This document shows, one piece after another, positions 1 through 64,000 of a DNA stretch of 64,000 nt (the stretch's first letter is position 1; each line of letters begins with the position of its first letter). Both the position numbers and the translations under genes were made by a program. The stretch is from Candidatus Thioglobus autotrophicus (GTDB taxonomy: Bacteria; Pseudomonadota; Gammaproteobacteria; PS1; Pseudothioglobaceae). The notes under the pieces were generated by a model that saw nothing but the letters and a program-made list of their open reading frames with translations, searched no databases and was not told where the DNA came from. The DNA is taken from the NCBI RefSeq assembly GCF_001293165.1, contig NZ_CP010552.1, positions 248,001 through 312,000 on the forward strand, written 5' to 3'.

Positions 1-1198
1 AATAAGTAATCCCCATTGAACCTCTAACTTCCGCCATGGTTTCTACTGCCACTTCGCGTGCTTTTTCAGAACCTTCGTGAATAATTTGTTTGATTAATTC
101 TGGATCAGCTTGATACTTTGCAATACGCTCTTGCATTGGCGCCAATTCAGCTTGTGCCGCTTCAATCACAGGCTGCTTACACTCGACACAACCCATTTTT
201 GCCTGTGTACAGCCATCTACCACCCACTCACAAGTTTGGCTATCTGAATACACCTGATGCAATTGCCATACAGGGCATTTATTTGGATCGCCAGCATCCG
301 TTAGCTTAATGCGCGCAGGATCTGTTGGCATACGCTTAATCTTCGTCTCAATAGCCTCAGCACTATCGCGCAAAGAAATAGTATTGCCATATGACTTACT
401 CATCTTTTGCCCATCAAGGCCTGGCATTTTTGACGCCTTAGTCAACAAAGACTCTGGTTCAGGCAATATAATTTTACCCACGCCCTCAATATACCCGGCT
501 AAACGTTCGCGATCACCCAAAGTAATATTTTGTTGCTCTTGCAATAAGGCTTGCGCTTTAACCATAGCTTCATCATCACCCGTTTCTTGGTAAGATTTGC
601 GCAATGAACGAAACAACTTAGCTTGTTTTTTACCCATCTTGCCAATCGCCGCCTCTGCCTTTTCTTCAAAGTCTACTTCACGACCATAAATATGATTAAA
701 ACGACGTGCCACTTCACGCGTCAGCTCAATATGTGCCACTTGATCTTCACCAACCGGCACCAAACTAGCCTTATACATCAAGATATCCGCACTTTGTAAA
801 AGTGGATAGCCCAAAAATCCATAAGTGCCTAAATCTTTAGTTTTTAGCTTGAGTTGCTGGTCTTTATAAGAGGGCACGCGCTCCAGCCAAGAAAGCGGCG
901 TGGTCATAGACAGGAGTAAATGCAACTCAGCATGCTCTGGCACTTTTGACTGGACAAAAATTGTTGCTGTATTTGGGTTAATCCCAGCTGCCAGCCAGTC
1001 AACCACCATTTCCATGACATTCCCTTCTAGATCAATTTTGTCAGAATAGTGCGTGGTAAAAGCGTGCCAATCTGCCACAAAAAAGTAAGAATCATACTCA
1101 TTTTGCAGCTCAAGCCAATTTTTCAATACACCATGATAATGGCCTAAATGAAGCTGACCTGTAGGTCGCATGCCGGATAAAACTCGATTGTCTTGCAT
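1..1198 (-). CDS. trpS: Tryptophanyl-tRNA synthetase (3' end cut by window edge)
   Basis: Charges tRNA-Trp with tryptophan using ATP; cytosolic class I synthetase. The ATG at 1198 opens a reading frame beginning MQDNRVLSGMRPTG, followed by the class I signature HLGHYHG. The second signature KMSKSYGNT lies near 375-400. The open frame continues for 399 codons to the left edge, so the stop is outside the window. This is longer than the E. coli enzyme (334 residues). The extra C-terminal part is rich in cysteine (C..C....GCVECK spacing around 185-230), as in the longer TrpRS subgroup. It is followed closely by coaX on the same strand upstream. Identification is secure; the exact length is unknown. 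Confidence 0.95.
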   Translation of the reverse strand, partial: MQDNRVLSGMRPTGQLHLGHYHGVLKNWLELQNEYDSYFFVADWHAFTTHYSDKIDLEGNVMEMVVDWLAAGINPNTATIFVQSKVPEHAELHLLLSMTTPLSWLERVPSYKDQQLKLKTKDLGTYGFLGYPLLQSADILMYKASLVPVGEDQVAHIELTREVARRFNHIYGREVDFEEKAEAAIGKMGKKQAKLFRSLRKSYQETGDDEAMVKAQALLQEQQNITLGDRERLAGYIEGVGKIILPEPESLLTKASKMPGLDGQKMSKSYGNTISLRDSAEAIETKIKRMPTDPARIKLTDAGDPNKCPVWQLHQVYSDSQTCEWVVDGCTQAKMGCVECKQPVIEAAQAELAPMQERIAKYQADPELIKQIIHEGSEKAREVAVETMAEVRGSMGITY

Positions 1199-1242
1199 TG
1201 TTCTAGCGTTAAATTAATAAAGGCGCATTATACCAAGGCTCT

Positions 1243-1914
1243 CTACGCTTGTGCGTAAAGCGCAAGCCCATCCAAAACTAAATACGGTTTAATATCAACA
1301 GTATGCTTTAATCGATAGGCGATAATTTTGGCGTCACCGCCCGTGAGGATAATTTGCAAATCACCATATTGTGTCAAATAGGTTTCAATCTGATGATTAA
1401 TGACGCTCATAAACATTTGCGCCGTGCCATATTCCCAAGCATCCTTGGTATTATTCGCATTTTTTCCTAGTGTTAGCTGCTTAGAATCACTAGAAAATTG
1501 CGTAAAACTACGACGCAATACACCCAAACCCGGCATGATTAACCCGCCCTGATGTTCACCACCAGCAAGCACCAAATCAAATGTGAGCGCACTGCCTGCA
1601 TCAATAATCAATCGGGTTTGGTTGGGATATTGATCAATACTCGCAATCATAGCTAAAAAACGATCTACACCCAAATCCTCAGGTGTGTCATAGGCAGATT
1701 TAAATTGTTGAAACTGTGCTGGTGATTTAAAAAATCTTGTGTTTTTTAAGCCTTTTAACAAAGACTGCTCACCAACACAAGCAGCATAAATCCGATCAGC
1801 CTTAGGTAATAATTCAGAGTCAAAGTCTAGCGCCAACGCAGAATGATACTCGCCCTTAAATAGCCACTTGACTAGCGTATTGCCAACATCAATAAATAAA
1901 CGAGTTTTATACAA
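1243..1914 (-). CDS. coaX: Type III pantothenate kinase
   Basis: Phosphorylates pantothenate in the first step of coenzyme A synthesis; cytosolic ASKHA-fold enzyme. The phosphate-binding motif DVGNT is at the very N terminus, a RFLA motif sits mid-protein, and IDAGSALTFDLV and GGLIMPG match the family. The frame is open back to 1971, but a TTG at 1914 gives MYKTRLFIDVGN, which fits the family N terminus and leaves an 8-base overlap with the end of nhaD. The 57 codons-worth of upstream extension would lie inside nhaD and has no family match. Length (223 residues) is slightly short of the usual 240-260. Start choice is inference; function is confident. Confidence 0.88.
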   Translation of the reverse strand: MYKTRLFIDVGNTLVKWLFKGEYHSALALDFDSELLPKADRIYAACVGEQSLLKGLKNTRFFKSPAQFQQFKSAYDTPEDLGVDRFLAMIASIDQYPNQTRLIIDAGSALTFDLVLAGGEHQGGLIMPGLGVLRRSFTQFSSDSKQLTLGKNANNTKDAWEYGTAQMFMSVINHQIETYLTQYGDLQIILTGGDAKIIAYRLKHTVDIKPYLVLDGLALYAQA

Positions 1915-3271
1915 ATGGAACTTCGTTGATCCACATGTGCGCAAAGATACTGGCAATGTAACCAAGTGCAATCACCGGCATCCATTTAAGGTGTGAGCCA
2001 AATGTGTACAAGCCTTTTGATTGGCCCATAAGCGCTACACCAGCAGCAGAACCTACTGATAACAAACTACCACCGACACCAGCGGTGAGTGTCACCAATA
2101 GCCATTGATTTAAAGACATCTCAGGGTTCATTGTCAACACGGCAAACATTACTGGGATATTATCAACTACCGCAGATAACAAACCTACCAAAATGTTTGC
2201 GTAAGTTGCGCCAAGTGAGGCATACATGAGCTCAGATGTCATGGCTAAATAACCCATAAATCCTAATCCGCCAACACTAACAATAACACCAAAGAAGAAT
2301 AACAACGTATCCCACTCAGCGCCAGCTACCTTTCTAAACACATCAAATCCATCATCTTGGGTGCGCTTCTCAATTTTACGAATAAAGAATGCGGCCACCA
2401 TTAGATAGCTTAAACCCAACATCATGCCCATTGCTGGTGGCAGATGCAAGAAGTTATGAAAACTTACCGCTGTTGCGATTGTGAATATAAATAATACAAC
2501 AATAACCAATCCACCTATCTTAATATCGACTATTTCACCGCTAGAGGTGGCTTTTTCATTTTTAATAGCAAAATGCATGATGGCGGCTGGCACAACAAAG
2601 TTAATCAGTGACGGAATAAATAATACAAAGAATTCAGAGAATTCAACCAAACCTTTTTGCCAAACCATTAGTGTGGTGATATCACCAAATGGGCTAAATG
2701 CACCGCCAGCATTCGCCGCCACGACAATATTAATCATGGCAATAGAAACAAAACGCGGATTACTCGAACCCACGGCCAAAACAACAGCGCCCATAATAAG
2801 TGCTGTTGTCAGGTTATCTGCAATTGGTGAGATGAAAAACGCTAGAAATCCTGTCATCCAAAAAAGCTGTCTAAAGGTAAAGCCTTTTGAAACCAACCAG
2901 GCTTTTAAACTCTCAAACACCAGTCTTTCTTTCATGGCTTCAATGTAGGTCATGGCAACCAGTAAGAATAAAAATAGCTCTGAGTACTCTAATAAATTAT
3001 GTCGCAATGCCACTTCTGCAGCATGATCAATCCCTTGTGAAGCATACACCCAGCCGATCAAGCCCCAGATAACACCAGCCACTAAAATCACCGGCTTGGA
3101 TTTTCTAAAGTGGGTAAATTCTTCCACCATTACCAAAATATAAGCCAGTACAAACAATATTAGCGCAAAATAACCCACCCAATGATTGGTTAAATCAAGT
3201 TGAGTTACAGGGTCACTGCTAGCAAAAACAGACAGCGGCAATAAGGTTAGTAGAAATAATATTTTAGTCAT
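1907..3271 (-). CDS. nhaD: NhaD-type sodium/proton antiporter
   Basis: Exchanges Na+ (or Li+) for protons across the inner membrane; expected in a marine bacterium. The 454-residue protein starts with a signal-like segment (MTKILFLLTLLPLSVFASS) and has about a dozen hydrophobic segments of the ion transporter superfamily. Characteristic stretches are VMVEEFTHFRKSKP near residue 48, FISPIADNLTT near 146 and a C-terminal SAVVDNIPVMFA and GSAAGVALMG. The gene overlaps ygfZ by 8 bases upstream and coaX by 8 bases downstream, so the three are probably translated from one message. No other antiporter subunit is nearby. Confident on family; ion preference is not visible. Confidence 0.9.
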   Translation of the reverse strand: MTKILFLLTLLPLSVFASSDPVTQLDLTNHWVGYFALILFVLAYILVMVEEFTHFRKSKPVILVAGVIWGLIGWVYASQGIDHAAEVALRHNLLEYSELFLFLLVAMTYIEAMKERLVFESLKAWLVSKGFTFRQLFWMTGFLAFFISPIADNLTTALIMGAVVLAVGSSNPRFVSIAMINIVVAANAGGAFSPFGDITTLMVWQKGLVEFSEFFVLFIPSLINFVVPAAIMHFAIKNEKATSSGEIVDIKIGGLVIVVLFIFTIATAVSFHNFLHLPPAMGMMLGLSYLMVAAFFIRKIEKRTQDDGFDVFRKVAGAEWDTLLFFFGVIVSVGGLGFMGYLAMTSELMYASLGATYANILVGLLSAVVDNIPVMFAVLTMNPEMSLNQWLLVTLTAGVGGSLLSVGSAAGVALMGQSKGLYTFGSHLKWMPVIALGYIASIFAHMWINEVPFV

Positions 3272-4064
3272 TATGAATCCTAGTAAGTTGGACGTTATTT
3301 AGTGTTATTTCATCATCTTCATAAGCCACTTCAACCGTCGCCAAACATAAAGATTTTGAATCTAATTTTACACAACGCACCACCATACCGGAAGCTTTAG
3401 TAGAAGTAGAGCCCGTTACAATTAGCGCATCGCCCACCGCCACTTTTTCATTACACTCAAACGCACGCATTCGACGCTTTGATTTTCCCAAATAATGTAG
3501 GCGCGCCACCACTTCCTGCCCAGGATAACAACCTTTAGTAAAGCTCACCCCCACCTCATCAATATCCAAATTAAGCATTTGTGGCACGAATTTTTCACTC
3601 GTTACTAAGAACACTTCTGGCACTTCATTTGCAATACAAGCCTGCTCCCAAACTTCACCATTTGAAAAGTTAATGCCACTCACATCACTAACCAACGCAA
3701 TAGACTGCTGAGCGTTTAACTTAAAAGGTGACAGGCCTTGCCTGTCACCCTCAAGCAAACCAAGCTGAGTTATTTCATCAGACACGTCAGTAATAACAAC
3801 ATCTGACATCATCTTAAACATACTAAGACGCTTGGTTACAACATCTGCTAAATCACTCGGCAAAGACACATAAAAATCATCAGATTTTTTCATTACCCAA
3901 ACCAGCGCAATAATCTTACCCTGGTGCTGACAGTAAGCATTGATCTGCACCACACCCTCTTCTAAGGCATTAATATCATTAGAAAATTGCCCTTGCAAAA
4001 AAGGCTGCACATCTTTACCAGAAAGCCTTATTAAAGTTCGATTCTTAAGTTGTGTAATCATCAA
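3264..4064 (-). CDS. ygfZ: YgfZ/GcvT-fold tRNA-modifying / Fe-S cluster protein
   Basis: Folate-binding protein of the GcvT fold that supports repair or assembly of certain Fe-S enzymes and affects tRNA modification. The hallmark motif KGCYPGQEVVARLHYLG, including the essential cysteine, is present near residues 179-195. Length 266, somewhat below the E. coli protein (326). Two adjacent Met codons start the frame (4064 and 4061). Residues 106-113 (GDRQGLSP) are encoded by a perfect 23-bp palindrome at 3727-3749 that resembles the palindromes around the transposase gene just upstream, suggesting an in-frame insertion in a variable loop. The next gene, nhaD, overlaps its end by 8 bases. Confidence 0.88.
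   Translation of the reverse strand: MMITQLKNRTLIRLSGKDVQPFLQGQFSNDINALEEGVVQINAYCQHQGKIIALVWVMKKSDDFYVSLPSDLADVVTKRLSMFKMMSDVVITDVSDEITQLGLLEGDRQGLSPFKLNAQQSIALVSDVSGINFSNGEVWEQACIANEVPEVFLVTSEKFVPQMLNLDIDEVGVSFTKGCYPGQEVVARLHYLGKSKRRMRAFECNEKVAVGDALIVTGSTSTKASGMVVRCVKLDSKSLCLATVEVAYEDDEITLNNVQLTRIHND
3727..3749. repeat. REP-like palindrome inside ygfZ
   Basis: Perfect inverted repeat of 10-bp arms (GGTGACAGGC / GCCTGTCACC) around a CTT loop. The core AGGCCTTGCCT is identical to the core of the palindromes at 4113-4143, 4824-4846 and 9748-9770, while the outer arms differ in a compensatory way, so the hairpin is kept. It lies in frame within ygfZ. Confidence 0.75.
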
Positions 4065-4112
4065 TAAATAAACATTATAAAACCAATATTTTAAAGTTTT
4101 TTCACTCCAATC

Positions 4113-4143
4113 TTACCTGAGCAGGCCTTGCCTGCTCAGGTAA
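4113..4143. repeat. REP-like palindrome, 3' side of the RAYT gene
   Basis: Perfect inverted repeat with 14-bp arms (TTACCTGAGCAGGC and its complement) around a CTT loop. It begins immediately after the stop codon of the transposase gene, and its left 27 bases are repeated at 4820-4846 on the other side of that gene. This arrangement is typical of REP elements and the transposases (RAYT/TnpA-REP) that process them. Confidence 0.85.
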
Positions 4144-4809
4144 TTAAAACTCAAAATCATCAACATTTAATGAACGGCTCTTGTTATCTGCAAAGGCAAT
4201 AGAGGCTTGCTTTATGTACGCTTTATAGTCGGTTAGTCCACCAGACTCAGTAATAATATTTTGAATTTCAGTTGGACTACAAATACTTGTACCCATCTCT
4301 TGATCTAAATATTCAAAAATACTGGACTTAACCAAATTGTTATTTGGATCGATTCCATGATGCTTATGATTTAAATTTACATAAGCCGACACTGTTGGCA
4401 GAGCGTATTCACCAGAAAGATGCGTTGCTTTAAATTTACCCTGAAATAAACCACCACTGCGCTTTTCTTCTTGATTAAAAAACATTGTATAAGACGTTCC
4501 CAATCTTTGCATAAACTGGGAAATGCCGTTATCAACCTCTTGTTTCAAAAGTAAATGATAGTGATTTGGCAATAAGCTGTAAGCAACAATACTCACTAAC
4601 TGTTCGCCAATGCCATTAATATCCTTGTCTTTGTGTTTGTTTCTCTGATTGTTAAAAAACTTTGAGCTATCTGTTGTGTTTAAGACTTGCATTCGATTAA
4701 AAAAGAAATATTGCTGGGCTTTATTGCTAAATATATTACGCTTATCCACCCCGCGGTTAAACACGTGATAATACTCACCATTTACAAATTCTATATTTCT
4801 AATACTCAT
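4144..4809 (-). CDS. REP-associated tyrosine transposase (IS200-like, TnpA-REP)
   Basis: Y1-type HUH single-strand transposase related to IS200/IS605 TnpA, domesticated to process REP palindromes. Visible features are the N-terminal YYHVFNRGVDKRNIF, the HUH metal motif in PNHYHLLL (His83, His85), GLFQGKFKA around 121-129, and a YVNLNHKHHG segment whose Tyr143 is the likely nucleophile. Length 221 fits RAYT proteins. It is bounded on both sides by near-identical palindromes (4113-4143 and 4820-4846), and related ones lie in ygfZ and pgeF. A single copy with intact motifs suggests it may still be active. Family assignment is confident; activity is inference. Confidence 0.9.
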   Translation of the reverse strand: MSIRNIEFVNGEYYHVFNRGVDKRNIFSNKAQQYFFFNRMQVLNTTDSSKFFNNQRNKHKDKDINGIGEQLVSIVAYSLLPNHYHLLLKQEVDNGISQFMQRLGTSYTMFFNQEEKRSGGLFQGKFKATHLSGEYALPTVSAYVNLNHKHHGIDPNNNLVKSSIFEYLDQEMGTSICSPTEIQNIITESGGLTDYKAYIKQASIAFADNKSRSLNVDDFEF

Positions 4810-4819
4810 ACTTGTTATG

Positions 4820-4846
4820 TTACCTGAGCAGGCCTTGCCTGCTCAG
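4820..4846. repeat. REP-like palindrome, 5' side of the RAYT gene
   Basis: Inverted repeat with 10-bp arms (CTGAGCAGGC / GCCTGCTCAG) and a CTT loop at 4824-4846. The preceding TTAC extends the identity with the copy at 4113-4143 to 27 bases on the left side. It sits 10 bases from the transposase start codon, between that gene and the porin terminator. Confidence 0.85.
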
Positions 4847-4854
4847 AAAAGGGG

Positions 4855-4888
4855 CGAAAAAAAACCCCCAACCGAAGTTGAGGGTTTC
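4855..4888 (-). terminator. Rho-independent terminator of the porin gene
   Basis: Read on the minus strand, an 11-bp stem (AAACCCTCAAC / GTTGGGGGTTT, one G-T pair) closes on a stable TTCG tetraloop and is followed by a run of eight T. It lies about 47 bases after the porin stop. A second small hairpin (CTTAACT / AGTTAAG) sits just before it at 4894-4910. Confidence 0.88.
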
Positions 4889-4934
4889 TAGTACTTAACT
4901 TAGAGTTAAGTTAACTGTTTTTTCTAAATAAGAT

Positions 4935-5933
4935 TTAGAATTTAACAGCTAGCTCAAGGTCTAAAGTTTCTTGATCTGCGGTATCATTGTTACCAGCATC
5001 CTTATCAGTGTAAGTCGCTTCAAAAGTAGCGCCAGAAGCTAATGGACGAGTAATAACAACTTTAGTGTAGTCATCGTCAGAAGAAGTAGCAGCGTTATCT
5101 GGGTTAATAGTGTAAGACTTCAATGCAATTGTGTTACCTGCAATTGCAGTTGAAACACCGAAACCAGTCATGTCACCTACAGGAGAAGCTTGCGTACCAA
5201 AGAATGCATCAGAAGTAGTTGTACCAATGCCATCAACGTCAACATCAGCATAAGTTAAAGTGATACCGTTAGTTGTGTAATCAACTACGATTGATTCTTT
5301 ATCTTGTGTAGTGGTAGCAGCTGTATCAACATCATATGCACGGTATGCGATGTTTACACCAGCAATTGAACCAGAAACCTTAGTATCTGTATCTTCATTT
5401 ACAAACATTTCGTGAGAAAGTGAAACACCTTGAACAGCGCCAGATACAGTGAATGAACTTGGATTAGCTAGCTCTTCGCCATTTCTATCTTCATACTGAA
5501 CCTTAACACCTGAAACAGTGTAGTCTGCAGAGAAACGACCATCAGCAATAGTACCATTACTCATGTTTGTATCAGAACTGATCCAAGAACCAGCTTTAAC
5601 ATTAACACCTGCAATGTTAGATTTCATGTATGCAGCTTTAGTTTGCATTGAAACAGTACCCTGTTGAGTGCCAGTAACTGAAGGTTCAACTGACGCTTGA
5701 TCGTTAAATTCTTGTGTAAATACCACAGAAGTGTCACCACTCTTACCAGTAACTGTTAACGCTAAGTCAGTACCAAAAGCGTTTGAAGTGCTAGCAGCAA
5801 CAGTGCCATCTGCAGAAGCAGATACATCTGTGTTAAGGTAGTTTAACTTACCAGAACCAGTGATAGAAACGTCAGCGATAGAAACTGTAGCCATAGTTGC
5901 TGCAACTGCAGCGATTAGTAATTGTTTTTTCAT
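4935..5933 (-). CDS. Outer-membrane porin (Gram-negative general porin type)
   Basis: Trimeric beta-barrel channel of the outer membrane, probably a major protein. The 332-residue product has a cleavable signal peptide (MKKQLLIAAVAATMATVSIA, then D) and a body of alternating polar/hydrophobic strands. It includes VSITGSGKLNYLNTD at the mature N terminus and ends in an aromatic (LDLELAVKF), the usual C-terminal Phe recognised by the BAM machinery. It is rich in Thr, Ser, Asp and Ala, with very few Cys or Trp. A good ribosome site (AGGAG) lies 9 bases before the ATG, and a consensus promoter sits at 6011-6038. The gene is monocistronic with its own strong terminator. Substrate preference cannot be read from sequence. 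Confidence 0.88.
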   Translation of the reverse strand: MKKQLLIAAVAATMATVSIADVSITGSGKLNYLNTDVSASADGTVAASTSNAFGTDLALTVTGKSGDTSVVFTQEFNDQASVEPSVTGTQQGTVSMQTKAAYMKSNIAGVNVKAGSWISSDTNMSNGTIADGRFSADYTVSGVKVQYEDRNGEELANPSSFTVSGAVQGVSLSHEMFVNEDTDTKVSGSIAGVNIAYRAYDVDTAATTTQDKESIVVDYTTNGITLTYADVDVDGIGTTTSDAFFGTQASPVGDMTGFGVSTAIAGNTIALKSYTINPDNAATSSDDDYTKVVITRPLASGATFEATYTDKDAGNNDTADQETLDLELAVKF

Positions 5934-6294
5934 TTTAAAACTCCTAAATTTATAAGTTATGCTAGATTGCTCTAGCGTTTTTTCTCAACAATGTTGTCGA
6001 GATAGTGCGTATTATACGGATGTGTTTTTAAATGTCAACACTTATTTGCAAAAAAAATACAAAAAAATGCAAATATACTACAAATAGGGTGTTTTTAACC
6101 CCCCTAAACCCCTCTTAAAAGCCTTTTGTGGCGCTGTTTTAGCGGTTTTTTGATAAAAATACAACAAATGAGCAAAAATATGGCAAAAAATCCAAATGAC
6201 TGTAAAACCTTGTTATTAATGGCTTTTGATTGGGTTTTTAATAGCTTATTTGTTATTTTTCACTATACATATAGATTGTTAATAAATTTTAATT
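5934..6294. other. Long upstream region of the porin gene
   Basis: About 360 bases without a gene before the terminator at 6295. Next to the porin it holds the promoter and a leader of about 70 nt that contains two small hairpins: GCTAGA/TCTAGC at 5961-5976 and CAACA/TGTTG at 5986-5996. The remainder (6040-6290) is strongly AT-rich with A and T runs and no convincing reading frame. It could hold regulator sites, but none was recognised. Confidence 0.5.
6011..6038 (-). promoter_or_regulatory. Consensus sigma-70 promoter of the porin gene
   Basis: On the minus strand TTGACA (6038-6033) and TATAAT (6016-6011) are both perfect consensus hexamers, 16 bp apart. Transcription would begin near 6004, giving a leader of about 70 nt with two hairpins just before the ribosome site. 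This fits very high expression of a major porin. Confidence 0.85.
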
Positions 6295-6324
6295 AATAAA
6301 AAACCGAGAACAAGTCTCGGTTTT
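6295..6324. terminator. Terminator, copy 1 of a duplicated 30-bp hairpin
   Basis: Stem AAAACCGAGA / TCTCGGTTTT with loop ACAAG, A-run on one side and T-run on the other, so it can work on both strands. It lies after the DUF2442 gene (minus strand). The same 30 bases occur at 6806-6835, so the two copies bracket the DUF4160/DUF2442 remnant. Confidence 0.8.
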
Positions 6325-6349
6325 TTGTTTGCTTTTAAAAGTTGTGTCA

Positions 6350-6649
6350 TCACCAGCGTGTGTAATCTTCATTGTCATCTACAAAGCTTTGAGAATGAAA
6401 GGCGGTAATTTTTTCAGGTGTATGACTAACACCTAAGAGTCCATCAATAGAAATATCCTCATCAATTAGTGGCCAATGAATGCCGTAACCAGATGGAGAT
6501 ACTTCAAACTCAGCACGCTCTTTATTATTGGCACCTGCTAATATTGGTGATATAGATTTTAAATCCACCTTGAAATCTTTGCCGTCAATATTTAAACAAA
6601 GACTATTGCTTTCTATACGTATATTCTTTAGTTTATGCAATTTATTCAT
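6350..6649 (-). CDS. DUF2442 domain protein
   Basis: Small (99 residues) cytosolic protein of unknown biochemical role. The family hallmark GYGIHWPLIDEDISIDGLLG is present around residues 54-73. DUF2442 genes usually sit just downstream of a DUF4160 gene, and the pair is often discussed as toxin-antitoxin-like, without proof of which does what. Here the upstream partner is only a C-terminal remnant (6655-6780), so this gene may be an orphan. The reading frame itself is intact, with a ribosome site (GGAG) in the 5-base gap after the remnant. Family call is confident; function is unknown. Confidence 0.75.
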   Translation of the reverse strand: MNKLHKLKNIRIESNSLCLNIDGKDFKVDLKSISPILAGANNKERAEFEVSPSGYGIHWPLIDEDISIDGLLGVSHTPEKITAFHSQSFVDDNEDYTRW

Positions 6650-6654
6650 AATAC

Positions 6655-6780
6655 TTACTCCTTATGGAATTCATTCCATTTTAAAACAATGTAATCAAAA
6701 TGTTGAAAGATAATTTTTCTAATCATTTTTCTTTCGCTTGGTGACGTATTAAATGAATAAGACTCTTGTATGTCAAACAT
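6655..6780 (-). pseudogene. 5'-truncated DUF4160 gene remnant
   Basis: The segment beginning MFDIQESYSFNTSPS and containing ERKMIRKIIFQHFDYIVLKW matches in spacing and residues the last third of DUF4160 proteins (typically ...I.KI.......L..KWNEYF). The family is about 80-90 residues long and begins with a segment rich in His and Phe; that part is missing. Upstream the frame runs into the terminator hairpin at 6806-6835, so the N terminus appears to have been replaced. It is 5 bases upstream of DUF2442, as in intact pairs. It could instead be a genuine short protein, but the match to only the family C terminus argues for decay. Confidence 0.55.
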
Positions 6781-6805
6781 TTCAGATTGTTTTTTTCGAT
6801 CTTGC

Positions 6806-6835
6806 AATAAAAAACCGAGAACAAGTCTCGGTTTT
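6806..6835. terminator. Terminator, copy 2 of the duplicated 30-bp hairpin
   Basis: Identical over 30 bases to 6295-6324. On the minus strand it follows the PuuD-like gene (ends at 6968) and probably stops its transcript. Its duplication around the DUF4160/DUF2442 remnant suggests that the module arrived or was rearranged by recombination at the terminator. Confidence 0.8.
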
Positions 6836-6880
6836 CTGAATCCCAATAGTTTTAATTTTTAGTTAAATTCGAGGCGGAGG

Positions 6881-6930
6881 TTTTATTTAGTGCCGGCGTG
6901 TACATAATGTACACAACTAGCTAAATAAAA
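6881..6930. repeat. Nested inverted repeat after the PuuD-like gene
   Basis: Outer arms TTTTATTTAG (6881-6890) and CTAAATAAAA (6921-6930) enclose a perfect inner palindrome GTGTACAT-A-ATGTACAC (6898-6914). Flanking GGAG and CTCC could extend the stem. It lies in the 3' region of the PuuD-like transcript, before the terminator. It may be an mRNA-stabilising hairpin or a dyad operator; there is no recognised regulator for it. Confidence 0.55.
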
Positions 6931-6967
6931 TTCTCCAACAAAGAAGTTAGCAAAAATTAGAATCTAT

Positions 6968-7552
6968 TTACGCGTGCCATGCAATCATGGTTAGTAACAT
7001 TGGGATAGATAGAATTACGTTAATACTTGAAGCCAACGCAGCGTTTTTCTTAGCCGTTGCAATTTGCTCAGCAGTTGCCTCTTTCATACCTAAGATCTTT
7101 TGCTGGTTTGGCCAGATGATGAACCAGACGTTAAACGCCATGATTGTACCCATCCATGCGCCTAAACCGATAACCTGGAAACCTGGTGCAAGCATATATG
7201 CATTTGCAATCGCACCCTTAACGCCAAGCAATACCAAACCAAGAATTAAAGTTGTAGCGGCTGCCATACGAAACCATAGTAGTGCGCGCGGAGCAATGTA
7301 TTTGCCGATTGCTGCAGGACCTGGGCCATCAGTATCAGCTAATGCTTCACCCATGCCTGGAACTTGAACGAAGTTAAAGTAGTAAAGTAGGCCGATCCAT
7401 ATAATGCCAGCAAACACATGTAGCCACACTGTCATACCGTAGTGACTTAGATTTTGAGCTTCTGCAATATTACCATTAAAACTAAAAAATAAAATAATTG
7501 ATAAAACAAAACCCAATAGAATTTTGTTTTGTACTGAATTAATAAAACCCAT
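6968..7552 (-). CDS. PuuD-like integral membrane protein (urate-oxidase N-terminal domain)
   Basis: A 194-residue membrane protein resembling the N-terminal membrane domain of urate hydroxylase PuuD. It shows HVFAGIIWIGLLYYFNFVQVP near residues 45-65, a FRMAAATTLILGLVLL segment, and NVWFIIWPNQQKILG near 140-154, the most recognisable family motif. About five membrane segments are visible. Full-length PuuD carries a C-terminal cytochrome c domain with CXXCH; that is absent here, and no cytochrome gene is adjacent. No other purine degradation genes are in the window, so urate as substrate is doubtful. The gene stands alone, with a ribosome site (GGAGAGA) before the ATG and a hairpin plus terminator behind it. 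Confidence 0.65.
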   Translation of the reverse strand: MGFINSVQNKILLGFVLSIILFFSFNGNIAEAQNLSHYGMTVWLHVFAGIIWIGLLYYFNFVQVPGMGEALADTDGPGPAAIGKYIAPRALLWFRMAAATTLILGLVLLGVKGAIANAYMLAPGFQVIGLGAWMGTIMAFNVWFIIWPNQQKILGMKEATAEQIATAKKNAALASSINVILSIPMLLTMIAWHA

Positions 7553-7640
7553 CTTTCTCTCCGTTGTTGTAAAGTTGACTATTATAATAGGCTATTTAGT
7601 TGGCGTAAGTCAATTTTAGTTTTTTTACCTACTTATATGT

Positions 7641-8450
7641 ATGCCTGAACTACCTGAAGTTGAAACTACCAAAAATGGTTTACTGCCCCTAATTAAAAAT
7701 CAGCGCGTGACTTGCGCTGTTCGCCATCGGGCTAATTTGCGCTGGGAAATCCCTAAAGCGCTTAAAACTATCCTAGCTGGCGAAGTGGTTAATGGCATTG
7801 ACAGACGTGGTAAGTATTTACTTATTCGCTTTGATGTGGGGACGCTGATTATTCATTTGGGCATGAGCGGCTCTATTAAAGTGGTGGATAGTAGCGAAGC
7901 ATTGCTTAAGCACGATCATTTCGAGCTGGTGTTTGCACACGACAAAAGTATGCGTCTGAATGATCCGCGGCGTTTTGGTGCGGTGCTATTTTCAAAAGAT
8001 GGCACGCATCCACTGCTTGATAATTTAGGGGTGGAGCCACTGACCTCTGATTTTAGCGAAACATACCTATATGTAGGGTCTCGCAAAAAAGTGCAAAATA
8101 TTAAGGCCTTTATTATGGATAGCAAAGTGGTTGTAGGTGTGGGCAATATTTATGCCTGCGAGAGTTTGTTTGTCTCGGGTATTGACCCAACACGTGCGGC
8201 GGGCAGTATTTCTATGGCGCGTTATAAAAAGCTGACCCAAAATATTAAACAAATTTTAGAGTGTGCGATTAAAGCTGGTGGCACAACTTTGCAAGATTTT
8301 TCACAGGTGGATGGATCGCCTGGATATTTCGCACAGACTTTAAACGTGTATGGGTGTGAAAACAAGCCGTGCCATACTTGTGGTGGTAAAATACAACGAA
8401 TCATCCAAAATCAACGTTCAACTTTTTATTGTAAAAACTGCCAATCATGA
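7641..8450 (+). CDS. mutM: Formamidopyrimidine-DNA glycosylase
   Basis: Removes 8-oxoguanine and formamidopyrimidines from DNA and nicks the resulting abasic site. The catalytic N terminus MPELPEVE (Pro2 is the nucleophile, Glu3 the acid) is intact. Other family features are LRFDVG.LIIHLGMSG in the N-terminal half, the GVGNIYA motif of the helix-two-turn-helix domain near 168-174, and a C-terminal zinc finger CHTCGGKI...RSTFYCKNC. Length 269 is standard. Its stop overlaps the ATG of the next gene by 4 bases, so the two are translationally coupled. Confidence 0.97.
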   Translation: MPELPEVETTKNGLLPLIKNQRVTCAVRHRANLRWEIPKALKTILAGEVVNGIDRRGKYLLIRFDVGTLIIHLGMSGSIKVVDSSEALLKHDHFELVFAHDKSMRLNDPRRFGAVLFSKDGTHPLLDNLGVEPLTSDFSETYLYVGSRKKVQNIKAFIMDSKVVVGVGNIYACESLFVSGIDPTRAAGSISMARYKKLTQNIKQILECAIKAGGTTLQDFSQVDGSPGYFAQTLNVYGCENKPCHTCGGKIQRIIQNQRSTFYCKNCQS

Positions 8451-8854
8451 GTGATATCGATACCCCACAAGAATTATTTGAAACTAACTGTGCTATTAAC
8501 TCAGAGCCGTTTGCACTGCAAAATTTAGGCAGCTATATGGAGCCTGAGTTTAGTGAAAACTGTATTGTGATTATTGATCCAGGAATGCCTGTTCATAATC
8601 GTGCGTACGCCGTTGTGCGCTATCAAAATGATATGTATTTCCGCCAATATATTGAACGCGGTGGTGATAAATTTTTAATACCTTTAAATACACAACACGA
8701 CGAAATCCAGCTTAACGGCGAGTTTGAGGTGGTCGGTTGTGTGGTACAGCAAAAACAGCGCAAGCAAAAGCCGCTGCATTACTATCATCTTAATCAAGCG
8801 ACTAAGAGTATGGATTTTAGTATTAGTGGCAAAATTAAAGCTAAAGAGGAATAA
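8447..8854 (+). CDS. LexA/S24-like protein with altered catalytic residues
   Basis: A 135-residue protein resembling the C-terminal peptidase domain of LexA/UmuD/phage repressors, without a DNA-binding domain. The segment GSYMEPEFSENCIVIIDP (residues 28-45) aligns with the family G(D/N)SM.P.....D.V.VD motif, but Tyr30 stands where the catalytic Ser should be. The second motif, around YFRQY (64-68), has Arg66 where the catalytic Lys is expected. It should therefore be proteolytically inactive. It is coupled to mutM by an ATGA overlap and followed by a small membrane protein gene after 2 bases. Its role is unknown; a regulatory or binding role is inference. Confidence 0.65.
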   Translation: MSDIDTPQELFETNCAINSEPFALQNLGSYMEPEFSENCIVIIDPGMPVHNRAYAVVRYQNDMYFRQYIERGGDKFLIPLNTQHDEIQLNGEFEVVGCVVQQKQRKQKPLHYYHLNQATKSMDFSISGKIKAKEE

Positions 8855-8856
8855 TA

Positions 8857-9075
8857 ATGGAAAAGAAAGTACACTTAATTTTTAGCGTAGTCATGTCTTT
8901 GTTTATGGTGCTGATCATGTCTTTTGTTGTTACTTATAAGAATGTCGGCTGGACAGATCAAACTATTGATTTATGGTTATCAAGCTTTCTTTATGCTTGG
9001 ATCGTTGCATTTCCGCTTATTTTCATATTTGCACCGATTTTTAAAAAGACCATTGTAAAAATATTAACTAAATAG
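8857..9075 (+). CDS. Small DUF2798 membrane protein
   Basis: 72 residues with two hydrophobic segments: SVVMSLFMVLIMSFVVTY near 10-27 and a second spanning LYAWIVAFPLIFIFAPIF near 46-63. The family is short, two-helix and of unknown function. It ends in a lysine-rich tail that should be cytoplasmic. Ribosome site AGAGGA precedes the ATG, 2 bases after the previous stop, so it is the third gene of the mutM operon. A weak GGTTTT/AAAACC hairpin follows at 9075-9092. Confidence 0.7.
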   Translation: MEKKVHLIFSVVMSLFMVLIMSFVVTYKNVGWTDQTIDLWLSSFLYAWIVAFPLIFIFAPIFKKTIVKILTK

Positions 9076-9106
9076 GTTTTTTAATAAAACCCATTCTACG
9101 TAGTCA

Positions 9107-9850
9107 TCAGGTAATCCAAATAAGATGGGCCATGCGCCCAGATTTTTCGCCGTCACGGCGATAAGAAAAATACTTATCTTTTTGCTTGAAGGTGCATTCA
9201 TCTCCACCTGTGATTGACTCAACACCTAAATCTTTTAAAATAATTCTAGCTGCTTGGTAAATATCCAGCTGATATTTGTCGCCTTTTTGTATGAATGCAT
9301 CTTTGAGTTGTGCATCTTTAGCAACGAACTGCTGATAAACCTCATCACCCACTGTAAATGCCGTTTGAGAAATCGCAGGACCAAAGTGGGCTAGTAAATT
9401 GGTATCGCTAAACTTAGCAATGGTTGATTCAATCACGCCATTTAATACACCCTTCCAGCCTGCATGAACCACGCCTACTTGCGTACCATGTTGGTTAGAG
9501 ATAAAAATTGGCAAGCAGTCCGCAGTTAGCACTGCACAAACTACGCCTTTTTCTTGTGTGATAACAGCGTCACCAATACACTCAGCACTTGAGGCTTCCA
9601 AGCAAATATTAGAATGAATCTGCTCTAACCATTTAGGTTCACTAGGTAAGCTGTACGCTTGAATAAGTTGCACTCGATTGCGTACCACTGTTTGTACATT
9701 ATCATTGACATGCATGGCTAAATTAAAATTAGCATAGCCTGATTCACCTGAGCAGGCCTTGCCTGCTCCGAAAACTAAATGGCGAGTGGTGGAGGCCACT
9801 TGCACGTTATCTGGAAAGCCAAATTTCTGTTTGTTGCTAGATAGGGTCAA
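9107..9850 (-). CDS. pgeF: Laccase-domain purine nucleosidase / peptidoglycan editing factor
   Basis: YfiH/PgeF family: multicopper-like fold enzyme reported to act on purine nucleosides and to prevent L-Ser misincorporation in peptidoglycan. Conserved parts are TADCLPIFISN with the metal-site Cys near 116, VGVVHAGWKGVLNGV near 136-150, and HFGPAIS near 172. Length 247 is normal. The N-terminal TTRHGGVS-type motif of the family is interrupted: after TTRH come about ten extra residues (LVFGAGKACS) encoded by a palindrome (9748-9770) related to the transposase-flanking repeats, then GESGYANFNL resumes. The start overlaps the end of rluD by 14 bases, so the two are co-transcribed. Confidence 0.9.
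   Translation of the reverse strand: MTLSSNKQKFGFPDNVQVASTTRHLVFGAGKACSGESGYANFNLAMHVNDNVQTVVRNRVQLIQAYSLPSEPKWLEQIHSNICLEASSAECIGDAVITQEKGVVCAVLTADCLPIFISNQHGTQVGVVHAGWKGVLNGVIESTIAKFSDTNLLAHFGPAISQTAFTVGDEVYQQFVAKDAQLKDAFIQKGDKYQLDIYQAARIILKDLGVESITGGDECTFKQKDKYFSYRRDGEKSGRMAHLIWIT
9748..9770. repeat. REP-like palindrome inside pgeF
   Basis: GAGCAGGC-CTT-GCCTGCTC with a matching CTG/CCG outer part carrying one mismatch. The sequence from CACCTGAGCAGG to CCTGCTC is the same as in the two copies around the RAYT gene. It encodes residues 27-34 of PgeF, in frame. Confidence 0.85.
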
Positions 9851-10787
9851 ACTTTGCTAACGCTTTAAGTAAATCATCCAAATCTTTTGGTAATGGTGCT
9901 TTCCAAGACATTTCTTCACCAGAAATAGGATGCATTAATGTGAGCTTTTTAGCGTGTAAAGCCTGACGATTAAAACCCTTTAATACGTCTTTCAACGCTT
10001 CATCTGCCTTTTTCGGAAAGCGCACCTTGCCACCATACATCGGATCAGCAATCAGTGGATGTTCGATATGTGCCATATGCACACGGATTTGATGAGTTCG
10101 GCCAGTTTCTAAAATACACTTAACGTGTGTGTGGTGAGCAAAGCGGTCAATCACTCGATAATGCGTTAGCGCATCTTTACCCTCGCCCTCTTCAGCCACT
10201 GCTTGCCTAATCCTGTCTTTAGGATCGCGACCAATAGGCGCATCCACAGTGCCACCAGAAATCATATGGCCATAAACAATCGCAGAATACTCACGTGAAA
10301 CCGCATGTGTTTGTAATTGTTCTACCAGGTTTTTTTGTGCCAATTCGCTACGCGCCACGACCATCAAGCCTGAGGTATTTTTATCCAAACGATGTACAAT
10401 GCCAGCGCGATCAAGTGTGGCCAGTAATGGCTCGTAATGCAGTAGCGCATTAGCCAAAGTGCCAGTCCAGTTGCCCGCACCCGGGTGTGTCACTAAGCCT
10501 ACTGGCTTATTGACCACAATAATATCTTCATCTTCATACACTACGTCAATGGCAATATCTTCACCTAACCAAGCGTTGGTTTTTTCTTTTTCAATGGTGA
10601 GTGCAACTATCTCACCACCCAGTACTTTTTCTTTAGCTTTAAAGGTTTTATCATTCACTAATGCTTTGCCCGAACGCACCCAAGCGGTGATTTTAGAACG
10701 TGAATAATCAGGCAACATAGCGGCCAAAGCACTATCAATGCGCTGGCCAATAAGGCGATCTGGGATAACAATGTTTAATAAATTCAT
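9837..10787 (-). CDS. rluD: 23S rRNA pseudouridine synthase RluD
   Basis: Converts uridines 1911, 1915 and 1917 of 23S rRNA helix 69 to pseudouridine. An N-terminal S4 RNA-binding domain (IGQRIDSALAAMLPDYSRSKITAWV) is followed by the catalytic RluA-family domain with GIVHRLDKNTSGLMVVA, whose Asp is the catalytic residue, and RTHQIRVHMAHI near the end. Length 316 matches the E. coli protein. Nearby rlmH (13,070) methylates one of its product sites (1915), though it is on the other strand. pgeF follows with a 14-base overlap, a widespread gene pair. Confidence 0.95.
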   Translation of the reverse strand: MNLLNIVIPDRLIGQRIDSALAAMLPDYSRSKITAWVRSGKALVNDKTFKAKEKVLGGEIVALTIEKEKTNAWLGEDIAIDVVYEDEDIIVVNKPVGLVTHPGAGNWTGTLANALLHYEPLLATLDRAGIVHRLDKNTSGLMVVARSELAQKNLVEQLQTHAVSREYSAIVYGHMISGGTVDAPIGRDPKDRIRQAVAEEGEGKDALTHYRVIDRFAHHTHVKCILETGRTHQIRVHMAHIEHPLIADPMYGGKVRFPKKADEALKDVLKGFNRQALHAKKLTLMHPISGEEMSWKAPLPKDLDDLLKALAKFDPI

Positions 10788-10851
10788 GGGTGTATTTTAC
10801 TGACTAATTGCCGATTTTTTTTGCAAAGTATTTTTTTGTTTTATGCGAGGA

Positions 10852-10909
10852 AGATTTAAAAATACAAAGGAGTTTAGTCACTCTAAACGACTGAGTATTT
10901 GAAAAATCT
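10852..10909. repeat. Imperfect inverted repeat between rluD and tRNA-Glu
   Basis: Outer arms AGATTTAAAAATAC and GTATTTGAAAAATCT pair imperfectly, and the inside holds GTTTAG-TCACT-CTAAAC (10,872-10,888). Just beyond it a short unit AAGCAAAAAG occurs twice with 3 bases between. It is neither a classical terminator (no T-run) nor coding. The rest of the 10,788-10,951 interval is AT-rich with no gene. Confidence 0.45.
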
Positions 10910-10951
10910 AACAAAGTAGAAAGCAAAAAGACGAAGCAAAAAGGGATAATT

Positions 10952-11029
10952 TGGCGTCGCGTAAGAGATTTGAACTCCTGTTACCAGGATGAAATCCTGG
11001 GGTCCTGGGCCGGACTAGACGAACGCGAC
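10952..11029 (-). tRNA. tRNA-Glu (UUC), first copy
   Basis: Minus-strand cloverleaf with acceptor GTCGCGT/ACGCGAC, discriminator G and encoded CCA. Anticodon stem CCAGG/CCTGG carries loop ATTTCAT, giving anticodon TTC. The T-loop is TTCAAAT. Its D-loop is two bases longer than in E. coli tRNA-Glu and position 32 is A, both unusual. It lies downstream of a terminator, so it probably has its own promoter. Confidence 0.9.
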
Positions 11030-11082
11030 AAAGCTATTTTAGTTGAGAATAGTACACACAGCACTTGAATATTTTTAATAGA

Positions 11083-11119
11083 CGAAAAAAAACGGCTTGA
11101 TTGAACAATCAAGCCGTTT
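11083..11119 (-). terminator. Terminator of the tRNA-Ala/tRNA-Glu transcript
   Basis: A near-perfect 12-14-bp stem (AAACGGCTTGATTG and its complement) followed on the minus strand by eight T. It stands 8 bases after the tRNA-Glu at 11,127 and separates it from the other tRNA-Glu. Confidence 0.85.
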
Positions 11120-11126
11120 AAGTGTA

Positions 11127-11201
11127 TGGCATCGCCTAGGAGAATCGAACTCCTCTTACTAGGATGAAAACCTAGGGTCCTAACCGATAGACGAAGGCGA
11201 C
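11127..11201 (-). tRNA. tRNA-Glu (UUC), second copy
   Basis: Acceptor GTCGCCT pairs with AGGCGAT (G1-U72 wobble), discriminator G and CCA encoded. Anticodon stem CTAGG/CCTAG with loop TTTTCAT gives TTC. T-loop TTCGATT. The sequence differs from the other tRNA-Glu in acceptor, D-loop and anticodon stem, so the two are diverged paralogues and not a recent duplication. Confidence 0.92.
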
Positions 11202-11222
11202 ATAACATTTTCTTGCTAGCGC

Positions 11223-11298
11223 TGGTGGAGCTAAGCGGGATCGAACCGCTGACCCCGACACTGCCAGTGTCGTGCTCTCCCAGCTGAGCTATAGCCCC
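11223..11298 (-). tRNA. tRNA-Ala (GGC)
   Basis: GGGGCTA acceptor, D-arm GCTCAGCTGGGAGAGC, anticodon stem CGACA/TGTCG with loop CTGGCAG (anticodon GGC), T-arm GCGGTTCGATCCCGC and CCA encoded. It is 21 bases upstream of the tRNA-Glu at 11,127 and probably in the same transcript. Confidence 0.95.
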
Positions 11299-11377
11299 AA
11301 AACTTGGTGCGTAGCAAAAGAGGTAAATTATAACGCTGAAGTTAAAATAGTCAAGTGATTATTGGTAAAATAATTAC

Positions 11378-12106
11378 ATGAAACTAAAAATAAAAACTTT
11401 TACCGAAAAGACCTATACACTGGAAATTCTCTACCATATTGGCGCACTAGAAGATTCTATTCATTTTATCTTTGACCATGAAAGCAAAACTTGTGCAATT
11501 GTTGATCCTGCTTGGGATCCACAGCTATTTGTCGATAGAATACAAGATAAAGGCTATACACTGACTGATATTTGGCTGACTCATTGGCACTTTGACCATA
11601 CCAATGCAGTGGATGAGTTAGTCGAGATGACAGGCGCAAAAGTCACTGCTGGCGTTAATGAAATGCCTTATTTTCAAATTGAAACTTTGCCAGATACGGT
11701 TGAAGATGGTGAAACCATTTTTATTGGTAAAACAGCGGCCAAAATTATCAATACACCTGGGCATAGTGCGGGCGGCATTTGTCTGCTGCTAGATGGGCAT
11801 ATTATTGTCGGGGACACTTTGTTTGTGTATGGTGCGGGCCATTGTAGCTTGCCAGGAGGTAACGTGCGCGAACTATATCACTCTATGCAAAAACTTAAAA
11901 CCATTGATGACAATGTCATGCTCCATTGTGGGCATGATTATGGCTGCAAAATTAACACCACAATGGGTGAGCAAAAATCTGGCAACGCGTATTTACTGCT
12001 TGACAATGAAGCGGATTTTGTGAATTTTGTGAACGGCATGTCGCAAGGATTAGTACCCTATCCTACTGGGACACTGACGCTCAAAGAAGTGCAAGCCATG
12101 CTATGA
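11378..12106 (+). CDS. Metallo-beta-lactamase-fold hydrolase (glyoxalase II-like)
   Basis: Zinc hydrolase of the glyoxalase II/persulfide dioxygenase group; cytosolic, no signal peptide. The metal motif THWHFDHTNA is complete, followed by TPGHSAGG, GDTLFVYGAGHCSLPGG and HCGHDYG, so all usual ligands are present. Length 242. The substrate cannot be decided: glyoxalase II enzymes have a longer C terminus, and the DFQGG-type motif of ETHE1 is replaced by CSLPGG. It starts the run MBL-nadD-rsfS-rlmH, with its stop overlapping the nadD ATG by 4 bases. Confidence 0.82.
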   Translation: MKLKIKTFTEKTYTLEILYHIGALEDSIHFIFDHESKTCAIVDPAWDPQLFVDRIQDKGYTLTDIWLTHWHFDHTNAVDELVEMTGAKVTAGVNEMPYFQIETLPDTVEDGETIFIGKTAAKIINTPGHSAGGICLLLDGHIIVGDTLFVYGAGHCSLPGGNVRELYHSMQKLKTIDDNVMLHCGHDYGCKINTTMGEQKSGNAYLLLDNEADFVNFVNGMSQGLVPYPTGTLTLKEVQAML

Positions 12107-12729
12107 TTGGTTTTTTCGGTGGTTCATTTGACCCTGTGCATTTTGGTCATCTAAAAAATGCGCAACAACTCAAACGCACGCTTAATTTATCCGCCCTGTT
12201 TTTAATGCCATGTCGAGCGCCTGTACATAAAGAAGCGCTTACTTTTTCTACAAAACAGCGCTTAGAAATGCTGGAACTAGCCCTGCACGATTTCCCTAGC
12301 CTTGGCCTAGATACTCGAGAGATTAACAGAACAAGTGCATCTTATAGCATTGATTCGCTTAAAGAGATTTCACTGGAATTTCCACAAGAAAGTGTTTGTC
12401 TGATTATTGGTATGGATAGCTTTAACCAGCTATCTAGCTGGAAAGAGGTGCAAATATTTCATCAGTATTGTCATTTAGTAGTGTTGGCACGCCCTGGAGA
12501 AAAAAATAATCAAAATATCGGCCACTTTAGCCGCGCTAAAAGCCCTGAGGAGCTAACTCGTCAAAAATCAGGATTGATTTATTTTGCACAAACTGACTTG
12601 CTTGATATTTCTTCAAGTGATATTCGCGGTATTTTGTTTAACGCCTCACAAGAGGGTAAAATACCCACACAACAAAGCTTGGACAACTTACTTCCAAAGC
12701 GCATTATTAACTATCTGCAAATATTATGA
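12103..12729 (+). CDS. nadD: Nicotinate-nucleotide adenylyltransferase
   Basis: Adenylates nicotinate mononucleotide in NAD synthesis. The nucleotidyltransferase motif GGSFDPVHFGHLKNA is at the N terminus, with SYSIDSLKEI near 80-89 and the C-terminal SSSDIRG signature near 169-175. Length 208 is typical. It overlaps the preceding hydrolase and the following rsfS by 4 bases each, the usual nadD-rsfS-rlmH order. Confidence 0.95.
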   Translation: MIGFFGGSFDPVHFGHLKNAQQLKRTLNLSALFLMPCRAPVHKEALTFSTKQRLEMLELALHDFPSLGLDTREINRTSASYSIDSLKEISLEFPQESVCLIIGMDSFNQLSSWKEVQIFHQYCHLVVLARPGEKNNQNIGHFSRAKSPEELTRQKSGLIYFAQTDLLDISSSDIRGILFNASQEGKIPTQQSLDNLLPKRIINYLQIL

Positions 12730-13064
12730 GCCTAAACCTAGAACAGCAACTTAGCGTTGTTAGCGAAACCATTGATGAATTAAAAGGCGAGGATATTGTG
12801 ACGCTTAAAGTATTAGACCAAAGTGCTGATATTGAGGCGATTGTTATTGCCACAGGCCGCTCTGTTCAACACGTTCGCGGTATTGCCAATAATATTAAAA
12901 TTGAAGCCAAACGCTTAGGCATGAAAGTCTCTGGCGTTGAAGGCACAGAAACTGGTCATTGGGTTTTGGTAGATTTAGCAGAGGTTGTAGTGCACATTAT
13001 GACTGAAAAAACGCGTGAATTCTACAAACTAGAAAGACTTTGGTCTGGCGCTGAAAACGACTAA
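12726..13064 (+). CDS. rsfS: Ribosome silencing factor RsfS
   Basis: Binds ribosomal protein L14 and blocks joining of the ribosomal subunits during starvation. The 112-residue DUF143 fold is recognisable from DIEAIVIATGRSVQHVRGIA and the C-terminal GHWVLVDLAEVVVHIM with YKLERLW. Sits between nadD (4-base overlap) and rlmH (5-base gap), the standard order. Confidence 0.95.
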   Translation: MSLNLEQQLSVVSETIDELKGEDIVTLKVLDQSADIEAIVIATGRSVQHVRGIANNIKIEAKRLGMKVSGVEGTETGHWVLVDLAEVVVHIMTEKTREFYKLERLWSGAEND

Positions 13065-13069
13065 AACTC

Positions 13070-13537
13070 ATGAAGATTAATCTGGTTGTGATTGGCAAAA
13101 AAATGCCAGATTGGATACAAACCGGCATTAATCATTACCAAAAGCAACTACCCGCTCAGCTCAACTTTAGCCTGATTGCATTAGAAGCACAAAAGCGCAA
13201 AGGTAAAAATATTGAGCAAATAAAAGAGCTTGAAGGCGAGCTAATTCTTAAAGCTGTTAAAGACTCTCAACTGGTGATTGCTTTTGACGAACGTGGCAAA
13301 CAGCATACAACCAAAGACATTGCAAAAAATCTTGGCAATTGGCAGCAAAGCGGAGAGCGTGTTTCTCTTATTATTGGTGGCGCCGATGGCTTGAGTGATA
13401 GCGTCAAATCACACGCTAATCAACTCTGGGGGTTGTCAAATTTAACCCTGCCTCATTCAATGGCAAGACTGCTCGCTGTAGAGCAGATTTATCGAGCGCA
13501 TTCATTATTAACCAACCACCCCTATCATCGTGATTAG
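13070..13537 (+). CDS. rlmH: 23S rRNA (pseudouridine-1915 N3) methyltransferase
   Basis: SPOUT-fold enzyme that methylates pseudouridine 1915 in helix 69 once RluD has formed it. Knot-region motifs FIIGGADG-type (LIIGGADGLSD near 102-112) and the C-terminal LPHSMARLLAVEQIYRA are intact. Length 155 is exact for the family. The stop codon lies within the first copy of an 8-bp direct repeat that brackets a MITE-like inverted repeat. Confidence 0.95.
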   Translation: MKINLVVIGKKMPDWIQTGINHYQKQLPAQLNFSLIALEAQKRKGKNIEQIKELEGELILKAVKDSQLVIAFDERGKQHTTKDIAKNLGNWQQSGERVSLIIGGADGLSDSVKSHANQLWGLSNLTLPHSMARLLAVEQIYRAHSLLTNHPYHRD

Positions 13538-13541
13538 CGGT

Positions 13542-13667
13542 GCCTTTTGCCCTTCTGACTGCGTTGAACAATTAAAATATTTCAATCACATAGCTCCACC
13601 TATGCTTAATCAATATTTTGATTGCCCGCTTTGCAGAAGAGCAAAATACTTGCTAATGGTTAGCGGT
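13542..13667. mobile_element. Candidate MITE-like inverted-repeat element
   Basis: Two arms of about 50 bases (13,542-13,593 and 13,600-13,649) are imperfectly complementary around the loop CTCCAC. They pair over CATAG/CTATG, TTAAAATATT/AATATTTTGA and CCTTTTGCCCTTCTG/CAGAAGAGCAAAATA. An 8-bp direct repeat TTAGCGGT occurs at 13,534-13,541 and 13,660-13,667, like a target duplication. It has no coding capacity. It replaces the space between rlmH and the GST gene, and a TATAAT box follows directly. Interpretation as a transposed element is inference. Confidence 0.5.
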
Positions 13668-13672
13668 ATAAT
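13667..13672 (+). promoter_or_regulatory. Candidate -10 box before the SspA-like gene
   Basis: A perfect TATAAT 27 bases before the ATG at 13,699. No good -35 hexamer is visible at the right spacing, so the assignment is tentative. Confidence 0.4.
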
Positions 13673-13698
13673 CGCATCAAAAAACAATAAACATCATT

Positions 13699-14367
13699 AT
13701 GAAATTAGAACTGATTAGCTTTAAACTTTGCCCATTTGCACAGCGCGCTGTTATTTTACTCAATGAACAAGGTATTGATTTTGAACTCACCTATATCAAT
13801 CCAATGGACCCACCTGATTGGTTTAAGGCCATCTCTCCTACTGGACAAGTGCCATTACTTAAAGCGAACGATCAAATTATTTTTGAATCTTCTGTGATTA
13901 CCGAGTTTATTAACGATATCAGCACAACCGATATCCATCCAAAAGACGTCATTCAAAAAGCTAATAATCGCTCTTGGATTGCTTTTTCAGGCGATATGCT
14001 GGGCGATATGTTTGATATCGTAACTGGTGATGAAGAAAAATTTAACACAGCCAAAAAAGCACTCTTTGGCAAACTTGCTAAGATTGAATCAGTCAAAGAC
14101 TCTAAGACATTCTTTAATGGCGATGAATTTAATATGATTGACGCCGCCTTTGCGCCAATTTTTATGCGTCTTTCTTGGATTAATGAGTTTACAAATAATG
14201 CGCTATCACTCGCAGAATTTAAAAATTTAAGCGCTTGGAGTGATGCTATTTTGGCGCTAGATGTTGTCAAAAATTCTGTGGTTGACGGACTAGAGGATGT
14301 TTATTATTCTAATATCGAAGGGCGTGAAGGTCACCTTTCAACTCTTTTGGTTGAAGAAGACTACTAA
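13699..14367 (+). CDS. Glutathione S-transferase family protein (SspA-like)
   Basis: Thioredoxin-fold N-terminal domain with the active-site-like SFKLCPFAQRAVILLNE, then SPTGQVPLL with the cis-proline and FESSVITEFI for the gamma-glutamyl site, and an all-helical C-terminal domain. Length 222. It resembles both GSTs acting in stress defence and the stringent starvation protein A, which binds RNA polymerase. The preserved CPF motif favours a glutathione enzyme. Monocistronic; it converges on the ArsC-like gene with only 6 bases between the stops. Confidence 0.78.
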   Translation: MKLELISFKLCPFAQRAVILLNEQGIDFELTYINPMDPPDWFKAISPTGQVPLLKANDQIIFESSVITEFINDISTTDIHPKDVIQKANNRSWIAFSGDMLGDMFDIVTGDEEKFNTAKKALFGKLAKIESVKDSKTFFNGDEFNMIDAAFAPIFMRLSWINEFTNNALSLAEFKNLSAWSDAILALDVVKNSVVDGLEDVYYSNIEGREGHLSTLLVEEDY

Positions 14368-14373
14368 AAAAGA

Positions 14374-14721
14374 CTAAATAATCGTTAGAATATTTTCTGG
14401 CGGTCTGCCAATAGCAACACCATTTGCCGTTCTGACAATTGGGCGCTCAATCAAAATTGGATTCTCAATCATTGCCTGAATCAGTGCATCTTCACTAAGC
14501 GATTCATCGTCTAAATGGTTGTCTTTATAAGGCACTTCAAACGTGCGCATTAAAGCTCTTGGCTCAAGATTAAGGTCTGTTAATAGCGCCTTTAATTCGT
14601 CAAAACTGGGTGGCGTATCCAAGTATTTAATTATTTCAAAATTCACGCCTTTTTCTTCTAAAATGCCTAGTGTTAGTCTAGATTTTGTACATCTAGGATT
14701 GTGATAAATTATTGTGCTCAT
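14374..14721 (-). CDS. ArsC-family (arsenate reductase-like) protein
   Basis: 115 residues of the glutaredoxin-dependent ArsC/Spx/YffB fold. The catalytic Cys12 lies in YHNPRCTKSR, as in arsenate reductase, followed by KYLDTPPS and the IERPIVRTANGVAIGRPPENI motif that holds the arsenate-binding Arg. The residues fit true ArsC (YffB would read differently at the last motif). No arsB or arsR is in the window, so the natural substrate is not certain. Its start is 15 bases from the divergent tlpA gene. Confidence 0.85.
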   Translation of the reverse strand: MSTIIYHNPRCTKSRLTLGILEEKGVNFEIIKYLDTPPSFDELKALLTDLNLEPRALMRTFEVPYKDNHLDDESLSEDALIQAMIENPILIERPIVRTANGVAIGRPPENILTII

Positions 14722-14736
14722 CTTTAAAAGGTTATT

Positions 14737-15252
14737 ATGAAAAAAATTATTATTATACTCGCCCTATTTGCCAGCTTTAACAACGCTCACAGCATGAGTG
14801 TTGATGACATTGTTAGTGCTGCAAAAGAGGCACAGCAAAAACAGATTATCGCACCTAAATTTTCTTTAATTGACACCCAAGGAAATACCCACACCAATCA
14901 ATCAACTCAAGGCAAATATTTGGTGGTTAATTTTTGGGCAACTTGGTGTCCACCTTGTTTAAAAGAAATTCCTGCTTTTGTAGAGTTTTATGAAAACAAT
15001 CAAGACAAAGTATTAATACTTGGACTAGACTACGAACAAGCAGATGCAGATGCTATTGCGCAATTTACCGATACCTTTATGGTTAATTACCCTATTGTGC
15101 TGTTTGATGCACATAACGGCGCTCAGTTTACTAATTTTGGAGAAGTGATTGGCATGCCAACAACTTACGTTTACAACCCAAAAGGTAAATTAGTTGACTT
15201 TAAAATGGGTGAAATGGATATTGAGTCTTTAACGAAGGCCATTTCAAAGTAG
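14737..15252 (+). CDS. Exported TlpA-like thiol-disulfide oxidoreductase
   Basis: Periplasmic thioredoxin-like protein. Signal peptide MKKIIIILALFASFNNAHS, then a TlpA/ResA domain with NFWATWCPPCLKEIPAF (CPPC active site) and the cis-Pro loop GMPTTYVYNPKG. Length 171. Such proteins keep apocytochrome c cysteines reduced or repair periplasmic disulfides. The stop overlaps the convergent epmB by 9 bases. Confidence 0.88.
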   Translation: MKKIIIILALFASFNNAHSMSVDDIVSAAKEAQQKQIIAPKFSLIDTQGNTHTNQSTQGKYLVVNFWATWCPPCLKEIPAFVEFYENNQDKVLILGLDYEQADADAIAQFTDTFMVNYPIVLFDAHNGAQFTNFGEVIGMPTTYVYNPKGKLVDFKMGEMDIESLTKAISK

Positions 15253-16188
15253 CCAAGTTTTCGAGGACTTTCCCTCATCTCTCACCAACCTTGGCACAAG
15301 ATAACCACTCAGCTGAGCTTGTAATTGCAAGTGTAGTTGTGTTGCTTTTTCAGCACTGACTAGATAATTTTCAGCACCAGATACTTGGTCTAGCATATGT
15401 AAATAATACGGCAAAATTCCCACCTTAAAAAGCTTCAAACTAAGCTGTTTAAGACTGCCAATATCATCATTAACCCCGCTTAATAAGACCGATTGATTTA
15501 AAAACGTCACGTTTTCAATTTTTGCGATATTTTTAGAAAAGGCCTCTGATATCTCATTAGCATGGTTAATATGTGTCACTAAAACGACCTTTAGTCTGGT
15601 TTTAGCCAGTATTTTGGCCAAATAATCGGTTATTCTGCTGGGTATAACCACCAGCGAGCGTGTGTGAATGCGTAAAGTAGTCACATAGTCAAAATTTTCA
15701 ATATTTTTAATCAGTTTTTCAAGCTTTTCATCGCTCAAACTTAAAGGATCGCCACCACTTAAAATTACCTCGTTGATATTTGTATCTTGAGAAATATAGC
15801 GCTCAATTTCTGCCCAGTTACTAATGGCGTCATGCTGCGTATAATTAAAATTTTGCCGAAAGCAATACTGGCAATGAATGGCGCAAACTTGTGAAGTGAT
15901 TAACAATACTCGATTTCTATATTTGTGTATCAACCCAGCCACAGGTGAATTATCTTCATCCTGCAGCGGCTCTTGAGTGAAACCACTTTGCTCAATTTTA
16001 GCCTGTGGCATAACCTGCTTGAGTAGCGGGTCATTAGGGTTGTCTTGATCGATTAGCTGGGCATATTCTAAAGGAATTTTAATCGGAAAATTACGCTCTT
16101 GAAAGGCTTGAGTATTGAAAAAATCATTACTGATTTTTGCCCCTTTTAGCACCTTTCTCGCTTGCTGACTCCACTGACTCATAGGCAT
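15244..16188 (-). CDS. epmB: EF-P beta-lysylation protein (lysine 2,3-aminomutase-like)
   Basis: Radical SAM enzyme that makes (R)-beta-lysine for modification of elongation factor P. The Fe-S motif CAIHCQYCFRQN is at about residues 97-108, followed by EVILSGGDPLSLSD and the PLP-binding region near YYLHMLDQVSGAENY. At 314 residues it is the short EpmB type, not the longer catabolic KamA. EF-P and EpmA genes are not in the window. It overlaps tlpA convergently by 9 bases. Confidence 0.9.
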   Translation of the reverse strand: MPMSQWSQQARKVLKGAKISNDFFNTQAFQERNFPIKIPLEYAQLIDQDNPNDPLLKQVMPQAKIEQSGFTQEPLQDEDNSPVAGLIHKYRNRVLLITSQVCAIHCQYCFRQNFNYTQHDAISNWAEIERYISQDTNINEVILSGGDPLSLSDEKLEKLIKNIENFDYVTTLRIHTRSLVVIPSRITDYLAKILAKTRLKVVLVTHINHANEISEAFSKNIAKIENVTFLNQSVLLSGVNDDIGSLKQLSLKLFKVGILPYYLHMLDQVSGAENYLVSAEKATQLHLQLQAQLSGYLVPRLVRDEGKSSKTWLL

Positions 16189-16191
16189 AAA

Positions 16192-16214
16192 AAAAGCCCC
16201 GTAACGGGGCTTTT
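16192..16214 (-). terminator. Terminator after the 61-residue gene
   Basis: Stem AAAAGCCCCGT / ACGGGGCTTTT with a very small loop and a T-run on the minus strand, 22 bases after the stop of the small gene and 4 bases before the epmB start. It separates the two. Confidence 0.88.
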
Positions 16215-16235
16215 ACATTCGTTCTTACTTAAGTT

Positions 16236-16421
16236 TTAACAAAAGTTAGCGAAGTTTTCATCTGAATGCTCGCCGCCATCTTCGTAACCAGCTTCATACT
16301 CATCAGTTTTTCTTTGCTCTTCGATTTCAGGGTTGTTTAAGAAACCTGCAACCCAACCTTGAATATAGTTGTCGTTTACGCCCATTTCTTCCATTTTTTT
16401 AACGCCTTCGTAGTAAGTCAT
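16236..16421 (-). CDS. Small acidic hypothetical protein
   Basis: 61 residues, strongly acidic, with the C-terminal half EIEEQRKTDEYEAGYEDGG and a final Cys. No signal peptide or membrane segment. It has a clear ribosome site (AAGGAG) 6-7 bases before the ATG and its own terminator, so it is a real, probably well-expressed gene. I do not recognise the family. Confidence 0.65.
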   Translation of the reverse strand: MTYYEGVKKMEEMGVNDNYIQGWVAGFLNNPEIEEQRKTDEYEAGYEDGGEHSDENFANFC

Positions 16422-16541
16422 TGCTGATACTCCTTAAATAATGTTTATAATTTTGTAGCTTATATCAGAGTGTTACTTTTAACTGACATAAGAGAAAGAT
16501 AATATTATAACCATTAAATGCCACAAGGCAAGAAAAAAACC

Positions 16542-18707
16542 ATGAATTTATCAGAAATAACCAACGGTTTAAATGACAAGCAACACCAATCAGTTGCGCT
16601 TGATAACACTCAGAACGCACTCATACTAGCGGGTGCAGGCAGTGGCAAAACCCGAGTATTAACACATAGAATTGCCTATTTGGTTACCCAAAAAAATATT
16701 CATACTGACTCAATATTGGCTGTAACGTTCACCAATAAGGCTGCGGCTGAAATGCGCGAGCGCTTAGGAACGTTGCTAAGACGCTCTATTCAAAGTATGT
16801 GGGTTGGCACCTTTCACGGCCTTGCACATCGCCTTTTGCGTACGCATTATGAAAAAGCCGGCCTAACATCAGGCTTTCAAATCCTAGACGCGCAAGATCA
16901 GTATCGCATTGTTAAGCGCTTGATGAAAGAAAACAATATTGATGAATCTAAATTTCCTGTGAGAAAGGTTCAGTGGTTTATCAATCAACAAAAGGATGAA
17001 GGTATTCGCGCTCAAGATGTTGATCCTGGTTATAACTTTTTTGTTAAAAAAAGCCTTGAAGTATTTGTTTTGTATGAGGCGCATTGTCGCGCTAATGATC
17101 TGATTGATTTTGCCGAATTGCTGGTACGTAGCTACGAGCTACTCAAAAATAACGCAGAGCTTCTCGAGCACTATCAAACACGCTTTTCTCACATTTTAGT
17201 GGACGAATTTCAAGACACCAATACTGTGCAGTACAAATGGATTCAGCAATTATTTACTGGTAATAATCAAGTCTTTTGTGTGGGAGATGACGACCAATCT
17301 ATTTACGGCTGGCGCGGTGCAAAAATTGAAAATATCACCAAACTAGAAACAGATTTCGCCCCCATTCAAACCATTCGCTTAGAGCAAAATTATCGCTCCA
17401 CTGGCCATATCTTATCCGCTTCAAATGCGCTTATTGCCAACAACACTAATCGCATGGGTAAATCCCTGTGGACCGATGCTGGTGATGGTGATTTGATTGA
17501 CGTATATGAAGCGCGCACGGAAACAGACGAAGCAGATTATGTGGTTCGTAAAATTCAAAAACTGATTAAAGATGGCGGTCGCGCTAGTGATTGTGCTATT
17601 TTGTATCGCTCCAATGCGCAGTCAAGAGTTTTTGAAGAAGTGCTGATTAAATACAATGTTCCTTATATTATTTACGGTGGTTTGAGATTTTTTGAACGCG
17701 GCGAAATTAAAGATGCACTGGGTTATTTGCGTCTCATTGAAAATACGGCTGACAATGTCGCATTTGAACGTATTGTTAACTTTCCAACACGAGGAATCGG
17801 CAATGCTACGCTGGAAAAAATACGCGAATTTGCACGCAATGAACACACCAATTTATTCCAAGCGGCACAGCAAGTATCGCCAACCTTACCAACACGAGCA
17901 TCCAATGCTCTAAAGGGATTTATTGCGCTGATTGAGCAGATGGTTGATGACAGCAAACATCTAGATTTAAGCGAAAAAGTTGCGCATTTATTGAGTGCAT
18001 CGGGCTTGATGAATCATTACGCTAATGACAAAACTGACAAAGCGGGTAGCAAAAAAGAAAACCTGGAAGAGTTGATATCCGCCGCCAAACAATACAAACA
18101 CGAAGAAGATAGCGAAATGAACGAAGTGGTTGGCTTTATCTCACTTGCCTCACTTGATTCTAGTGGTGATGGCAATGCGCCTGCTGTGGACAATGTGCAA
18201 TTAATGACGATTCACTCCGCCAAAGGCTTAGAGTTTCCAAATGTGTTTTTAGGTGGCTTAGAGGAGGATTTATTCCCTTCAAGACAATCAAAAGACGAGC
18301 CACATTTAATGGATGAGGAAAGACGATTATGCTACGTCGGTATGACTCGAGCCATGAAAAGACTCACCTTGTCATTTGCCGTTAAGAGATTTTTACACGG
18401 CCAATCTTTGTACGCTTACCCATCGCGTTTTTTAGATGAAATACCCAGTGAATATATTAATAAAGTTAAGGCAAAATTTGGTGCAACCCAAGTCAATTAT
18501 CAAGAAGATGATATTTATAATCAAGATATCGAGCCTCAAGCGAATGGCCAGTTAGCTGTTGGTGCAGGTGTTAGGCATGCTAAATTTGGTTATGGCTCTG
18601 TGCTTAACTTTGAGGGTGATGGCGATAGCGCCAGAATTCAGATTAAATTTAAAACAGCCGGTACAAAATGGCTAATTGCTAGCTATGCTAATTTGGAGTT
18701 TGTTTAG
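16542..18707 (+). CDS. uvrD: DNA helicase II (UvrD/Rep/PcrA, superfamily 1)
   Basis: 3'-5' helicase of nucleotide excision and mismatch repair. Motifs in order: Q-motif LNDKQHQSV, Walker A AGAGSGKT, Ia TFTNKAAAEM, DEFQDTN, GDDDQSIYGWRGA, QNYRS, TIHSAKGLEF and VGMTRAMKRL. The C terminus KFGYGSVLNFEG...ANLEFV is the Tudor-like domain of UvrD that contacts RNA polymerase. An earlier ATG at 16,518 would add 8 residues (MPQGKKKT), but an AAGG ribosome site and family N terminus favour 16,542. It overlaps the convergent AraC gene by 20 bases. Confidence 0.93.
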   Translation: MNLSEITNGLNDKQHQSVALDNTQNALILAGAGSGKTRVLTHRIAYLVTQKNIHTDSILAVTFTNKAAAEMRERLGTLLRRSIQSMWVGTFHGLAHRLLRTHYEKAGLTSGFQILDAQDQYRIVKRLMKENNIDESKFPVRKVQWFINQQKDEGIRAQDVDPGYNFFVKKSLEVFVLYEAHCRANDLIDFAELLVRSYELLKNNAELLEHYQTRFSHILVDEFQDTNTVQYKWIQQLFTGNNQVFCVGDDDQSIYGWRGAKIENITKLETDFAPIQTIRLEQNYRSTGHILSASNALIANNTNRMGKSLWTDAGDGDLIDVYEARTETDEADYVVRKIQKLIKDGGRASDCAILYRSNAQSRVFEEVLIKYNVPYIIYGGLRFFERGEIKDALGYLRLIENTADNVAFERIVNFPTRGIGNATLEKIREFARNEHTNLFQAAQQVSPTLPTRASNALKGFIALIEQMVDDSKHLDLSEKVAHLLSASGLMNHYANDKTDKAGSKKENLEELISAAKQYKHEEDSEMNEVVGFISLASLDSSGDGNAPAVDNVQLMTIHSAKGLEFPNVFLGGLEEDLFPSRQSKDEPHLMDEERRLCYVGMTRAMKRLTLSFAVKRFLHGQSLYAYPSRFLDEIPSEYINKVKAKFGATQVNYQEDDIYNQDIEPQANGQLAVGAGVRHAKFGYGSVLNFEGDGDSARIQIKFKTAGTKWLIASYANLEFV

Positions 18708-19620
18708 TCTTTTGATATTGACTAGGTGTACAGCCATAAAATTGGCCGAATCTTCGACTAAAGTGGCTCGGATCGCTAAAACCAATGCTATAGCAAACCG
18801 TTGTAATTGATTGGCCTTTTTGCAGCATGTCCGCTGCCATTTCTAGTCGAAGTTGCCAATAAAAATCACCCGGCGTGCAGCCTAAATGACGCTTAAACGC
18901 TGTATACAATGCACTTCGACTCATGCAAGCTTTTTGGGACAGTTGGTTTATATCAAAAGGTTTGGAAATGTTACTTTTCAAATAATCTATCACGGCAGTG
19001 ATGCTGTCAGCATCTGGCGCATTATGTGCATAATTTAGCAACATATCTCTACTCTGCTGTCTTAATAAGCGAGTAACCAGCTCTGAAATACCAAAACCTA
19101 CTAAAACCTCTTTATCTGGATGGTTGTTTGTAAATAGCCCGACCAGGCGATTAAGTAGCTTTTGTGTATCAACCGTATGATGCAGGTGAATATTTTCAGA
19201 TTGATATTCCCAATTCTTGTTCACCATACTAGAGGGAAACAAGTCTTGCATTTTGTCAGAAATTTTATCAATCCTGTCTTTAGATATTTCCACCGTTAGA
19301 CAGGTTGTTGGCACGTTTTCTTGCGCTTCTGGGAAATCAATTTCAACACAACCCTTAGGTCGTATGACATAAGATTCATGTGGCAAAAATATTTGTGATT
19401 CTAAATTATCCAAGTTATGCATAATTTTTTTACCTGTAATCATGCCGCAATACATGACTTGGTCAGCACTCAAAGCAACCCTATTTGCTTTTCTATAGGT
19501 ATCGTAGATGCTTAATTCGCTATCAGGACCTAAAAAAGAAACCTTGTTCTCAACCAACAATTCTCTATTTTTATATCTTTCAAGCGAGGATACATCCAAA
19601 TGTTTTTTCACAATCAACAA
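18688..19620 (-). CDS. AraC-family transcriptional regulator
   Basis: About 310 residues with an N-terminal sensor region and the C-terminal double helix-turn-helix domain. The DNA-binding part holds SDAITAVIDYLKSNISKPF-like text, LSQKACMSRSALYTAFKRHL and the signature GFSDPSHFSRRFGQFYGCTPSQYQ. It is divergent from the aldehyde dehydrogenase gene, and a 19-bp direct repeat between them (19,653-19,692) is the likely operator. The start is uncertain: 19,620 would be a TTG, with GTG at 19,611 as the alternative. The overall layout resembles ethanolamine or alcohol-responsive regulators of the AraC type; the inducer cannot be inferred. Confidence 0.85.
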   Translation of the reverse strand: MLIVKKHLDVSSLERYKNRELLVENKVSFLGPDSELSIYDTYRKANRVALSADQVMYCGMITGKKIMHNLDNLESQIFLPHESYVIRPKGCVEIDFPEAQENVPTTCLTVEISKDRIDKISDKMQDLFPSSMVNKNWEYQSENIHLHHTVDTQKLLNRLVGLFTNNHPDKEVLVGFGISELVTRLLRQQSRDMLLNYAHNAPDADSITAVIDYLKSNISKPFDINQLSQKACMSRSALYTAFKRHLGCTPGDFYWQLRLEMAADMLQKGQSITTVCYSIGFSDPSHFSRRFGQFYGCTPSQYQKTKQTPN

Positions 19621-19652
19621 TCATTAAGCTAACCAATCTATTTTTTAACCTG

Positions 19653-19692
19653 TTTTAGACTGTGAGTCAAGCGTTTTGGACTGTGAGTCAAG
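19653..19692 (+). promoter_or_regulatory. Direct-repeat operator for the AraC-type regulator
   Basis: TTTTAGACTGTGAGTCAAG (19,653-19,671) is repeated with one change at 19,674-19,692, a 21-bp period of two helical turns. The second copy overlaps where the -35 of the TATACT box (19,713-19,718) should be; that -35 is poor. This is the classical class II arrangement for AraC activators. Confidence 0.75.
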
Positions 19693-19712
19693 AATATTAA
19701 AAATCACACATT

Positions 19713-19718
19713 TATACT
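19713..19718 (+). promoter_or_regulatory. -10 box of the aldehyde dehydrogenase promoter
   Basis: TATACT, 38 bases before the ATG at 19,757, with a weak -35 (AAGAAT at 19,690-19,695) covered by the downstream operator copy. It implies an activator-dependent promoter. Confidence 0.55.
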
Positions 19719-19756
19719 GTCATGGAAAACATTATAAAACAAACGAGGGGAATACT

Positions 19757-21277
19757 ATGATTTACGCACAACCGGGCTCTGAAGGCTCAGTCATTACATT
19801 TAAAGCACGCTATGAGAATTATATTAACGGCGAATGGACGCCGCCTGTTAAGGGCAGCTACTTTACTAACGGCACACCTGTCACTGGAGAAGGTTTTTGT
19901 GAAATACCCAGATCAACTTCGGAAGATATTAACTTAGCACTCGATGCAGCTCACGCTGCCAAAGCCACTTGGGGCAAAACATCTGTCACAGAAAGGTCAA
20001 ATTTATTACTCAAAATTGCCGATAGAATTGAACAAAATCTTGAAATGCTAGCCGTTGCAGAAACTTGGGATAATGGTAAAGCAGTTCGCGAAACATTGGC
20101 AGCTGACGTACCACTGTGTGTTGACCATTTTCGTTATTATGCTGGCTGTATTCGCGCCCAAGAAGGCACTATGGGTGAGCTAGATGAAAATACGGTCTCT
20201 TATCAATTTCATGAGCCACTTGGTGTCGTTGGCCAAATTATCCCCTGGAACTTTCCTTTATTGATGGCAGCTTGGAAGCTTGCACCTGCACTAGTTACTG
20301 GTAATTGTGTTGTATTAAAGCCTGCTGAGCAAACACCTGTATCCATTTTAATACTGATGGAAATTATTGGTGATTTACTACCACCAGGCGTGCTAAATGT
20401 TGTGAATGGCTATGGTAAAGAAGCTGGACAAGCACTAGCAACCAGTACGCGTATTGATAAAATCGCTTTCACTGGGTCAACCCCAGTAGGCTCTCATATC
20501 TTAAGATGTGCTGCTGAAAATATCATCCCTTCAACCGTTGAGCTGGGTGGAAAATCACCCAACATATTTTTTGAAGATATTATGCAACAAGAGGATGACT
20601 ATATTAGCAAATGTGCCGAAGGTGCTGTGTTGGCTTTCTTTAACCAAGGAGAGGTTTGCACTTGCCCTTCTCGCGCTTTAATTCAAGAAAGTATTTATGA
20701 TGAATTTATTGCTATTATTATTGAACGCTCTAAGAAAATCATTCGTGGAAATCCACTTGATACAGATACTCAAGTAGGCGCCCAAGCTTCTCAAGAGCAG
20801 TTTGATAAAATTATGGATTATATGGATATTGGTGCCAAAGAAGGTGCTGAGTTGATATTGGGTGGCGGTGTTGCTCAAGTTGGCTCTGAATTTGGAAACG
20901 GCTATTATGTTGAACCAACCTTACTTAAAGGTGACAACAAGATGCGCATCTTTCAGGAGGAAATTTTCGGCCCTGTTGTGTCCGTTACTACCTTTAAAGA
21001 TGAGGCGGAAGCTTTGGCTATTGCCAATGATTCTGAGTTTGGCTTAGGTGCAGGCGTTTGGACGCGTGATATAAACCTTGCTTACCGTATGGGTCGTGGT
21101 ATTCAAGCGGGACGCGTTTGGACAAATTGCTACCACTTATATCCTGCACACGCTGCGTTTGGTGGCTATAAGAAATCAGGCGTAGGACGCGAAACGCACA
21201 AGATGATGCTCAATCACTACCAACAAACTAAAAACTTATTGGTAAGTTATAGCACCAGTCCTCTTGGATTTTTCTAA
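19757..21277 (+). CDS. exaC: NAD-dependent aldehyde dehydrogenase (ExaC/AldB type)
   Basis: Oxidises acetaldehyde-type aldehydes to acids with NAD+. 506 residues; the N terminus [27 protein letters not shown] is characteristic of the ExaC/AldB acetaldehyde dehydrogenase group. Cofactor and catalytic motifs are [35 protein letters not shown] (general base Glu) and [12 protein letters not shown] (nucleophile Cys). The frame is open further upstream to 19,676, but GAGGGG 5 bases before the ATG at 19,757 fixes the start. Controlled by the divergent AraC regulator. No alcohol dehydrogenase gene is adjacent. Confidence 0.92.
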
Positions 21278-21313
21278 AAAGATGTAGCCTTAATAAGAAA
21301 AAGCTGGACAGCT

Positions 21314-21342
21314 AAAAAACCGCATTCATTAATGCGGTTTTT
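21314..21342. terminator. Bidirectional terminator between exaC and the 93-residue gene
   Basis: Stem AAAAAACCGCATT / AATGCGGTTTTTT with loop CATT, flanked by an A-run and a T-run, between two convergent genes; it overlaps the stop of the minus-strand gene. Confidence 0.9.
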
Positions 21343-21623
21343 TAGTTTAATGTTTTCTTTAAATCGTCAATAGAAAAACTTTGAACAGTTTGCTCATCGG
21401 TATAAACCGGCTTCATCTTAGTATGTGTGCCCGATTGCTTTTCAATTTCAGTTTGACGGGAGATAACCAAATTTAAACAATCAGTGATCATTTTTTGTGT
21501 ATTTTCTGTCAACGGATGACGCAAGCCTGGCTTGGTCATGGTGTCTTTTGCCACTGAGATTAGGGTTTTTCTCATGGCATTTAATAATCTTACTTCAAAT
21601 TCTGGTGTAGTTTTATCACTCAT
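21342..21623 (-). CDS. Conserved hypothetical protein downstream of nagZ
   Basis: 93 residues, soluble, no signal peptide. The middle segment KPGLRHPLTENTQKMITDCLNLVISRQTEIE looks like a gammaproteobacterial conserved family of unknown role; polar helices are predicted by eye. It overlaps the end of nagZ by 4 bases and is the last gene of the peptidoglycan-recycling operon. Confidence 0.6.
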   Translation of the reverse strand: MSDKTTPEFEVRLLNAMRKTLISVAKDTMTKPGLRHPLTENTQKMITDCLNLVISRQTEIEKQSGTHTKMKPVYTDEQTVQSFSIDDLKKTLN

Positions 21624-22606
21624 AATAAGCTCTTAATCGTTTCTAAATGTTGTAAATAGGTTATTTTATCGGATTTATACTTTCTATTACCTTGCATTGA
21701 TTGTAGCTTTTCATTCAAGCCCCAATCTTGATCGATCACCTCTAATACCATTTCTGGATGATTACAAATCAACACCATGTCACAACCGCTTGCCAATGAA
21801 GCTTTAACACGATCTTTAATATGTTCGATAAAAAAAGCACCTTGCATCGATAGATCATCACTAAAAACAAGCCCTTCAAAGCCTAGTTTATTTTTTAAGA
21901 TACCTTGAATCCATTTCTCAGAAAATCCGGCGGGCTTGTCATCTACCTTTGAATAAATCACATGAGCAGGCATAACCGCATCAAGCCCCTCATCAACCAA
22001 ACCCTTGAACACGGCCATATCTTGATAAACTTCCTTAGCTGGTCGATCGTCAACTGGCAATTCTAAATGTGAGTCGAGTGTGACGTACCCATGTCCTGGA
22101 AAATGCTTGCCCACGCATTTCATACCTGCCCTATGCATACCTTTGATTAATGCTTGTGCCAATTGCACCACAGCATCCGAATTGGAGTGAAAGGCACGAT
22201 TACCAATGACAGAGGAGTTGCCATAATCCAAATCAAGCACAGGTGCAAAAGAAAAATCAACGTCTACTTCTAATAGCTCATAGGCCAATACAAACCCGCA
22301 AGAGCATGCATACTTTAGCGCTTTTTTAGGATTTTTATCATACAGCTCACCTAATTTTGACATGGCAGGCAGATGTGTGAATCCATTTTTAAAGCGCTGC
22401 ACGCGACCGCCTTCATGGTCAACAGCAATTAAAAGGTTGGGCTTAATGGCGCGAATAGAGATAATGAGTCGTTTGATCTGATCGATGGATTCAAAATTAC
22501 GACTAAATAAAATAACGCCACCAATACTAGGTTTTGCTAATTGTGTTTTTTCTATGGGGGTTAGTGTCAGCGCTGACACGTCCATCATGATTGGGCCTAA
22601 TTTCAT
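21620..22606 (-). CDS. nagZ: Beta-N-acetylhexosaminidase NagZ
   Basis: Cytosolic glycoside hydrolase family 3 enzyme that removes GlcNAc from anhydro-muropeptides during peptidoglycan recycling. Family features: AVDHEGGRVQRF near 81-92, KHFPGHGYVTLDSHLELP (with the catalytic His loop), and FSDDLSMQGA with the nucleophile Asp. Length 328 is standard. It lies downstream of ampG, which imports its substrate. Confidence 0.95.
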   Translation of the reverse strand: MKLGPIMMDVSALTLTPIEKTQLAKPSIGGVILFSRNFESIDQIKRLIISIRAIKPNLLIAVDHEGGRVQRFKNGFTHLPAMSKLGELYDKNPKKALKYACSCGFVLAYELLEVDVDFSFAPVLDLDYGNSSVIGNRAFHSNSDAVVQLAQALIKGMHRAGMKCVGKHFPGHGYVTLDSHLELPVDDRPAKEVYQDMAVFKGLVDEGLDAVMPAHVIYSKVDDKPAGFSEKWIQGILKNKLGFEGLVFSDDLSMQGAFFIEHIKDRVKASLASGCDMVLICNHPEMVLEVIDQDWGLNEKLQSMQGNRKYKSDKITYLQHLETIKSLL

Positions 22607-22613
22607 AGTTTGT

Positions 22614-24137
22614 CTAATTGATATAAGGCTTTACTTTGTACACTAAATACAAAATAGGCAGCCCTATTAATGTGGTTATGATAAAAAATTGACTATAGCC
22701 AAATACCTCAACAACACTACCTGAATAGCCTCCAAAAATTTTAGGCAGGAGTGTCATTAGTGAGGAAAAAATGGCATATTGAACAGCAGTGAATTTGATG
22801 TTGGTTAAACTAGATAAGAAGGCAATAAAAGCAGCGCTAGCCAGTCCAGCGGATAAATTGTCCATGGTAATTGTTGCGTACAGCCAGTTCATATTATGGC
22901 CAACATTAGCCAAAACAATAAAGAGTAAATTAGTGAGCGCAGAGAGTAGTGCGCCTAAAAACAGCACTCTAAACACCCCCCATTTGATGGCCATGACACC
23001 GCCCAAAAATCCGCCTGCAATCGTCATAAACAGGCCAAAGGTTTTGGAAACTGTGGCAATTTCTATTTTGCTAAAACCTATATCTTGATAAAAAATATTA
23101 GCCACGACACCAAGTACAATATCACTAATACGATACAAGCCAATAACGGCTAATAACAACACAGCCACACTCAGACCATAGCGATTAAAAAAATCTTTAA
23201 CTGGCTCGATATAAGTGCCATTAACCATGGATTTATTAACCACATTAAGCGTGATTAATAATCGAGTGGCCATATAAGCACCAACAATTGCTAAAACCAT
23301 TCTAACTGTACCAACAACAAATCCAGATAAATGTTGATTAGAAAAAACCTCGCTTAGGTATGATTTAAGTGTCTTGGTTAATTCCGCACTTAAAACAAAC
23401 GTCGCAATAAACGCTGCGACCACCGTTAAAAACAGGACGAAAAACCTTACATAATCTTGAGTAGAATAACTCTCTTCAGACTGGTTATGGCTTGGTTCTT
23501 TAATAATTAGCGTAGTCGTCAGCCCAATCATCATGACTAAAATCATCACCAAGTAAGTGTTAGACCAGGCAGAAAAACTATACAGCTCTTTGGTAGAGCC
23601 AAAATAACTGGCTAAAAATAGCCCGCCTGCTCCTGCCACCAGCATCCCGATACGATAGCCAGCAACATAGGTCGCTGAAAGTAATGATTGCATATCTTTG
23701 TCGGCCGATTCGATACGATAGGCGTCAATGACAATATCTTGTGTGGCTGACGAAAAACCCAATAGAACCGCGCCATATGCCATGATGGTTAGACTATCAA
23801 CACCGGCTTTTGGATCAACCGATGACATTAGAAAAATAGCGCCCATAATGGCTAATTGCGATACCAACATCCAGGCGCGACGCCGACCCAATAGCCTGGT
23901 TAAAATAGGCACGGGCAGTCGATCAACTAAAGGCGCCCAAACAAATTTAAAGGAATAGCCTAGGGCGGCCCAAGAAAAAAAAGTAATACTGGATTTGGCC
24001 ACGCCCGCTTCATTCAGCCACAAACCTAGGGTTGAAAAAATAAGCAAAATAGGTACGCCAGCAGAAAAACCTAAAAACAGCATGGCAGCCACCCGTGGGT
24101 GGAAAAATAATCGAACGCTTGCTAACACTGAATCCAA
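22614..24137 (-). CDS. ampG: AmpG-type muropeptide transporter (MFS)
   Basis: 507-residue major facilitator with about 14 hydrophobic segments. The N terminus FHPRVAAMLFLGFSAGVPILLIFSTLGLWLNEAGV and APLVDRLPVP match AmpG permeases, as does SATQDIVIDAYRIE near 135-148. It imports GlcNAc-anhydroMurNAc peptides across the inner membrane. It overlaps the rhodanese gene by 16 bases upstream and is 7 bases from nagZ downstream, a sensible functional pair. Confidence 0.88.
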   Translation of the reverse strand: MDSVLASVRLFFHPRVAAMLFLGFSAGVPILLIFSTLGLWLNEAGVAKSSITFFSWAALGYSFKFVWAPLVDRLPVPILTRLLGRRRAWMLVSQLAIMGAIFLMSSVDPKAGVDSLTIMAYGAVLLGFSSATQDIVIDAYRIESADKDMQSLLSATYVAGYRIGMLVAGAGGLFLASYFGSTKELYSFSAWSNTYLVMILVMMIGLTTTLIIKEPSHNQSEESYSTQDYVRFFVLFLTVVAAFIATFVLSAELTKTLKSYLSEVFSNQHLSGFVVGTVRMVLAIVGAYMATRLLITLNVVNKSMVNGTYIEPVKDFFNRYGLSVAVLLLAVIGLYRISDIVLGVVANIFYQDIGFSKIEIATVSKTFGLFMTIAGGFLGGVMAIKWGVFRVLFLGALLSALTNLLFIVLANVGHNMNWLYATITMDNLSAGLASAAFIAFLSSLTNIKFTAVQYAIFSSLMTLLPKIFGGYSGSVVEVFGYSQFFIITTLIGLPILYLVYKVKPYIN

Positions 24138-24511
24138 GGCATACCGTCATGGCGCCAGCCATTAACATTGCCACGCTGATCCTCCTCGTCTAAATCGCCC
24201 TCAAAACCACTAACCACATGAGCAATATTAGTAAATCCATGCTTAACCAAACACTTGCCCGCATCATCAGATCGATAGCCACTACGACAAATTAAGATAA
24301 TCTCAGCATCTTTTTCAATCTCAAACCTGGAAAAAGTCTTAATAAATTCAGCCTCATCAACCTCCCATTCTGGCTCATCTAGCCATGGGATTAAGATTGA
24401 ATCTGGTACGCGTCCTACAAATTTATTTTCGGCTTCACAACGCACATCTACTAAAATCGCGCCCTCTGAGATGAGCTTTTTAGCTTTTTTTGGTAAATAA
24501 TTTTTAATCAT
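24122..24511 (-). CDS. Rhodanese-like sulfurtransferase domain protein
   Basis: Single-domain rhodanese of 129 residues. The active-site loop CRSGYRS (Cys near 98) is intact, preceded by ILVDVRCEAE and ending in GWRHDGMPW. It would hold a persulfide on Cys. It is placed between the L,D-transpeptidase (4-base overlap) and ampG (16-base overlap), an odd partner for cell-wall genes. In a sulfur oxidiser it may carry sulfane sulfur; this is inference. Confidence 0.85.
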   Translation of the reverse strand: MIKNYLPKKAKKLISEGAILVDVRCEAENKFVGRVPDSILIPWLDEPEWEVDEAEFIKTFSRFEIEKDAEIILICRSGYRSDDAGKCLVKHGFTNIAHVVSGFEGDLDEEDQRGNVNGWRHDGMPWIQC

Positions 24512-24948
24512 TGAATGACCACCTCTTCGCCTGTTTTAACCTGATTGAAGAGTTGAATGATATCACTATTTTTCATACGGATACAGCCTTTTGAGCTAGC
24601 CACCCCTAGGAGAAATTCATCAGGTGAACCGTGGATATAAATATAGCGTTGTTTGGTATTTTTATTGTGCCCTTCAACCCCATCAAGCCACAAAATACGC
24701 GATAAAATCCAATCTCGATCAGGCTGCTGCTTAAATAATGACTTTGAATAGATTTCACCCGTTGGCACTCGGCCGACTAATACCGCTCCTAAATCTAGGT
24801 CAGAGCCAATTTTTTCAGCAATTTTAAACTTTCCCAAAGGTGTACAAAAAGACCCTTCTATTTCGCCAACGCCATTGGCTGCACTACTAATTGAGTAAAC
24901 TGAGTCTTGGTAGGTTAGGGTTTGATTAGCAATATTAATGGTAATCAT
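24508..24948 (-). CDS. L,D-transpeptidase (YkuD domain)
   Basis: 146 residues, the catalytic YkuD fold only. The motif HGSPDEFLLGVASSKGCIRM with the nucleophile Cys near 121 is complete. Similar small proteins modify peptidoglycan cross-links, but no signal peptide is visible at the N terminus (MITINIANQTLTYQD), so either it is cytosolic, like LD-carboxypeptidase-related forms, or export is by another route. It heads the run to ampG and nagZ, supporting a cell-wall role. Confidence 0.82.
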   Translation of the reverse strand: MITINIANQTLTYQDSVYSISSAANGVGEIEGSFCTPLGKFKIAEKIGSDLDLGAVLVGRVPTGEIYSKSLFKQQPDRDWILSRILWLDGVEGHNKNTKQRYIYIHGSPDEFLLGVASSKGCIRMKNSDIIQLFNQVKTGEEVVIQ

Positions 24949-24957
24949 CAGTAGCTA

Positions 24958-26274
24958 TTATTTAGTAAAAAGTGCAATCGACTCAACGTGGGCTGTTTGC
25001 GGAAACATATCCATCACCCCTGCTGTATCAAGTTGGTAGCCTAACTCGATTAGTCTAGCAGTATCACGCGCCAAAGTGGCTGGATTACACGATACATACA
25101 CCAAACGCTCAACACCGAGCTTTGGCAACAGTTCGACGATTTCAATAGCGCCAGAACGAGCTGGGTCAATCAAGGCTTTATTGTAAGTTTTACCTCTAAA
25201 CCACTCAAAACCTTCCACTTCTTTAAAAAGGTCTGCTTTGTAAAAATCAGCATTAATGATTTGATTTTTTTCAGCGTTATACTTTGCCCGCTCAATCAAG
25301 CCCAAATCTCCTTCTACGCCTACTACCTGCTTGGCATATTTGGCAATCGGCAAGGTAAAATTACCCAAACCACAAAATAGGTCAATCACCTTATCTTCAT
25401 CGTTAAGATCAAGCATATCAAGTGCTAAATTAATCATTTTTTGATTCAGCTTAAAATTAACCTGAGTAAAGTCAGTGGGTAAAAACTCCATGACAATATC
25501 ATGATCTGGATGCGAATAGGTTAACACTGTCGGCTGATCGAGTGGTTTGACCGTGTCCGCACCCCCACTTTGAGTATAGAAGCTAACCTTTAATTCATTA
25601 GCACAATCTAAGAGTATTTGCTCATCTTGTTCAGTAAGCGGTTCAAGATGTCGCAAAATAAGCACGGTATTATTCTCAGCTACCGCCACTTCGAGTTGTG
25701 GCACCTGCGATTTAATGGATAGCTTTTCTATTGCTTGAGCCAGCACCTCAAGGTTATCACCCAAAGAGGGGTGTAAGACTTCGCAACGACTCATATTGGT
25801 AATAAAACCCGATTTTTTTTCTCTAAAACCAACCAATACTTTTTCTTTTTTAGCAACATAACGCACGCCAAGTCTTGCTTTTCGTCGATATCCCCAGCTC
25901 TGAACTTGAAGTGGCGCTAGCCAATGTTTTGGCGCAACTTTAGCCTGACCTAAAAAAGCATCTTTTAACCATTCGCCTTTAGCGCTTATTTGATCTTCAC
26001 TAGAGAGATGTTGAAAAGAGCAACCGCCACAAAGCCCAAAAACTTCACATTTTGGTGTGATGCGATTATCAGCCGATTTAAGCACTTCCTTAACATCTGC
26101 TTCTTCAAACTTGGCGCGAGAAAAACTGCGATCGGCAATAACCGTTTCACCCGGTAAAGCACCTGAAACAAAAATCACCTTCTCATCAAGATGCGCAATA
26201 CCGCGCCCCTCATGAGAGAGAGACTCAATGTTTAATTCGTAGCTTTTGGCTTTTGGTTTTCTTCTTCTGCCCAT
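24958..26274 (-). CDS. rlmD: 23S rRNA (uracil-1939 C5) methyltransferase
   Basis: SAM-dependent rRNA methyltransferase. N-terminal TRAM domain (ESLSHEGRGIAHLDEKVIFV), an Fe-S motif with CEVFGLCGGCSFQHL and a later C, then the Rossmann domain (VIDLFCGLGNFTLPIA) and the catalytic VYVSCNPATLARD. Length 438 is typical. It is 9 bases upstream of the L,D-transpeptidase gene and may be the first gene of that operon, after glcF. Confidence 0.94.
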   Translation of the reverse strand: MGRRRKPKAKSYELNIESLSHEGRGIAHLDEKVIFVSGALPGETVIADRSFSRAKFEEADVKEVLKSADNRITPKCEVFGLCGGCSFQHLSSEDQISAKGEWLKDAFLGQAKVAPKHWLAPLQVQSWGYRRKARLGVRYVAKKEKVLVGFREKKSGFITNMSRCEVLHPSLGDNLEVLAQAIEKLSIKSQVPQLEVAVAENNTVLILRHLEPLTEQDEQILLDCANELKVSFYTQSGGADTVKPLDQPTVLTYSHPDHDIVMEFLPTDFTQVNFKLNQKMINLALDMLDLNDEDKVIDLFCGLGNFTLPIAKYAKQVVGVEGDLGLIERAKYNAEKNQIINADFYKADLFKEVEGFEWFRGKTYNKALIDPARSGAIEIVELLPKLGVERLVYVSCNPATLARDTARLIELGYQLDTAGVMDMFPQTAHVESIALFTK

Positions 26275-26290
26275 AACACTCTTTGGCTAA

Positions 26291-27424
26291 TTAATTGGTC
26301 TGATTATCCAATAATTCCACCCAATGTTTAACAGGAATTTTACTGTCTTTTTGCAAATGCATTAAGCAACCAATATTTGCTGTCACAATCATCTCTGGAG
26401 CGGATGCTAAAAGATTATTCATTTTATTGCTTTTTAATTGTTTAGACAGATCAGGCTGAAAGATAGAGTAGGTTCCTGCCGAGCCACAACAAAGATGAGC
26501 ATCTTTTACTGGCGCTGGCGTATAGCCTAGTTTTTGTAAAATAGAATTAACCAAACCTGCTAATTTTTGCCCATGTTGCAGCGTGCATGGCTCATGATAA
26601 GAAATATTGGCTTTTTCTAAATTTAGTAGATTAAAATCTTTATCTGATAAAAATTCAGCAATATCCTGGGTCTTGCTAGAGATGGCTTTTGCTTTTTGAT
26701 AATAATCATCACCTTCTTTAAACATGGAGTCATAATCTTTCACCATTAGCCCACAGCCACTGGCACTAGAAATAATGACTTCCACATCAAACTCTAACCA
26801 GGCGTCAATATTATTCTTAATCTTGATCATTGCATCTTGATCAGCACTAAGATGTTGATCCACTGCACCACAACACTGTTTTTGCGGGGTTTCAATTGCT
26901 TCAAATCCTAATTTTGCCAAAATATTTTTAATACTATGGTTAATATTAGGCGCCAGCACAGGCTGCACACACCCACCTAACAACAAAACTTTTTTGCTAT
27001 TAGCACTTGGCTTAAATGTGCTTCCTTGTTTTTTTGAGTGTCTGGCTATTCGCCCAATGGGATTAAAAAGCAGTGGCGAGGTTAGCAATTTACGCACAGA
27101 ATAACGCATGACTTTTTGCCAGATTGGACGCTTTTGCTCAACAAACTCACGACCAATATCAGCCAACTTGCCATACTCAACTCCTGAGGGGCAGGTTGTT
27201 TCGCAAGATCTACAAGTAAGACAGCGGTCCAGGTGCTTAATGCTTTCTTGAGAAAATTCATTTTTTTCAAGCGAGGACTTAATCAAATAAATACGCCCAC
27301 GGGGTGAATCAAGCTCTGATCCGAGCAGCTGATAGGTTGGGCAAGTAGCCAAGCAAAAACCACAATGTACACATTTTCGAATAATCTCATTAGCTTTAAA
27401 ATTAGCAATTTGATGTGTTTGCAT
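26291..27424 (-). CDS. glcF: Glycolate oxidase iron-sulfur subunit
   Basis: Electron-transfer subunit of membrane-associated glycolate oxidase. Two ferredoxin motifs lie at the N terminus (CVHCGFCLATCPTY near 18-31 and CLTCRSCETTCPSG near 68-81), followed by two CCG domains (LLLGGCVQP...QCCGAVDQH and HEPCTLQHG...LCCGSAG). Length 377 is normal (E. coli 407). It shares a base with the glcE stop region, so glcD, glcE and glcF are tightly coupled. Confidence 0.93.
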   Translation of the reverse strand: MQTHQIANFKANEIIRKCVHCGFCLATCPTYQLLGSELDSPRGRIYLIKSSLEKNEFSQESIKHLDRCLTCRSCETTCPSGVEYGKLADIGREFVEQKRPIWQKVMRYSVRKLLTSPLLFNPIGRIARHSKKQGSTFKPSANSKKVLLLGGCVQPVLAPNINHSIKNILAKLGFEAIETPQKQCCGAVDQHLSADQDAMIKIKNNIDAWLEFDVEVIISSASGCGLMVKDYDSMFKEGDDYYQKAKAISSKTQDIAEFLSDKDFNLLNLEKANISYHEPCTLQHGQKLAGLVNSILQKLGYTPAPVKDAHLCCGSAGTYSIFQPDLSKQLKSNKMNNLLASAPEMIVTANIGCLMHLQKDSKIPVKHWVELLDNQTN

Positions 27425-27957
27425 TAGTTAAATATTCCTCTTGGGTCAAACACAGTTTTTAAGCGAGCCTCAATTTCTGTTCGTAGTGCTGAGCGCTGAA
27501 CAGTCTTAGGGCGAGATTTAAGCTGGCCCACATACTGACTAGGCATCACTTTAAAGCTAATTTGGGTAATCACTGCCAACTGCCCTTTTGAGCCAACCAG
27601 CATTCGTGCTACATCATAACCTGCAACGTTTTTCATCACCTGTCCACCAAAATTTAACAACTCACCTGAGCCGTCAATAATTTGCACACCTAAAACACTG
27701 TCAGATAAATCTTGTGCACCGTTAGCATAAGCAGCGCCAATGCTTTGATTTTTATCTTCAATGTAAAATGGCAAAACTTGGTCGTTTTTAGCCAGCACAT
27801 CGCAAATTTCAGCAATAGGTGTACTGGCTTTTACTGTGAGTACCAACTCTTCTGAAAAATATTCTTCAATGCCCGTATGATTAAGCCAGTCACTCGTAAT
27901 ATGCAGTGCATCAGAGGCTTTAATTTCTTCTTGTAATTTTGCAATATTAGTTGACAT
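27424..27957 (-). CDS. glcE: Glycolate oxidase FAD-binding subunit, very short form
   Basis: Second flavin-type subunit of glycolate oxidase. The recognisable core is GAQDLSDSVLGVQII...FGGQVMKNVAGYDVARMLVGSKGQLAVITQISFKV-type text (residues 80-138), then a short linker and the terminal RLKTVFDPRGIFN. E. coli GlcE is 350 residues; here 177, with the stretch between the FAD-binding domain and the C-terminal FDP.GIFN motif missing and the N terminus shortened. The frame is intact and both ends touch glcD and glcF, so it looks like a functional minimised subunit and not a pseudogene. Confidence 0.82.
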   Translation of the reverse strand: MSTNIAKLQEEIKASDALHITSDWLNHTGIEEYFSEELVLTVKASTPIAEICDVLAKNDQVLPFYIEDKNQSIGAAYANGAQDLSDSVLGVQIIDGSGELLNFGGQVMKNVAGYDVARMLVGSKGQLAVITQISFKVMPSQYVGQLKSRPKTVQRSALRTEIEARLKTVFDPRGIFN

Positions 27958-29387
27958 TAAAACCGCTCCAACTCAGGATGGGGCAACTGCCCGTGATGCA
28001 CATGCATTGCACCTAGTTCTGCACATCTATGCAACTCAGGAATCGCCTTGCCAGGATTAAGCAATGCCAAAGGATCAAATGCGGCTTTAATCTGATGAAA
28101 AATTTCTAATTCTTTGGCATTAAACTGATGACACATCGCATCAAGCTTTTCAACGCCCACGCCATGCTCTCCAGTAATACTGCCGCCCATATCCACACTC
28201 AATCTTAAAATTTCAGTACCAAATTCTTCGGTTCTTTCAAGCTCGCCTGGAATATTGGCATCATATAAGATCAATGGGTGAAGATTACCATCACCCGCAT
28301 GAAAAACATTGGCCACTCTGAGTTGGTATTTTTTTGATAATTCGTTAATTTTTTCCAGCATGTCAGCCAAATGGCGTCTCGGAATAGTGCCATCCATGCA
28401 GTAATAATCAGGAGATAAGCGCCCTACAGCAGGGAAGGCAGACTTACGCCCCTTCCACAAATCTAAGCGCTCCTTTTCATTGTTTGACACCTTGATGCTA
28501 GATGCACCAGATAAAACCTTGAGCACTACTTCTAGTTCTGCCTGAACTTCAGACTCTGAGCCGTCCAATTCACACAACAATAATGCTTGTGCATCTAATG
28601 GGTAGCCTACTTGGGCGAAGCCCTCTGCCGCTTCAATGGCGAAACTATCCATCATCTCAAGCCCTGCTGGAATAATGCCCGCTTTAATAATGTCCGCAAC
28701 AGAATTGGCACAATCACGCACACTATCAAACCCAGCCATCACCACTCGGGCGAGTTTTGGTGTTTGCGTGAGTTTAACGGTGATTTCCACAATAACCCCT
28801 AACAAACCTTCAGAGCCATTCATCAGCGCCAATAAGCCCAAACCCTGATCATCTCTAGATAAAACCAACTCCTCGCCATCAATGGTTAAAATTTTAACAG
28901 CTTCAACATTGTGCACAGTTAGACCATATTTTAAGCAATGCACGCCGCCTGAATTTTCCGCCACATTGCCACCAATACTACAGGCTATTTGGCTAGAAGG
29001 GTCAGGTGCATAATACAAACCATGGCTAGCCACTGCCTCACTAATGGCAATATTCCTGACACCGGGTTCCACCACGGCTAATTGTTTTTTAGCATCAATA
29101 GATTTAACTTGATTTAACTTTGATAAACCCAAAACAACCGACTCTGATAAAGGCATCGCGCCACCTGCAAGACCTGTGCCCGCACCTCGAGTAACCACTG
29201 GTGTATTGTGCGCTTTGCAGATTTTTAAAACCTGCTTAATTTGTTCAATTGTTTCTGGCAATACAACTGCCAAAGGCTTTTGTCGATAAACACTTAATCC
29301 GTCACATTCAAATGGACGAGTATTTTCCTCACCGATTAAAACAATATCTTTGGGTAATTTATCTAATAATTCATTGACCACTTTCAT
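27957..29387 (-). CDS. glcD: Glycolate oxidase FAD subunit GlcD
   Basis: Catalytic flavoprotein oxidising glycolate to glyoxylate and passing electrons to quinone through GlcF. The FAD-binding domain has VVTRGAGTGLAGGAMP near 60-75 and DPSSQIACSIGGNVAENSGG near 127-146. The C-terminal domain has the metal/flavin region VFHAGDGNLHPLI and GEHGVGVEK. Length 476. First gene of glcDEF. In an autotroph using RuBisCO, the glycolate would come from oxygenase activity; RuBisCO itself is not in the window. Confidence 0.94.
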   Translation of the reverse strand: MKVVNELLDKLPKDIVLIGEENTRPFECDGLSVYRQKPLAVVLPETIEQIKQVLKICKAHNTPVVTRGAGTGLAGGAMPLSESVVLGLSKLNQVKSIDAKKQLAVVEPGVRNIAISEAVASHGLYYAPDPSSQIACSIGGNVAENSGGVHCLKYGLTVHNVEAVKILTIDGEELVLSRDDQGLGLLALMNGSEGLLGVIVEITVKLTQTPKLARVVMAGFDSVRDCANSVADIIKAGIIPAGLEMMDSFAIEAAEGFAQVGYPLDAQALLLCELDGSESEVQAELEVVLKVLSGASSIKVSNNEKERLDLWKGRKSAFPAVGRLSPDYYCMDGTIPRRHLADMLEKINELSKKYQLRVANVFHAGDGNLHPLILYDANIPGELERTEEFGTEILRLSVDMGGSITGEHGVGVEKLDAMCHQFNAKELEIFHQIKAAFDPLALLNPGKAIPELHRCAELGAMHVHHGQLPHPELERF

Positions 29388-29407
29388 GTTTAGAAATTAT
29401 AATCAAT

Positions 29408-30556
29408 TTATGGCTTGATTAAGTGTTTTGGAAAGTCGCTTACTTGTTCGCATCCAACTTGCTCCATCACTTGCTGCAACTGGCGTTTAAGCATTGTAAA
29501 GGTATGATTACCCCCTTTTTTTCCAAGTGCTCCCACACCGTACATTGGCGCCCTGCCAACAAAGGTAAAGTCTGCACCAGTTGCTAATGCATTGGCAATA
29601 TCAGGCCCTGAACGCAAACCAGAATCCATCATTATTTTTATTTTTCCTTTATACGCTTGCAGTCCACCAAGTGCATTAATGGTGGATTGGCCGCTATCTA
29701 GTTGGCGCCCACCATGATTAGAAACAATCAGGCCATCAAGCCCAAGTTCAACTGCCAAATTTGCCTCTTCAGGATTAACAATACCCTTGATGACGAGATT
29801 ACCCTTCCAGGCATCTCTTAGGGCTTTAATCTTGTCTTCAGTCAGGCGCCCTGAAAATGTTTTATTCATAAACATACCCAAGTGTTTTATATTTAGACCT
29901 TTGGGGATGTAGGATTTCATAGTTTTAAACTCTGGTGTGCCTGCTGCCAGCTGAGACAAAGACCAAGTTGGATGGGTGCACATTTGCAGTATATTGTTAA
30001 TGGTCATTTTGGGTGGAATGGATAATCCGTTTTTAATTTCCTTGGGGCGATAGGCAAATGTTGGGGTGTCTGCCAAAATAACCAATGTACGACAACCTGC
30101 ATTCCACGCGCGTTCTAGTAGTTGATCTCGAAGCTTATCTTCCACCGGATGATATAACTGAAACCAAAACTTACCTTCTGTAATCTCTGCAATGGTTTCA
30201 ATACTTGCTGTACCAACTGTAGAAAGCATAAAAGGCAGTTTATGATCAACAGCAGCTTGCGCTAGAATTTCACAAGATTTTGGCCACATTAAACCTTGCA
30301 GACCAATCGGTGCCATGCCAAAAGGCGCATCATAAGTTTCACCAAATAGCTCGGTCTTAAGACTTGTACCTTGGTAGTCACGCAAATAATATGGCTGCAA
30401 TTGAATATCTCTAATATCTTGCGTATTGCGTTGCAAGTTTATCTCAGAAAAACAACCGCCATCCAAATATTCAAAAGCAAACTTTGGCATACGTTGTTTT
30501 GCCTTTATACGCAGCGCATCAATACTAGGGTAGTTGCTATTAAAATAATCTGTCAT
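29408..30556 (-). CDS. FMN-dependent 2-hydroxyacid oxidase/dehydrogenase
   Basis: Beta/alpha-barrel FMN enzyme of the glycolate oxidase/L-lactate dehydrogenase family, about 382 residues. Key parts are FAPIG-type loop PFGMAPIGLQGLMWP, substrate-site QLYHPV, LADTPT, the catalytic His and Arg in VSNHGGRQLDSG, and DSGLRSGPDI. ATG at 30,556 has AGG at good distance, while the ATG at 30,565 has none. Its place next to glcDEF and divergent from an AGT aminotransferase points to glycolate or lactate; the substrate is inferred from context, not residues. Confidence 0.85.
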   Translation of the reverse strand: MTDYFNSNYPSIDALRIKAKQRMPKFAFEYLDGGCFSEINLQRNTQDIRDIQLQPYYLRDYQGTSLKTELFGETYDAPFGMAPIGLQGLMWPKSCEILAQAAVDHKLPFMLSTVGTASIETIAEITEGKFWFQLYHPVEDKLRDQLLERAWNAGCRTLVILADTPTFAYRPKEIKNGLSIPPKMTINNILQMCTHPTWSLSQLAAGTPEFKTMKSYIPKGLNIKHLGMFMNKTFSGRLTEDKIKALRDAWKGNLVIKGIVNPEEANLAVELGLDGLIVSNHGGRQLDSGQSTINALGGLQAYKGKIKIMMDSGLRSGPDIANALATGADFTFVGRAPMYGVGALGKKGGNHTFTMLKRQLQQVMEQVGCEQVSDFPKHLIKP

Positions 30557-30664
30557 ATTTATCATCCTACTTACCCTGCCTTATTTTTTACTTTCAGTCA
30601 CTTAGGCTTAAATACCCATAGCTAAAGCGCGAGATAATTGAATACCAAACTAGGTACAAGCAAT

Positions 30665-30670
30665 TATAAT
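30665..30670 (+). promoter_or_regulatory. Candidate -10 box of the aminotransferase gene
   Basis: TATAAT 34 bases before the ATG at 30,704. The closest -35-like hexamer (TTGAAT, 30,638-30,643) is 21 bp away, too far for a standard promoter, so an activator may be needed or the -35 is elsewhere. Confidence 0.4.
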
Positions 30671-30703
30671 AGCCTACTTAAACTTTTTAAACAATAAGAA
30701 ACC

Positions 30704-31819
30704 ATGAAATCATTTAACCCACCTGTAAGAACCTTAATGGGTCCAGGCCCTTCTGACGTACACCCTAGAATTTTATCAGCCATGGCTCGCCCTACCATTG
30801 GCCATCTAGACCCTGCTTTTGTCGGCATGATGAACGAAACTAAAGAAGGTTTAAAATATATTTTTCAAACTGAAAATGAGCTAACTATGCCAGTTTCAGC
30901 ACCAGGCTCTGCTGGTATGGAAACTTGTTTTGCCAACTTGGTTGAGCCAGGTGACAAAGTAGTGGTGTGTATCAATGGCGTCTTTGGTATGCGTATGCAG
31001 GAAAACATTACCCGCTTTGGTGGCGAAGCGATTGTGGTTGAAGATGCTTGGGGTTCTGCCGTATCAACCGATAAAGTTGAGCAAGCACTCAAAGAAAATC
31101 CAGATGCAAAAATTCTAGCTTTTGTTCATGCAGAGACCTCGACTGGCGCACAATCTGATGCCAAAACCCTATGTAAAATTGCCCATGAAAATGATTGTAT
31201 TACGATTGTAGATGCAGTAACGTCATTAGCAGGTAGTGAGTTACGTGTAGATGAGTGGGAAATTGATGCGATTTACTCGGGCACGCAAAAATGTTTGTCT
31301 GCGATGCCTGGCATTTCACCTGTTAGTTTTAATGAACGCGCATTAGCCAAAGTTAGAAACCGTAAAACAGCGGTTACTTCTTGGTTCCTAGACTTAAATT
31401 TGGTTATGGGTTACTGGGGTGAAGGTGCCAAGCGTACTTACCACCATACTGCACCAGTCAATACACTATACGGCTTGCACGAATCTTTAGTGATGCTTTC
31501 AGAAGAAGGGCTAGAGAACTCTTGGGCTCGTCACCAAAAAAATCATGAAGAATTAAGAGATGGTCTTGAGGCAATGGGTATTAATTTCTTAGTTGATAAG
31601 GCTGATCGCCTACCACAGCTTAACTCGGTCTTTATTCCAGAAGGTGTGGATGACGTCGCAGTTCGCGCAACACTATTAAATGATTACAACTTAGAAATTG
31701 GTGCAGGACTTGGCGCTTACGCAGGTAAAGTATGGCGCATTGGCCTAATGGGCCACTCTTCGAGAAAAGAAAACATTACTTTATGTTTGGCTGCTCTCAA
31801 GGCGACTTTAGAAAAGTAA
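30704..31819 (+). CDS. Alanine/serine-glyoxylate aminotransferase
   Basis: Class V PLP aminotransferase converting glyoxylate to glycine with alanine or serine as donor. N terminus LMGPGPSDVHPRILSAMARPTIGHLDP is typical of the AGT/PucG/SgaA group. PLP-site features are SAPGSAGMETCFANL, IVDAVTSLAG and the lysine in YSGTQKCLS near residue 193. Length 371. Divergent from the oxidase genes that make glyoxylate. Glycine so formed can enter the gcvP product's cleavage system. Donor specificity is not clear. Confidence 0.9.
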   Translation: MKSFNPPVRTLMGPGPSDVHPRILSAMARPTIGHLDPAFVGMMNETKEGLKYIFQTENELTMPVSAPGSAGMETCFANLVEPGDKVVVCINGVFGMRMQENITRFGGEAIVVEDAWGSAVSTDKVEQALKENPDAKILAFVHAETSTGAQSDAKTLCKIAHENDCITIVDAVTSLAGSELRVDEWEIDAIYSGTQKCLSAMPGISPVSFNERALAKVRNRKTAVTSWFLDLNLVMGYWGEGAKRTYHHTAPVNTLYGLHESLVMLSEEGLENSWARHQKNHEELRDGLEAMGINFLVDKADRLPQLNSVFIPEGVDDVAVRATLLNDYNLEIGAGLGAYAGKVWRIGLMGHSSRKENITLCLAALKATLEK

Positions 31820-31834
31820 ACTAAAAAGACAAAC

Positions 31835-31867
31835 AAAAAAGGCGACCTTGATAGGTCGCTTTTTTTT
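31835..31867. terminator. Terminator between the aminotransferase and ferredoxin genes
   Basis: A-run, stem GCGACCT / AGGTCGC with loop TGAT, then a T-run of eight; it can serve both convergent genes. Confidence 0.88.
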
Positions 31868-31880
31868 GGATAAATGATTA

Positions 31881-32138
<258 letters not shown>

Positions 32139-32235
32139 TTATAAATTAAGTGATATTTTACCGTATTGTTACCCTTATTTTTATTGTGTTTTGAGGTATC
32201 ATCAATGACTGTCTTTATTTAGTAAAAATACCCTT

Positions 32236-33231
32236 ATGTTGCGTCTATTTATCCTTCTTTCAGTCACGTTAATATCGCTCTCCTCTCAAGCAAAACTCGC
32301 CAATGGTTTGTATGCAAACCTGCATACTAATCAAGGCGATATTATTGTTCAACTTGAATTTGAAAAAACCCCGCTAACGGTTATTAATTTTGTGGGCTTG
32401 GCCGAGGGTAAAAAACACTCAAATATTCAAACTGGCAAACCTTTTTATAATGGCTTAAAGTTTCACCGTGTGATTGATAATTTCATGATTCAAGGAGGTG
32501 ACCCAAAGGGCAATGGTACGGGTGGTCCAGGATATCAATTTAACGATGAAATTACCGATTTAACGCATGATCGCGAGGGTATTTTATCCATGGCAAATTC
32601 TGGCCCAAATACCAACGGCTCGCAATTTTTTATTACTCATTTGGCAACCCCACACCTAGACGGCAAGCACACGGTTTTTGGCAATGTGGTTAAAGGTATG
32701 AGTGTGGTTAATAAAATTAAGCAAGACGATTTTATCCGCAAAGTAAAAATTATTCGTGTTGGTGAAAAAGCACAAAATTTCAAAACGGATGAAGCAGCCT
32801 TTAAGGCAGAAAATGCCGCATATGCCAATAAAGAGCAACAAAAAATTGCCGCCAAAAAGGCTAAATTTCTAGCATTTGCAACTGCCAACTATCCACAGGC
32901 AAAAATCACTGATCAAGGTTATTTTGTAGAGGTTAATCAAAATGGTGGTGGTGATACACCCAATCAAGGTGACTTAGTCAAAGTTAGCCTTTCAATTGAT
33001 CTAGATGATGGCACTAATATGCGCCAAGCTGGAGAGCCTTTGCCTTTTGCTGCAGGATCTGGCTCCATTATCAGTATTATTGATACCTCAGTTTTAACCA
33101 TGAAAGTTGGTGAAAAACGCACTTTGATTGCGCCTTACTATCAAATTTATGGCGATAGCAAACGTGCCAGTTTATCTACAGAGACTATTTTAATTTTCAA
33201 GCTAGAACTACTCTCCATTAACGACATCTAA
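32236..33231 (+). CDS. Exported peptidyl-prolyl isomerase, cyclophilin-FKBP fusion
   Basis: Signal peptide [19 protein letters not shown], then a cyclophilin domain (about residues 25-175) with [25 protein letters not shown] and [25 protein letters not shown]-type motifs. A charged Ala/Lys-rich linker (about 180-215) leads to a C-terminal FKBP-like domain (about 225-331): [19 protein letters not shown], then [19 protein letters not shown]. The two isomerase folds in one periplasmic protein are uncommon. The FKBP part lacks some aromatic active-site residues, so it may be a binding domain. It is 9 bases from mraY. Confidence 0.85.
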
Positions 33232-33240
33232 TAATTTATT

Positions 33241-34326
33241 ATGTTTTTAGAATTACTCGCTCTTTTAGTACAACTTGATCCTGGTTTTGGCGTTCTTAAC
33301 TACCTAACGCTCAGAGCCGTCTTGGCCATGTTGGCTGCCTTATTAATTAGCCTTGCACTGGGGCACTATTTTATTAATAAATTACATCAATACCAAATTG
33401 GTCAAGTGGTTAGAGCTGATGGTCCAAAATCACATTTGAGTAAAACAGGCACGCCAACTATGGGCGGCGTCATGATTCTTTTTTCTTTTATCATTAGTTC
33501 ACTGGTATGGGGCGATTGGTCTAGTTTGTATCTATGGATTGTGCTCGCTACCGCTGTTATTTTTGGCGCCGTTGGGTTTACAGATGACTATCTCAAAATC
33601 AAACGTAAAACCTCGGATGGGCTAAGCTCTCGCCAAAAAATACTTGGTCAATCACTTGGTGCTGTGGTGATTGGACTATGGATAGCCTTAAGCATAACCG
33701 ACCCCATTCAAACCGAACTTCTGATTCCTTTTGTTAAGGATGTTACTATGCCGCTTGGCCTTATCGGGTTTTTACTACTAGCTTACCTTGTTATTGTTGG
33801 CTCTTCCAATGCGGTCAACCTCACAGACGGACTAGACGGACTTGCCATTATGCCGGTCATTCTTATTTCTAGTGCTTTAGCTTTATTTGCCTATATTAGT
33901 GGCAACTACAATTTTTCAAACTATCTGAATATGCCATTCATGCCTGGCACTGGCGAACTATTCGTCATTTGTAGTGCGCTTGTGGGTGCTGGGCTAGGCT
34001 TCTTATGGTTTAACACTTACCCTGCTGAAATCTTCATGGGTGATGTAGGCTCTTTAGCACTAGGTGCTATTTTGGCGGTAATCGCTATTTTATTACGTCA
34101 AGAGATTTTACTCTTTATTATGGGCGGTGTTTTTGTCGCCGAAACTCTCTCTGTAATTATCCAAGTAGCTTATTACAAGCGTACCAAAAAACGCTTCTTT
34201 TTAATGGCACCTATTCATCATCATTTTGAGCAAAAAGGCATGTCAGAGCCTAAAATTATTGTGCGCTTTTGGATGGTTACCTTAATCTTAGTACTCGTTA
34301 GTCTTGCTTCGATCAAGATACGTTAA
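33241..34326 (+). CDS. mraY: Phospho-N-acetylmuramoyl-pentapeptide transferase
   Basis: Makes lipid I in the inner membrane, first membrane step of peptidoglycan synthesis. 361 residues and about ten membrane segments. Catalytic-site motifs: [34 protein letters not shown], and [10 protein letters not shown]. It is not in a dcw cluster: neighbours are an isomerase gene and a dCMP deaminase gene, so the usual murE-murF-mraY-murD order is broken here. Confidence 0.96.
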
Positions 34327-34335
34327 AATACACAG

Positions 34336-34779
34336 ATGAATAAATGGGATCAGCGTTATTTAGCACTTGCCAAAGAGGTTTCTACTTGGTCAAAAGACCC
34401 GTCCACTCAAGTGGGTGCAGTGACTGTTGGCAGCAAAAAAGAGGTGCTATCTCAAGGATTTAACGGCTTTCCTCGTGGCATTAATGATAGCGATGAACGC
34501 TACAATAACCGCGACATTAAATACCAGTTGGTTGTTCATGCTGAAATGAATGCCATTTACAATGCCACCTACTCCGGCACTTCTCTTGATGGTGCCACGC
34601 TTTATGTCTACGGCTTGCCAATTTGCTCAGAATGCGCCAAGGGTATCATTCAGGTAGGCATTAAAAAGGTCGTGGTTGAAAAATCTAAAGAACTTGATAA
34701 CTGGAATGAAAGCGTTCAACTCTCGCAAAAAATGTTTGATGAAGCAGGTGTTGAATTAATTATTAACCCTAAAAACTAA
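34336..34779 (+). CDS. Deoxycytidylate deaminase-like protein
   Basis: Zinc deaminase of the ComEB/dCMP deaminase group, 147 residues. Motif [10 protein letters not shown] carries the zinc His and catalytic Glu, and [10 protein letters not shown] the two zinc cysteines. [26 protein letters not shown] is also typical. It would convert dCMP to dUMP for thymidylate synthesis. Sits 9 bases after mraY and 2 bases before prfC, so co-transcribed with both. Confidence 0.88.
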
Positions 34780-34781
34780 CT

Positions 34782-36350
34782 ATGTCTGAAGTCTCTAAAC
34801 GCCGCACGTTCGCGATTATTTCTCATCCAGACGCGGGTAAAACCACCGTCACTGAAAAACTACTTTTATATGCGGGTGCAATTAAAACAGCGGGTAGTGT
34901 TAAAGCCAGAAAAGCCAGTACCCACGCTACGTCTGACTGGATGGAAATGGAAAAAGAAAGAGGTATTTCCATCACCTCATCCATCATGCAATTTGAGTAT
35001 GACAATCACGTCATCAATCTACTTGATACACCAGGACACGAGGATTTCTCTGAAGACACTTACCGCACGCTCACCGCGGTTGACTCAGCACTAATGGTGA
35101 TTGACGTCGCCAAAGGTGTCGAGATGCGCACCATCAAACTCATGGAAGTTTGTCGCCTACGTGATACACCTATTCTCACCTTTATCAACAAACTTGATCG
35201 CGAAGGCAAAGAGCCAATTGATTTAATGGATGAGGTTGAAACTGTCTTAAATATTGAGTGTGCGCCTATTACCTGGCCGATTGGCATGGGTAAGCGCTTC
35301 AAAGGCGTAGTACATTTACTCGAAGATAAAGTTTACTTATACGAAACGGGTAAGAACTCTGAGATTGGCGAGAATATTATTATTGAAGGTGTTGACAATC
35401 CAGAGCTGGATAATATTCTTGGTACTGATGTTGCAAGCGAAATGCGCGACGAGGTAGAGCTCATTAGTGAAACCACCACGCCATTTGATTTAGAAGCGTT
35501 TTTATCCGGCAAACAAACGCCGGTATTTTTTGGATCAGCCATTTCAAACTTTGGTATTCAAAATTTACTCGATGGCTTTATTGAGTATGCACCAACCCCA
35601 AAAAATAGAGAGTCAAATGTTCGCGAAGTAACACCTGATGAAAACAAACTCACCGGATTTGTCTTTAAAATTCAAGCTAACATGGATCCCAAACACCATG
35701 ATCGCCTAGCCTTTATGCGCATTGTTAGCGGCGAATACAAAAAAGGTATGAAGGTTTTGCAAGTTGCCACGGGCAAACAAATTAAGATTGCCAATGCGGT
35801 TACCTTTATGTCGCGCGAGCGTAGTTCGGCTGAAGTGGCTTATGCTGGTGATGTAATCGGTATTCATAACCATGGTGGCATTAGCATTGGTGACACTTTC
35901 ACCCAGGGTGAAAAATTGGAGTTTAAAGGCATTCCTAATTTTGCACCCGAGCTGTTTCGTCGTGCTCAACTCAAAGATCCTCTAAAGGCCAAAGCCCTAC
36001 AAAAAGGCTTAGACCAGCTCTCAGAAGAAGGTGCCACTCAAGTCTTTCGCCCAATTATTAATAGCTCACAAATCTTGGGTGCTGTCGGTATTTTACAATT
36101 TGACGTTGTCGCTCACCGCCTCAAATATGAATACGGCGTAGATTGTCAGTTTGAAACTATTGCTGTGGCCACTGCTCGTTGGGTCACAGGGGATGATAAA
36201 GATATTGAACAATTAAAGGCTAAAGCGGGTAATAATGTCGCGATCGATTCAGCAGGCATGCTTACCTACCTAGCGCCTTCTATGGTGAACCTGCAGCTCA
36301 CTATGGAGCGTCATCCAAATCTAGTATTTTCAGCTACTCGAGAACATTAA
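34782..36350 (+). CDS. prfC: Peptide chain release factor 3
   Basis: Ribosomal GTPase that recycles RF1/RF2. G1 [16 protein letters not shown], switch [12 protein letters not shown]3 [14 protein letters not shown]4 NKLDRE and the C-terminal [14 protein letters not shown] and WVTGDDKD. Length 522 fits RF3. Final gene of the group from the isomerase; the DUF6868 gene converges on it with an 8-base gap. Confidence 0.96.
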
Positions 36351-36358
36351 CACCAAGT

Positions 36359-36601
36359 TTAGCTAACTAGCATCAAGGCAAAATAAGGCACTAAATTAAA
36401 GACAACGATCAATAATTTATACAGGCCAATTCCGCCATAATGAATGTTGTTGAAACTTTCATTGGTAATAGATATCCAATAAGTATGCACTTGATACACG
36501 TAATCATGTGCATACTTAATGGCCAACACCCAACTGAGCAATACGGCAATGTTAATCGCCAAACTCCAGCCCAAGAAACTTTGAAAAATTGTTATTGTCA
36601 T
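36359..36601 (-). CDS. Small DUF6868-like membrane protein
   Basis: 80 residues with two hydrophobic segments (about 10-27 and 60-79). The pattern LGWSLAINIAVLLSW...AHDYVYQVHTYWISITNESFNNIHYGGIGLYKLL matches a small inner-membrane family of unknown function. Monocistronic, in the gap between prfC and gyrA. Confidence 0.7.
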   Translation of the reverse strand: MTITIFQSFLGWSLAINIAVLLSWVLAIKYAHDYVYQVHTYWISITNESFNNIHYGGIGLYKLLIVVFNLVPYFALMLVS

Positions 36602-36710
36602 GACTATTACCTCGCTAATTCACTAACTTTTATTATAAATTTATTAAAAAAAAATCGAAAATTTTAATACTAAACCGCCTCCTGCCTAAGAATACCATTT
36701 ATTTATGTAA

Positions 36711-36738
36711 AAAAAATGCCACTTAATTAAGTGGCATT
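36711..36738 (-). terminator. Terminator of gyrA
   Basis: Stem AAATGCCACTTAA / TTAAGTGGCATTT, followed on the minus strand by a T-run, 25 bases after the gyrA stop. Confidence 0.9.
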
Positions 36739-36763
36739 TCGATGAGATGGCTTTAAAGAAGTT

Positions 36764-39355
36764 TTACGATTCTTCAGACATCTCTTGTGTGTCAGAATCA
36801 TCATCTTCTGTTTCAGCAATTTTTGCCACAGAAACTAACTTCTCTCCTTTAGAAATGTTAATGAGTGTTACACCTTGAGTATTACGACCAATAACCGATA
36901 CATCAGCCGCTCGAGCTCGAACCAATGTGCCTTTATTGGAAATCAACATCATTTCATCTTCGTCAGTCACTTGAATAGCGCCTACTACCTTGCCATTGCG
37001 ATCAGAGGTTTTGATCGAGATAACACCCGAACCACCACGTGCTTGAGAGCGGTACTCTTCCAGCTCAGTACGCTTACCATAGCCTTTTTCAGTAGCTGTT
37101 AGAATAGGGCTTGATTCATCTGCCACAATCGCAGAGACGATCTCGTCATTAACCAATTTCATGCCGCGAACACCAATGGCGGTACGACCGACTGCACGTA
37201 CATCGGCCTCTTTGAATCGAATCGATTTACCGTTCGCAGAGAACAACATAATATCGTTTTCACCGGAAGTAATTTCAACCCCAACTAGCTTATCGCCATC
37301 TCTAAGTTCAATGGCGATAATACCGCCTTTTCTCGGACGGGCAAAATTTGTTAGCGAGGTTTTCTTACACGTTCCACTACTAGTCACCATAAAGACAAAC
37401 TGATCGTCGCTGAACTCAGATACTGGCAAGATGGCGTTAATTACTTCGTCTTTTTCTAGTGGTAATAAATTAATAATTGGCTTACCTTTAGCGGTTCGAG
37501 ATGCCATTGGCAACTCATAAACCTTAAGCCAATGCACCTTACCTGCAGAAGAAAAACACAAGACAGTATCATGAGAATTGGCAACAAATAGCTGGTCAAC
37601 AAAATCCTCATCTTTCATTTTGGTAGCTGCCTTACCCTTGCCACCACGACGCTGAGCTTGATAATCACTGAGTGATTGTGCCTTAACATAACCACCATGT
37701 GACAAAGTAACCACGCGATCTTCTTGAGCAATCAGATCTTCAAGAGTCAGATCAATTTTATGTTCGATAATTTGAGTCATTCGTGCAGTTGCAAACTCAT
37801 CACGAATGGTAATTAGCTCATCGCGAATCACTTGCATAAGACGATCTGGATTTTGCAAAATATCAAGCAGGTATTTAATACGCTCTAATAATTCATTGAA
37901 TTCGTCAAATATCTTGTCTTTTTCAAGACCCGTTAGACGATGAAGCTTAAGATCAAGAATGGCCTGTGCTTGCTTATCTGATAACTGATAATCACCACTA
38001 GCTTGCAAACCTAGTTCAGCTGGTAGATCTTCTGGCTTAAACATGGCCATATCGCGATCACCAATAAGCTCTTTAATGACCGAACCTTGCCAAGTTTTTG
38101 CTACTAAAGCCGCCTTGGCTTCTGTTGGATTTTGTGCTGTTTTGATTAGCCTAATAATGTCGTCAATATTGTGCAGTGCTACTGACAAACCTTCCAAAAG
38201 ATGAGCGCGATTTCTCGCTTTGTTTAGGTCAAAAATAGATCGACGCGTCACCACATCTCTTCGATGTGCAATAAACGCTTCTAAGATATCCTTAAGCTTC
38301 ATCAGTTTAGGCATGCCTTTATCAATCGCCACCATATTAATACCAAATACAGTCTGCATTTCGGTGAGCTTGTATAGGTTGTTAAGCATTACCTCTGGCA
38401 CTTCACCACGACGCAGCTCGATCACCATACGCATACCATCTTTATCAGACTCATCTCTAAGACCGGTGATACCGTCAACACGCTTATCTTTAACCAATTC
38501 TGCAATCTTGCCAATTAATCTTGCTTTGTTAACCTGATAAGGCAGCTCAGTGACCACAATACTTTGCTTATCCTCGCCTTCTACATGCGACACCGATCGA
38601 AGGTAAATTTTGCCTTTGCCGGTTTCATAGGCTTGGCGAATACCACTAGCACCATTAATAATCCCCGCGGTTGGGAAATCTGGGCCCGGCATAACACTCA
38701 ATAATTCATCAATCGTAACATCTTCATTGTCAATTGTTTTTAGACAAGCCTCAACCACTTCACGTAAATTATGTGGCGGGATGTTGGTAGCCATACCCAC
38801 GGCAATACCTGATGAGCCATTAACCAAAAGGTTTGGCACGCGAGTTGGTAAAACGCTTGGCTCTGATTCTGAGCCATCGTAGTTATCATTGTAATCAACC
38901 GTATCTTTTTCAAGATCGCGCAACAACTCATGAGAGAGTTTGGTCATGCGGATTTCTGTGTAACGCATGGCTGCTGCTGAATCGCCGTCAACCGAACCAA
39001 AGTTACCTTGACCATCTACTAAGATATTACGCATTGAGAATGGTTGCGCCATTCTTACAATGGTGTCGTATACAGCAGTATCGCCATGTGGATGATACTT
39101 ACCAATTACGTCACCGACAATACGGGCTGATTTTTTGTAAGATTTGTTGTAGTCGTTACCGAGTACGTCCATTGCGTATAGTACGCGTCGGTGAACTGGT
39201 TTTAGACCGTCTCGAACATCAGGTAATGCGCGCCCCACAATAACACTCATGGCGTACTCCAAATAGGAATCACGCATTTCATCTTCAATAGTAACGATTG
39301 GGAAATTCGGCTCGAAAACTTCTGGACTTTCAGTGTTCAACGTATCATCTGACAT
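36764..39355 (-). CDS. gyrA: DNA gyrase subunit A
   Basis: Breakage-reunion subunit of gyrase. 863 residues. Winged-helix and catalytic region: [20 protein letters not shown] with Thr at the place of E. coli Ser83, and [10 protein letters not shown] with the active-site Tyr. The C-terminal beta-pinwheel carries the GyrA box QRRGGKGK, which distinguishes it from ParC. Acidic tail ([16 protein letters not shown]). Separate from parC by about 2.4 kb. Confidence 0.97.
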
Positions 39356-39485
39356 ACAAAAAATTGCTTAATTAAACGAGCTTTTATTGTACCCTAAACG
39401 GCTGAATTATCACACTAAAAATGTGTAAATAAGATGGGAATTTTAGAAAAAATTTAAACCAGTAAAGCTGTGTTAAATCAAATAC

Positions 39486-40541
39486 TTAGGTATTTTTAGT
39501 GTGTACAGATTGTGCCAGCATTTTAAGCAAAGTTTCAGTATCTTCCCAGTTAATACAACTGTCAGTGACACTAACGCCATATTCAAGCGAATCTAAAGGT
39601 CCAATCGCTTGATTGCCTTCGTTAATATTCGACTCAATCATCACGCCAAATATTTTGTCAGAACCCGATGCAATCTGCTCTGCGACATTTGCGCCTACTT
39701 TCAGTTGATTTTTAAATTGCTTCTCGCTATTGGCATGAGAAAAATCAACCATGACACGATGATTCAAACCTTCGCTTAATAGTTGCTCTGAGGCACTGTC
39801 AACATGCTTTTCTTCGTAATTAGTACCGTCAGAACCACCACGCAGGATAATGTGTGTACTTTCGTTGCCTGAGGAAGTGTAATGACTCACGCCACCTTCT
39901 TTATTAACCGATAATAAATGATGCGGACTGCAAGCTGATTTAATCGCATCAATCGCAATTCTCAGTGAGCCAGTCGTGCCATTTTTAAAGCCCACTGGGC
40001 AAGATAAGGCAGAGGCTAATTCACGATGCGATTGGCTTTCGGTAGTACGCGCACCAATAGCACCCCAAGAAATTAAATCAGAGATGTATTGTGGGGTGAT
40101 AAGATCAAGATACTCTACCGCAACTGGCATATCTATGTCAGCAATATCTGTAAGCAAATGACGGGCAATTTGCAGCCCTTTGTCAATATTGAAGCTTTCA
40201 TCTAGATCGGGATCGTTAATTAAGCCCTTCCAACCAATGGTGGTACGTGGCTTTTCAAAATACACACGCATTACAATAAATAAATCTTCTTTAAGCTCTT
40301 CGCGTAATGTGGCTAATTTTTTTGCATATTCACGCGCAGCAACAGAATCATGAATAGAACAAGGCCCAACGATTACCATCAGGCGCTTATCTTGACCCAT
40401 TAAAATATTAGCAATGGTTTCGCGTGCTTGAAAAATACCGACTGAACCCTGCTCACTTAAAGGGTATTGCCCCATAAGATCATTAGGCGCCATAATTGGC
40501 GCACTTGAGGTAATTCTTAAATTGTCAGTATTGTATTTCAT
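39486..40541 (-). CDS. 3-deoxy-7-phosphoheptulonate synthase (DAHP synthase)
   Basis: Joins phosphoenolpyruvate and erythrose 4-phosphate, first step of the shikimate pathway. Class I enzyme: VGPCSIHDSVAAREYA, RVYFEKPRTTIGWKGLINDPDLDESF, WGAIGARTTESQSHREL and VMVDFSHANSEKQ. Length 351 is as in AroF/G/H of E. coli. Which aromatic amino acid inhibits it cannot be decided safely, so no symbol is given. 14 bases after folE2. Confidence 0.94.
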   Translation of the reverse strand: MKYNTDNLRITSSAPIMAPNDLMGQYPLSEQGSVGIFQARETIANILMGQDKRLMVIVGPCSIHDSVAAREYAKKLATLREELKEDLFIVMRVYFEKPRTTIGWKGLINDPDLDESFNIDKGLQIARHLLTDIADIDMPVAVEYLDLITPQYISDLISWGAIGARTTESQSHRELASALSCPVGFKNGTTGSLRIAIDAIKSACSPHHLLSVNKEGGVSHYTSSGNESTHIILRGGSDGTNYEEKHVDSASEQLLSEGLNHRVMVDFSHANSEKQFKNQLKVGANVAEQIASGSDKIFGVMIESNINEGNQAIGPLDSLEYGVSVTDSCINWEDTETLLKMLAQSVHTKNT

Positions 40542-40555
40542 GATTTGGCTATCGT

Positions 40556-41347
40556 TTATTTCTGGTTTTCAATTAATGCGTAAGCTGAGTGATTATGAAT
40601 TGATTCAAAATTTTCTGACTCAAGTCGGTAGTAATCAATATTGTTATTGGCATTCAAATCCACAGCAATATCACGCACTAAATCCTCAACGAATGCAGGG
40701 TTATCATACGCTCTTTCAGTCACAACTTTCTCATCTTCTCGCTTTAGAATGGCATACAATTCACAGGATGCTTTTGTCTCAGCAAGATCGATCAAATCCT
40801 CTAAATACAAAGTTTTTCCAACGGTCGCCTTGGCCTTGATGGTAATGTGAGAGCGCTGGTTATGTGCGCCATATTTTGAAATACTTTTCGAGCAAGGGCA
40901 AAGGCTGGTCACTGGTACCACCACTTTCATCATCACCTCTGTAACACCTTTGTCAAGAGAGCCATATAAAGTCACTTGATAATCCATCATTGATTCAACA
41001 CCTGATGATGGGGCTTTTTTCTTTCGAAAAAATGGAAAATCTAAAATAATATGCGCCGTTTCAGATTCTAATCGATCACGAACTTTCTCAATAATCTTGC
41101 CAAAATTACCACTATCAAACTCGCACGGTCCTTCGTTTAAAATCTGAATAAAACGCGACATATGCGTACCTTTTACATTTTCAGGTAGTGTTACTGTCAT
41201 GGTGAAATTACCCACCGTTGGCGACTTATTACCTTCACGATCTATATACGTAATCGGATGTGAAATATCTTTAATACCCACTCTATCAATAATAATTTGA
41301 CGAGTATCTAGGTTGTTTTGAGTATCAGGTAAATCACAAGATTTCAT
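40556..41347 (-). CDS. folE2: GTP cyclohydrolase FolE2
   Basis: Converts GTP to dihydroneopterin triphosphate using various metals; replaces FolE when zinc is scarce. The 263-residue protein has DREGNKSPTVGNFTMTV, SLCPCSKSISKYGAHNQRS (metal Cys and neighbouring His) and AYDNPAFVEDLVRD. ATG at 41,347 with GGAGG in front gives MKSCDLPD; an upstream in-frame ATG at 41,392 lies inside queD. It is 2 bases after queD, so the pair would supply dihydroneopterin triphosphate to QueD. Confidence 0.93.
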   Translation of the reverse strand: MKSCDLPDTQNNLDTRQIIIDRVGIKDISHPITYIDREGNKSPTVGNFTMTVTLPENVKGTHMSRFIQILNEGPCEFDSGNFGKIIEKVRDRLESETAHIILDFPFFRKKKAPSSGVESMMDYQVTLYGSLDKGVTEVMMKVVVPVTSLCPCSKSISKYGAHNQRSHITIKAKATVGKTLYLEDLIDLAETKASCELYAILKREDEKVVTERAYDNPAFVEDLVRDIAVDLNANNNIDYYRLESENFESIHNHSAYALIENQK

Positions 41348-41349
41348 GA

Positions 41350-41721
41350 TTAATCCTCCGAATAAGTGACAGACGCCCGAAGTGTTTCCCAAATGGTAAC
41401 CTCTTTAACACGAACATCTTGGTTGTTGATTAATTGACCGACTTCTTCATAAAAATATTTAGCAATATTTTCAGCAGTAGGGTTGAGCTCGTCAAAAGGT
41501 GCAACATCATTCAAATATTGATGATCCAGCCTTTTAACGACGACTTTTGTTTGTTGTTTAATTTCTCGAAAATCGATCGCCATGCCAACATCATCTAGCA
41601 CTTTTGAAGCAACAAGTACTTCCACCTGCCAATTATGACCATGCAAGCGGGAGCAATCTCCTGGGTAATTTCTCAGCGAGTGAGCCGAGGCAAAATCTGT
41701 AACAATTTTTAGGACGAACAT
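41350..41721 (-). CDS. queD: 6-carboxy-5,6,7,8-tetrahydropterin synthase
   Basis: Converts dihydroneopterin triphosphate to carboxytetrahydropterin in queuosine synthesis. 123 residues. The catalytic Cys and zinc His are in NYPGDCSRLHGHNWQVEV; the other His is near the N terminus (FASAHSLR), and LDHQYLND plus PTAENIAKYF complete the family. No queC, queE or queF is in the window. A folate-path PTPS role is the alternative, but the Cys-R-L-H-G-H spacing fits QueD. Confidence 0.9.
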   Translation of the reverse strand: MFVLKIVTDFASAHSLRNYPGDCSRLHGHNWQVEVLVASKVLDDVGMAIDFREIKQQTKVVVKRLDHQYLNDVAPFDELNPTAENIAKYFYEEVGQLINNQDVRVKEVTIWETLRASVTYSED

Positions 41722-41796
41722 TTCGGAAAAATTGGCAAAAAGACTAATTATACCTTTGATAGGGGTGTTATTACACCTTGAATCTCCGGGTGATTG

Positions 41797-44034
41797 TTAC
41801 TCAATCGCTTCAAGCGCATCAACACCTTGATAGCCTTTAGGTAGCAAGTTTCCGCGTCGAGCTCTTGAGCCAATGTAATTAGTCAAATCTTGGAATTTAA
41901 TGGTTAAGTGGCGCTTTCCCGCATAAACCTTAAGATTTTGAGTTTCTAACAAGACACAAGTGCTAACAACAAACTCTGCTCTAGCTTTAAGATCTGCAGC
42001 CGGAATTTGGATTAGCTTATTACCCTTGCCTTTAGATAAAACAGGCAACTCAGAAACCAAGAAAACCAATAGTCGGCCGCGATTAGTCACCACAGCAACA
42101 TATTGATTCTCTAAATCATTAACCTTAATAACACTCATCACCTTGGCACCATTTGGCACACTCAACGAAGCCTTGCCCGCTTTTTTCTTTGAGAGTAAAT
42201 CACCAACCGTACCAATAAATCCGTAGCCTGCATCAGATGCTAGCAAAATATGCTGAGCATCATCACCCATCACCACATCAACAAACTCAGCGCCTGTTGG
42301 CGGAGAAAGCCTGCCAGTTAGTGGCTCGCCCTGTCCTCGTGCACTAGGCAGTGAACTCGCTAGTAATGAATAAGAGCGCCCTGTGGTGTCAATAAAAATT
42401 GCATTTTTATTGCTTCTTCCCTGCACACTGGTTAAGTAATTGTCGCCTGATTTATAATTCAACGCTGTTGGATCAATATCGTGACCTTTGGCACTACGCA
42501 CCCAGCCTTTGTCACTCAGCACTACCGTGACATTTTCAGCAGCTACTAGATCATCTTCATTAAATGCCTGTGCAACACTAACGTCCGCTTTAATATAAGA
42601 CCTACGCTCATCACCAAAATCATCAATAATGGCTTTTAGCTCTTTTTTGATATAGGTTTTTAAGCGATTTTCACTCGATAACAGCAACTCTAATTTATCT
42701 TTTTCAGCGGCTAATTCAGCTTGCTCTGATTGAATCTTAACTTCTTCTAGTTTGGCAAGATGGCGTAATTTAAGCTCTAAAATTGCCTCAGCCTGAATTT
42801 CTGTCAATTTAAAGTGTAACATTAAAATTGGTTTTGGCTTATCGTTTTCACGAATAATGGCAATCACTTCATCAATATTTAAGAAAGCCACCAACAAGCC
42901 TTCCAAAATATGCAACCGTGCTAGAATTTTGTCCAGACGGAAATTAAGTCGCTTAGTAACAATTTGAGTTCTATAAACCAGCCACTCTTTCAGCATTGGC
43001 ACCAAAGGCTTAACTTGTGGCTTACCATCTAGACCGATCACGTTCATATTAACGCGATAATTTTTTTCTAAATCAGTAGTGGCAAATAAATGCAGCATCA
43101 AGCTATCGGCATCAACTCGATTAGAGCGTGGCACAATCACAATGCGAGTAGGGTTTTCATGGTCTGATTCATCGCGAATATCATCCACCAATGGTAATTT
43201 TTTAGCGCGCATTTGGCTTGCTATTTGAGCAATAACTTTAGAGCCAGATGTTTGGAAAGGCAGTGTTTCAATAACAATATCACCCTCTTCTTTTTGATAA
43301 GTGGCACGCATCTTAACCGAGCCATGACCCGTTTCATAGATCTGCCTTAAATCTTTTGATGACGATACAATATTGGCGCTGGTTGGATAATCAGGCGCTG
43401 GAATAATTTGCATGATTTCATCTAGATCACTAGAGGGCTTGTCTAATAGCTGAATACAAGCATTCACCACTTCTGTTAAATTATGTGGCGGCACATCTGT
43501 TGCCATACCTACCGCAATACCCGAAGTACCATTGAGCAACAAGTTTGGCACTTGTGCTGGCAAGTTTTTAGGCTCTTGAAGAGATCCGTCAAAATTATCT
43601 GCCCACTCAGCTGTGCCTTGATTAATTTCACTTAATAGTAAATCTGCATAACGAGAAAGCTTACTCTCGGTATAACGCATCGCAGCAAATGATTTTGGAT
43701 CGTCCGGTGCACCCCAGTTTCCTTGGCCATCAATAAACGGATAGCGATAAGAAAATGGCTGAGCCATAAGTACCATCGCCTCATAACAAGCACTATCGCC
43801 ATGCGGATGAAACTTACCTAAAACATCACCTACAGTACGAGCTGATTTTTTAAATTTAGCAGTTGACTTAAGCCCCAGCTCACTCATTGCATAGATGATA
43901 CGGCGTTGTACCGGCTTGAGGCCATCGCCGACAAACGGCAAAGCACGATCAAGAATGACGTACATTGAATAATCAAGATAAGCGCGCTCTGAAAACTCTG
44001 CGACGCTTTGCTGCTCAAGGCCGATTTGGCTCAT
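41797..44034 (-). CDS. parC: DNA topoisomerase IV subunit A
   Basis: Decatenating topoisomerase subunit. 745 residues. [26 protein letters not shown] (Ser and Glu at the positions of E. coli Ser80/Glu84), then [14 protein letters not shown] with the active-site Tyr. The C-terminal domain lacks a GyrA box, which confirms ParC rather than a second GyrA. A 16-bp palindrome (44,055-44,070) lies just upstream. Confidence 0.95.
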
Positions 44035-44054
44035 TTTCCCCCTGGAAATAACTC

Positions 44055-44070
44055 ACTTTTATATAAAAGT
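44055..44070. promoter_or_regulatory. AT-rich 16-bp palindrome upstream of parC
   Basis: Perfect self-complementary ACTTTTATATAAAAGT in the 78-base gap between gcvP and parC. It could contain a TATAAA -10 box for parC on the minus strand, but its symmetry may be chance in AT-rich sequence. Confidence 0.3.
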
Positions 44071-44112
44071 TTTGAGCTATTTTAATGCAACTTTCAGATG
44101 AGAAAAGCTAAA

Positions 44113-46911
44113 TTATGCAAAGTCTTCAGTGGTAATACACGAGCAAAAAAGGTTTCGATCACCGTAGACGTTATCGATACGCTTAACGGGTGGGAAGTAT
44201 TTATTCGCCACCAATGATTCAACTGGATACAAAGCCTCTTGTCTTGTGTACGGGTAAGTCCATTCACCACTCATCTCATACGCTGTATGTGGCGCATTTT
44301 TAAGGGGGTTGTTGTCTTTATCCCAACGACCATCAATTACCTTTTGAATTTCATCGTGAATGCTTGTCATCGCTGTAATAAAGCGATCCATCTCACGCTT
44401 TGATTCACTTTCTGTTGGCTCAATCATTAGCGTGCCTGCCACTGGAAAGCTCATGGTTGGAGAATGAAACCCATAATCCATTAAACGCTTAGCAATGTCT
44501 TCTTCAGAAATGCCACTTTGCTCTTTTAATGGGCGAATATCAATAATACACTCATGCGCCACCATGCCTTGATCGCCACGATACAAAATCGGGAAACTCT
44601 GTGCCAAGGCATCTGCAATATAATTGGCACTAACAATCGCTACTTCGGTTGAGCGTTGCATGCCGTATTTACCCAAGAGCTTGATATAACTCCAAGAAAT
44701 TGGCAAAATTGAAGCAGAACCGTACATTGCTGCCGATACTGCATTTGAGTCTTTTTCTAGTGGATCACCTGGCAAAAACTCAGCCAAATGCGCCTTAACA
44801 CCAATCGGACCCATACCTGGGCCACCACCGCCATGTGGAATGGCAAAGGTTTTGTGCAAGTTGATATGTGAGACGTCCGCACCAAATTCACCCATACGCG
44901 TAACACCCACCATCGCATTCAGATTGGCGCCATCTAAATAAACTTGACCACCATTTGTGTGAATAATATCGCAAATTTGTTTAATCTCTACTTCAAACAC
45001 ACCATGGGTTGATGGATAAGTCACCATAATAGCTGAAAGATTATCAGCATGTTTTTCCACTTTGGCTTTTAAATCATTAATATCAATATTGCCCGCTTCA
45101 TCGCATTTAACAATCACCACCTTCATACCAGCCATAATGGCGCTAGCCGGATTGGTGCCGTGTGCGGAAGAAGGAATAAGGCAAATATTACGATGTGCAT
45201 CGCCACGAGAATCATGATAAGCATGAATCGCCAATAAACCCGCAAACTCCCCTTGTGAACCAGCATTGGGTTGTAAAGATACCGCGTCATAACCGGTTAC
45301 TTCACACAAAGAATGCTCCAAATCTTTAAATAACTGCTGATAACCCTTAGTTTGCTCAGTTGGTGCATAAGGATGGAGTTTTGAAAAACCTGGCAAGCTA
45401 ATCGGATACATTTGTGTCGCTGCATTAAGCTTCATCGTACAAGAACCCAGTGCAATCATTGAGTGATTGAGCGCAATATCTTTGTTTTCCAGACGCTTTA
45501 AGTAACGCATCATTTCAGTTTCACTATGATAGTCGCTAAACACTGAATGCGTTAAATACTCTGTTTGACGCATCATATTTTCAGACAAAATACCTTCTGA
45601 ATCAATCAATTCACTCACCGAAAAAACACCTAAAAGGTTTAACAATTCAGCCTTAGTAGTTGCCTCATCTATGGCAATACTCAATTGCGTATCATTTAAC
45701 AAGCGCAGATTAATACCCGCTTGTTGTGCTTGTGCAAATAATGCTGACGCTGCATCTGTATTGATCGTAATCGTGTCAAAAAATTGCTCAGTCGCCAGCT
45801 CGAACCCAGCCGCCTTTAAGCTCGCCGCAAGGCTAGCTGCCTTTGTGTGCACTTTGCTAGCAATTTTCTTAAGCCCCGCTGCACCATGATAAATACCATA
45901 AGCTGCTGCAAGCACAGCCAATAAAACTTGCGCTGTACAAATATTACTAGTAGCTTTATCACGACGAATATGTTGCTCACGGGTTTGTAACGACATGCGC
46001 ATTGCTGGGTTGCCTAATACATCTTGCGATACACCAATAAGACGTCCAGGTACCATACGTTTAAATTCATCACGCGTGGCCAAATAAGCGGCATGCGGAC
46101 CACCAAAGCCCATTGGCACACCAAAACGCTGCGAATTACCCACGGCAATATCAGCACCCATTTCAGCAGGAGTTTTAATGAGTGTCAACGCCAATACATC
46201 ACAAGCCACAATCGTTAATACGCCATTATCTTTAGCCTTAGCGATATCAGAACTCAGATCACGCACTTCACCATTGGTACCAGGAGATTGCATAAGCGCG
46301 GCAAAACAGTCACTAAAATCATTATTTTGAATCTCTTCAATAACCAACTCAATCCCAAGTGGCTTAGCACGAGTTTGTAAAATAGTAATCGTCTGAGCAT
46401 TGGTATTGCTATCAATCAAAAATCGATTGGATTTATTTTTACGATTAGCGCGCTTAGCCATCATCATCGCTTCCGCACAAGCGGTTGGCTCATCGAGTAG
46501 GGAAGCATTAGAAATATCCATACCCGTTAGATCGATAATCATTTGCTGGAAATTTAATAGCATTTCCAAACGCCCTTGTGAAATCTCCGCTTGGTACGGC
46601 GTATAAGCCGTATACCAACCCGGATTTTCTAAAATATTGCGCTGAATAACGCTAGGCATAAGTGTGCCGTAATAACCTTGACCAATAAAATTCGTGGCTA
46701 ATATATTCTCACCAGCAAGCTTGGTTGCTAGCTCTAAACTATCGCGCTCGGTTAGACCTTCATCCACATCCATACGATTGCCAAATAAAATTGACTCTGG
46801 CACGGTTTTAACAACAACTTCATCGACTGTTTTACAGTTGATGCTATTTAACATAGAAGTGATGTCTTCAGCGCTTGGGCCGATATGTCTGTCTAAAAAT
46901 TCATTGCTCAT
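44113..46911 (-). CDS. gcvP: Glycine dehydrogenase (decarboxylating), P protein
   Basis: PLP enzyme of the glycine cleavage complex; decarboxylates glycine and passes aminomethyl to the H protein. 932 residues, single-chain type with both halves: N-terminal FIGQGYYGTLMPSVIQRNILENPGWYTAYTPYQ-type region and C-terminal half with the PLP lysine in HINLHKTFAIPHGGGGPGMGP. Usual length is about 950-960. gcvT and gcvH are not adjacent. It would continue the glycolate-glyoxylate-glycine route encoded at 26-32 kb. No glycine riboswitch was recognised in the 127 bases upstream. Confidence 0.96.
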   Translation of the reverse strand: MSNEFLDRHIGPSAEDITSMLNSINCKTVDEVVVKTVPESILFGNRMDVDEGLTERDSLELATKLAGENILATNFIGQGYYGTLMPSVIQRNILENPGWYTAYTPYQAEISQGRLEMLLNFQQMIIDLTGMDISNASLLDEPTACAEAMMMAKRANRKNKSNRFLIDSNTNAQTITILQTRAKPLGIELVIEEIQNNDFSDCFAALMQSPGTNGEVRDLSSDIAKAKDNGVLTIVACDVLALTLIKTPAEMGADIAVGNSQRFGVPMGFGGPHAAYLATRDEFKRMVPGRLIGVSQDVLGNPAMRMSLQTREQHIRRDKATSNICTAQVLLAVLAAAYGIYHGAAGLKKIASKVHTKAASLAASLKAAGFELATEQFFDTITINTDAASALFAQAQQAGINLRLLNDTQLSIAIDEATTKAELLNLLGVFSVSELIDSEGILSENMMRQTEYLTHSVFSDYHSETEMMRYLKRLENKDIALNHSMIALGSCTMKLNAATQMYPISLPGFSKLHPYAPTEQTKGYQQLFKDLEHSLCEVTGYDAVSLQPNAGSQGEFAGLLAIHAYHDSRGDAHRNICLIPSSAHGTNPASAIMAGMKVVIVKCDEAGNIDINDLKAKVEKHADNLSAIMVTYPSTHGVFEVEIKQICDIIHTNGGQVYLDGANLNAMVGVTRMGEFGADVSHINLHKTFAIPHGGGGPGMGPIGVKAHLAEFLPGDPLEKDSNAVSAAMYGSASILPISWSYIKLLGKYGMQRSTEVAIVSANYIADALAQSFPILYRGDQGMVAHECIIDIRPLKEQSGISEEDIAKRLMDYGFHSPTMSFPVAGTLMIEPTESESKREMDRFITAMTSIHDEIQKVIDGRWDKDNNPLKNAPHTAYEMSGEWTYPYTRQEALYPVESLVANKYFPPVKRIDNVYGDRNLFCSCITTEDFA

Positions 46912-47038
46912 AGGATTTTCAAAATTAAAATAAATTCAAGGCGTAAATTTTATCTTATTTGTGATTAGGAATTTTGGTAGATATTGTTATAAAAAACAAG
47001 GTTTTATATTATGAAAAAAACCAGATCTTGTAGCAGCT

Positions 47039-47377
47039 TTATCCCGGTGGCCAAGTAAGCGCCCGCCCACCCAAACAATGAAGATGGATATGATAAACCG
47101 TTTGCCCGCCATCTTCATTACAGTTCATCACCACACGATAGCCTTCTTCTGCGAAACCCATCTCTTTCGCAATTTTGCTAGCTGTTAGTGTCAACTTACC
47201 GATTAAAGCAGCATCGTCAGCTTCATTAATCGTGGCAATGTGTTGTTTGGGAATTACTAAAAAATGATGTGGCGCCTGCGCACCAATATCATGAAATGCA
47301 TAAACATCTTCATCTTCAAAGATTTTATTCGACGGAATTTCACCAGCGATAATTTTACAAAATAAACAATCAGACAT
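47039..47377 (-). CDS. hinT: HIT-family nucleotide-binding protein (HinT)
   Basis: Purine nucleoside phosphoramidase of the histidine triad family. 112 residues: CLFCKIIAGEIPSNKIFEDEDVYAFHDI at the N terminus and the triad HIHLHCLGG. Its start is 9 bases from the end of the flavoprotein gene upstream, so it ends that operon. Confidence 0.95.
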   Translation of the reverse strand: MSDCLFCKIIAGEIPSNKIFEDEDVYAFHDIGAQAPHHFLVIPKQHIATINEADDAALIGKLTLTASKIAKEMGFAEEGYRVVMNCNEDGGQTVYHIHLHCLGGRALTWPPG

Positions 47378-47386
47378 ACAGACTCC

Positions 47387-48514
47387 CTAGCGGTACTGGC
47401 GCAAATACCACCAGCCAAATACTTTTTTAGCAATATGCATGAGTCTGCAATTTGGCAACATCAAGCCGCCTTTTAAATTTCGAGAAACATACATACCTTT
47501 ATTATTCGAATCAACAATACACATTAGCTCAATTTTAAAAGTATGACTAGAAGCTTTATCGTCTAAATTATCCAGTGCATTTTTTGCAGCGGCTGCCGCT
47601 TGAAGATCAGCCATATGAGCTTGTTTTGGCATCCATTCAGGACCTGGGAAAGAGCCTGAGTCACCCGCAACAAATACATTATCAAAGCCTTCAACTTCAC
47701 AAAATTGATTAGCTTTTAATAGCCCACCTTCACTGCGTGTAAGGTCAGTATTATCAAACCATGTATTACCCGTCATGCCTGGCATAAATAAAATAAAATC
47801 AGCAGCAAACTCGCCACCTTCAGTCACAACCTTTTCAGCCGTAAACTGCTTTATTTTATGGCCAAGATGGGTCGTAATATTGCGTTTTTTCATCTCTGAT
47901 AATATACCGTCAACCGCCTTTTCACCCAAGCGAGCGCCTGGTTTGGCGGCTGGGGTAAAAAAGGTTAGGTTAAATTTATCACGTCTGCCTTCAGCGCGAA
48001 GCTGAGTATCCAATCCAAACAAAAATTCAAACATAGGGCCGCCACGCATTGCACTAGGTTCTTTAGGGTTGCCACTAAATCCAATAGCAATATCACCACC
48101 ATCCATTGATTTAACGCGATCGCGAATGTCTTCTGCAGCTTTTATACCTTCACACGGCGTAATAGCAAATTCAATACCAGGTAGTTTCTTAATAAATCGT
48201 CCACCTGAGGCAATAATAAGTGCATCGTTTTCATAGGTTCCAATCGGAGTAACCACTGATCTACCTTGGTTTTCTAGTCCAGTTACTTCGCTAACGATAT
48301 GCACCACATTCATACGTTTAAAAAAATTATCAAGTGGAATCACAATGTCTTTTTTACTCGCAGCGCCCGATGGCACCCAAATAAGGCTTGGCATATAAAC
48401 CAACTCTGCTCTAGGGGAAATCAGCGTTATTTCAGCCGTTTTATCTTGCTTTCGAAGGGTTTTAACAGCGGTAAGCCCGGCAAATCCTGAACCGATAATA
48501 GTAATTTTACTCAT
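47387..48514 (-). CDS. Sulfide:quinone reductase-like flavoprotein
   Basis: FAD enzyme of the SQR/flavocytochrome c family, 375 residues. FAD motif IIGSGFAGLTAV, second motif ALIIASGGRFIKKLPG and the C-terminal VFVAGDSGSFPGPEWMPKQAHMA. Of the three SQR redox cysteines, the first (Cys121, ITPCEG) and the third (Cys332, ELMCIVD) have good counterparts; the middle one (about 156) is missing, with Ser or Pro around it. A two-Cys disulfide as in flavocytochrome c is possible. C-terminal HIAKKVFGWWYLRQYR fits the membrane-binding end. Sulfide as substrate is inference from family and organism. Confidence 0.78.
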   Translation of the reverse strand: MSKITIIGSGFAGLTAVKTLRKQDKTAEITLISPRAELVYMPSLIWVPSGAASKKDIVIPLDNFFKRMNVVHIVSEVTGLENQGRSVVTPIGTYENDALIIASGGRFIKKLPGIEFAITPCEGIKAAEDIRDRVKSMDGGDIAIGFSGNPKEPSAMRGGPMFEFLFGLDTQLRAEGRRDKFNLTFFTPAAKPGARLGEKAVDGILSEMKKRNITTHLGHKIKQFTAEKVVTEGGEFAADFILFMPGMTGNTWFDNTDLTRSEGGLLKANQFCEVEGFDNVFVAGDSGSFPGPEWMPKQAHMADLQAAAAAKNALDNLDDKASSHTFKIELMCIVDSNNKGMYVSRNLKGGLMLPNCRLMHIAKKVFGWWYLRQYR

Positions 48515-48516
48515 GT

Positions 48517-48819
48517 TTAAAGAACCTCTAAATTATTAGGTGTCATTGTACTCATATTAGCAATAGTGCCAAATCTTTCCATGGTTTTAGGCCAATTTTC
48601 ATTAGCTTCCAATTGTTTTCTAAAGTTTTGTTGATGTGCTTCACTTTGCCACTTTACTAAACAATAAACTTTTCCATTTTCATCAATGCCTGAATCACGT
48701 GAAATAAATCCGTCCGCTTGAGAAATATCCTCATCAATTTCCTTGGAAAAAACTTTCCAATCATTTAATAAGTTTTTATCATTTAATTCAAACGACACTA
48801 TCGCAAAATATTCGCTCAT
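48517..48819 (-). CDS. Small alpha/beta-barrel protein (ABM-like)
   Basis: 100 residues, probably a dimeric ferredoxin-like fold as in antibiotic-biosynthesis-monooxygenase (ABM) proteins. Features: EYFAIVSFEL start, DGFISRDSGIDENGKVYCLVKWQS, and a Phe/Asn-rich end. Catalytic residues are not conserved enough to predict a reaction. It lies 2 bases from the SQR-like gene and 3 bases from the gene upstream, so all three are co-transcribed. Confidence 0.55.
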   Translation of the reverse strand: MSEYFAIVSFELNDKNLLNDWKVFSKEIDEDISQADGFISRDSGIDENGKVYCLVKWQSEAHQQNFRKQLEANENWPKTMERFGTIANMSTMTPNNLEVL

Positions 48820-48822
48820 TTT

Positions 48823-49248
48823 CTACTCCGGTTTGTTGTGACAAAAATGCCCACTATCGGGCTCTTCGACACTTCTTGCAATATTTTCTATAAAAGCTTG
48901 CAATTCGTCAAATTCTAACACAGTTAGGATGCGCGTAACAATCTCAGGCGAAACTCTAAGCGTACAGATTGATCCATCTTTGAGTTTAACCTCCATACCA
49001 GCCGCATTCATTAGTAGACCATCACCCTCTTGTTCGAGTATTTTCTCCAGCTCGTCTTGCAGATTGTCATACAAATTTTGTAATGTATCTAGCACATCAT
49101 CCTGTGTATCGTCTGCAATCGAGACAATTTCCCCCTGCACAGAGCCAAAACTTTCATCATCTTTACATTTAAATACTATTCCCACCTTTGTTAAATGGTC
49201 TTTAAATTTGGCCGAGAGAGTGGTGTCGAAAAATATATAATCTAGCAT
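48823..49248 (-). CDS. Conserved gammaproteobacterial hypothetical protein
   Basis: 141 residues. N terminus MLDYIFFDTTLSAKFKDHL and the acidic centre (DLQNLYDNLQDELEKILEQEGDG-like) look like a conserved family of unknown function in gammaproteobacteria. The C terminus SGHFCHNKPE carries a Cys-His that could bind metal. Soluble, no signal peptide. It is the first gene of the SQR-like operon and divergent from the nitroreductase gene. Confidence 0.6.
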   Translation of the reverse strand: MLDYIFFDTTLSAKFKDHLTKVGIVFKCKDDESFGSVQGEIVSIADDTQDDVLDTLQNLYDNLQDELEKILEQEGDGLLMNAAGMEVKLKDGSICTLRVSPEIVTRILTVLEFDELQAFIENIARSVEEPDSGHFCHNKPE

Positions 49249-49281
49249 AGTAATTTTTTATTTATTGTTAAGGATATTTTA

Positions 49282-49863
49282 ATGCTAGACCAGAATGCAC
49301 TAGACACTTTATTTATTAATGCCAGAAGTCACAATGGCTGGTTAGACTCAGATGTATCTAATGAGCAAATTAACCAAATCTATGAGTTAATGAAATATGG
49401 CCCAACAGCCGCTAACAACTCACCTGCTCGTATTACCTTTGTTAAATCAGCCGCAGCCAAACAAAAGCTTAAAGCTCATCTTGATGAAGGCAATGTAGAT
49501 AAAGCCATGGCCGCACCTGTTATCGCTATTATTAGCTATGATATTGAATTTTATGAAAAATTACCCTTCTTATTCCCTCACGCTGATGCTCGTAGCTGGT
49601 ACGCTGGCAATGATGCAAAGATCAAATCTGCCGGTGAAATGAATGCTACCTTACAAGGTGCATATTTTATGATGGCTGCTCGCTCAGTTGGTCTTGATTG
49701 TGGCCCTATGGGTGGCTTTAATAGCGACACTCTGGATAAAGAATTCTTTGCAGATGGCAAAACAAAATCAATATTTTTATGCGCCATTGGACAGGGGGAC
49801 AGTAGCAAGATTTTCCCAAGAAGTCCGCGCTTAAGCTTTGACGAGGCCTGCAATATCCTTTAA
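49282..49863 (+). CDS. Nitroreductase-family protein (RutE/HadB-like)
   Basis: FMN-binding, 193 residues. FINARSHNGWLDSDVSNEQINQIYELMKYGPTAANNSPARITFV matches the malonic semialdehyde reductase RutE type, and GLDCGPMGGFN closes the FMN site. No other rut genes are near, so the natural substrate is unknown. Monocistronic with its own terminator. Confidence 0.85.
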   Translation: MLDQNALDTLFINARSHNGWLDSDVSNEQINQIYELMKYGPTAANNSPARITFVKSAAAKQKLKAHLDEGNVDKAMAAPVIAIISYDIEFYEKLPFLFPHADARSWYAGNDAKIKSAGEMNATLQGAYFMMAARSVGLDCGPMGGFNSDTLDKEFFADGKTKSIFLCAIGQGDSSKIFPRSPRLSFDEACNIL

Positions 49864-49882
49864 AAATTTAGCAAATTTTGCT

Positions 49883-49970
49883 TGCACCCCCTTGCGGGGT
49901 GAAAATGACCTGCTTGGCATGCCAAAAACAAACAAAAACCCCTTTAAAACCTTGTTTTAAAGGGGTTTTT
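49883..49970 (+). terminator. Terminator of the nitroreductase gene
   Basis: Perfect 16-bp stem (AAAAACCCCTTTAAAA and its complement) with a 5-base loop and T-run at 49,935-49,970. A second hairpin CACCCC/GGGGTG sits just after the gene at about 49,885-49,901. The large one can also serve the minus strand. Confidence 0.88.
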
Positions 49971-50030
49971 AACGTTAATAATACTTAAAACTTCGCCCAA
50001 TCTAAAAATTTGTCAAATTTTCACAATAGG

Positions 50031-50261
50031 CTATTTCTCATCATTTTTCTGCTCAATTTCTCTTGCTGGGCAGCCATTATGCAATAGCCATTTATCTTCA
50101 TGTCCAATGGCTTTTGCAAAAGCAGGGATCTCACACTCTTTCGCTGTTTTTTCCTTAACAATCTCTTTATCTTGAGTGTCATCACTCAAACCAAAAACAG
50201 CAACTGCACCGAGTGCGATTAGCGCCCATGAAAGGGCAAATAAAGTTCGAATTCCTTTCAT
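50031..50261 (-). CDS. Small membrane-anchored protein of the AlsD-cytochrome operon
   Basis: 76 residues. An N-terminal hydrophobic anchor or signal (ALSWALIALGAVAVFGL) is followed by a charged stretch and two Cys (ECEIP near 43 and NGCPA near 64) in the exported part. The two Cys could form a disulfide or bind a cofactor. Last gene of the operon, 39 bases after the fusion gene, with a ribosome site AAGGAG. Family not recognised. Confidence 0.6.
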   Translation of the reverse strand: MKGIRTLFALSWALIALGAVAVFGLSDDTQDKEIVKEKTAKECEIPAFAKAIGHEDKWLLHNGCPAREIEQKNDEK

Positions 50262-50300
50262 TTTTTTCTCCTTACAATTCTCTTGTTTTTTATTTTACAG

Positions 50301-51383
50301 TTATTCCACTTTGAACGCAGCATGACACGCTAGACAGTTTCTCATTAATTTTCCTGTAAATTCTGCCAAGTCTGTAATATCATCCACATCATCTAAATCC
50401 ATTTCTTCTACGTTAATAATTAGTTCTTCAAACATCATGTGAGTTGGGCCACCAATACGCTCAAAAGATACCGGGGTTTTGTCTTTAACCGATTGTGGCG
50501 TTGCTCTTGCCATTCTATTACCAGAATAGCTCGCCGCCTTGATAATCATGTCTTTATCTTTTGTAGCAATACCTGTCATAATTTGCTGAATGCTGGTTAA
50601 CATCTGTCTCATTTCAGCAAGAAACTCAGCTTTTTCTGCTTCATCAAGGCCTAAACTATAGCGCTTATCATGGATTTTTACCATAGGAAGTTTTAACACT
50701 ACATTCATGCCTGAGTGTATTTCATCAACGTGAGCGCCAATATCATCAATGATTGCATGTAGATGCCAAGACTCGCCAGGGTGCGTATAAGTACCTTGAT
50801 CATCTGCTGAGTAAAAACCTACAATAGTTGCCGCTTGATGGCCCCTTGTTTCTTTTGTCATGTGGAACATTTTTTCCTTACTGCCATGACCTCCAAACTT
50901 TGGATTTTTTCCATTAATCACATGAATCTGTAAATCTTTAAACCTACCTTCTAGCAAAAATGGAAATGGCTTTTTAACGTCTAAACCCATCTCTTTTGCT
51001 TTTGAAAGAATGGCTTTAAACAAATCTTCTTTTGCTAAGGGTTTTTTAATCTTAGTGCTTTGCCATTTATCCACACTACTGGTTGCTAGCAATACTGCTT
51101 TTTCATGAGGCGGAATGGTATGGATTGAATTACCCATACCATCTTTACCGTAATCAAGATAAATCTTACCATTTAAAACCGTAATTTCACCAGCGCCGTC
51201 TTGTATAGCGCCAACTGCGTATGAGTTGTGTTTTGGAATGGCCATTTTTAAACCAACCACACCATCGGTGTTTTTCATATGGATCATTTTTTTATAATGA
51301 CCATAGCTTTTTACTTCAACTGCTTCAGCGGCGGCAATGCCACTTATAAGCAATGATAATAACAATAAAATAGATTTGTTCAT
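50301..51383 (-). CDS. Exported fusion: acetolactate-decarboxylase-like domain + cytochrome c'-like domain
   Basis: 360 residues. Signal peptide MNKSILLLLSLLISGIAAA. Residues 20-245 resemble alpha-acetolactate decarboxylase: GAIQDGAGEITVLNGKIYLD near 58-77, GHQAATIVGFYS near 181-192, and ESWHLHAIIDDIGAHVDEI with His207, His209 and His218 in the place of the family's zinc ligands (loop two residues shorter). Residues 250-360 look like a four-helix cytochrome c' domain ending in NCLACHAAFKV with the haem motif C350-x-x-C353-H354. Both would be periplasmic. A metal enzyme wired to a haem is the obvious reading; substrate and electron partner are unknown. Confidence 0.75.
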   Translation of the reverse strand: MNKSILLLLSLLISGIAAAEAVEVKSYGHYKKMIHMKNTDGVVGLKMAIPKHNSYAVGAIQDGAGEITVLNGKIYLDYGKDGMGNSIHTIPPHEKAVLLATSSVDKWQSTKIKKPLAKEDLFKAILSKAKEMGLDVKKPFPFLLEGRFKDLQIHVINGKNPKFGGHGSKEKMFHMTKETRGHQAATIVGFYSADDQGTYTHPGESWHLHAIIDDIGAHVDEIHSGMNVVLKLPMVKIHDKRYSLGLDEAEKAEFLAEMRQMLTSIQQIMTGIATKDKDMIIKAASYSGNRMARATPQSVKDKTPVSFERIGGPTHMMFEELIINVEEMDLDDVDDITDLAEFTGKLMRNCLACHAAFKVE

Positions 51384-51398
51384 TCCCTTATCCTTTTG

Positions 51399-52310
51399 TT
51401 AATAGTCAAATTCCATTTGCTCAAATACCCATTGGGCATTCTTGCCGGCAATGTCTTGATAGCCTGATAAAAAATGGAAATCACTTTGATCAATCTTACT
51501 TGCTTCAAGCATGTCACCATCATTTTCTAAAATATTGATAATTTTATCTTTTAAAAATTTAAGATATTGTTGTGTATTTTTTGTCGCTGTCGATAAATCA
51601 GACACCCGGCCATGACCAGGAACAATATGCTTAGGCTGAAAGCTCGCCATTTTTTCAAAAACATCAATCCAGCTTTGTGTATTTTTAGCAGGGCCGATGC
51701 CGAGCATTCTATCGTTAAAAACAATATCACCAGCAAACATCACACTTTGACTAGGCATATAAATAAAGATATCGCCCACCGTATGTGCAGCGCCAGCATG
51801 ATAAAGCTCTAATTTAATGCCGCCAATTTCAATGTTTTTCTGTGTATCAAACACTTCATCTGCAAACACAGGATTAGTGCCGTCTAGGCTCTCACCAATC
51901 AAACTGCCCAATCTTGTTAGGTGATAATCAGCTCTGACTTTTTGATCATTTTGAGTTTTCTTCGAAGCAACAATTCTAGCGCCTAATTTTTGGAAATAAT
52001 CATTACCCAACCAGCGATGATCTTGTCCGCCAGTATTGATCACAATTTTTATGGGTTTGTTTGTTAACGCCTGAACAGCCTGATGAATCTCTTGGGCGCC
52101 CAAATAGCTCGCACCTGAATCAATCACTACAACACCTTCATTGGTAATAATAACGCCGTGCGTTGAATTATTGCCAAAATTACTCGCTGAGCGCTGTGTA
52201 GTTTCACCCACTAAAGCATAAACATTGTCAGCCACTTTTTTCACTTCAAGTGAAGCGTATGACGCCACTGAGATAATTAACAAACTAAAAAGTAAAATCG
52301 ATTTTTTCAT
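51399..52310 (-). CDS. Exported MBL-fold protein with partial metal site
   Basis: About 303 residues, signal peptide from MKKSILLFSLLIISVASYA. Similar to quinoprotein-relay/SoxH-like metallohydrolases. The usual HxHxDH motif reads TGGQDH (numbering from 52,322: Thr97, Gly99, Asp101, His102), so both Zn1 histidines are lost; HTVGD (His180), AGD (Asp199) and PGHG (His237) remain, leaving a plausible Zn2 site. The start at 52,310 has GGGGAA before it; the ATG at 52,322 lies inside the upstream gene. It is 15 bases upstream of the fusion gene. Confidence 0.78.
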   Translation of the reverse strand: MKKSILLFSLLIISVASYASLEVKKVADNVYALVGETTQRSASNFGNNSTHGVIITNEGVVVIDSGASYLGAQEIHQAVQALTNKPIKIVINTGGQDHRWLGNDYFQKLGARIVASKKTQNDQKVRADYHLTRLGSLIGESLDGTNPVFADEVFDTQKNIEIGGIKLELYHAGAAHTVGDIFIYMPSQSVMFAGDIVFNDRMLGIGPAKNTQSWIDVFEKMASFQPKHIVPGHGRVSDLSTATKNTQQYLKFLKDKIINILENDGDMLEASKIDQSDFHFLSGYQDIAGKNAQWVFEQMEFDY

Positions 52311-52311
52311 A

Positions 52312-52932
52312 TCATTCCCCAAAAATTAGAAATTCTATTATGCCACCAAATGCCAAGTAGAGTAGTGCTAATATGGACAAAGTAAATATAGTTTTTTGCA
52401 CTAAATTTAGGATTTGGATTTTATCTCTACCTCTGCTCAAATCGCAAACCTCTCCAGGGCAATGCTTAACCTTTTCCTTATGAAAGAAGTTGTAAATTTT
52501 ACAGCCTGCACAAATACCAAATACCGCCTCAAAAAATAATAAACTCAAACATAAAGCACACGTTAGGATGTTAATTGGACCACGAATATCATTAACAACC
52601 ACCAAATAAAACATAATGGCTGCCAAGCTAAAGCCAATACCCCAGGCCCATCTTTTGGGTGCGGCGTCTGTGTATTCTGGTTTTTGGTTATTCACCATCC
52701 AACGCCCAATAACCATCGACGGCGCGTATTTTGGACTTAAAAAAATACGTATAAAAAAATCAAACAAAAATACCAATACTATCAGCTTAGTCGGCTCATT
52801 ATTACCGGTTAAAAAACCGTTCATAAACGCCATAAAAGCAAGCAAAAAGACAATGCCAGCTGCCGCCCTTACCTCACGTTCATTAAACATAAGCTCGTCA
52901 TAACCAGCTACTTTTTCACCAAATTTAATCAT
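52312..52932 (-). CDS. DUF4395 membrane protein
   Basis: 206 residues with about five membrane segments. Family hallmarks: YAPSMVIGRWMV, APKRWAWGIGFSLAAIMFY and CALCLSLLFFEAVFGICAGCKIYNFF. Four clustered Cys (CALC and CAGC) plus CPGEVC after it suggest metal or redox chemistry at the membrane; DUF4395 proteins are often near thiosulfate or sulfur-transfer genes. First gene of the operon; its stop TGA is directly followed by the MBL gene's start. Confidence 0.75.
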   Translation of the reverse strand: MIKFGEKVAGYDELMFNEREVRAAAGIVFLLAFMAFMNGFLTGNNEPTKLIVLVFLFDFFIRIFLSPKYAPSMVIGRWMVNNQKPEYTDAAPKRWAWGIGFSLAAIMFYLVVVNDIRGPINILTCALCLSLLFFEAVFGICAGCKIYNFFHKEKVKHCPGEVCDLSRGRDKIQILNLVQKTIFTLSILALLYLAFGGIIEFLIFGE

Positions 52933-52999
52933 GATTGCCTAGTTTTTTTTACCCCTTGAATAATCATACACAAATTATAGGGATATGAATGATTTTAAA

Positions 53000-54184
53000 T
53001 TAGACTACTTGCCCTGCTGCCCAGCCAGACGACCAGGCCCATTGGAAATTATAACCCCCAAGCCAACCAGTTACGTCAACCGTTTCGCCAATAAAATACA
53101 ACCCTGACTGCTTGTTTGATTCTAGCGTTTTAGAAGACAGTTCATCGGTATTCACACCACCCGTACACACCTCAGCTGTGCGTAATCCTTCAGTGCCACT
53201 AGGCACTAACAGCCAGTGATTTAAACGATAACCAAATGCTTTTAGATCGTGCTGTTTAATTTCACCCAGGGTGATATCGGCCAATGCTTTTGCACTCAAA
53301 GTATTGGCCAAGCGCTCAGCCAAGCGCTTTGGAAAAAATTCAGCCAGAATGGTTTTAAGCTCCGCCTTGCCACGTGACTGTTGTTTATTTAGCAAATATT
53401 CACTCGCATCTAAATCAGGCAAAAGGTTAATCTCAATAGCATCGCCCTTATTCCAGTAAGAAGATATTTGTAAAATAGCGGGACCACTTAAGCCTCGATG
53501 AGTAATCAGCAACGCCTCTCTAAAGCTAGCACCATTACAAGCAACCACTGCATCTAGTGAAAGACCAGAAAGGTCTTTAAAATAGCTATTAATATCATGT
53601 TGATGAAAAGTGAGTGGCACCAAGGCCGGCTTAAAGCCGACGAACTTAAGCCCAAATTGTTTGGCAATTTGCAGGCCAAAATCACTGGCACCCATTTTTG
53701 GAATACTAGGGCCGCCCGTGGCAATGACGAGTGCTTGCGTTTGAAAATCACCTTGGTTTGTTTGCACAACATAGTCTGATTCAAACGCAACTTGGCTGAT
53801 ATCGCATGCCAACATCATATCAACCTGCTGACACTCATCTAGCAACATTCTAAGCACGGCACCCGATTTTTGATCGCAAAATAATTGCCCCAAGGTTTTT
53901 TCTGTCCAACGCAAATGATGGCTTTCCAATAGAGCGATAAAATCCCATTGGGTATAGCGCGATAAAGCGGATTTACAAAAATGAGTGTTGTTTGAAATGT
54001 AGGCTTCGGGCTCAATATAGAGATTGGTAAAATTACATTTTCCACCACCAGAAATAAGAATTTTTTTGCCGGCTTTAATAGCCTTATCAAGCACGAGAAC
54101 TTTACGCCCACGTTGAGACGCTTGAGCAGCGCACATCAATCCTGCAGCACCAGCACCAACAATAATCACGTCGTATTGTTTCAA
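53000..54184 (-). CDS. HI0933/BaiN-family flavoprotein
   Basis: 394-residue NAD(P)/FAD-dependent oxidoreductase. GAGAAGLMCAAQASQRG and LISGGGKCNFTNLY at the N terminus, GGPSIPKMGASDFG mid-protein, and VDVTGWLGGYNFQWAWSSG at the end fit this family. Function is unknown in most bacteria. Its start overlaps the end of the hydrolase-TlpA gene by 4 bases. Confidence 0.85.
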   Translation of the reverse strand: MKQYDVIIVGAGAAGLMCAAQASQRGRKVLVLDKAIKAGKKILISGGGKCNFTNLYIEPEAYISNNTHFCKSALSRYTQWDFIALLESHHLRWTEKTLGQLFCDQKSGAVLRMLLDECQQVDMMLACDISQVAFESDYVVQTNQGDFQTQALVIATGGPSIPKMGASDFGLQIAKQFGLKFVGFKPALVPLTFHQHDINSYFKDLSGLSLDAVVACNGASFREALLITHRGLSGPAILQISSYWNKGDAIEINLLPDLDASEYLLNKQQSRGKAELKTILAEFFPKRLAERLANTLSAKALADITLGEIKQHDLKAFGYRLNHWLLVPSGTEGLRTAEVCTGGVNTDELSSKTLESNKQSGLYFIGETVDVTGWLGGYNFQWAWSSGWAAGQVV

Positions 54185-55425
54185 AAGAGTTTTTCAATGG
54201 TTTTAATAATCGCAGGAGAATCCCATTCTAGTGCACCGCGATAAGTGTAGCGAATGATGGCATTTTTATCCAGTATAAAGTTTGACGGATAGGCATACAC
54301 ACCCCAATCTTGGACGGCTTTGCCTTCATCGTCTAGTAGGATGGATAGATCAAATTTTACGCGTTTTTTAAAGTCGCTAATTTCGCGAGCTGACTCGCCC
54401 ACATTGACTGTAATTATTTCAAAATCTTGTTGTTTTAGTTTGTCACCGAGCCTAACTAAAGAAGGGATTTCTTTAATACAAGGTTTACACCAGCTTGCCC
54501 AAAAATTGAGCAAAATGACTTTATCTTTATAATCACTTAGCTTGACTATATTGCCATTTAAATCTTTTAGTTGCAATACAATGTTTTGCTTACCTTTATA
54601 AGTCTTGAGCATTGGCTCGCTAAAGTTAAGGCTGGATTTAGTGGATTTGCGTTTTGATAGTGTTTTTGGCGAAAGTGGAGTAACAGTTGAGAGTAAATTA
54701 GCTGCTTGGATGTAGATGTTGGCTAAATCTGCTTTTACTTTTAGATCTAGTTTGGTCAGATCTTCCTCATTGCGCATATAAAACCCACCACGAACGCCTT
54801 TTAATCGGTGCACAAATACTGAACTGCCGCCCAATTTTAGGGTATTCAAGATTTCTTTAGCACGGAAATATTTAGTGCTGTACTGAGTTAAGATCATATA
54901 AATGGGTAAATTACTGACTTTAGCAACATTCACATATTCTGCCTCGGTACCTAATGCAGGTGCGCCTTTGATTAGATGCGGAGAATGGAAAATATGGCCT
55001 TTTAGGTAAGCATCATCAGGATGTTTAATTTGCCACTGATACGCAGCTTTGAGGGCGAGCTGGGCGCCTCTACCTGAGCTAACAAAGAATAATTGTTTAA
55101 AGCCTTGGTCTTGCGTGAGGCTGATCAACTCTACGAGATCATCTATACTGAATTCGTTGATACTGCTGCGATTCTTTGGCACCATGTAGCTTGTGTGTAA
55201 ATCAAGTGCCCAAACGTCGTTCCCATCAAAAGCCAGCTGTTGCGCTGTTGGAATGTGGCCTTTGCCAAAACCACGCTCAGATGGAAGGTATAGATACAAG
55301 GTGTCGCCATCGGCTTTAAAAGTATCTGCTAGGATTACTTCGCCAGAGCTAAGCTCGATTTCTATTTTGTCATCAGCGATAACGATGGATGATAAAAACA
55401 AGATTGTGAGTATAAGCCACTTCAT
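54181..55425 (-). CDS. Exported hydrolase-like / TlpA thioredoxin fusion
   Basis: 414 residues. Signal peptide MKWLILTILFLSSIVIA. Residues 20-240 look like an alpha/beta-hydrolase fold (DGDTLYLYLPSERGFGKGH, then VSSGRGAQLALKAAY where GxSxG is expected; the nucleophile position appears to be Gly). Residues 270-414 are a TlpA/ResA domain: LNFWASWCKPCIKEIPSL, cis-Pro region YAYPSNFILDKN. A thioredoxin with a probably inactive hydrolase-like partner is unusual. Overlaps the flanking genes on both sides by 4 bases. Confidence 0.72.
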   Translation of the reverse strand: MKWLILTILFLSSIVIADDKIEIELSSGEVILADTFKADGDTLYLYLPSERGFGKGHIPTAQQLAFDGNDVWALDLHTSYMVPKNRSSINEFSIDDLVELISLTQDQGFKQLFFVSSGRGAQLALKAAYQWQIKHPDDAYLKGHIFHSPHLIKGAPALGTEAEYVNVAKVSNLPIYMILTQYSTKYFRAKEILNTLKLGGSSVFVHRLKGVRGGFYMRNEEDLTKLDLKVKADLANIYIQAANLLSTVTPLSPKTLSKRKSTKSSLNFSEPMLKTYKGKQNIVLQLKDLNGNIVKLSDYKDKVILLNFWASWCKPCIKEIPSLVRLGDKLKQQDFEIITVNVGESAREISDFKKRVKFDLSILLDDEGKAVQDWGVYAYPSNFILDKNAIIRYTYRGALEWDSPAIIKTIEKLF

Positions 55426-55676
55426 GGATAGTTATACATGTCCAAAATATAGTACAAAGTTACGCCTTCAGATGAGCGAGATGGGCCCAAAACTTTAGCA
55501 GCATACAAGTGATTAGCTGTGTCTGATTTTTCTATTGCTTGTTCGAGCGTTTCAACAATGTCGACATTATTTGCAGGCACACGCTCACGCTTGACACGAG
55601 GAATACGCACCACCGCATATTGTTCAGTAACCACCTTAATACTCGGATGAGGGTCTAGTGAATAGCCATTAATCAT
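55422..55676 (-). CDS. Small hypothetical protein, intact copy of a tandem pair
   Basis: 84 residues, start at MINGYSLDPHPSIKVVTEQYAVVRI. The first 32 codons are repeated in the upstream broken copy at 55,669-55,845, with 14 synonymous changes and 1 amino-acid change. After that it continues with VDIVETLEQAIEKSDTANHLYAAKVLGPSRSSEGVTLYYILDMY. No signal peptide. Its stop overlaps the fusion gene start by 4 bases. I do not recognise the family. Confidence 0.65.
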   Translation of the reverse strand: MINGYSLDPHPSIKVVTEQYAVVRIPRVKRERVPANNVDIVETLEQAIEKSDTANHLYAAKVLGPSRSSEGVTLYYILDMYNYP

Positions 55677-55845
55677 AAATTTCTCTATCAGTTTCAATTG
55701 AGGCAAAACCTCCCCATAGAGCAGGCGAGGAATTGCCTCTAGCAGACGCACGCTCACGCTTGACGCGAGGAATGCGCACCACGGCATATTGCTCGGTGAC
55801 AACCTTAATTTTGGGATGTGGATCTAGCGAGTAACCATTTATCAT
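55669..55845 (-). pseudogene. Truncated tandem copy of the small hypothetical gene
   Basis: Starts MINGYSLDPHPKIKVV at 55,845, only 2 bases after the stop of the ETHE1 gene. It matches the downstream copy for 32 codons, then changes to unrelated SARGNSSPALWGGFASIET and ends at 55,669. The new part is encoded by an inverted repeat (55,700-55,739). The first part kept the protein sequence through many silent changes, so it was once a working gene. It may still yield a 58-residue protein. Confidence 0.6.
55700..55739. repeat. Inverted repeat that ends the truncated gene copy
   Basis: GAGGCAAAACCTC (55,700-55,712) and GAGGAATTGCCTC (55,727-55,739) can pair around CCCATAGAGCAGGC. The central AGAGCAGGC recalls, loosely, the REP-like core elsewhere. 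It lies where the tandem copies lose similarity. Confidence 0.55.
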
Positions 55846-55847
55846 AT

Positions 55848-56552
55848 CTAATCGGTGATGATCTTTGATCCGCACACTTGGTTTGAAGGCACGGCGACAT
55901 GAATTTTTGCTGGAAGTGATAGCTTCATTGCGTCAACACGACGAACAAACTCGGCTTGATCAACGCCGCCGCCAATCATTTCATTAAAGGCTTTTTCTTC
56001 CCAAATTGAGCTAACTGTTCGCCCACCATAATCATGCGCTGGGTAAACCAGGGTTGCTTCTGGCAAAGTGAATAAATATTGGATGGAGTTATATAGGTTT
56101 TCAGCAGAGCCACCTTGGAAATCACAACGCCCGCAGCTTCTGATTAACAATGCATCTCCGGTGAACACTTTATCGTTAATAGCGTAAGACATACAGCCAC
56201 TGGTGTGGCCTGGGGTAGTCATGGCTTTAATTTTAAATTCGCCAAATTCTAAATACTCACCATCCTTAATTAAGATATCTGCGCAAGCCACAGGACTGGC
56301 ATCACCCAGAACAATTTGTGCTTGTTTGAACTGATCTTTTAGTGGGCATGAGCTGGTAATATGGTCTGCATGGATATGCGTTTCAATAATGTATTTAAGC
56401 GTTAGTCCAAGCTCTTCAATCAGGCCAATATCTCGCTGCTTGGTTTCGCTAACGGCGTCAATAATAACTGCTTCTTTGGTTTTAGAATCAGCTAATAAAT
56501 ACGTATATGTTGAACTTTCTTTTTCAAATAAAGGGCGGAAAATTAAACTCAT
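55848..56552 (-). CDS. Persulfide dioxygenase-like MBL protein (ETHE1 type)
   Basis: 234 residues. Metal motif [10 protein letters not shown], then [36 protein letters not shown] and YPAHDYGG: the DFQGG and PAHDY motifs are those of ETHE1/Blh persulfide dioxygenases, which oxidise glutathione persulfide to sulfite. Cytosolic. Overlaps yciI by 4 bases upstream. It fits sulfide oxidation with the SQR-like protein at 47.4 kb. Confidence 0.88.
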
Positions 56553-56848
56553 GGTAATACCTTTTTAAAGGGCTTAACGATCACACTAGCGTAAGCACCT
56601 GATGACATGTATGGATCAGCGTCTGCCCAGGCTTGTGCATCTGCCAAGCATTCAAACTCTGCAACAACCAGAGAGCCTGTAAAGCCTGCTTCGCCGGGCT
56701 CGTTGTTGTCGATGGCTGGGTGTGGACCTGCTAAGATCAAACGACCTTCGCTTTGTAAAAGCTTTAAGCGCTCAACATGTGCTGGGCGTACTGACATTCT
56801 TTTTTCTAATGAATTTTCTACATCTTGTGAAATAACAGCATATAGCAT
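56549..56848 (-). CDS. YciI family protein
   Basis: 99 residues of the YciI-like dimeric alpha/beta fold: [34 protein letters not shown] with the family His-Asp pair and [14 protein letters not shown]. Function unknown, possibly a small-molecule lyase. Sits 11 bases after dapB and overlaps the ETHE1 gene by 4 bases. Confidence 0.85.
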
Positions 56849-56859
56849 TTAAATTCTCC

Positions 56860-57603
<744 letters not shown>

Positions 57604-57628
57604 CTATTAATTAAAAATCAAGCTTAAA

Positions 57629-58459
57629 CTATTCTTGTCTAACCCTTAAATACACTGGATATTTGAAACTACCCTTTTTTGTGAAGCCGTAATATTTGAA
57701 TGTAATTTTACTACCAATAGCTGGTGGGTTTGATCTGTCTTTATCCTTAAAACCAGAGCCAATTTTCAATTTCTTGCCAGAATCTGTTTGGCACAACACC
57801 GATCCCATCATATTTTGGTATTTACCTTTTCCTGGCAAAATTTCTAATATGGTGCATTCGGTATCCAAGTATTGTTTAACCTTAAGCGCTGAGGATAGTC
57901 GCCCTGTTTGATATAAAGTGCTTGGGTTGCGCACCACAACCCCCTCGCCTTTGTGACTCGTTACCTCTGTTAGGAAGTTTTGCAGTTGTTGTTTACTTTG
58001 AATTTGTGTCTGCTTAAGCACTTTAAGGTGTGGCACAGAATGGCTAAATAAATGACTTTTTAAGACTGACAATCTTTCGAGTAGCCCGCCCTGCTGATTT
58101 GGCACTTCAAAAATATTATGGGTGATTAACTTCCAACGATCATCGGCATTTTTAGTACGGACAATTGAGCTGATATTTTCAAAATCGTTACGCTTGGTCC
58201 AAAGTTCGCCATCAATAGCAAACGGCGGATAATTTTTAATAAACCATTTCGGTGGCGTGAGTTTCACACCTCCTCGGGTAAGCAGCTCTTTGCCAGTCCA
58301 AAAGCCACGAATACCATCTAGTTTTTCACTCATCACCCAACCTACAACATCTTTGCTGTCATCGTAGGTTTTGAGTAAAAATAAATCGGGCTTAGTAGCT
58401 AAAGCCACTTGAACAAGCATTAAATAAGCGAAAACTAATTTAATGCTTGTTTTAAACAT
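57629..58459 (-). CDS. Exported ATP-dependent DNA ligase (Lig E type)
   Basis: 276 residues with signal peptide MFKTSIKLVFAYLMLVQVALA. Adenylation motif SEKLDGIRGFWTGKELLTRGG (Lys near 45), FAIDGELW, KGEGVVVRNP and LKVKQYLDTECTILE, followed by a short OB domain. This minimal ATP ligase group acts in the periplasm, perhaps during DNA uptake or in extracellular DNA. It is 6 bases from kdsA in the same direction. Confidence 0.9.
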   Translation of the reverse strand: MFKTSIKLVFAYLMLVQVALATKPDLFLLKTYDDSKDVVGWVMSEKLDGIRGFWTGKELLTRGGVKLTPPKWFIKNYPPFAIDGELWTKRNDFENISSIVRTKNADDRWKLITHNIFEVPNQQGGLLERLSVLKSHLFSHSVPHLKVLKQTQIQSKQQLQNFLTEVTSHKGEGVVVRNPSTLYQTGRLSSALKVKQYLDTECTILEILPGKGKYQNMMGSVLCQTDSGKKLKIGSGFKDKDRSNPPAIGSKITFKYYGFTKKGSFKYPVYLRVRQE

Positions 58460-58465
58460 AGACTT

Positions 58466-59299
58466 TTATAGCTCGTCTTCTAAAAAGCCATTTTGCTTAG
58501 TGATGTTATCAATATCTTGCAAGGTTTTCAGCATGTCTGCCATTCTATGAATAGGAATCATGTTTGGGCCGTCACTCAAGGCATTTTCAGGATCTGGGTG
58601 AGTTTCCATGAAAAATCCAGACACACCCACTGCTGCTGCAGCTCTTGCCAAAACAGGTACCATTTCTCTTTGTCCACCCGAGGTTAAGCCGTTACCGCCT
58701 GGTTGTTGCACAGAGTGCGTGGCGTCAAATACCACAGGGCGTCCGGTTGAACGCATAGTGGATAGACCGCGCATATCAGACACCAACGTGTTATAGCCAA
58801 ACGAAGTGCCACGATCACAAATAGTGATTTGCTGATTGCCCACTTCAAAGGCTTTATCTACGACATTTTGCATATCCCACGGCGCCTGGAATTGGCCTTT
58901 TTTAATATTAACCGGAATACCTTGTCTGCAAACATTTTGAATAAAATTAGTTTGACGCACCAAAAAAGCCGGTGTTTGCATCATATCAACCACCGAGGCA
59001 ACCTCATCAAGTGGCGTATCTTCGTGCACATCAGTCAGCACTGGTACGCCAATCTCATCTTTGACTTTTTGCAAAATTCGCAACCCTTCTTCAACGCCCA
59101 ACCCTCTAAAACTTCCCGTGCTAGAGCGATTAGCCTTATCGTATGAAGATTTGTAAATAAAATTAATACCTAGCGCTTCCGTTACCTCTTTAAGTGTTTG
59201 CGCTGTTTCCATAGCAAGCGCTTCAGATTCGATCACACAAGGACCTGCAATCAAGAAAAAAGGCTGATCAATACCGATTTCAAAATCTAATAATTTCAT
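58466..59299 (-). CDS. kdsA: 3-deoxy-8-phosphooctulonate synthase
   Basis: Makes KDO-8-phosphate for lipopolysaccharide core. 277 residues: [65 protein letters not shown] and [12 protein letters not shown]. Divergent from trpC. Confidence 0.96.
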
Positions 59300-59387
59300 C
59301 GTAGTTAAAATGGTTAAGAGTGATAAGGTTAATTATAAGCCAAACAATTCATTTAAAATGCTTAGCATTCGGAAATAAATTTCAATC

Positions 59388-60185
59388 ATGACAAATACAC
59401 CTGACATCCTCAAAAAAATTATTGCTCGCAAAGAGCAAGAAATTCAAGAAGCTATCAAGCTAATTCCATACGATAAAATGATGGAAACTGCCTATGAAGA
59501 CCGCACCACGCGTGATTTTTATCAAGCACTCAAAGATAAGGCGGATCTTAAGCAAAACGCTATTATTGCTGAAATAAAAAAAGCTTCTCCCTCAAAAGGC
59601 ATCTTACGTGAAGATTTTAACGTGGCTGAAATTGCTAAAAGTTATGCTCAACATGGCGCTGCGTGTTTGTCGGTTTTAACTGATAAGGACTTTTTTCAAG
59701 GCGACGATAAGTACGTTGCACAAGTAAGATCGGTTGTGACACTGCCCGTCTTGCGCAAGGAATTTATTATTGAACCTTACCAAGTATTTCAATCGCGCGT
59801 TTTAGGTGCAGACTGCATTTTGCTAATTGCTGCTTGCTTGGAAGACCAAAGAATGGAAGACTTAGCTATGCTAGCCATTTCTTGCCATATGGATGTTTTG
59901 GTTGAGGTTCATAATCTTGAAGAGCTCAAGCGTGTACAGCAACTTCGCCTGCCAATGGTTGGCATTAATAATCGTAACCTGCGCACCTTTGAGGTCACTT
60001 TGCAAACCACTATTGACCTACTTGATGCTATTGATGATGACACACTAGTAATCACCGAGAGCGGTATTCTCGGTGCAGAAGATGTCAAACTCATGAAAGA
60101 ACACAATATTCACTCATTCTTAGTAGGCGAGGCATTTATGCGCCAAGAAAACCCAGGTCAAGCATTAGAGGACATCTTCTCATGA
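59388..60185 (+). CDS. trpC: Indole-3-glycerol phosphate synthase
   Basis: Ring closure in tryptophan synthesis. 265 residues, beta/alpha barrel: IIAEIKKASPSKGILREDFN, LTDKDFFQGDDKYV, VLRKEFIIEPYQVF, VGINNRNLRTFEV and ITESGI. Monofunctional (no TrpF domain). Separate from trpB (62.6 kb) and no trpD or trpG alongside. Its stop overlaps the OsmC gene by 4 bases. Confidence 0.96.
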   Translation: MTNTPDILKKIIARKEQEIQEAIKLIPYDKMMETAYEDRTTRDFYQALKDKADLKQNAIIAEIKKASPSKGILREDFNVAEIAKSYAQHGAACLSVLTDKDFFQGDDKYVAQVRSVVTLPVLRKEFIIEPYQVFQSRVLGADCILLIAACLEDQRMEDLAMLAISCHMDVLVEVHNLEELKRVQQLRLPMVGINNRNLRTFEVTLQTTIDLLDAIDDDTLVITESGILGAEDVKLMKEHNIHSFLVGEAFMRQENPGQALEDIFS

Positions 60186-60595
60186 ATACCACTGTCAGAT
60201 GGATTGAAGGTATGATGATGGTAGGTGAGTCAGCCAGTGGGCACGCGATTGTCATGGATGGCCCAGAAGACTTAGGTGGTAAAAATCTAGGTGTTCGACC
60301 AATGGAAATGCTACTATTAGGCATGGGCGGCTGCACCACAGTTGATGTTATTTCTACACTTAAAAAAATGCGCGAAGCCGTGCGCGATTGTCGTGTTGAA
60401 ATCTCAGCTCAGCGCGCTGATGAACATCCTAAAGTTTTTACTAAAATTCACCTGCATTTTATTGTTGAAGGCGAAAACCTCAATGATAAAAAAATAGCCA
60501 AAGCCGTTAGCCTGTCCGCTGATAAATACTGCTCTGCTTCTATTATGCTCGGAAAAATGGCTGTCATCACTCATGACTTTACTACCCATGCATAA
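60182..60595 (+). CDS. OsmC/Ohr family protein
   Basis: 137 residues. Two family cysteines: GMGGCTTVDVIS near 43 and KYCSASIML near 121, the spacing of YhfA-type OsmC proteins. Probably a thiol-dependent peroxidase or binding protein. Coupled to trpC by a 4-base overlap and overlaps the next small gene. Confidence 0.87.
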   Translation: MNTTVRWIEGMMMVGESASGHAIVMDGPEDLGGKNLGVRPMEMLLLGMGGCTTVDVISTLKKMREAVRDCRVEISAQRADEHPKVFTKIHLHFIVEGENLNDKKIAKAVSLSADKYCSASIMLGKMAVITHDFTTHA

Positions 60596-60809
60596 TCACT
60601 GGGGCTGGCTTGGAACGCTAACAGGCATTATTGGCGGACTCATGGTTGCGCTTAATTTCGAATATTCTAAGTTTGGTTATATATTCTTTATGGTTTCGGC
60701 TGTTAGTTGGCTCATCCAGGGTGCAAAAAATAATGACAAATCTTTGGTATTACTCAATACTGTTTTTGTTTGTGTTAACACATTAGGTCTTTACCGTTGG
60801 TTTTCCTAA
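60588..60809 (+). CDS. Small membrane protein, PnuC/YgjV-like fragment size
   Basis: 73 residues from MHNHWGWLGTLTGIIGGLMVAL, with three hydrophobic segments, ending LLNTVFVCVNTLGLYRWF. This ending resembles small transporter-like proteins with NMN-transporter similarity. An earlier in-frame ATG at 60,573 is possible; both overlap the OsmC gene. Function unknown. Confidence 0.55.
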   Translation: MHNHWGWLGTLTGIIGGLMVALNFEYSKFGYIFFMVSAVSWLIQGAKNNDKSLVLLNTVFVCVNTLGLYRWFS

Positions 60810-61222
60810 AATCATACACACTTCAATTAGTCTTATTTTTGACGATCAACATCTTTGCTTTTGCCGAAGAAACTCAAACGCCATTGCCTGATATCACTCA
60901 AAGTATTGAAGCTATTAATTATGATATTCTAGATCTTGAAGTAAGTTATAAACTTGATGAAGGCGGCGTTGATGTGCATAACGATATAGCGGACATTAGC
61001 AACGAACTGCTTTATCATGAATACCAGCTGGGCACGCCTACAGATGAAAACAGTCAATGGAATGAATCCGAGCAAATGATTTTGGATGCAAAAATCAAAC
61101 TTCAAGCGTTACAAGAAAAAATCAAACTTGAAGGGGATTGGGGGCAATTACGTTTTCGGGTCATTGACTTTAAAGGAGAAGACCCTGGGCAACTAAAGCT
61201 CAGATACAACTACGGTTTTTAA
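60797..61222 (+). CDS. Exported hypothetical protein
   Basis: 141 residues from a TTG at 60,797. Hydrophobic start LKSYTLQLVLFLTINIFAFA looks like a signal peptide (cleavage before EETQ). The rest is acidic with a helical repeat-free body and ends KGEDPGQLKLRYNYGF. It overlaps the previous gene by 13 bases. Family not recognised. Confidence 0.5.
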   Translation: MVFLKSYTLQLVLFLTINIFAFAEETQTPLPDITQSIEAINYDILDLEVSYKLDEGGVDVHNDIADISNELLYHEYQLGTPTDENSQWNESEQMILDAKIKLQALQEKIKLEGDWGQLRFRVIDFKGEDPGQLKLRYNYGF

Positions 61223-61265
61223 AACTATCCCCTTAAAATAATTAGCGTATAATATTTTTTTTCAT

Positions 61266-61357
61266 GGAGAGTTGGCCGAGTGGCTGAAGGCGCGCCCCTG
61301 CTAAGGGTGTAAAGGGTTTATCCCCTTTCGAGGGTTCAAATCCCTCACTCTCCGCCA
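61266..61357 (+). tRNA. tRNA-Ser (GCU)
   Basis: GGAGAGT acceptor pairing with the 3' ACTCTCC, long variable arm (AAAGGG..TTTA..CCCCTTT), anticodon loop CTGCTAA giving GCT, T-arm GAGGGTTCAAATCCCTC and encoded CCA. 22 bases upstream of thiG. Confidence 0.95.
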
Positions 61358-61379
61358 TAATTAATAAACCTTTATCATT

Positions 61380-62159
61380 ATGACTGACACACCCTTAGTA
61401 ATCGCCGGAAAAACATATAATTCTCGCTTACTGGTTGGCTCAGGTAAATATAAAGATTTAGCTGAAACAAAACTCGCAACAGATGCGGCTGAGGCCAATA
61501 TCATTACTGTTGCTATTCGTCGAACTAACATCGGCCAGGACGCAAACGAGCCTAGCTTATTAGATGTTATTTCTCCTGATACTTACACAATTTTGCCTAA
61601 TACAGCAGGCTGCTACACTGCTAAAGATGCTGTGCGCACTTGCCAACTAGCACGTGAATTATTGGGCGGACATAATTTGGTTAAGCTTGAAGTATTGGGT
61701 GATGAAAAAACCTTATATCCAAATATTGTAGAAACACTGGCTGCTGCCAAAACCTTGGTTAACGACGGCTTTGATGTCATGGTTTACACCAGTGACGATC
61801 CAATCGTTGCTAAAGAACTCGAGAATATTGGCTGTGTTGCTGTGATGCCTCTGGCCTCACTGATTGGCTCCGGCCAAGGCATTGCCAATCCTGCTAATAT
61901 CAAGCTCATCAAAGAGCAAGCGAGTGTGCCAGTGCTGGTTGATGCGGGTATTGGCTGTGCATCGGACGCCGCTAAAGCCATGGAGCTGGGTTGTGATGGC
62001 GTGTTGATGAATTCAGCAATCGCTAATGCACAAGATCCAGTTTTAATGGCTAGTGCGATGAAACACGCTGTTATTGCAGGTCGTGAGTCTTTCTTAGCAG
62101 GAAGAATGATGAAAAAGGCTTTTGCCTCAGCTTCATCACCAATGGAAAACTTAATCTAA
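61380..62159 (+). CDS. thiG: Thiazole synthase
   Basis: Forms the thiazole of thiamine from deoxyxylulose 5-phosphate, ThiS thiocarboxylate and dehydroglycine. 259 residues: [36 protein letters not shown] with the Schiff-base Lys nearby, [15 protein letters not shown] and [20 protein letters not shown]. ThiS is not adjacent. The stop overlaps the convergent DUF6172 gene by 9 bases. No TPP riboswitch was recognised in front. Confidence 0.95.
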
Positions 62160-62489
62160 AAAGTTTTCTTCTTGCTCTTCTGATTTTTCTAGTTTTTCTT
62201 CTACCGGCTTTTTAGTTCTTTTAGCAGGTTTTGATAATACCTCTAGAAAAAATTCATCCAAGCCTTCAACGTCCGCTTCTGAAATAACCTTATTAATTTC
62301 AGAGACGTGAATAACATCAGATGAAGCTTCAGTAGCGCCGAAACGACAATCAAAATCCCAAAAATCTACGTCTTCAGGGAGTTTTTTATTACGCTCACGC
62401 TTAATGTATTTTTTAAGCTCATGCTTAATGGCATCAGCAACTCTTGCTCTTTTCTTTTTTGGATGTTCAAAACTAAATGTTTTTTTCAT
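62151..62489 (-). CDS. DUF6172 family protein
   Basis: 112 residues, basic first half and acidic tail. [50 protein letters not shown]-type text (in parts) and VIHVSEINK match this small family of unknown function. Cytosolic. Between thiG and trpB, its own transcript. Confidence 0.75.
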
Positions 62490-62554
62490 GGTAATTTTGG
62501 ATTAATAATTAATGCGTCAAATTATACGCACTAATCATGAGCACTCGAAAAAAC

Positions 62555-63772
62555 CTAGAATTTAGCGTTAGGAATTGGGTGGTTATCCACCACAAAATCA
62601 ATATCCTTATCGCCTCTACCACTTAAGTTCACCAAAATAGTTTGATCTTTATCCATGGTTTTAGCAATCTTCATGGCGTAAGCCACAGCGTGAGCAGACT
62701 CCAAGGCTGGAATAATACCTTCAAGTTGAGATAGTGCGTAAAAAGCATTAACCGCTTCTTTATCATCACACAAACCAACTGTAGTTCTGCCTGTTTCGTT
62801 CAAATAAGCCTGTTCTGGTCCTACTGATGGATAGTCAATCCCTGAGCCAATCGAATAAACAGGTGCTGGTTCACCGTCTTTGTCTTTTAGCATAATCGAA
62901 TTAAACCCGTGCATAACTCCCTCTTCACCATAGGTTAAACTAGCAGCATGATCTCCCAGTTTGCTTCCTCGACCTAGTGGCTCAACACCGACCAAACCAA
63001 CTTCTTTGTCATCGATAAATCCGGCAAAAATACCCATGGCATTTGACCCGCCACCCACACAAGCTACCACACTATCTGGCAGTTTATTCTCATGCTCTTT
63101 AAATTGCTCTTTTGCCTCAAAGCCTACGACCGATTGAAAATCTCTCACCATCATCGGGAAAGGATGTGGGCCAACCACAGAGCCAATACAATAAATAGCC
63201 TCTTCGTATTCTTGTATGTATGCGCCAAATGCTGAATCTACTGCCTCTTTTAAGGTTTTTAATCCGTCTGTTACTGTTACCACTTTGGCGCCTAAAATTT
63301 TCATTCTAACAACATTAGGATGCTCTTTTTCAACATCAACTTCACCCATGTGTATTTCACACTCCAGCCCAAAATAAGCTGCTGCTGTCGCAAGTGCCAC
63401 GCCGTGCTGGCCTGCACCCGTTTCGGCAATCACTTTCTTTTTGCCTAAATGTTTTGCCAAGATAACTTCGGCCATGCAGTGATTAAGCTTATGTGCACCG
63501 GTATGGTTTAAATCTTCTCGCTTCAAATAAATCTTTGCACCACCACAATGCTCGGTTAAATTTTTTGCAAATGAAATGGGCGTTGGACGTCCTTGAAAAT
63601 GTTTGCGTACATATTTTAATTCTTCAATAAATTCAGGAGAATTCTTGATATCGTTATAAGCTTTAGTAATCTCTGCAAAGGGAACTTCCAGCATCGGTGG
63701 AATGAATGAGCCGCCAAATTTGCCAAAAAAACCGTTTTCATCTGGGTGTGCATCTAGGTAAGAATCAGACAT
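62555..63772 (-). CDS. trpB: Tryptophan synthase beta subunit
   Basis: PLP enzyme joining indole and serine. 405 residues: [27 protein letters not shown] with the PLP Lys, [24 protein letters not shown] and LSGRGDKD. TrpB1 type. trpA and trpF do not follow it in the usual way; the downstream gene is DUF6172. Confidence 0.96.
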
Positions 63773-63900
63773 ATATCACTCTCTTAAATTAACCAATAAA
63801 GCCTAAATAATACCCATAATATATATACCCATAAAAGGAATTATTTTAATTCTTAATTTTTCTCAAAAAATCAACGTTTATTAGCATTAAAATAACGATC

Positions 63901-64000
63901 ATGGATTTTTCAAAAAAATTATCAGACTTAAAATCAAACCATCTGTATCGCACCAGAAAACTATCTACAACAGCACAAGGCGCGCAGATGGTTATCAATG
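63901..64000 (+). CDS. bioF: 8-amino-7-oxononanoate synthase, N-terminal part (cut by window edge)
   Basis: Opens MDFSKKLSDLKSNHLYRTRK, then LSTTAQGAQMVIN, which fits the N terminus of BioF (...LYR.RR...AQG..). Makes KAPA from pimeloyl-ACP and alanine in biotin synthesis. Only 33 codons are visible, so the call rests on this stretch. Divergent from trpB. Confidence 0.7.
   Translation, partial: MDFSKKLSDLKSNHLYRTRKLSTTAQGAQMVIN

Follow-up and report, generated by a model that had tools for sequence, protein, structure and literature searches.

Four genes at the locus

The window analyzed here is a stretch of 64,000 nucleotides from Candidatus Thioglobus autotrophicus, a marine sulfur oxidizer. 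It harbors four closely packed minus-strand genes encoding, in this order, a DUF4395 membrane protein, an MBL-fold protein, a fusion in which an acetolactate decarboxylase (ALDC)–like domain precedes a cytochrome, and a small two-Cys protein. The features of the locus are as follows:

52312..52932, minus strand: DUF4395 membrane protein, cassette gene 1 (PF14340, E = 5.3e-28), with CxxC, CxxC, and CPGxxC motifs; the Cys block is kept in relatives
51399..52310, minus strand: exported, SoxH-like MBL-fold protein (PF00753; SoxH_rel_PQQ_2 below cut-off), in which TGGQDH replaces HxHxDH
50301..51383, minus strand: fusion protein of 360 residues with signal peptide, ALDC-like domain, and class II cytochrome c (evidence from ORF, Pfam, recurrence, model, and dN/dS)
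50682..51314, minus strand: ALDC-like domain, residues ~24–234, with variant site His154, His166, His201, His207, His209, His218, and Glu66
50730..50765, minus strand: HLHAIIDDIGAH, residues 207–218, with three presumed metal ligands (aligned with canonical ALDCs)
50304..50681, minus strand: class II c-type cytochrome domain, residues 235–360 (PF01322 matches across the family and paralogue alignment)
50322..50336, minus strand: CLACH heme c attachment motif, residues 350–354 (sequence)
50031..50261, minus strand: small protein, anchored or exported, with the two-Cys motif CEIPAFAKAIGHEDKWLLHNGC (sequence and relatives)
49933..49971, minus strand: terminator-like stem–loop of 18 pairs marking the operon end, a strong stem downstream of the small-protein gene

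An earlier, sequence-only reading of this DNA had described the 360-residue ORF at 50,301–51,383 and its neighbors as co-directional and closely spaced. We recovered all four ORFs on the minus strand, and the coordinates bear out the spacing, with intergenic gaps of 1 nt (DUF4395–MBL), 15 nt (MBL–fusion), and 39 nt (fusion–small protein). The first of these assumes that the MBL gene starts at the ATG at 52310, which is likelier than the TTG via which the ORF reaches 52322. No promoter excess was found (10 versus 10.4 in shuffles). The proposed export of the fusion agrees with the presence of a signal peptide, as judged by eye.

An ALDC-like domain with a variant active site

The N-terminal half of the fusion matches the Pfam family AAL_decarboxy (PF03306) with E = 1.9e-8; its 34.4 bits exceed the gathering score of 25. 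A model of the ALDC-like domain built from 4 sequences (pLDDT 67.6, pTM 0.68) gave 14 Foldseek matches at E ≤ 0.001, all 14 being ALDC or ALDC-like entries. When compared to ALDC structures, this model yields Z of 12.8 to 14.1 over 177 to 195 residues, versus at most 8.3 for other folds. The sequence-only reading had staked its proposal on a decarboxylase fold in this half and, on the evidence of sequence and predicted structure, the N-terminal half does adopt the ALDC fold. The HxH...H pattern is also where it had been placed, at His207, His209, and His218, and this three-His metal motif is shared by all 17 sequences of the alignment (12 canonical ALDCs and 5 variants). The alignment to canonical and solved ALDCs makes these residues a presumed converging metal site. 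Together with the Glu at position 66, which the variant N-terminal half keeps as canonical ALDCs do, the fold and the motif are what the variant has in common with ALDCs (PF03306 and TIGR01252; solved structures 4bt2, 6inb, and 5xne).

The variant departs from these enzymes in several respects. In the alignment, the active-site Arg (Arg145 in the Brevibacillus enzyme) is present in 12/12 canonical ALDCs, whereas 5/5 variants have a His at this position. Similarly, the C-terminal segment that ends in a conserved Glu (Glu253) is present in 12/12 canonical ALDCs but missing from 5/5 variants. Besides the His at the Arg position, the variant domains contain two further invariant His and, in the fusion, there is an added heme c domain.

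ALDCs are known as a single-reaction, non-redox enzyme family. It could be that the N-terminal half is merely an exported ALDC, or a near relative, catalyzing that same reaction, and that the cytochrome is a chance passenger in a cassette that often rearranges. This would fit with the Pfam gathering score being exceeded, with the fold and metal ligands common to ALDCs, and with the reshuffling of the cassette among close relatives. Export is no obstacle either since, by eye, an N-terminal signal-like or lipobox stretch is found in 4/12 canonical relatives (L015, L061, L063, and L064); it is thus not unusual for ALDCs, which the earlier reading had described as soluble. However, the His for Arg in every variant, the missing Glu-bearing tail, and a score of 26.8 bits against the NCBIfam equivalog TIGR01252, far under its cut-off of 180.65, argue against a plain ALDC. 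So do the linkage to a cytochrome, seen in two arrangements, and the low dN/dS in both halves of the fusion (see below), and we consider this explanation quite unlikely. One article (PMC4836417) discusses an archaeal ALDC as proton-consuming metabolism.

The ALDC-like domain might instead be a metal-dependent hydrolase, either an esterase or a lactonase, like PTD012 of the same fold group, in which case the cytochrome would serve a separate step of the cassette. PTD012, which hydrolyzes esters, is indeed a fold match (1xcr; E = 3.7e-3, Z 6.9), but a much weaker one than ALDC, and the neighborhood provides no hint of an ester or lactone substrate, which makes a hydrolase improbable.

The variant is sparsely distributed. 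The five copies are two fusions, one cytochrome/ALDC-like gene pair (L017), one lone copy (L018), and one plasmid copy (P0001), with gene maps of these loci covering ORFs of at least 60 aa. In L017, the cytochrome and ALDC-like genes are adjacent, 4 nt apart, in reversed order relative to the fusion. No DUF4395, MBL, or small protein adjoins this pair in the gene map, which counts against a role in the cassette; that genome has an MBL relative on another contig, and no DUF4395 or small protein was detected there. L018 and P0001 have no cytochrome beside the ALDC-like gene, which counts against coupling of the two and, since this concerns 2/5 variant copies, the ALDC-like domain can do without a cytochrome. 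A search of class genomes with the N-terminal half alone gave matches in 2/274 (G000 and a canonical ALDC), and profile A3 gave matches in 7/369 (G000 and six others). By eye, the canonical Arg is present in five of these six (L066–L069 and L071); at that position, L070 has a residue other than Arg or His. Profile A2 matched 1/398 phylum genomes (G000) and, in the class of the L018 genome, 2/192 genomes (that of L018 and one with a short piece interrupted by a stop). On these sparse matches, from a partial sampling of class and phylum genomes, we reject a widespread new ALDC subfamily.

The fusion and its cytochrome half

The fusion is more than chance because its Pfam match lies above the gathering score, it was found again in a second genome (92% identity), and dN/dS is low. 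Between the two fusion genomes, both Thioglobus-like, the Nei–Gojobori method gives a dN/dS of 0.088 in the ALDC-like half and 0.050 in the cytochrome half, values that place both halves under purifying selection. Recurrence and selection on both halves rule out an assembly artifact. The search that found the second genome relied on exact short peptide matches, by which distant members may be missed. Within the searched set, a viral origin was ruled out as well, with 58 viral-contig stretches matching a peptide pattern and 0 encoding a relative. The full-length model of the fusion is poor (pLDDT 56.6, pTM 0.41) and without usable interdomain geometry; even so, ALDC entries make up its ten best Foldseek matches, of which nine reach E ≤ 0.001. 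A search of solved structures with the whole fusion sequence gave no significant match, and no account of an ALDC–cytochrome fusion was found in the searched literature.

The C-terminal half contains the CXXCH heme motif that had been noted earlier (CLACH, residues 350–354), and its class II cytochrome nature is backed by the paralogue alignment and by matches of the family to PF01322 (21/22 members at E ≤ 0.1, best 8.2e-7). The full-length model, although weak, places helices 248–273, 277–293, 314–327, and 333–355 before or around the CXXCH. A heme motif that closes a predicted helix bundle near the C-terminus is what the fusion has in common with cytochrome c′ and class II c-type cytochromes (PF01322). 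Judging from these matches, the C-terminal half, with its single CXXCH, is most likely a class II c-type cytochrome; cytochrome c assembly genes are present in the same genome. It differs from class II cytochromes by a domain score below the gathering score (E = 0.019, 16.4 bits against 26.5), by Met258 and His315, both invariant across its family in the paralogue alignment, and by the ALDC-like domain in front. Matches to the cytochrome half were generic helical bundles, and none of the 50 listed was a cytochrome c′, an outcome that is uninformative either way. The cytochrome profile reached cytochrome c′ structures at E 0.73 to 1.5, with higher-scoring rows unrelated and none significant.

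This kinship with cytochrome c′ (PF01322 and weak solved-structure matches) would suit a periplasmic sensor or gas-binding protein, the gas-sensing option of the sequence-only reading. Like cytochrome c′, the cytochrome would bind a small molecule such as NO, and the ALDC-like domain would bind a ligand or a metal without being catalytic. Consistent with this, among the DUF4395 loci described below, a Crp-type regulator is found at 4/7 loci with a cytochrome versus 0/15 loci without. That regulator, though, has been lost from the window locus (best own-genome matches 24% and 22%), the fusion chain has no signaling domain, and no variation is seen in the metal ligands of the ALDC-like domain. 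Since Met258 and His315 are invariant in the cytochrome family, an open heme is not assured. We give a sensor a small probability.

The cassette and sulfur oxidation

Cassette content was counted at 22 DUF4395 loci of related genomes (L077–L098), L099–L106 being left out as weak or fragment matches; the stretches around the loci span ~1.5 kb per side or less, so absences at the cassette ends are upper bounds. MBL is present in 12 of these loci, the small protein in 15, any cytochrome in 7 (15/22 have none), and an ALDC-like domain in 2. DUF4395 with MBL and/or the small protein is thus the constant part, at one chromosomal site in relatives. The cytochrome, often with the Crp-type regulator, is an optional guest on the cassette, and the ALDC-like domain is a guest on the cytochrome. 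These counts do not support the idea of an operon built around the fusion. The related proposal, that the gene order should recur in related genomes, holds for the cassette without the fusion, which is common, but not for the fusion-bearing order, which is rare. The small protein is fused to the DUF4395 end in L033 and L038, and had no match in the plasmid search. Within the open-access papers searched, DUF4395 is mentioned in two, and in none alongside "cytochrome".

Along almost its entire length, the MBL protein has SoxH and the quinoprotein relay zinc metallohydrolases as its closest named kin, although both best matches are under cut-off (TIGR04559, 168.1 versus 280 bits; TIGR04558, 162.7 versus 300 bits). 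While HxHxDH is generally the metal motif of active MBL-fold enzymes, 14/14 distinct MBL relatives with a motif match have TG(G/S)QDH instead, a count that excludes the MBL genes or pieces of L048, L049, L075, L079, L081, and L087 (no motif match). The absence of part of the metal motif counts against a sulfur cassette. No PQQ dehydrogenase was found among the neighbors scanned. In the same genome, a DUF4395 paralogue lies directly after dsrE-soxY-soxZ, whose products SoxY and SoxZ pass the NCBIfam equivalog cut-offs; this position points to periplasmic sulfur chemistry. Three SoxY genes in this genome are above cut-off, in keeping with the sulfur-oxidizer setting assumed earlier. The SoxH-like protein, the c-type cytochrome, and the DUF4395 paralogue after soxYZ all recall the Sox thiosulfate-oxidation system, but the four cassette genes of the window include no SoxYZ, which counts against this likeness. 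The periplasmic cassette is probably tied to sulfur oxidation.

Our preferred reading, to which we assign a probability of roughly 40%, places the fusion, as an exported protein with both metal and heme, within a periplasmic cassette that is related to Sox and handles sulfur. Thiol- or sulfane-bound sulfur in the periplasm would be processed by DUF4395, MBL, and the small protein, and the cytochrome would pass the electrons of that chemistry towards the respiratory chain. Least certain is the part of the ALDC-like domain, which might be a metal enzyme whose substrate is an organosulfur compound or a small oxygenated acid, rather than an ordinary acetolactate decarboxylase, with its product or bound intermediate coupled to the neighboring heme. 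A functional tie between the two halves is argued for by their fusion in two genomes, their adjacency in L017, and purifying selection on both. A bolder and rather doubtful extension is a new kind of periplasmic redox metalloenzyme. In it, the enlarged His set of the ALDC fold (154, 166, and 201 in addition to 207, 209, and 218), possibly holding two metals, would send electrons from an enediolate or thiolate intermediate bound to the metal directly to the heme c on the same chain. This would be an oxidative counterpart of ALDC for sulfur or organosulfur oxidation.

Among the open-access papers searched, there is almost no literature on this DUF4395/MBL/small-protein cassette of marine sulfur oxidizers, and its link to SoxYZ renders it amenable to testing. 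For the ALDC family, the rebuilt active site and the association with a cytochrome in two arrangements suggest recruitment of the fold to electron-transfer chemistry.

The ALDC-like half of the fusion

All four genes proposed by the sequence-only reading are present in the window, with coordinates unchanged, closely packed on the minus strand; DUF4395 comes first, then the MBL-fold protein, the fusion and finally the small protein:

50031-52932, minus strand: the whole cassette copy
51399-52310, minus strand: metallo-beta-lactamase-fold (MBL) protein
50301-51383, minus strand: 360-residue fusion (signal peptide, acetolactate decarboxylase (ALDC)-like N-terminal half, cytochrome C-terminal half)

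An 18-pair terminator-like stem closes this cluster. The genome, a single contig of 1.51 Mb, has cytochrome c assembly genes and three SoxY genes above cut-off. Nearby, a 414-residue protein (54181-55425) has a C-terminal TlpA/ResA-like thioredoxin domain, preceded by ~280 residues without a Pfam match.

The ALDC-type domain claimed for the N-terminal half was recovered both by sequence and by predicted structure. Pfam AAL_decarboxy matches fusion residues 51-228 (E = 1.9e-8), exceeding its gathering score. The domain modelled alone (pLDDT 67.6, pTM 0.68, built from four sequences) gave 14 Foldseek matches at E ≤ 0.001, every one of them ALDC or ALDC-like (E ≤ 4.7e-7), with VIA Z of 12.8-14.1 to such entries versus ≤8.3 to other folds, PPC/AF0104-type proteins and PTD012 among them. 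This half falls far short of the NCBIfam acetolactate decarboxylase equivalog cut-off and, by sequence criteria, is a member of the ALDC superfamily, not an acetolactate decarboxylase.

We aligned the five variants (the ALDC-like copies of the window, loci L016, L017 and L018, and plasmid protein P0001) with 12 canonical ALDC sequences (L015, L054-L064). The expected His207/His209/His218 ligand pattern aligns in 17/17 sequences, as does Glu66. In contrast, position 154 is His in all five variants and Arg in all 12 canonical sequences, His166 and His201 occur in 5/5 variants and 0/12 canonical sequences, and the variants lack the canonical C-terminal tail that bears a conserved Glu. An aligned Arg is visible at the counterpart of position 154 in the solved Brevibacillus ALDC; this Arg and the tail Glu would presumably equal its Arg145 and Glu253, both of which have catalytic roles. 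The N-terminal half keeps the fold and metal site of ALDC, with the remainder of its active site rebuilt.

The cytochrome half and its linkage to the ALDC-like domain

The suspected C-terminal CXXCH motif was confirmed, and kinship with cytochrome c' was supported. PF01322 is matched at E ≤ 0.1 by 21 of the 22 cytochrome family members (best 8.2e-7), the window domain itself scoring E 0.019, under the gathering score, and we assign this half, from its sequence, to the class II c-type cytochromes. Met258, Arg259, His315 and CXXCH are invariant among ten divergent paralogues. The haem may be open, as it is in cytochrome c', or may carry another ligand from the protein. Stand-alone homologues, mostly ~140-190 residues, occur in relatives, and the fusion junction lies near their expected mature start (the fusion reads VKIHDKRY where L019 has IKNHDKRY). 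At seven loci (L024, L025, L028, L029, L030, L035 and L037), the cytochrome adjoins another cytochrome of class II or is joined to it in one protein, a pairing seen at many sulfur-oxidiser loci.

A survey of one-genome-per-species contigs with peptide patterns found 24 loci, of which 21 match through the cytochrome only. The remaining three are 1) a second fusion, L016, from a MAG labelled Candidatus Thioglobus, 2) L017, where a cytochrome gene is followed 4 nt later by an ALDC-like gene, and 3) L018, from a MAG labelled Desulfobacterales, with an ALDC-like gene alone. The fusion thus recurs in a second genome but is rare (1/24 loci). Genome G003 and L016 carry an identical 3,527-base contig and are therefore one genome. 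Since gene order in L017 is opposite to the domain order of the fusion, the same two modules are linked in two arrangements. Both halves are under purifying selection, with dN/dS between the two fusion genomes of 0.088 (ALDC-like) and 0.050 (cytochrome). The ALDC-like variant is scarce in the samples searched; none of the genes annotated around its plasmid copy, from Acinetobacter sp. (32.6% identity), encodes a cytochrome.

A layered cassette, mostly at one chromosomal site

DUF4395 is present in 26 of the 57 genomes searched, and we compared the best 22 loci (L077-L098). Since they commonly share HI0933-like (18/22) and nitroreductase (10/22) neighbours, which also flank the window cassette, these loci mostly represent one chromosomal site. 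The proposed gene order holds in part: DUF4395 recurs with the MBL gene (12/22) and/or the small protein (15/22, once fused to DUF4395), but a cytochrome is found in 7/22 (five of window type, counting both fusions, whose cytochrome half falls outside the stretch, and two more distant) and the ALDC-like domain in only 2/22, so the operon is not built around the fusion. DUF4395 and the small protein probably work together, because they are fused in L033 and L038. In L033:4806-5501 and L038:4913-5698 the small protein is a C-terminal extension of DUF4395; L096 looks alike.

Genome G008 (L076) has a stand-alone cytochrome and a cassette gene order unlike that of the window. Its identity to the window is 98.6% at 55742-57811, 87% at 53000-55677 and 75-84% in the cassette; the region is a mosaic, as after recombination, and the cassette has therefore been exchanged or reshuffled recently. 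At 55422-55875, two adjacent ORFs share a near-identical start (MINGYSLDPHP...VTEQYAVVRIPRVKRER) and the G008 match overlaps itself, a small local duplication.

A Crp-type regulator lies within the stretch in 4/7 cytochrome-bearing DUF4395 loci versus 0/15 others (the probability that all four would land in those seven by chance is 0.0048, a guide only since genomes are related and stretches short). In G031 (L074) it lies ~3 kb from the cytochrome. The window lacks this regulator, the closest matches in its genome being 24% and 22% identical. All 12 Crp-type regulators beside a cytochrome have a YHC motif in the cNMP-binding domain, in a position that may correspond to the haem-binding Cys/His stretch of CooA:

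L005:2275-2904, Crp-type regulator with YHC
L016:62-682, Crp-type regulator with YHC
L022:2813-3391, Crp-type regulator with YHC
Nine other loci, Crp-type regulators with YHC

Probable sulfur connection and proposed mechanism

The same genome encodes a DUF4395 paralogue (PF14340, E = 2.3e-15), 30% identical to the window protein over 127 columns:

L107:4185-4892 (about C1:895185-895892), DUF4395 paralogue, directly after dsrE, soxY and soxZ, same strand

The adjacent SoxY and SoxZ exceed NCBIfam cut-offs for true thiosulfate-oxidation carriers. A second SoxH-like MBL gene lies a few kb away on the opposite strand. The closest named relatives of the window MBL are SoxH-like quinoprotein-relay hydrolases, under cut-off. 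Where active MBL-fold enzymes have HxHxDH, the window protein and 13 other distinct relatives whose motif was read have TGGQDH or TGSQDH; these proteins thus lack two usual metal His, which may affect their activity. SoxH-like proteins are proposed to free sulfur groups from SoxY (PMC10045233) or, alternatively, to mature or protect PQQ dehydrogenases, with SoxYZ-like carriers (PMC12997753). Because the DUF4395 paralogue follows soxYZ and the MBL is kin to SoxH, we infer a sulfur role for the cassette. The cassette itself, the identity of the domains, their linkage and the selection acting on them are established here.

The ALDC fold, the class II cytochrome and the sulfur setting are of known kinds. 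We found no description of the fusion, the variant active site or the layered cassette in the open-access literature searched, and as far as that literature shows, they are new. Most likely, the cassette would handle sulfur bound to protein or small molecules in the periplasm, with its cytochrome taking up electrons; the ALDC-like domain, we hypothesize, may contribute a metal-centred reaction that would be coupled to the haem through its intermediate or product.
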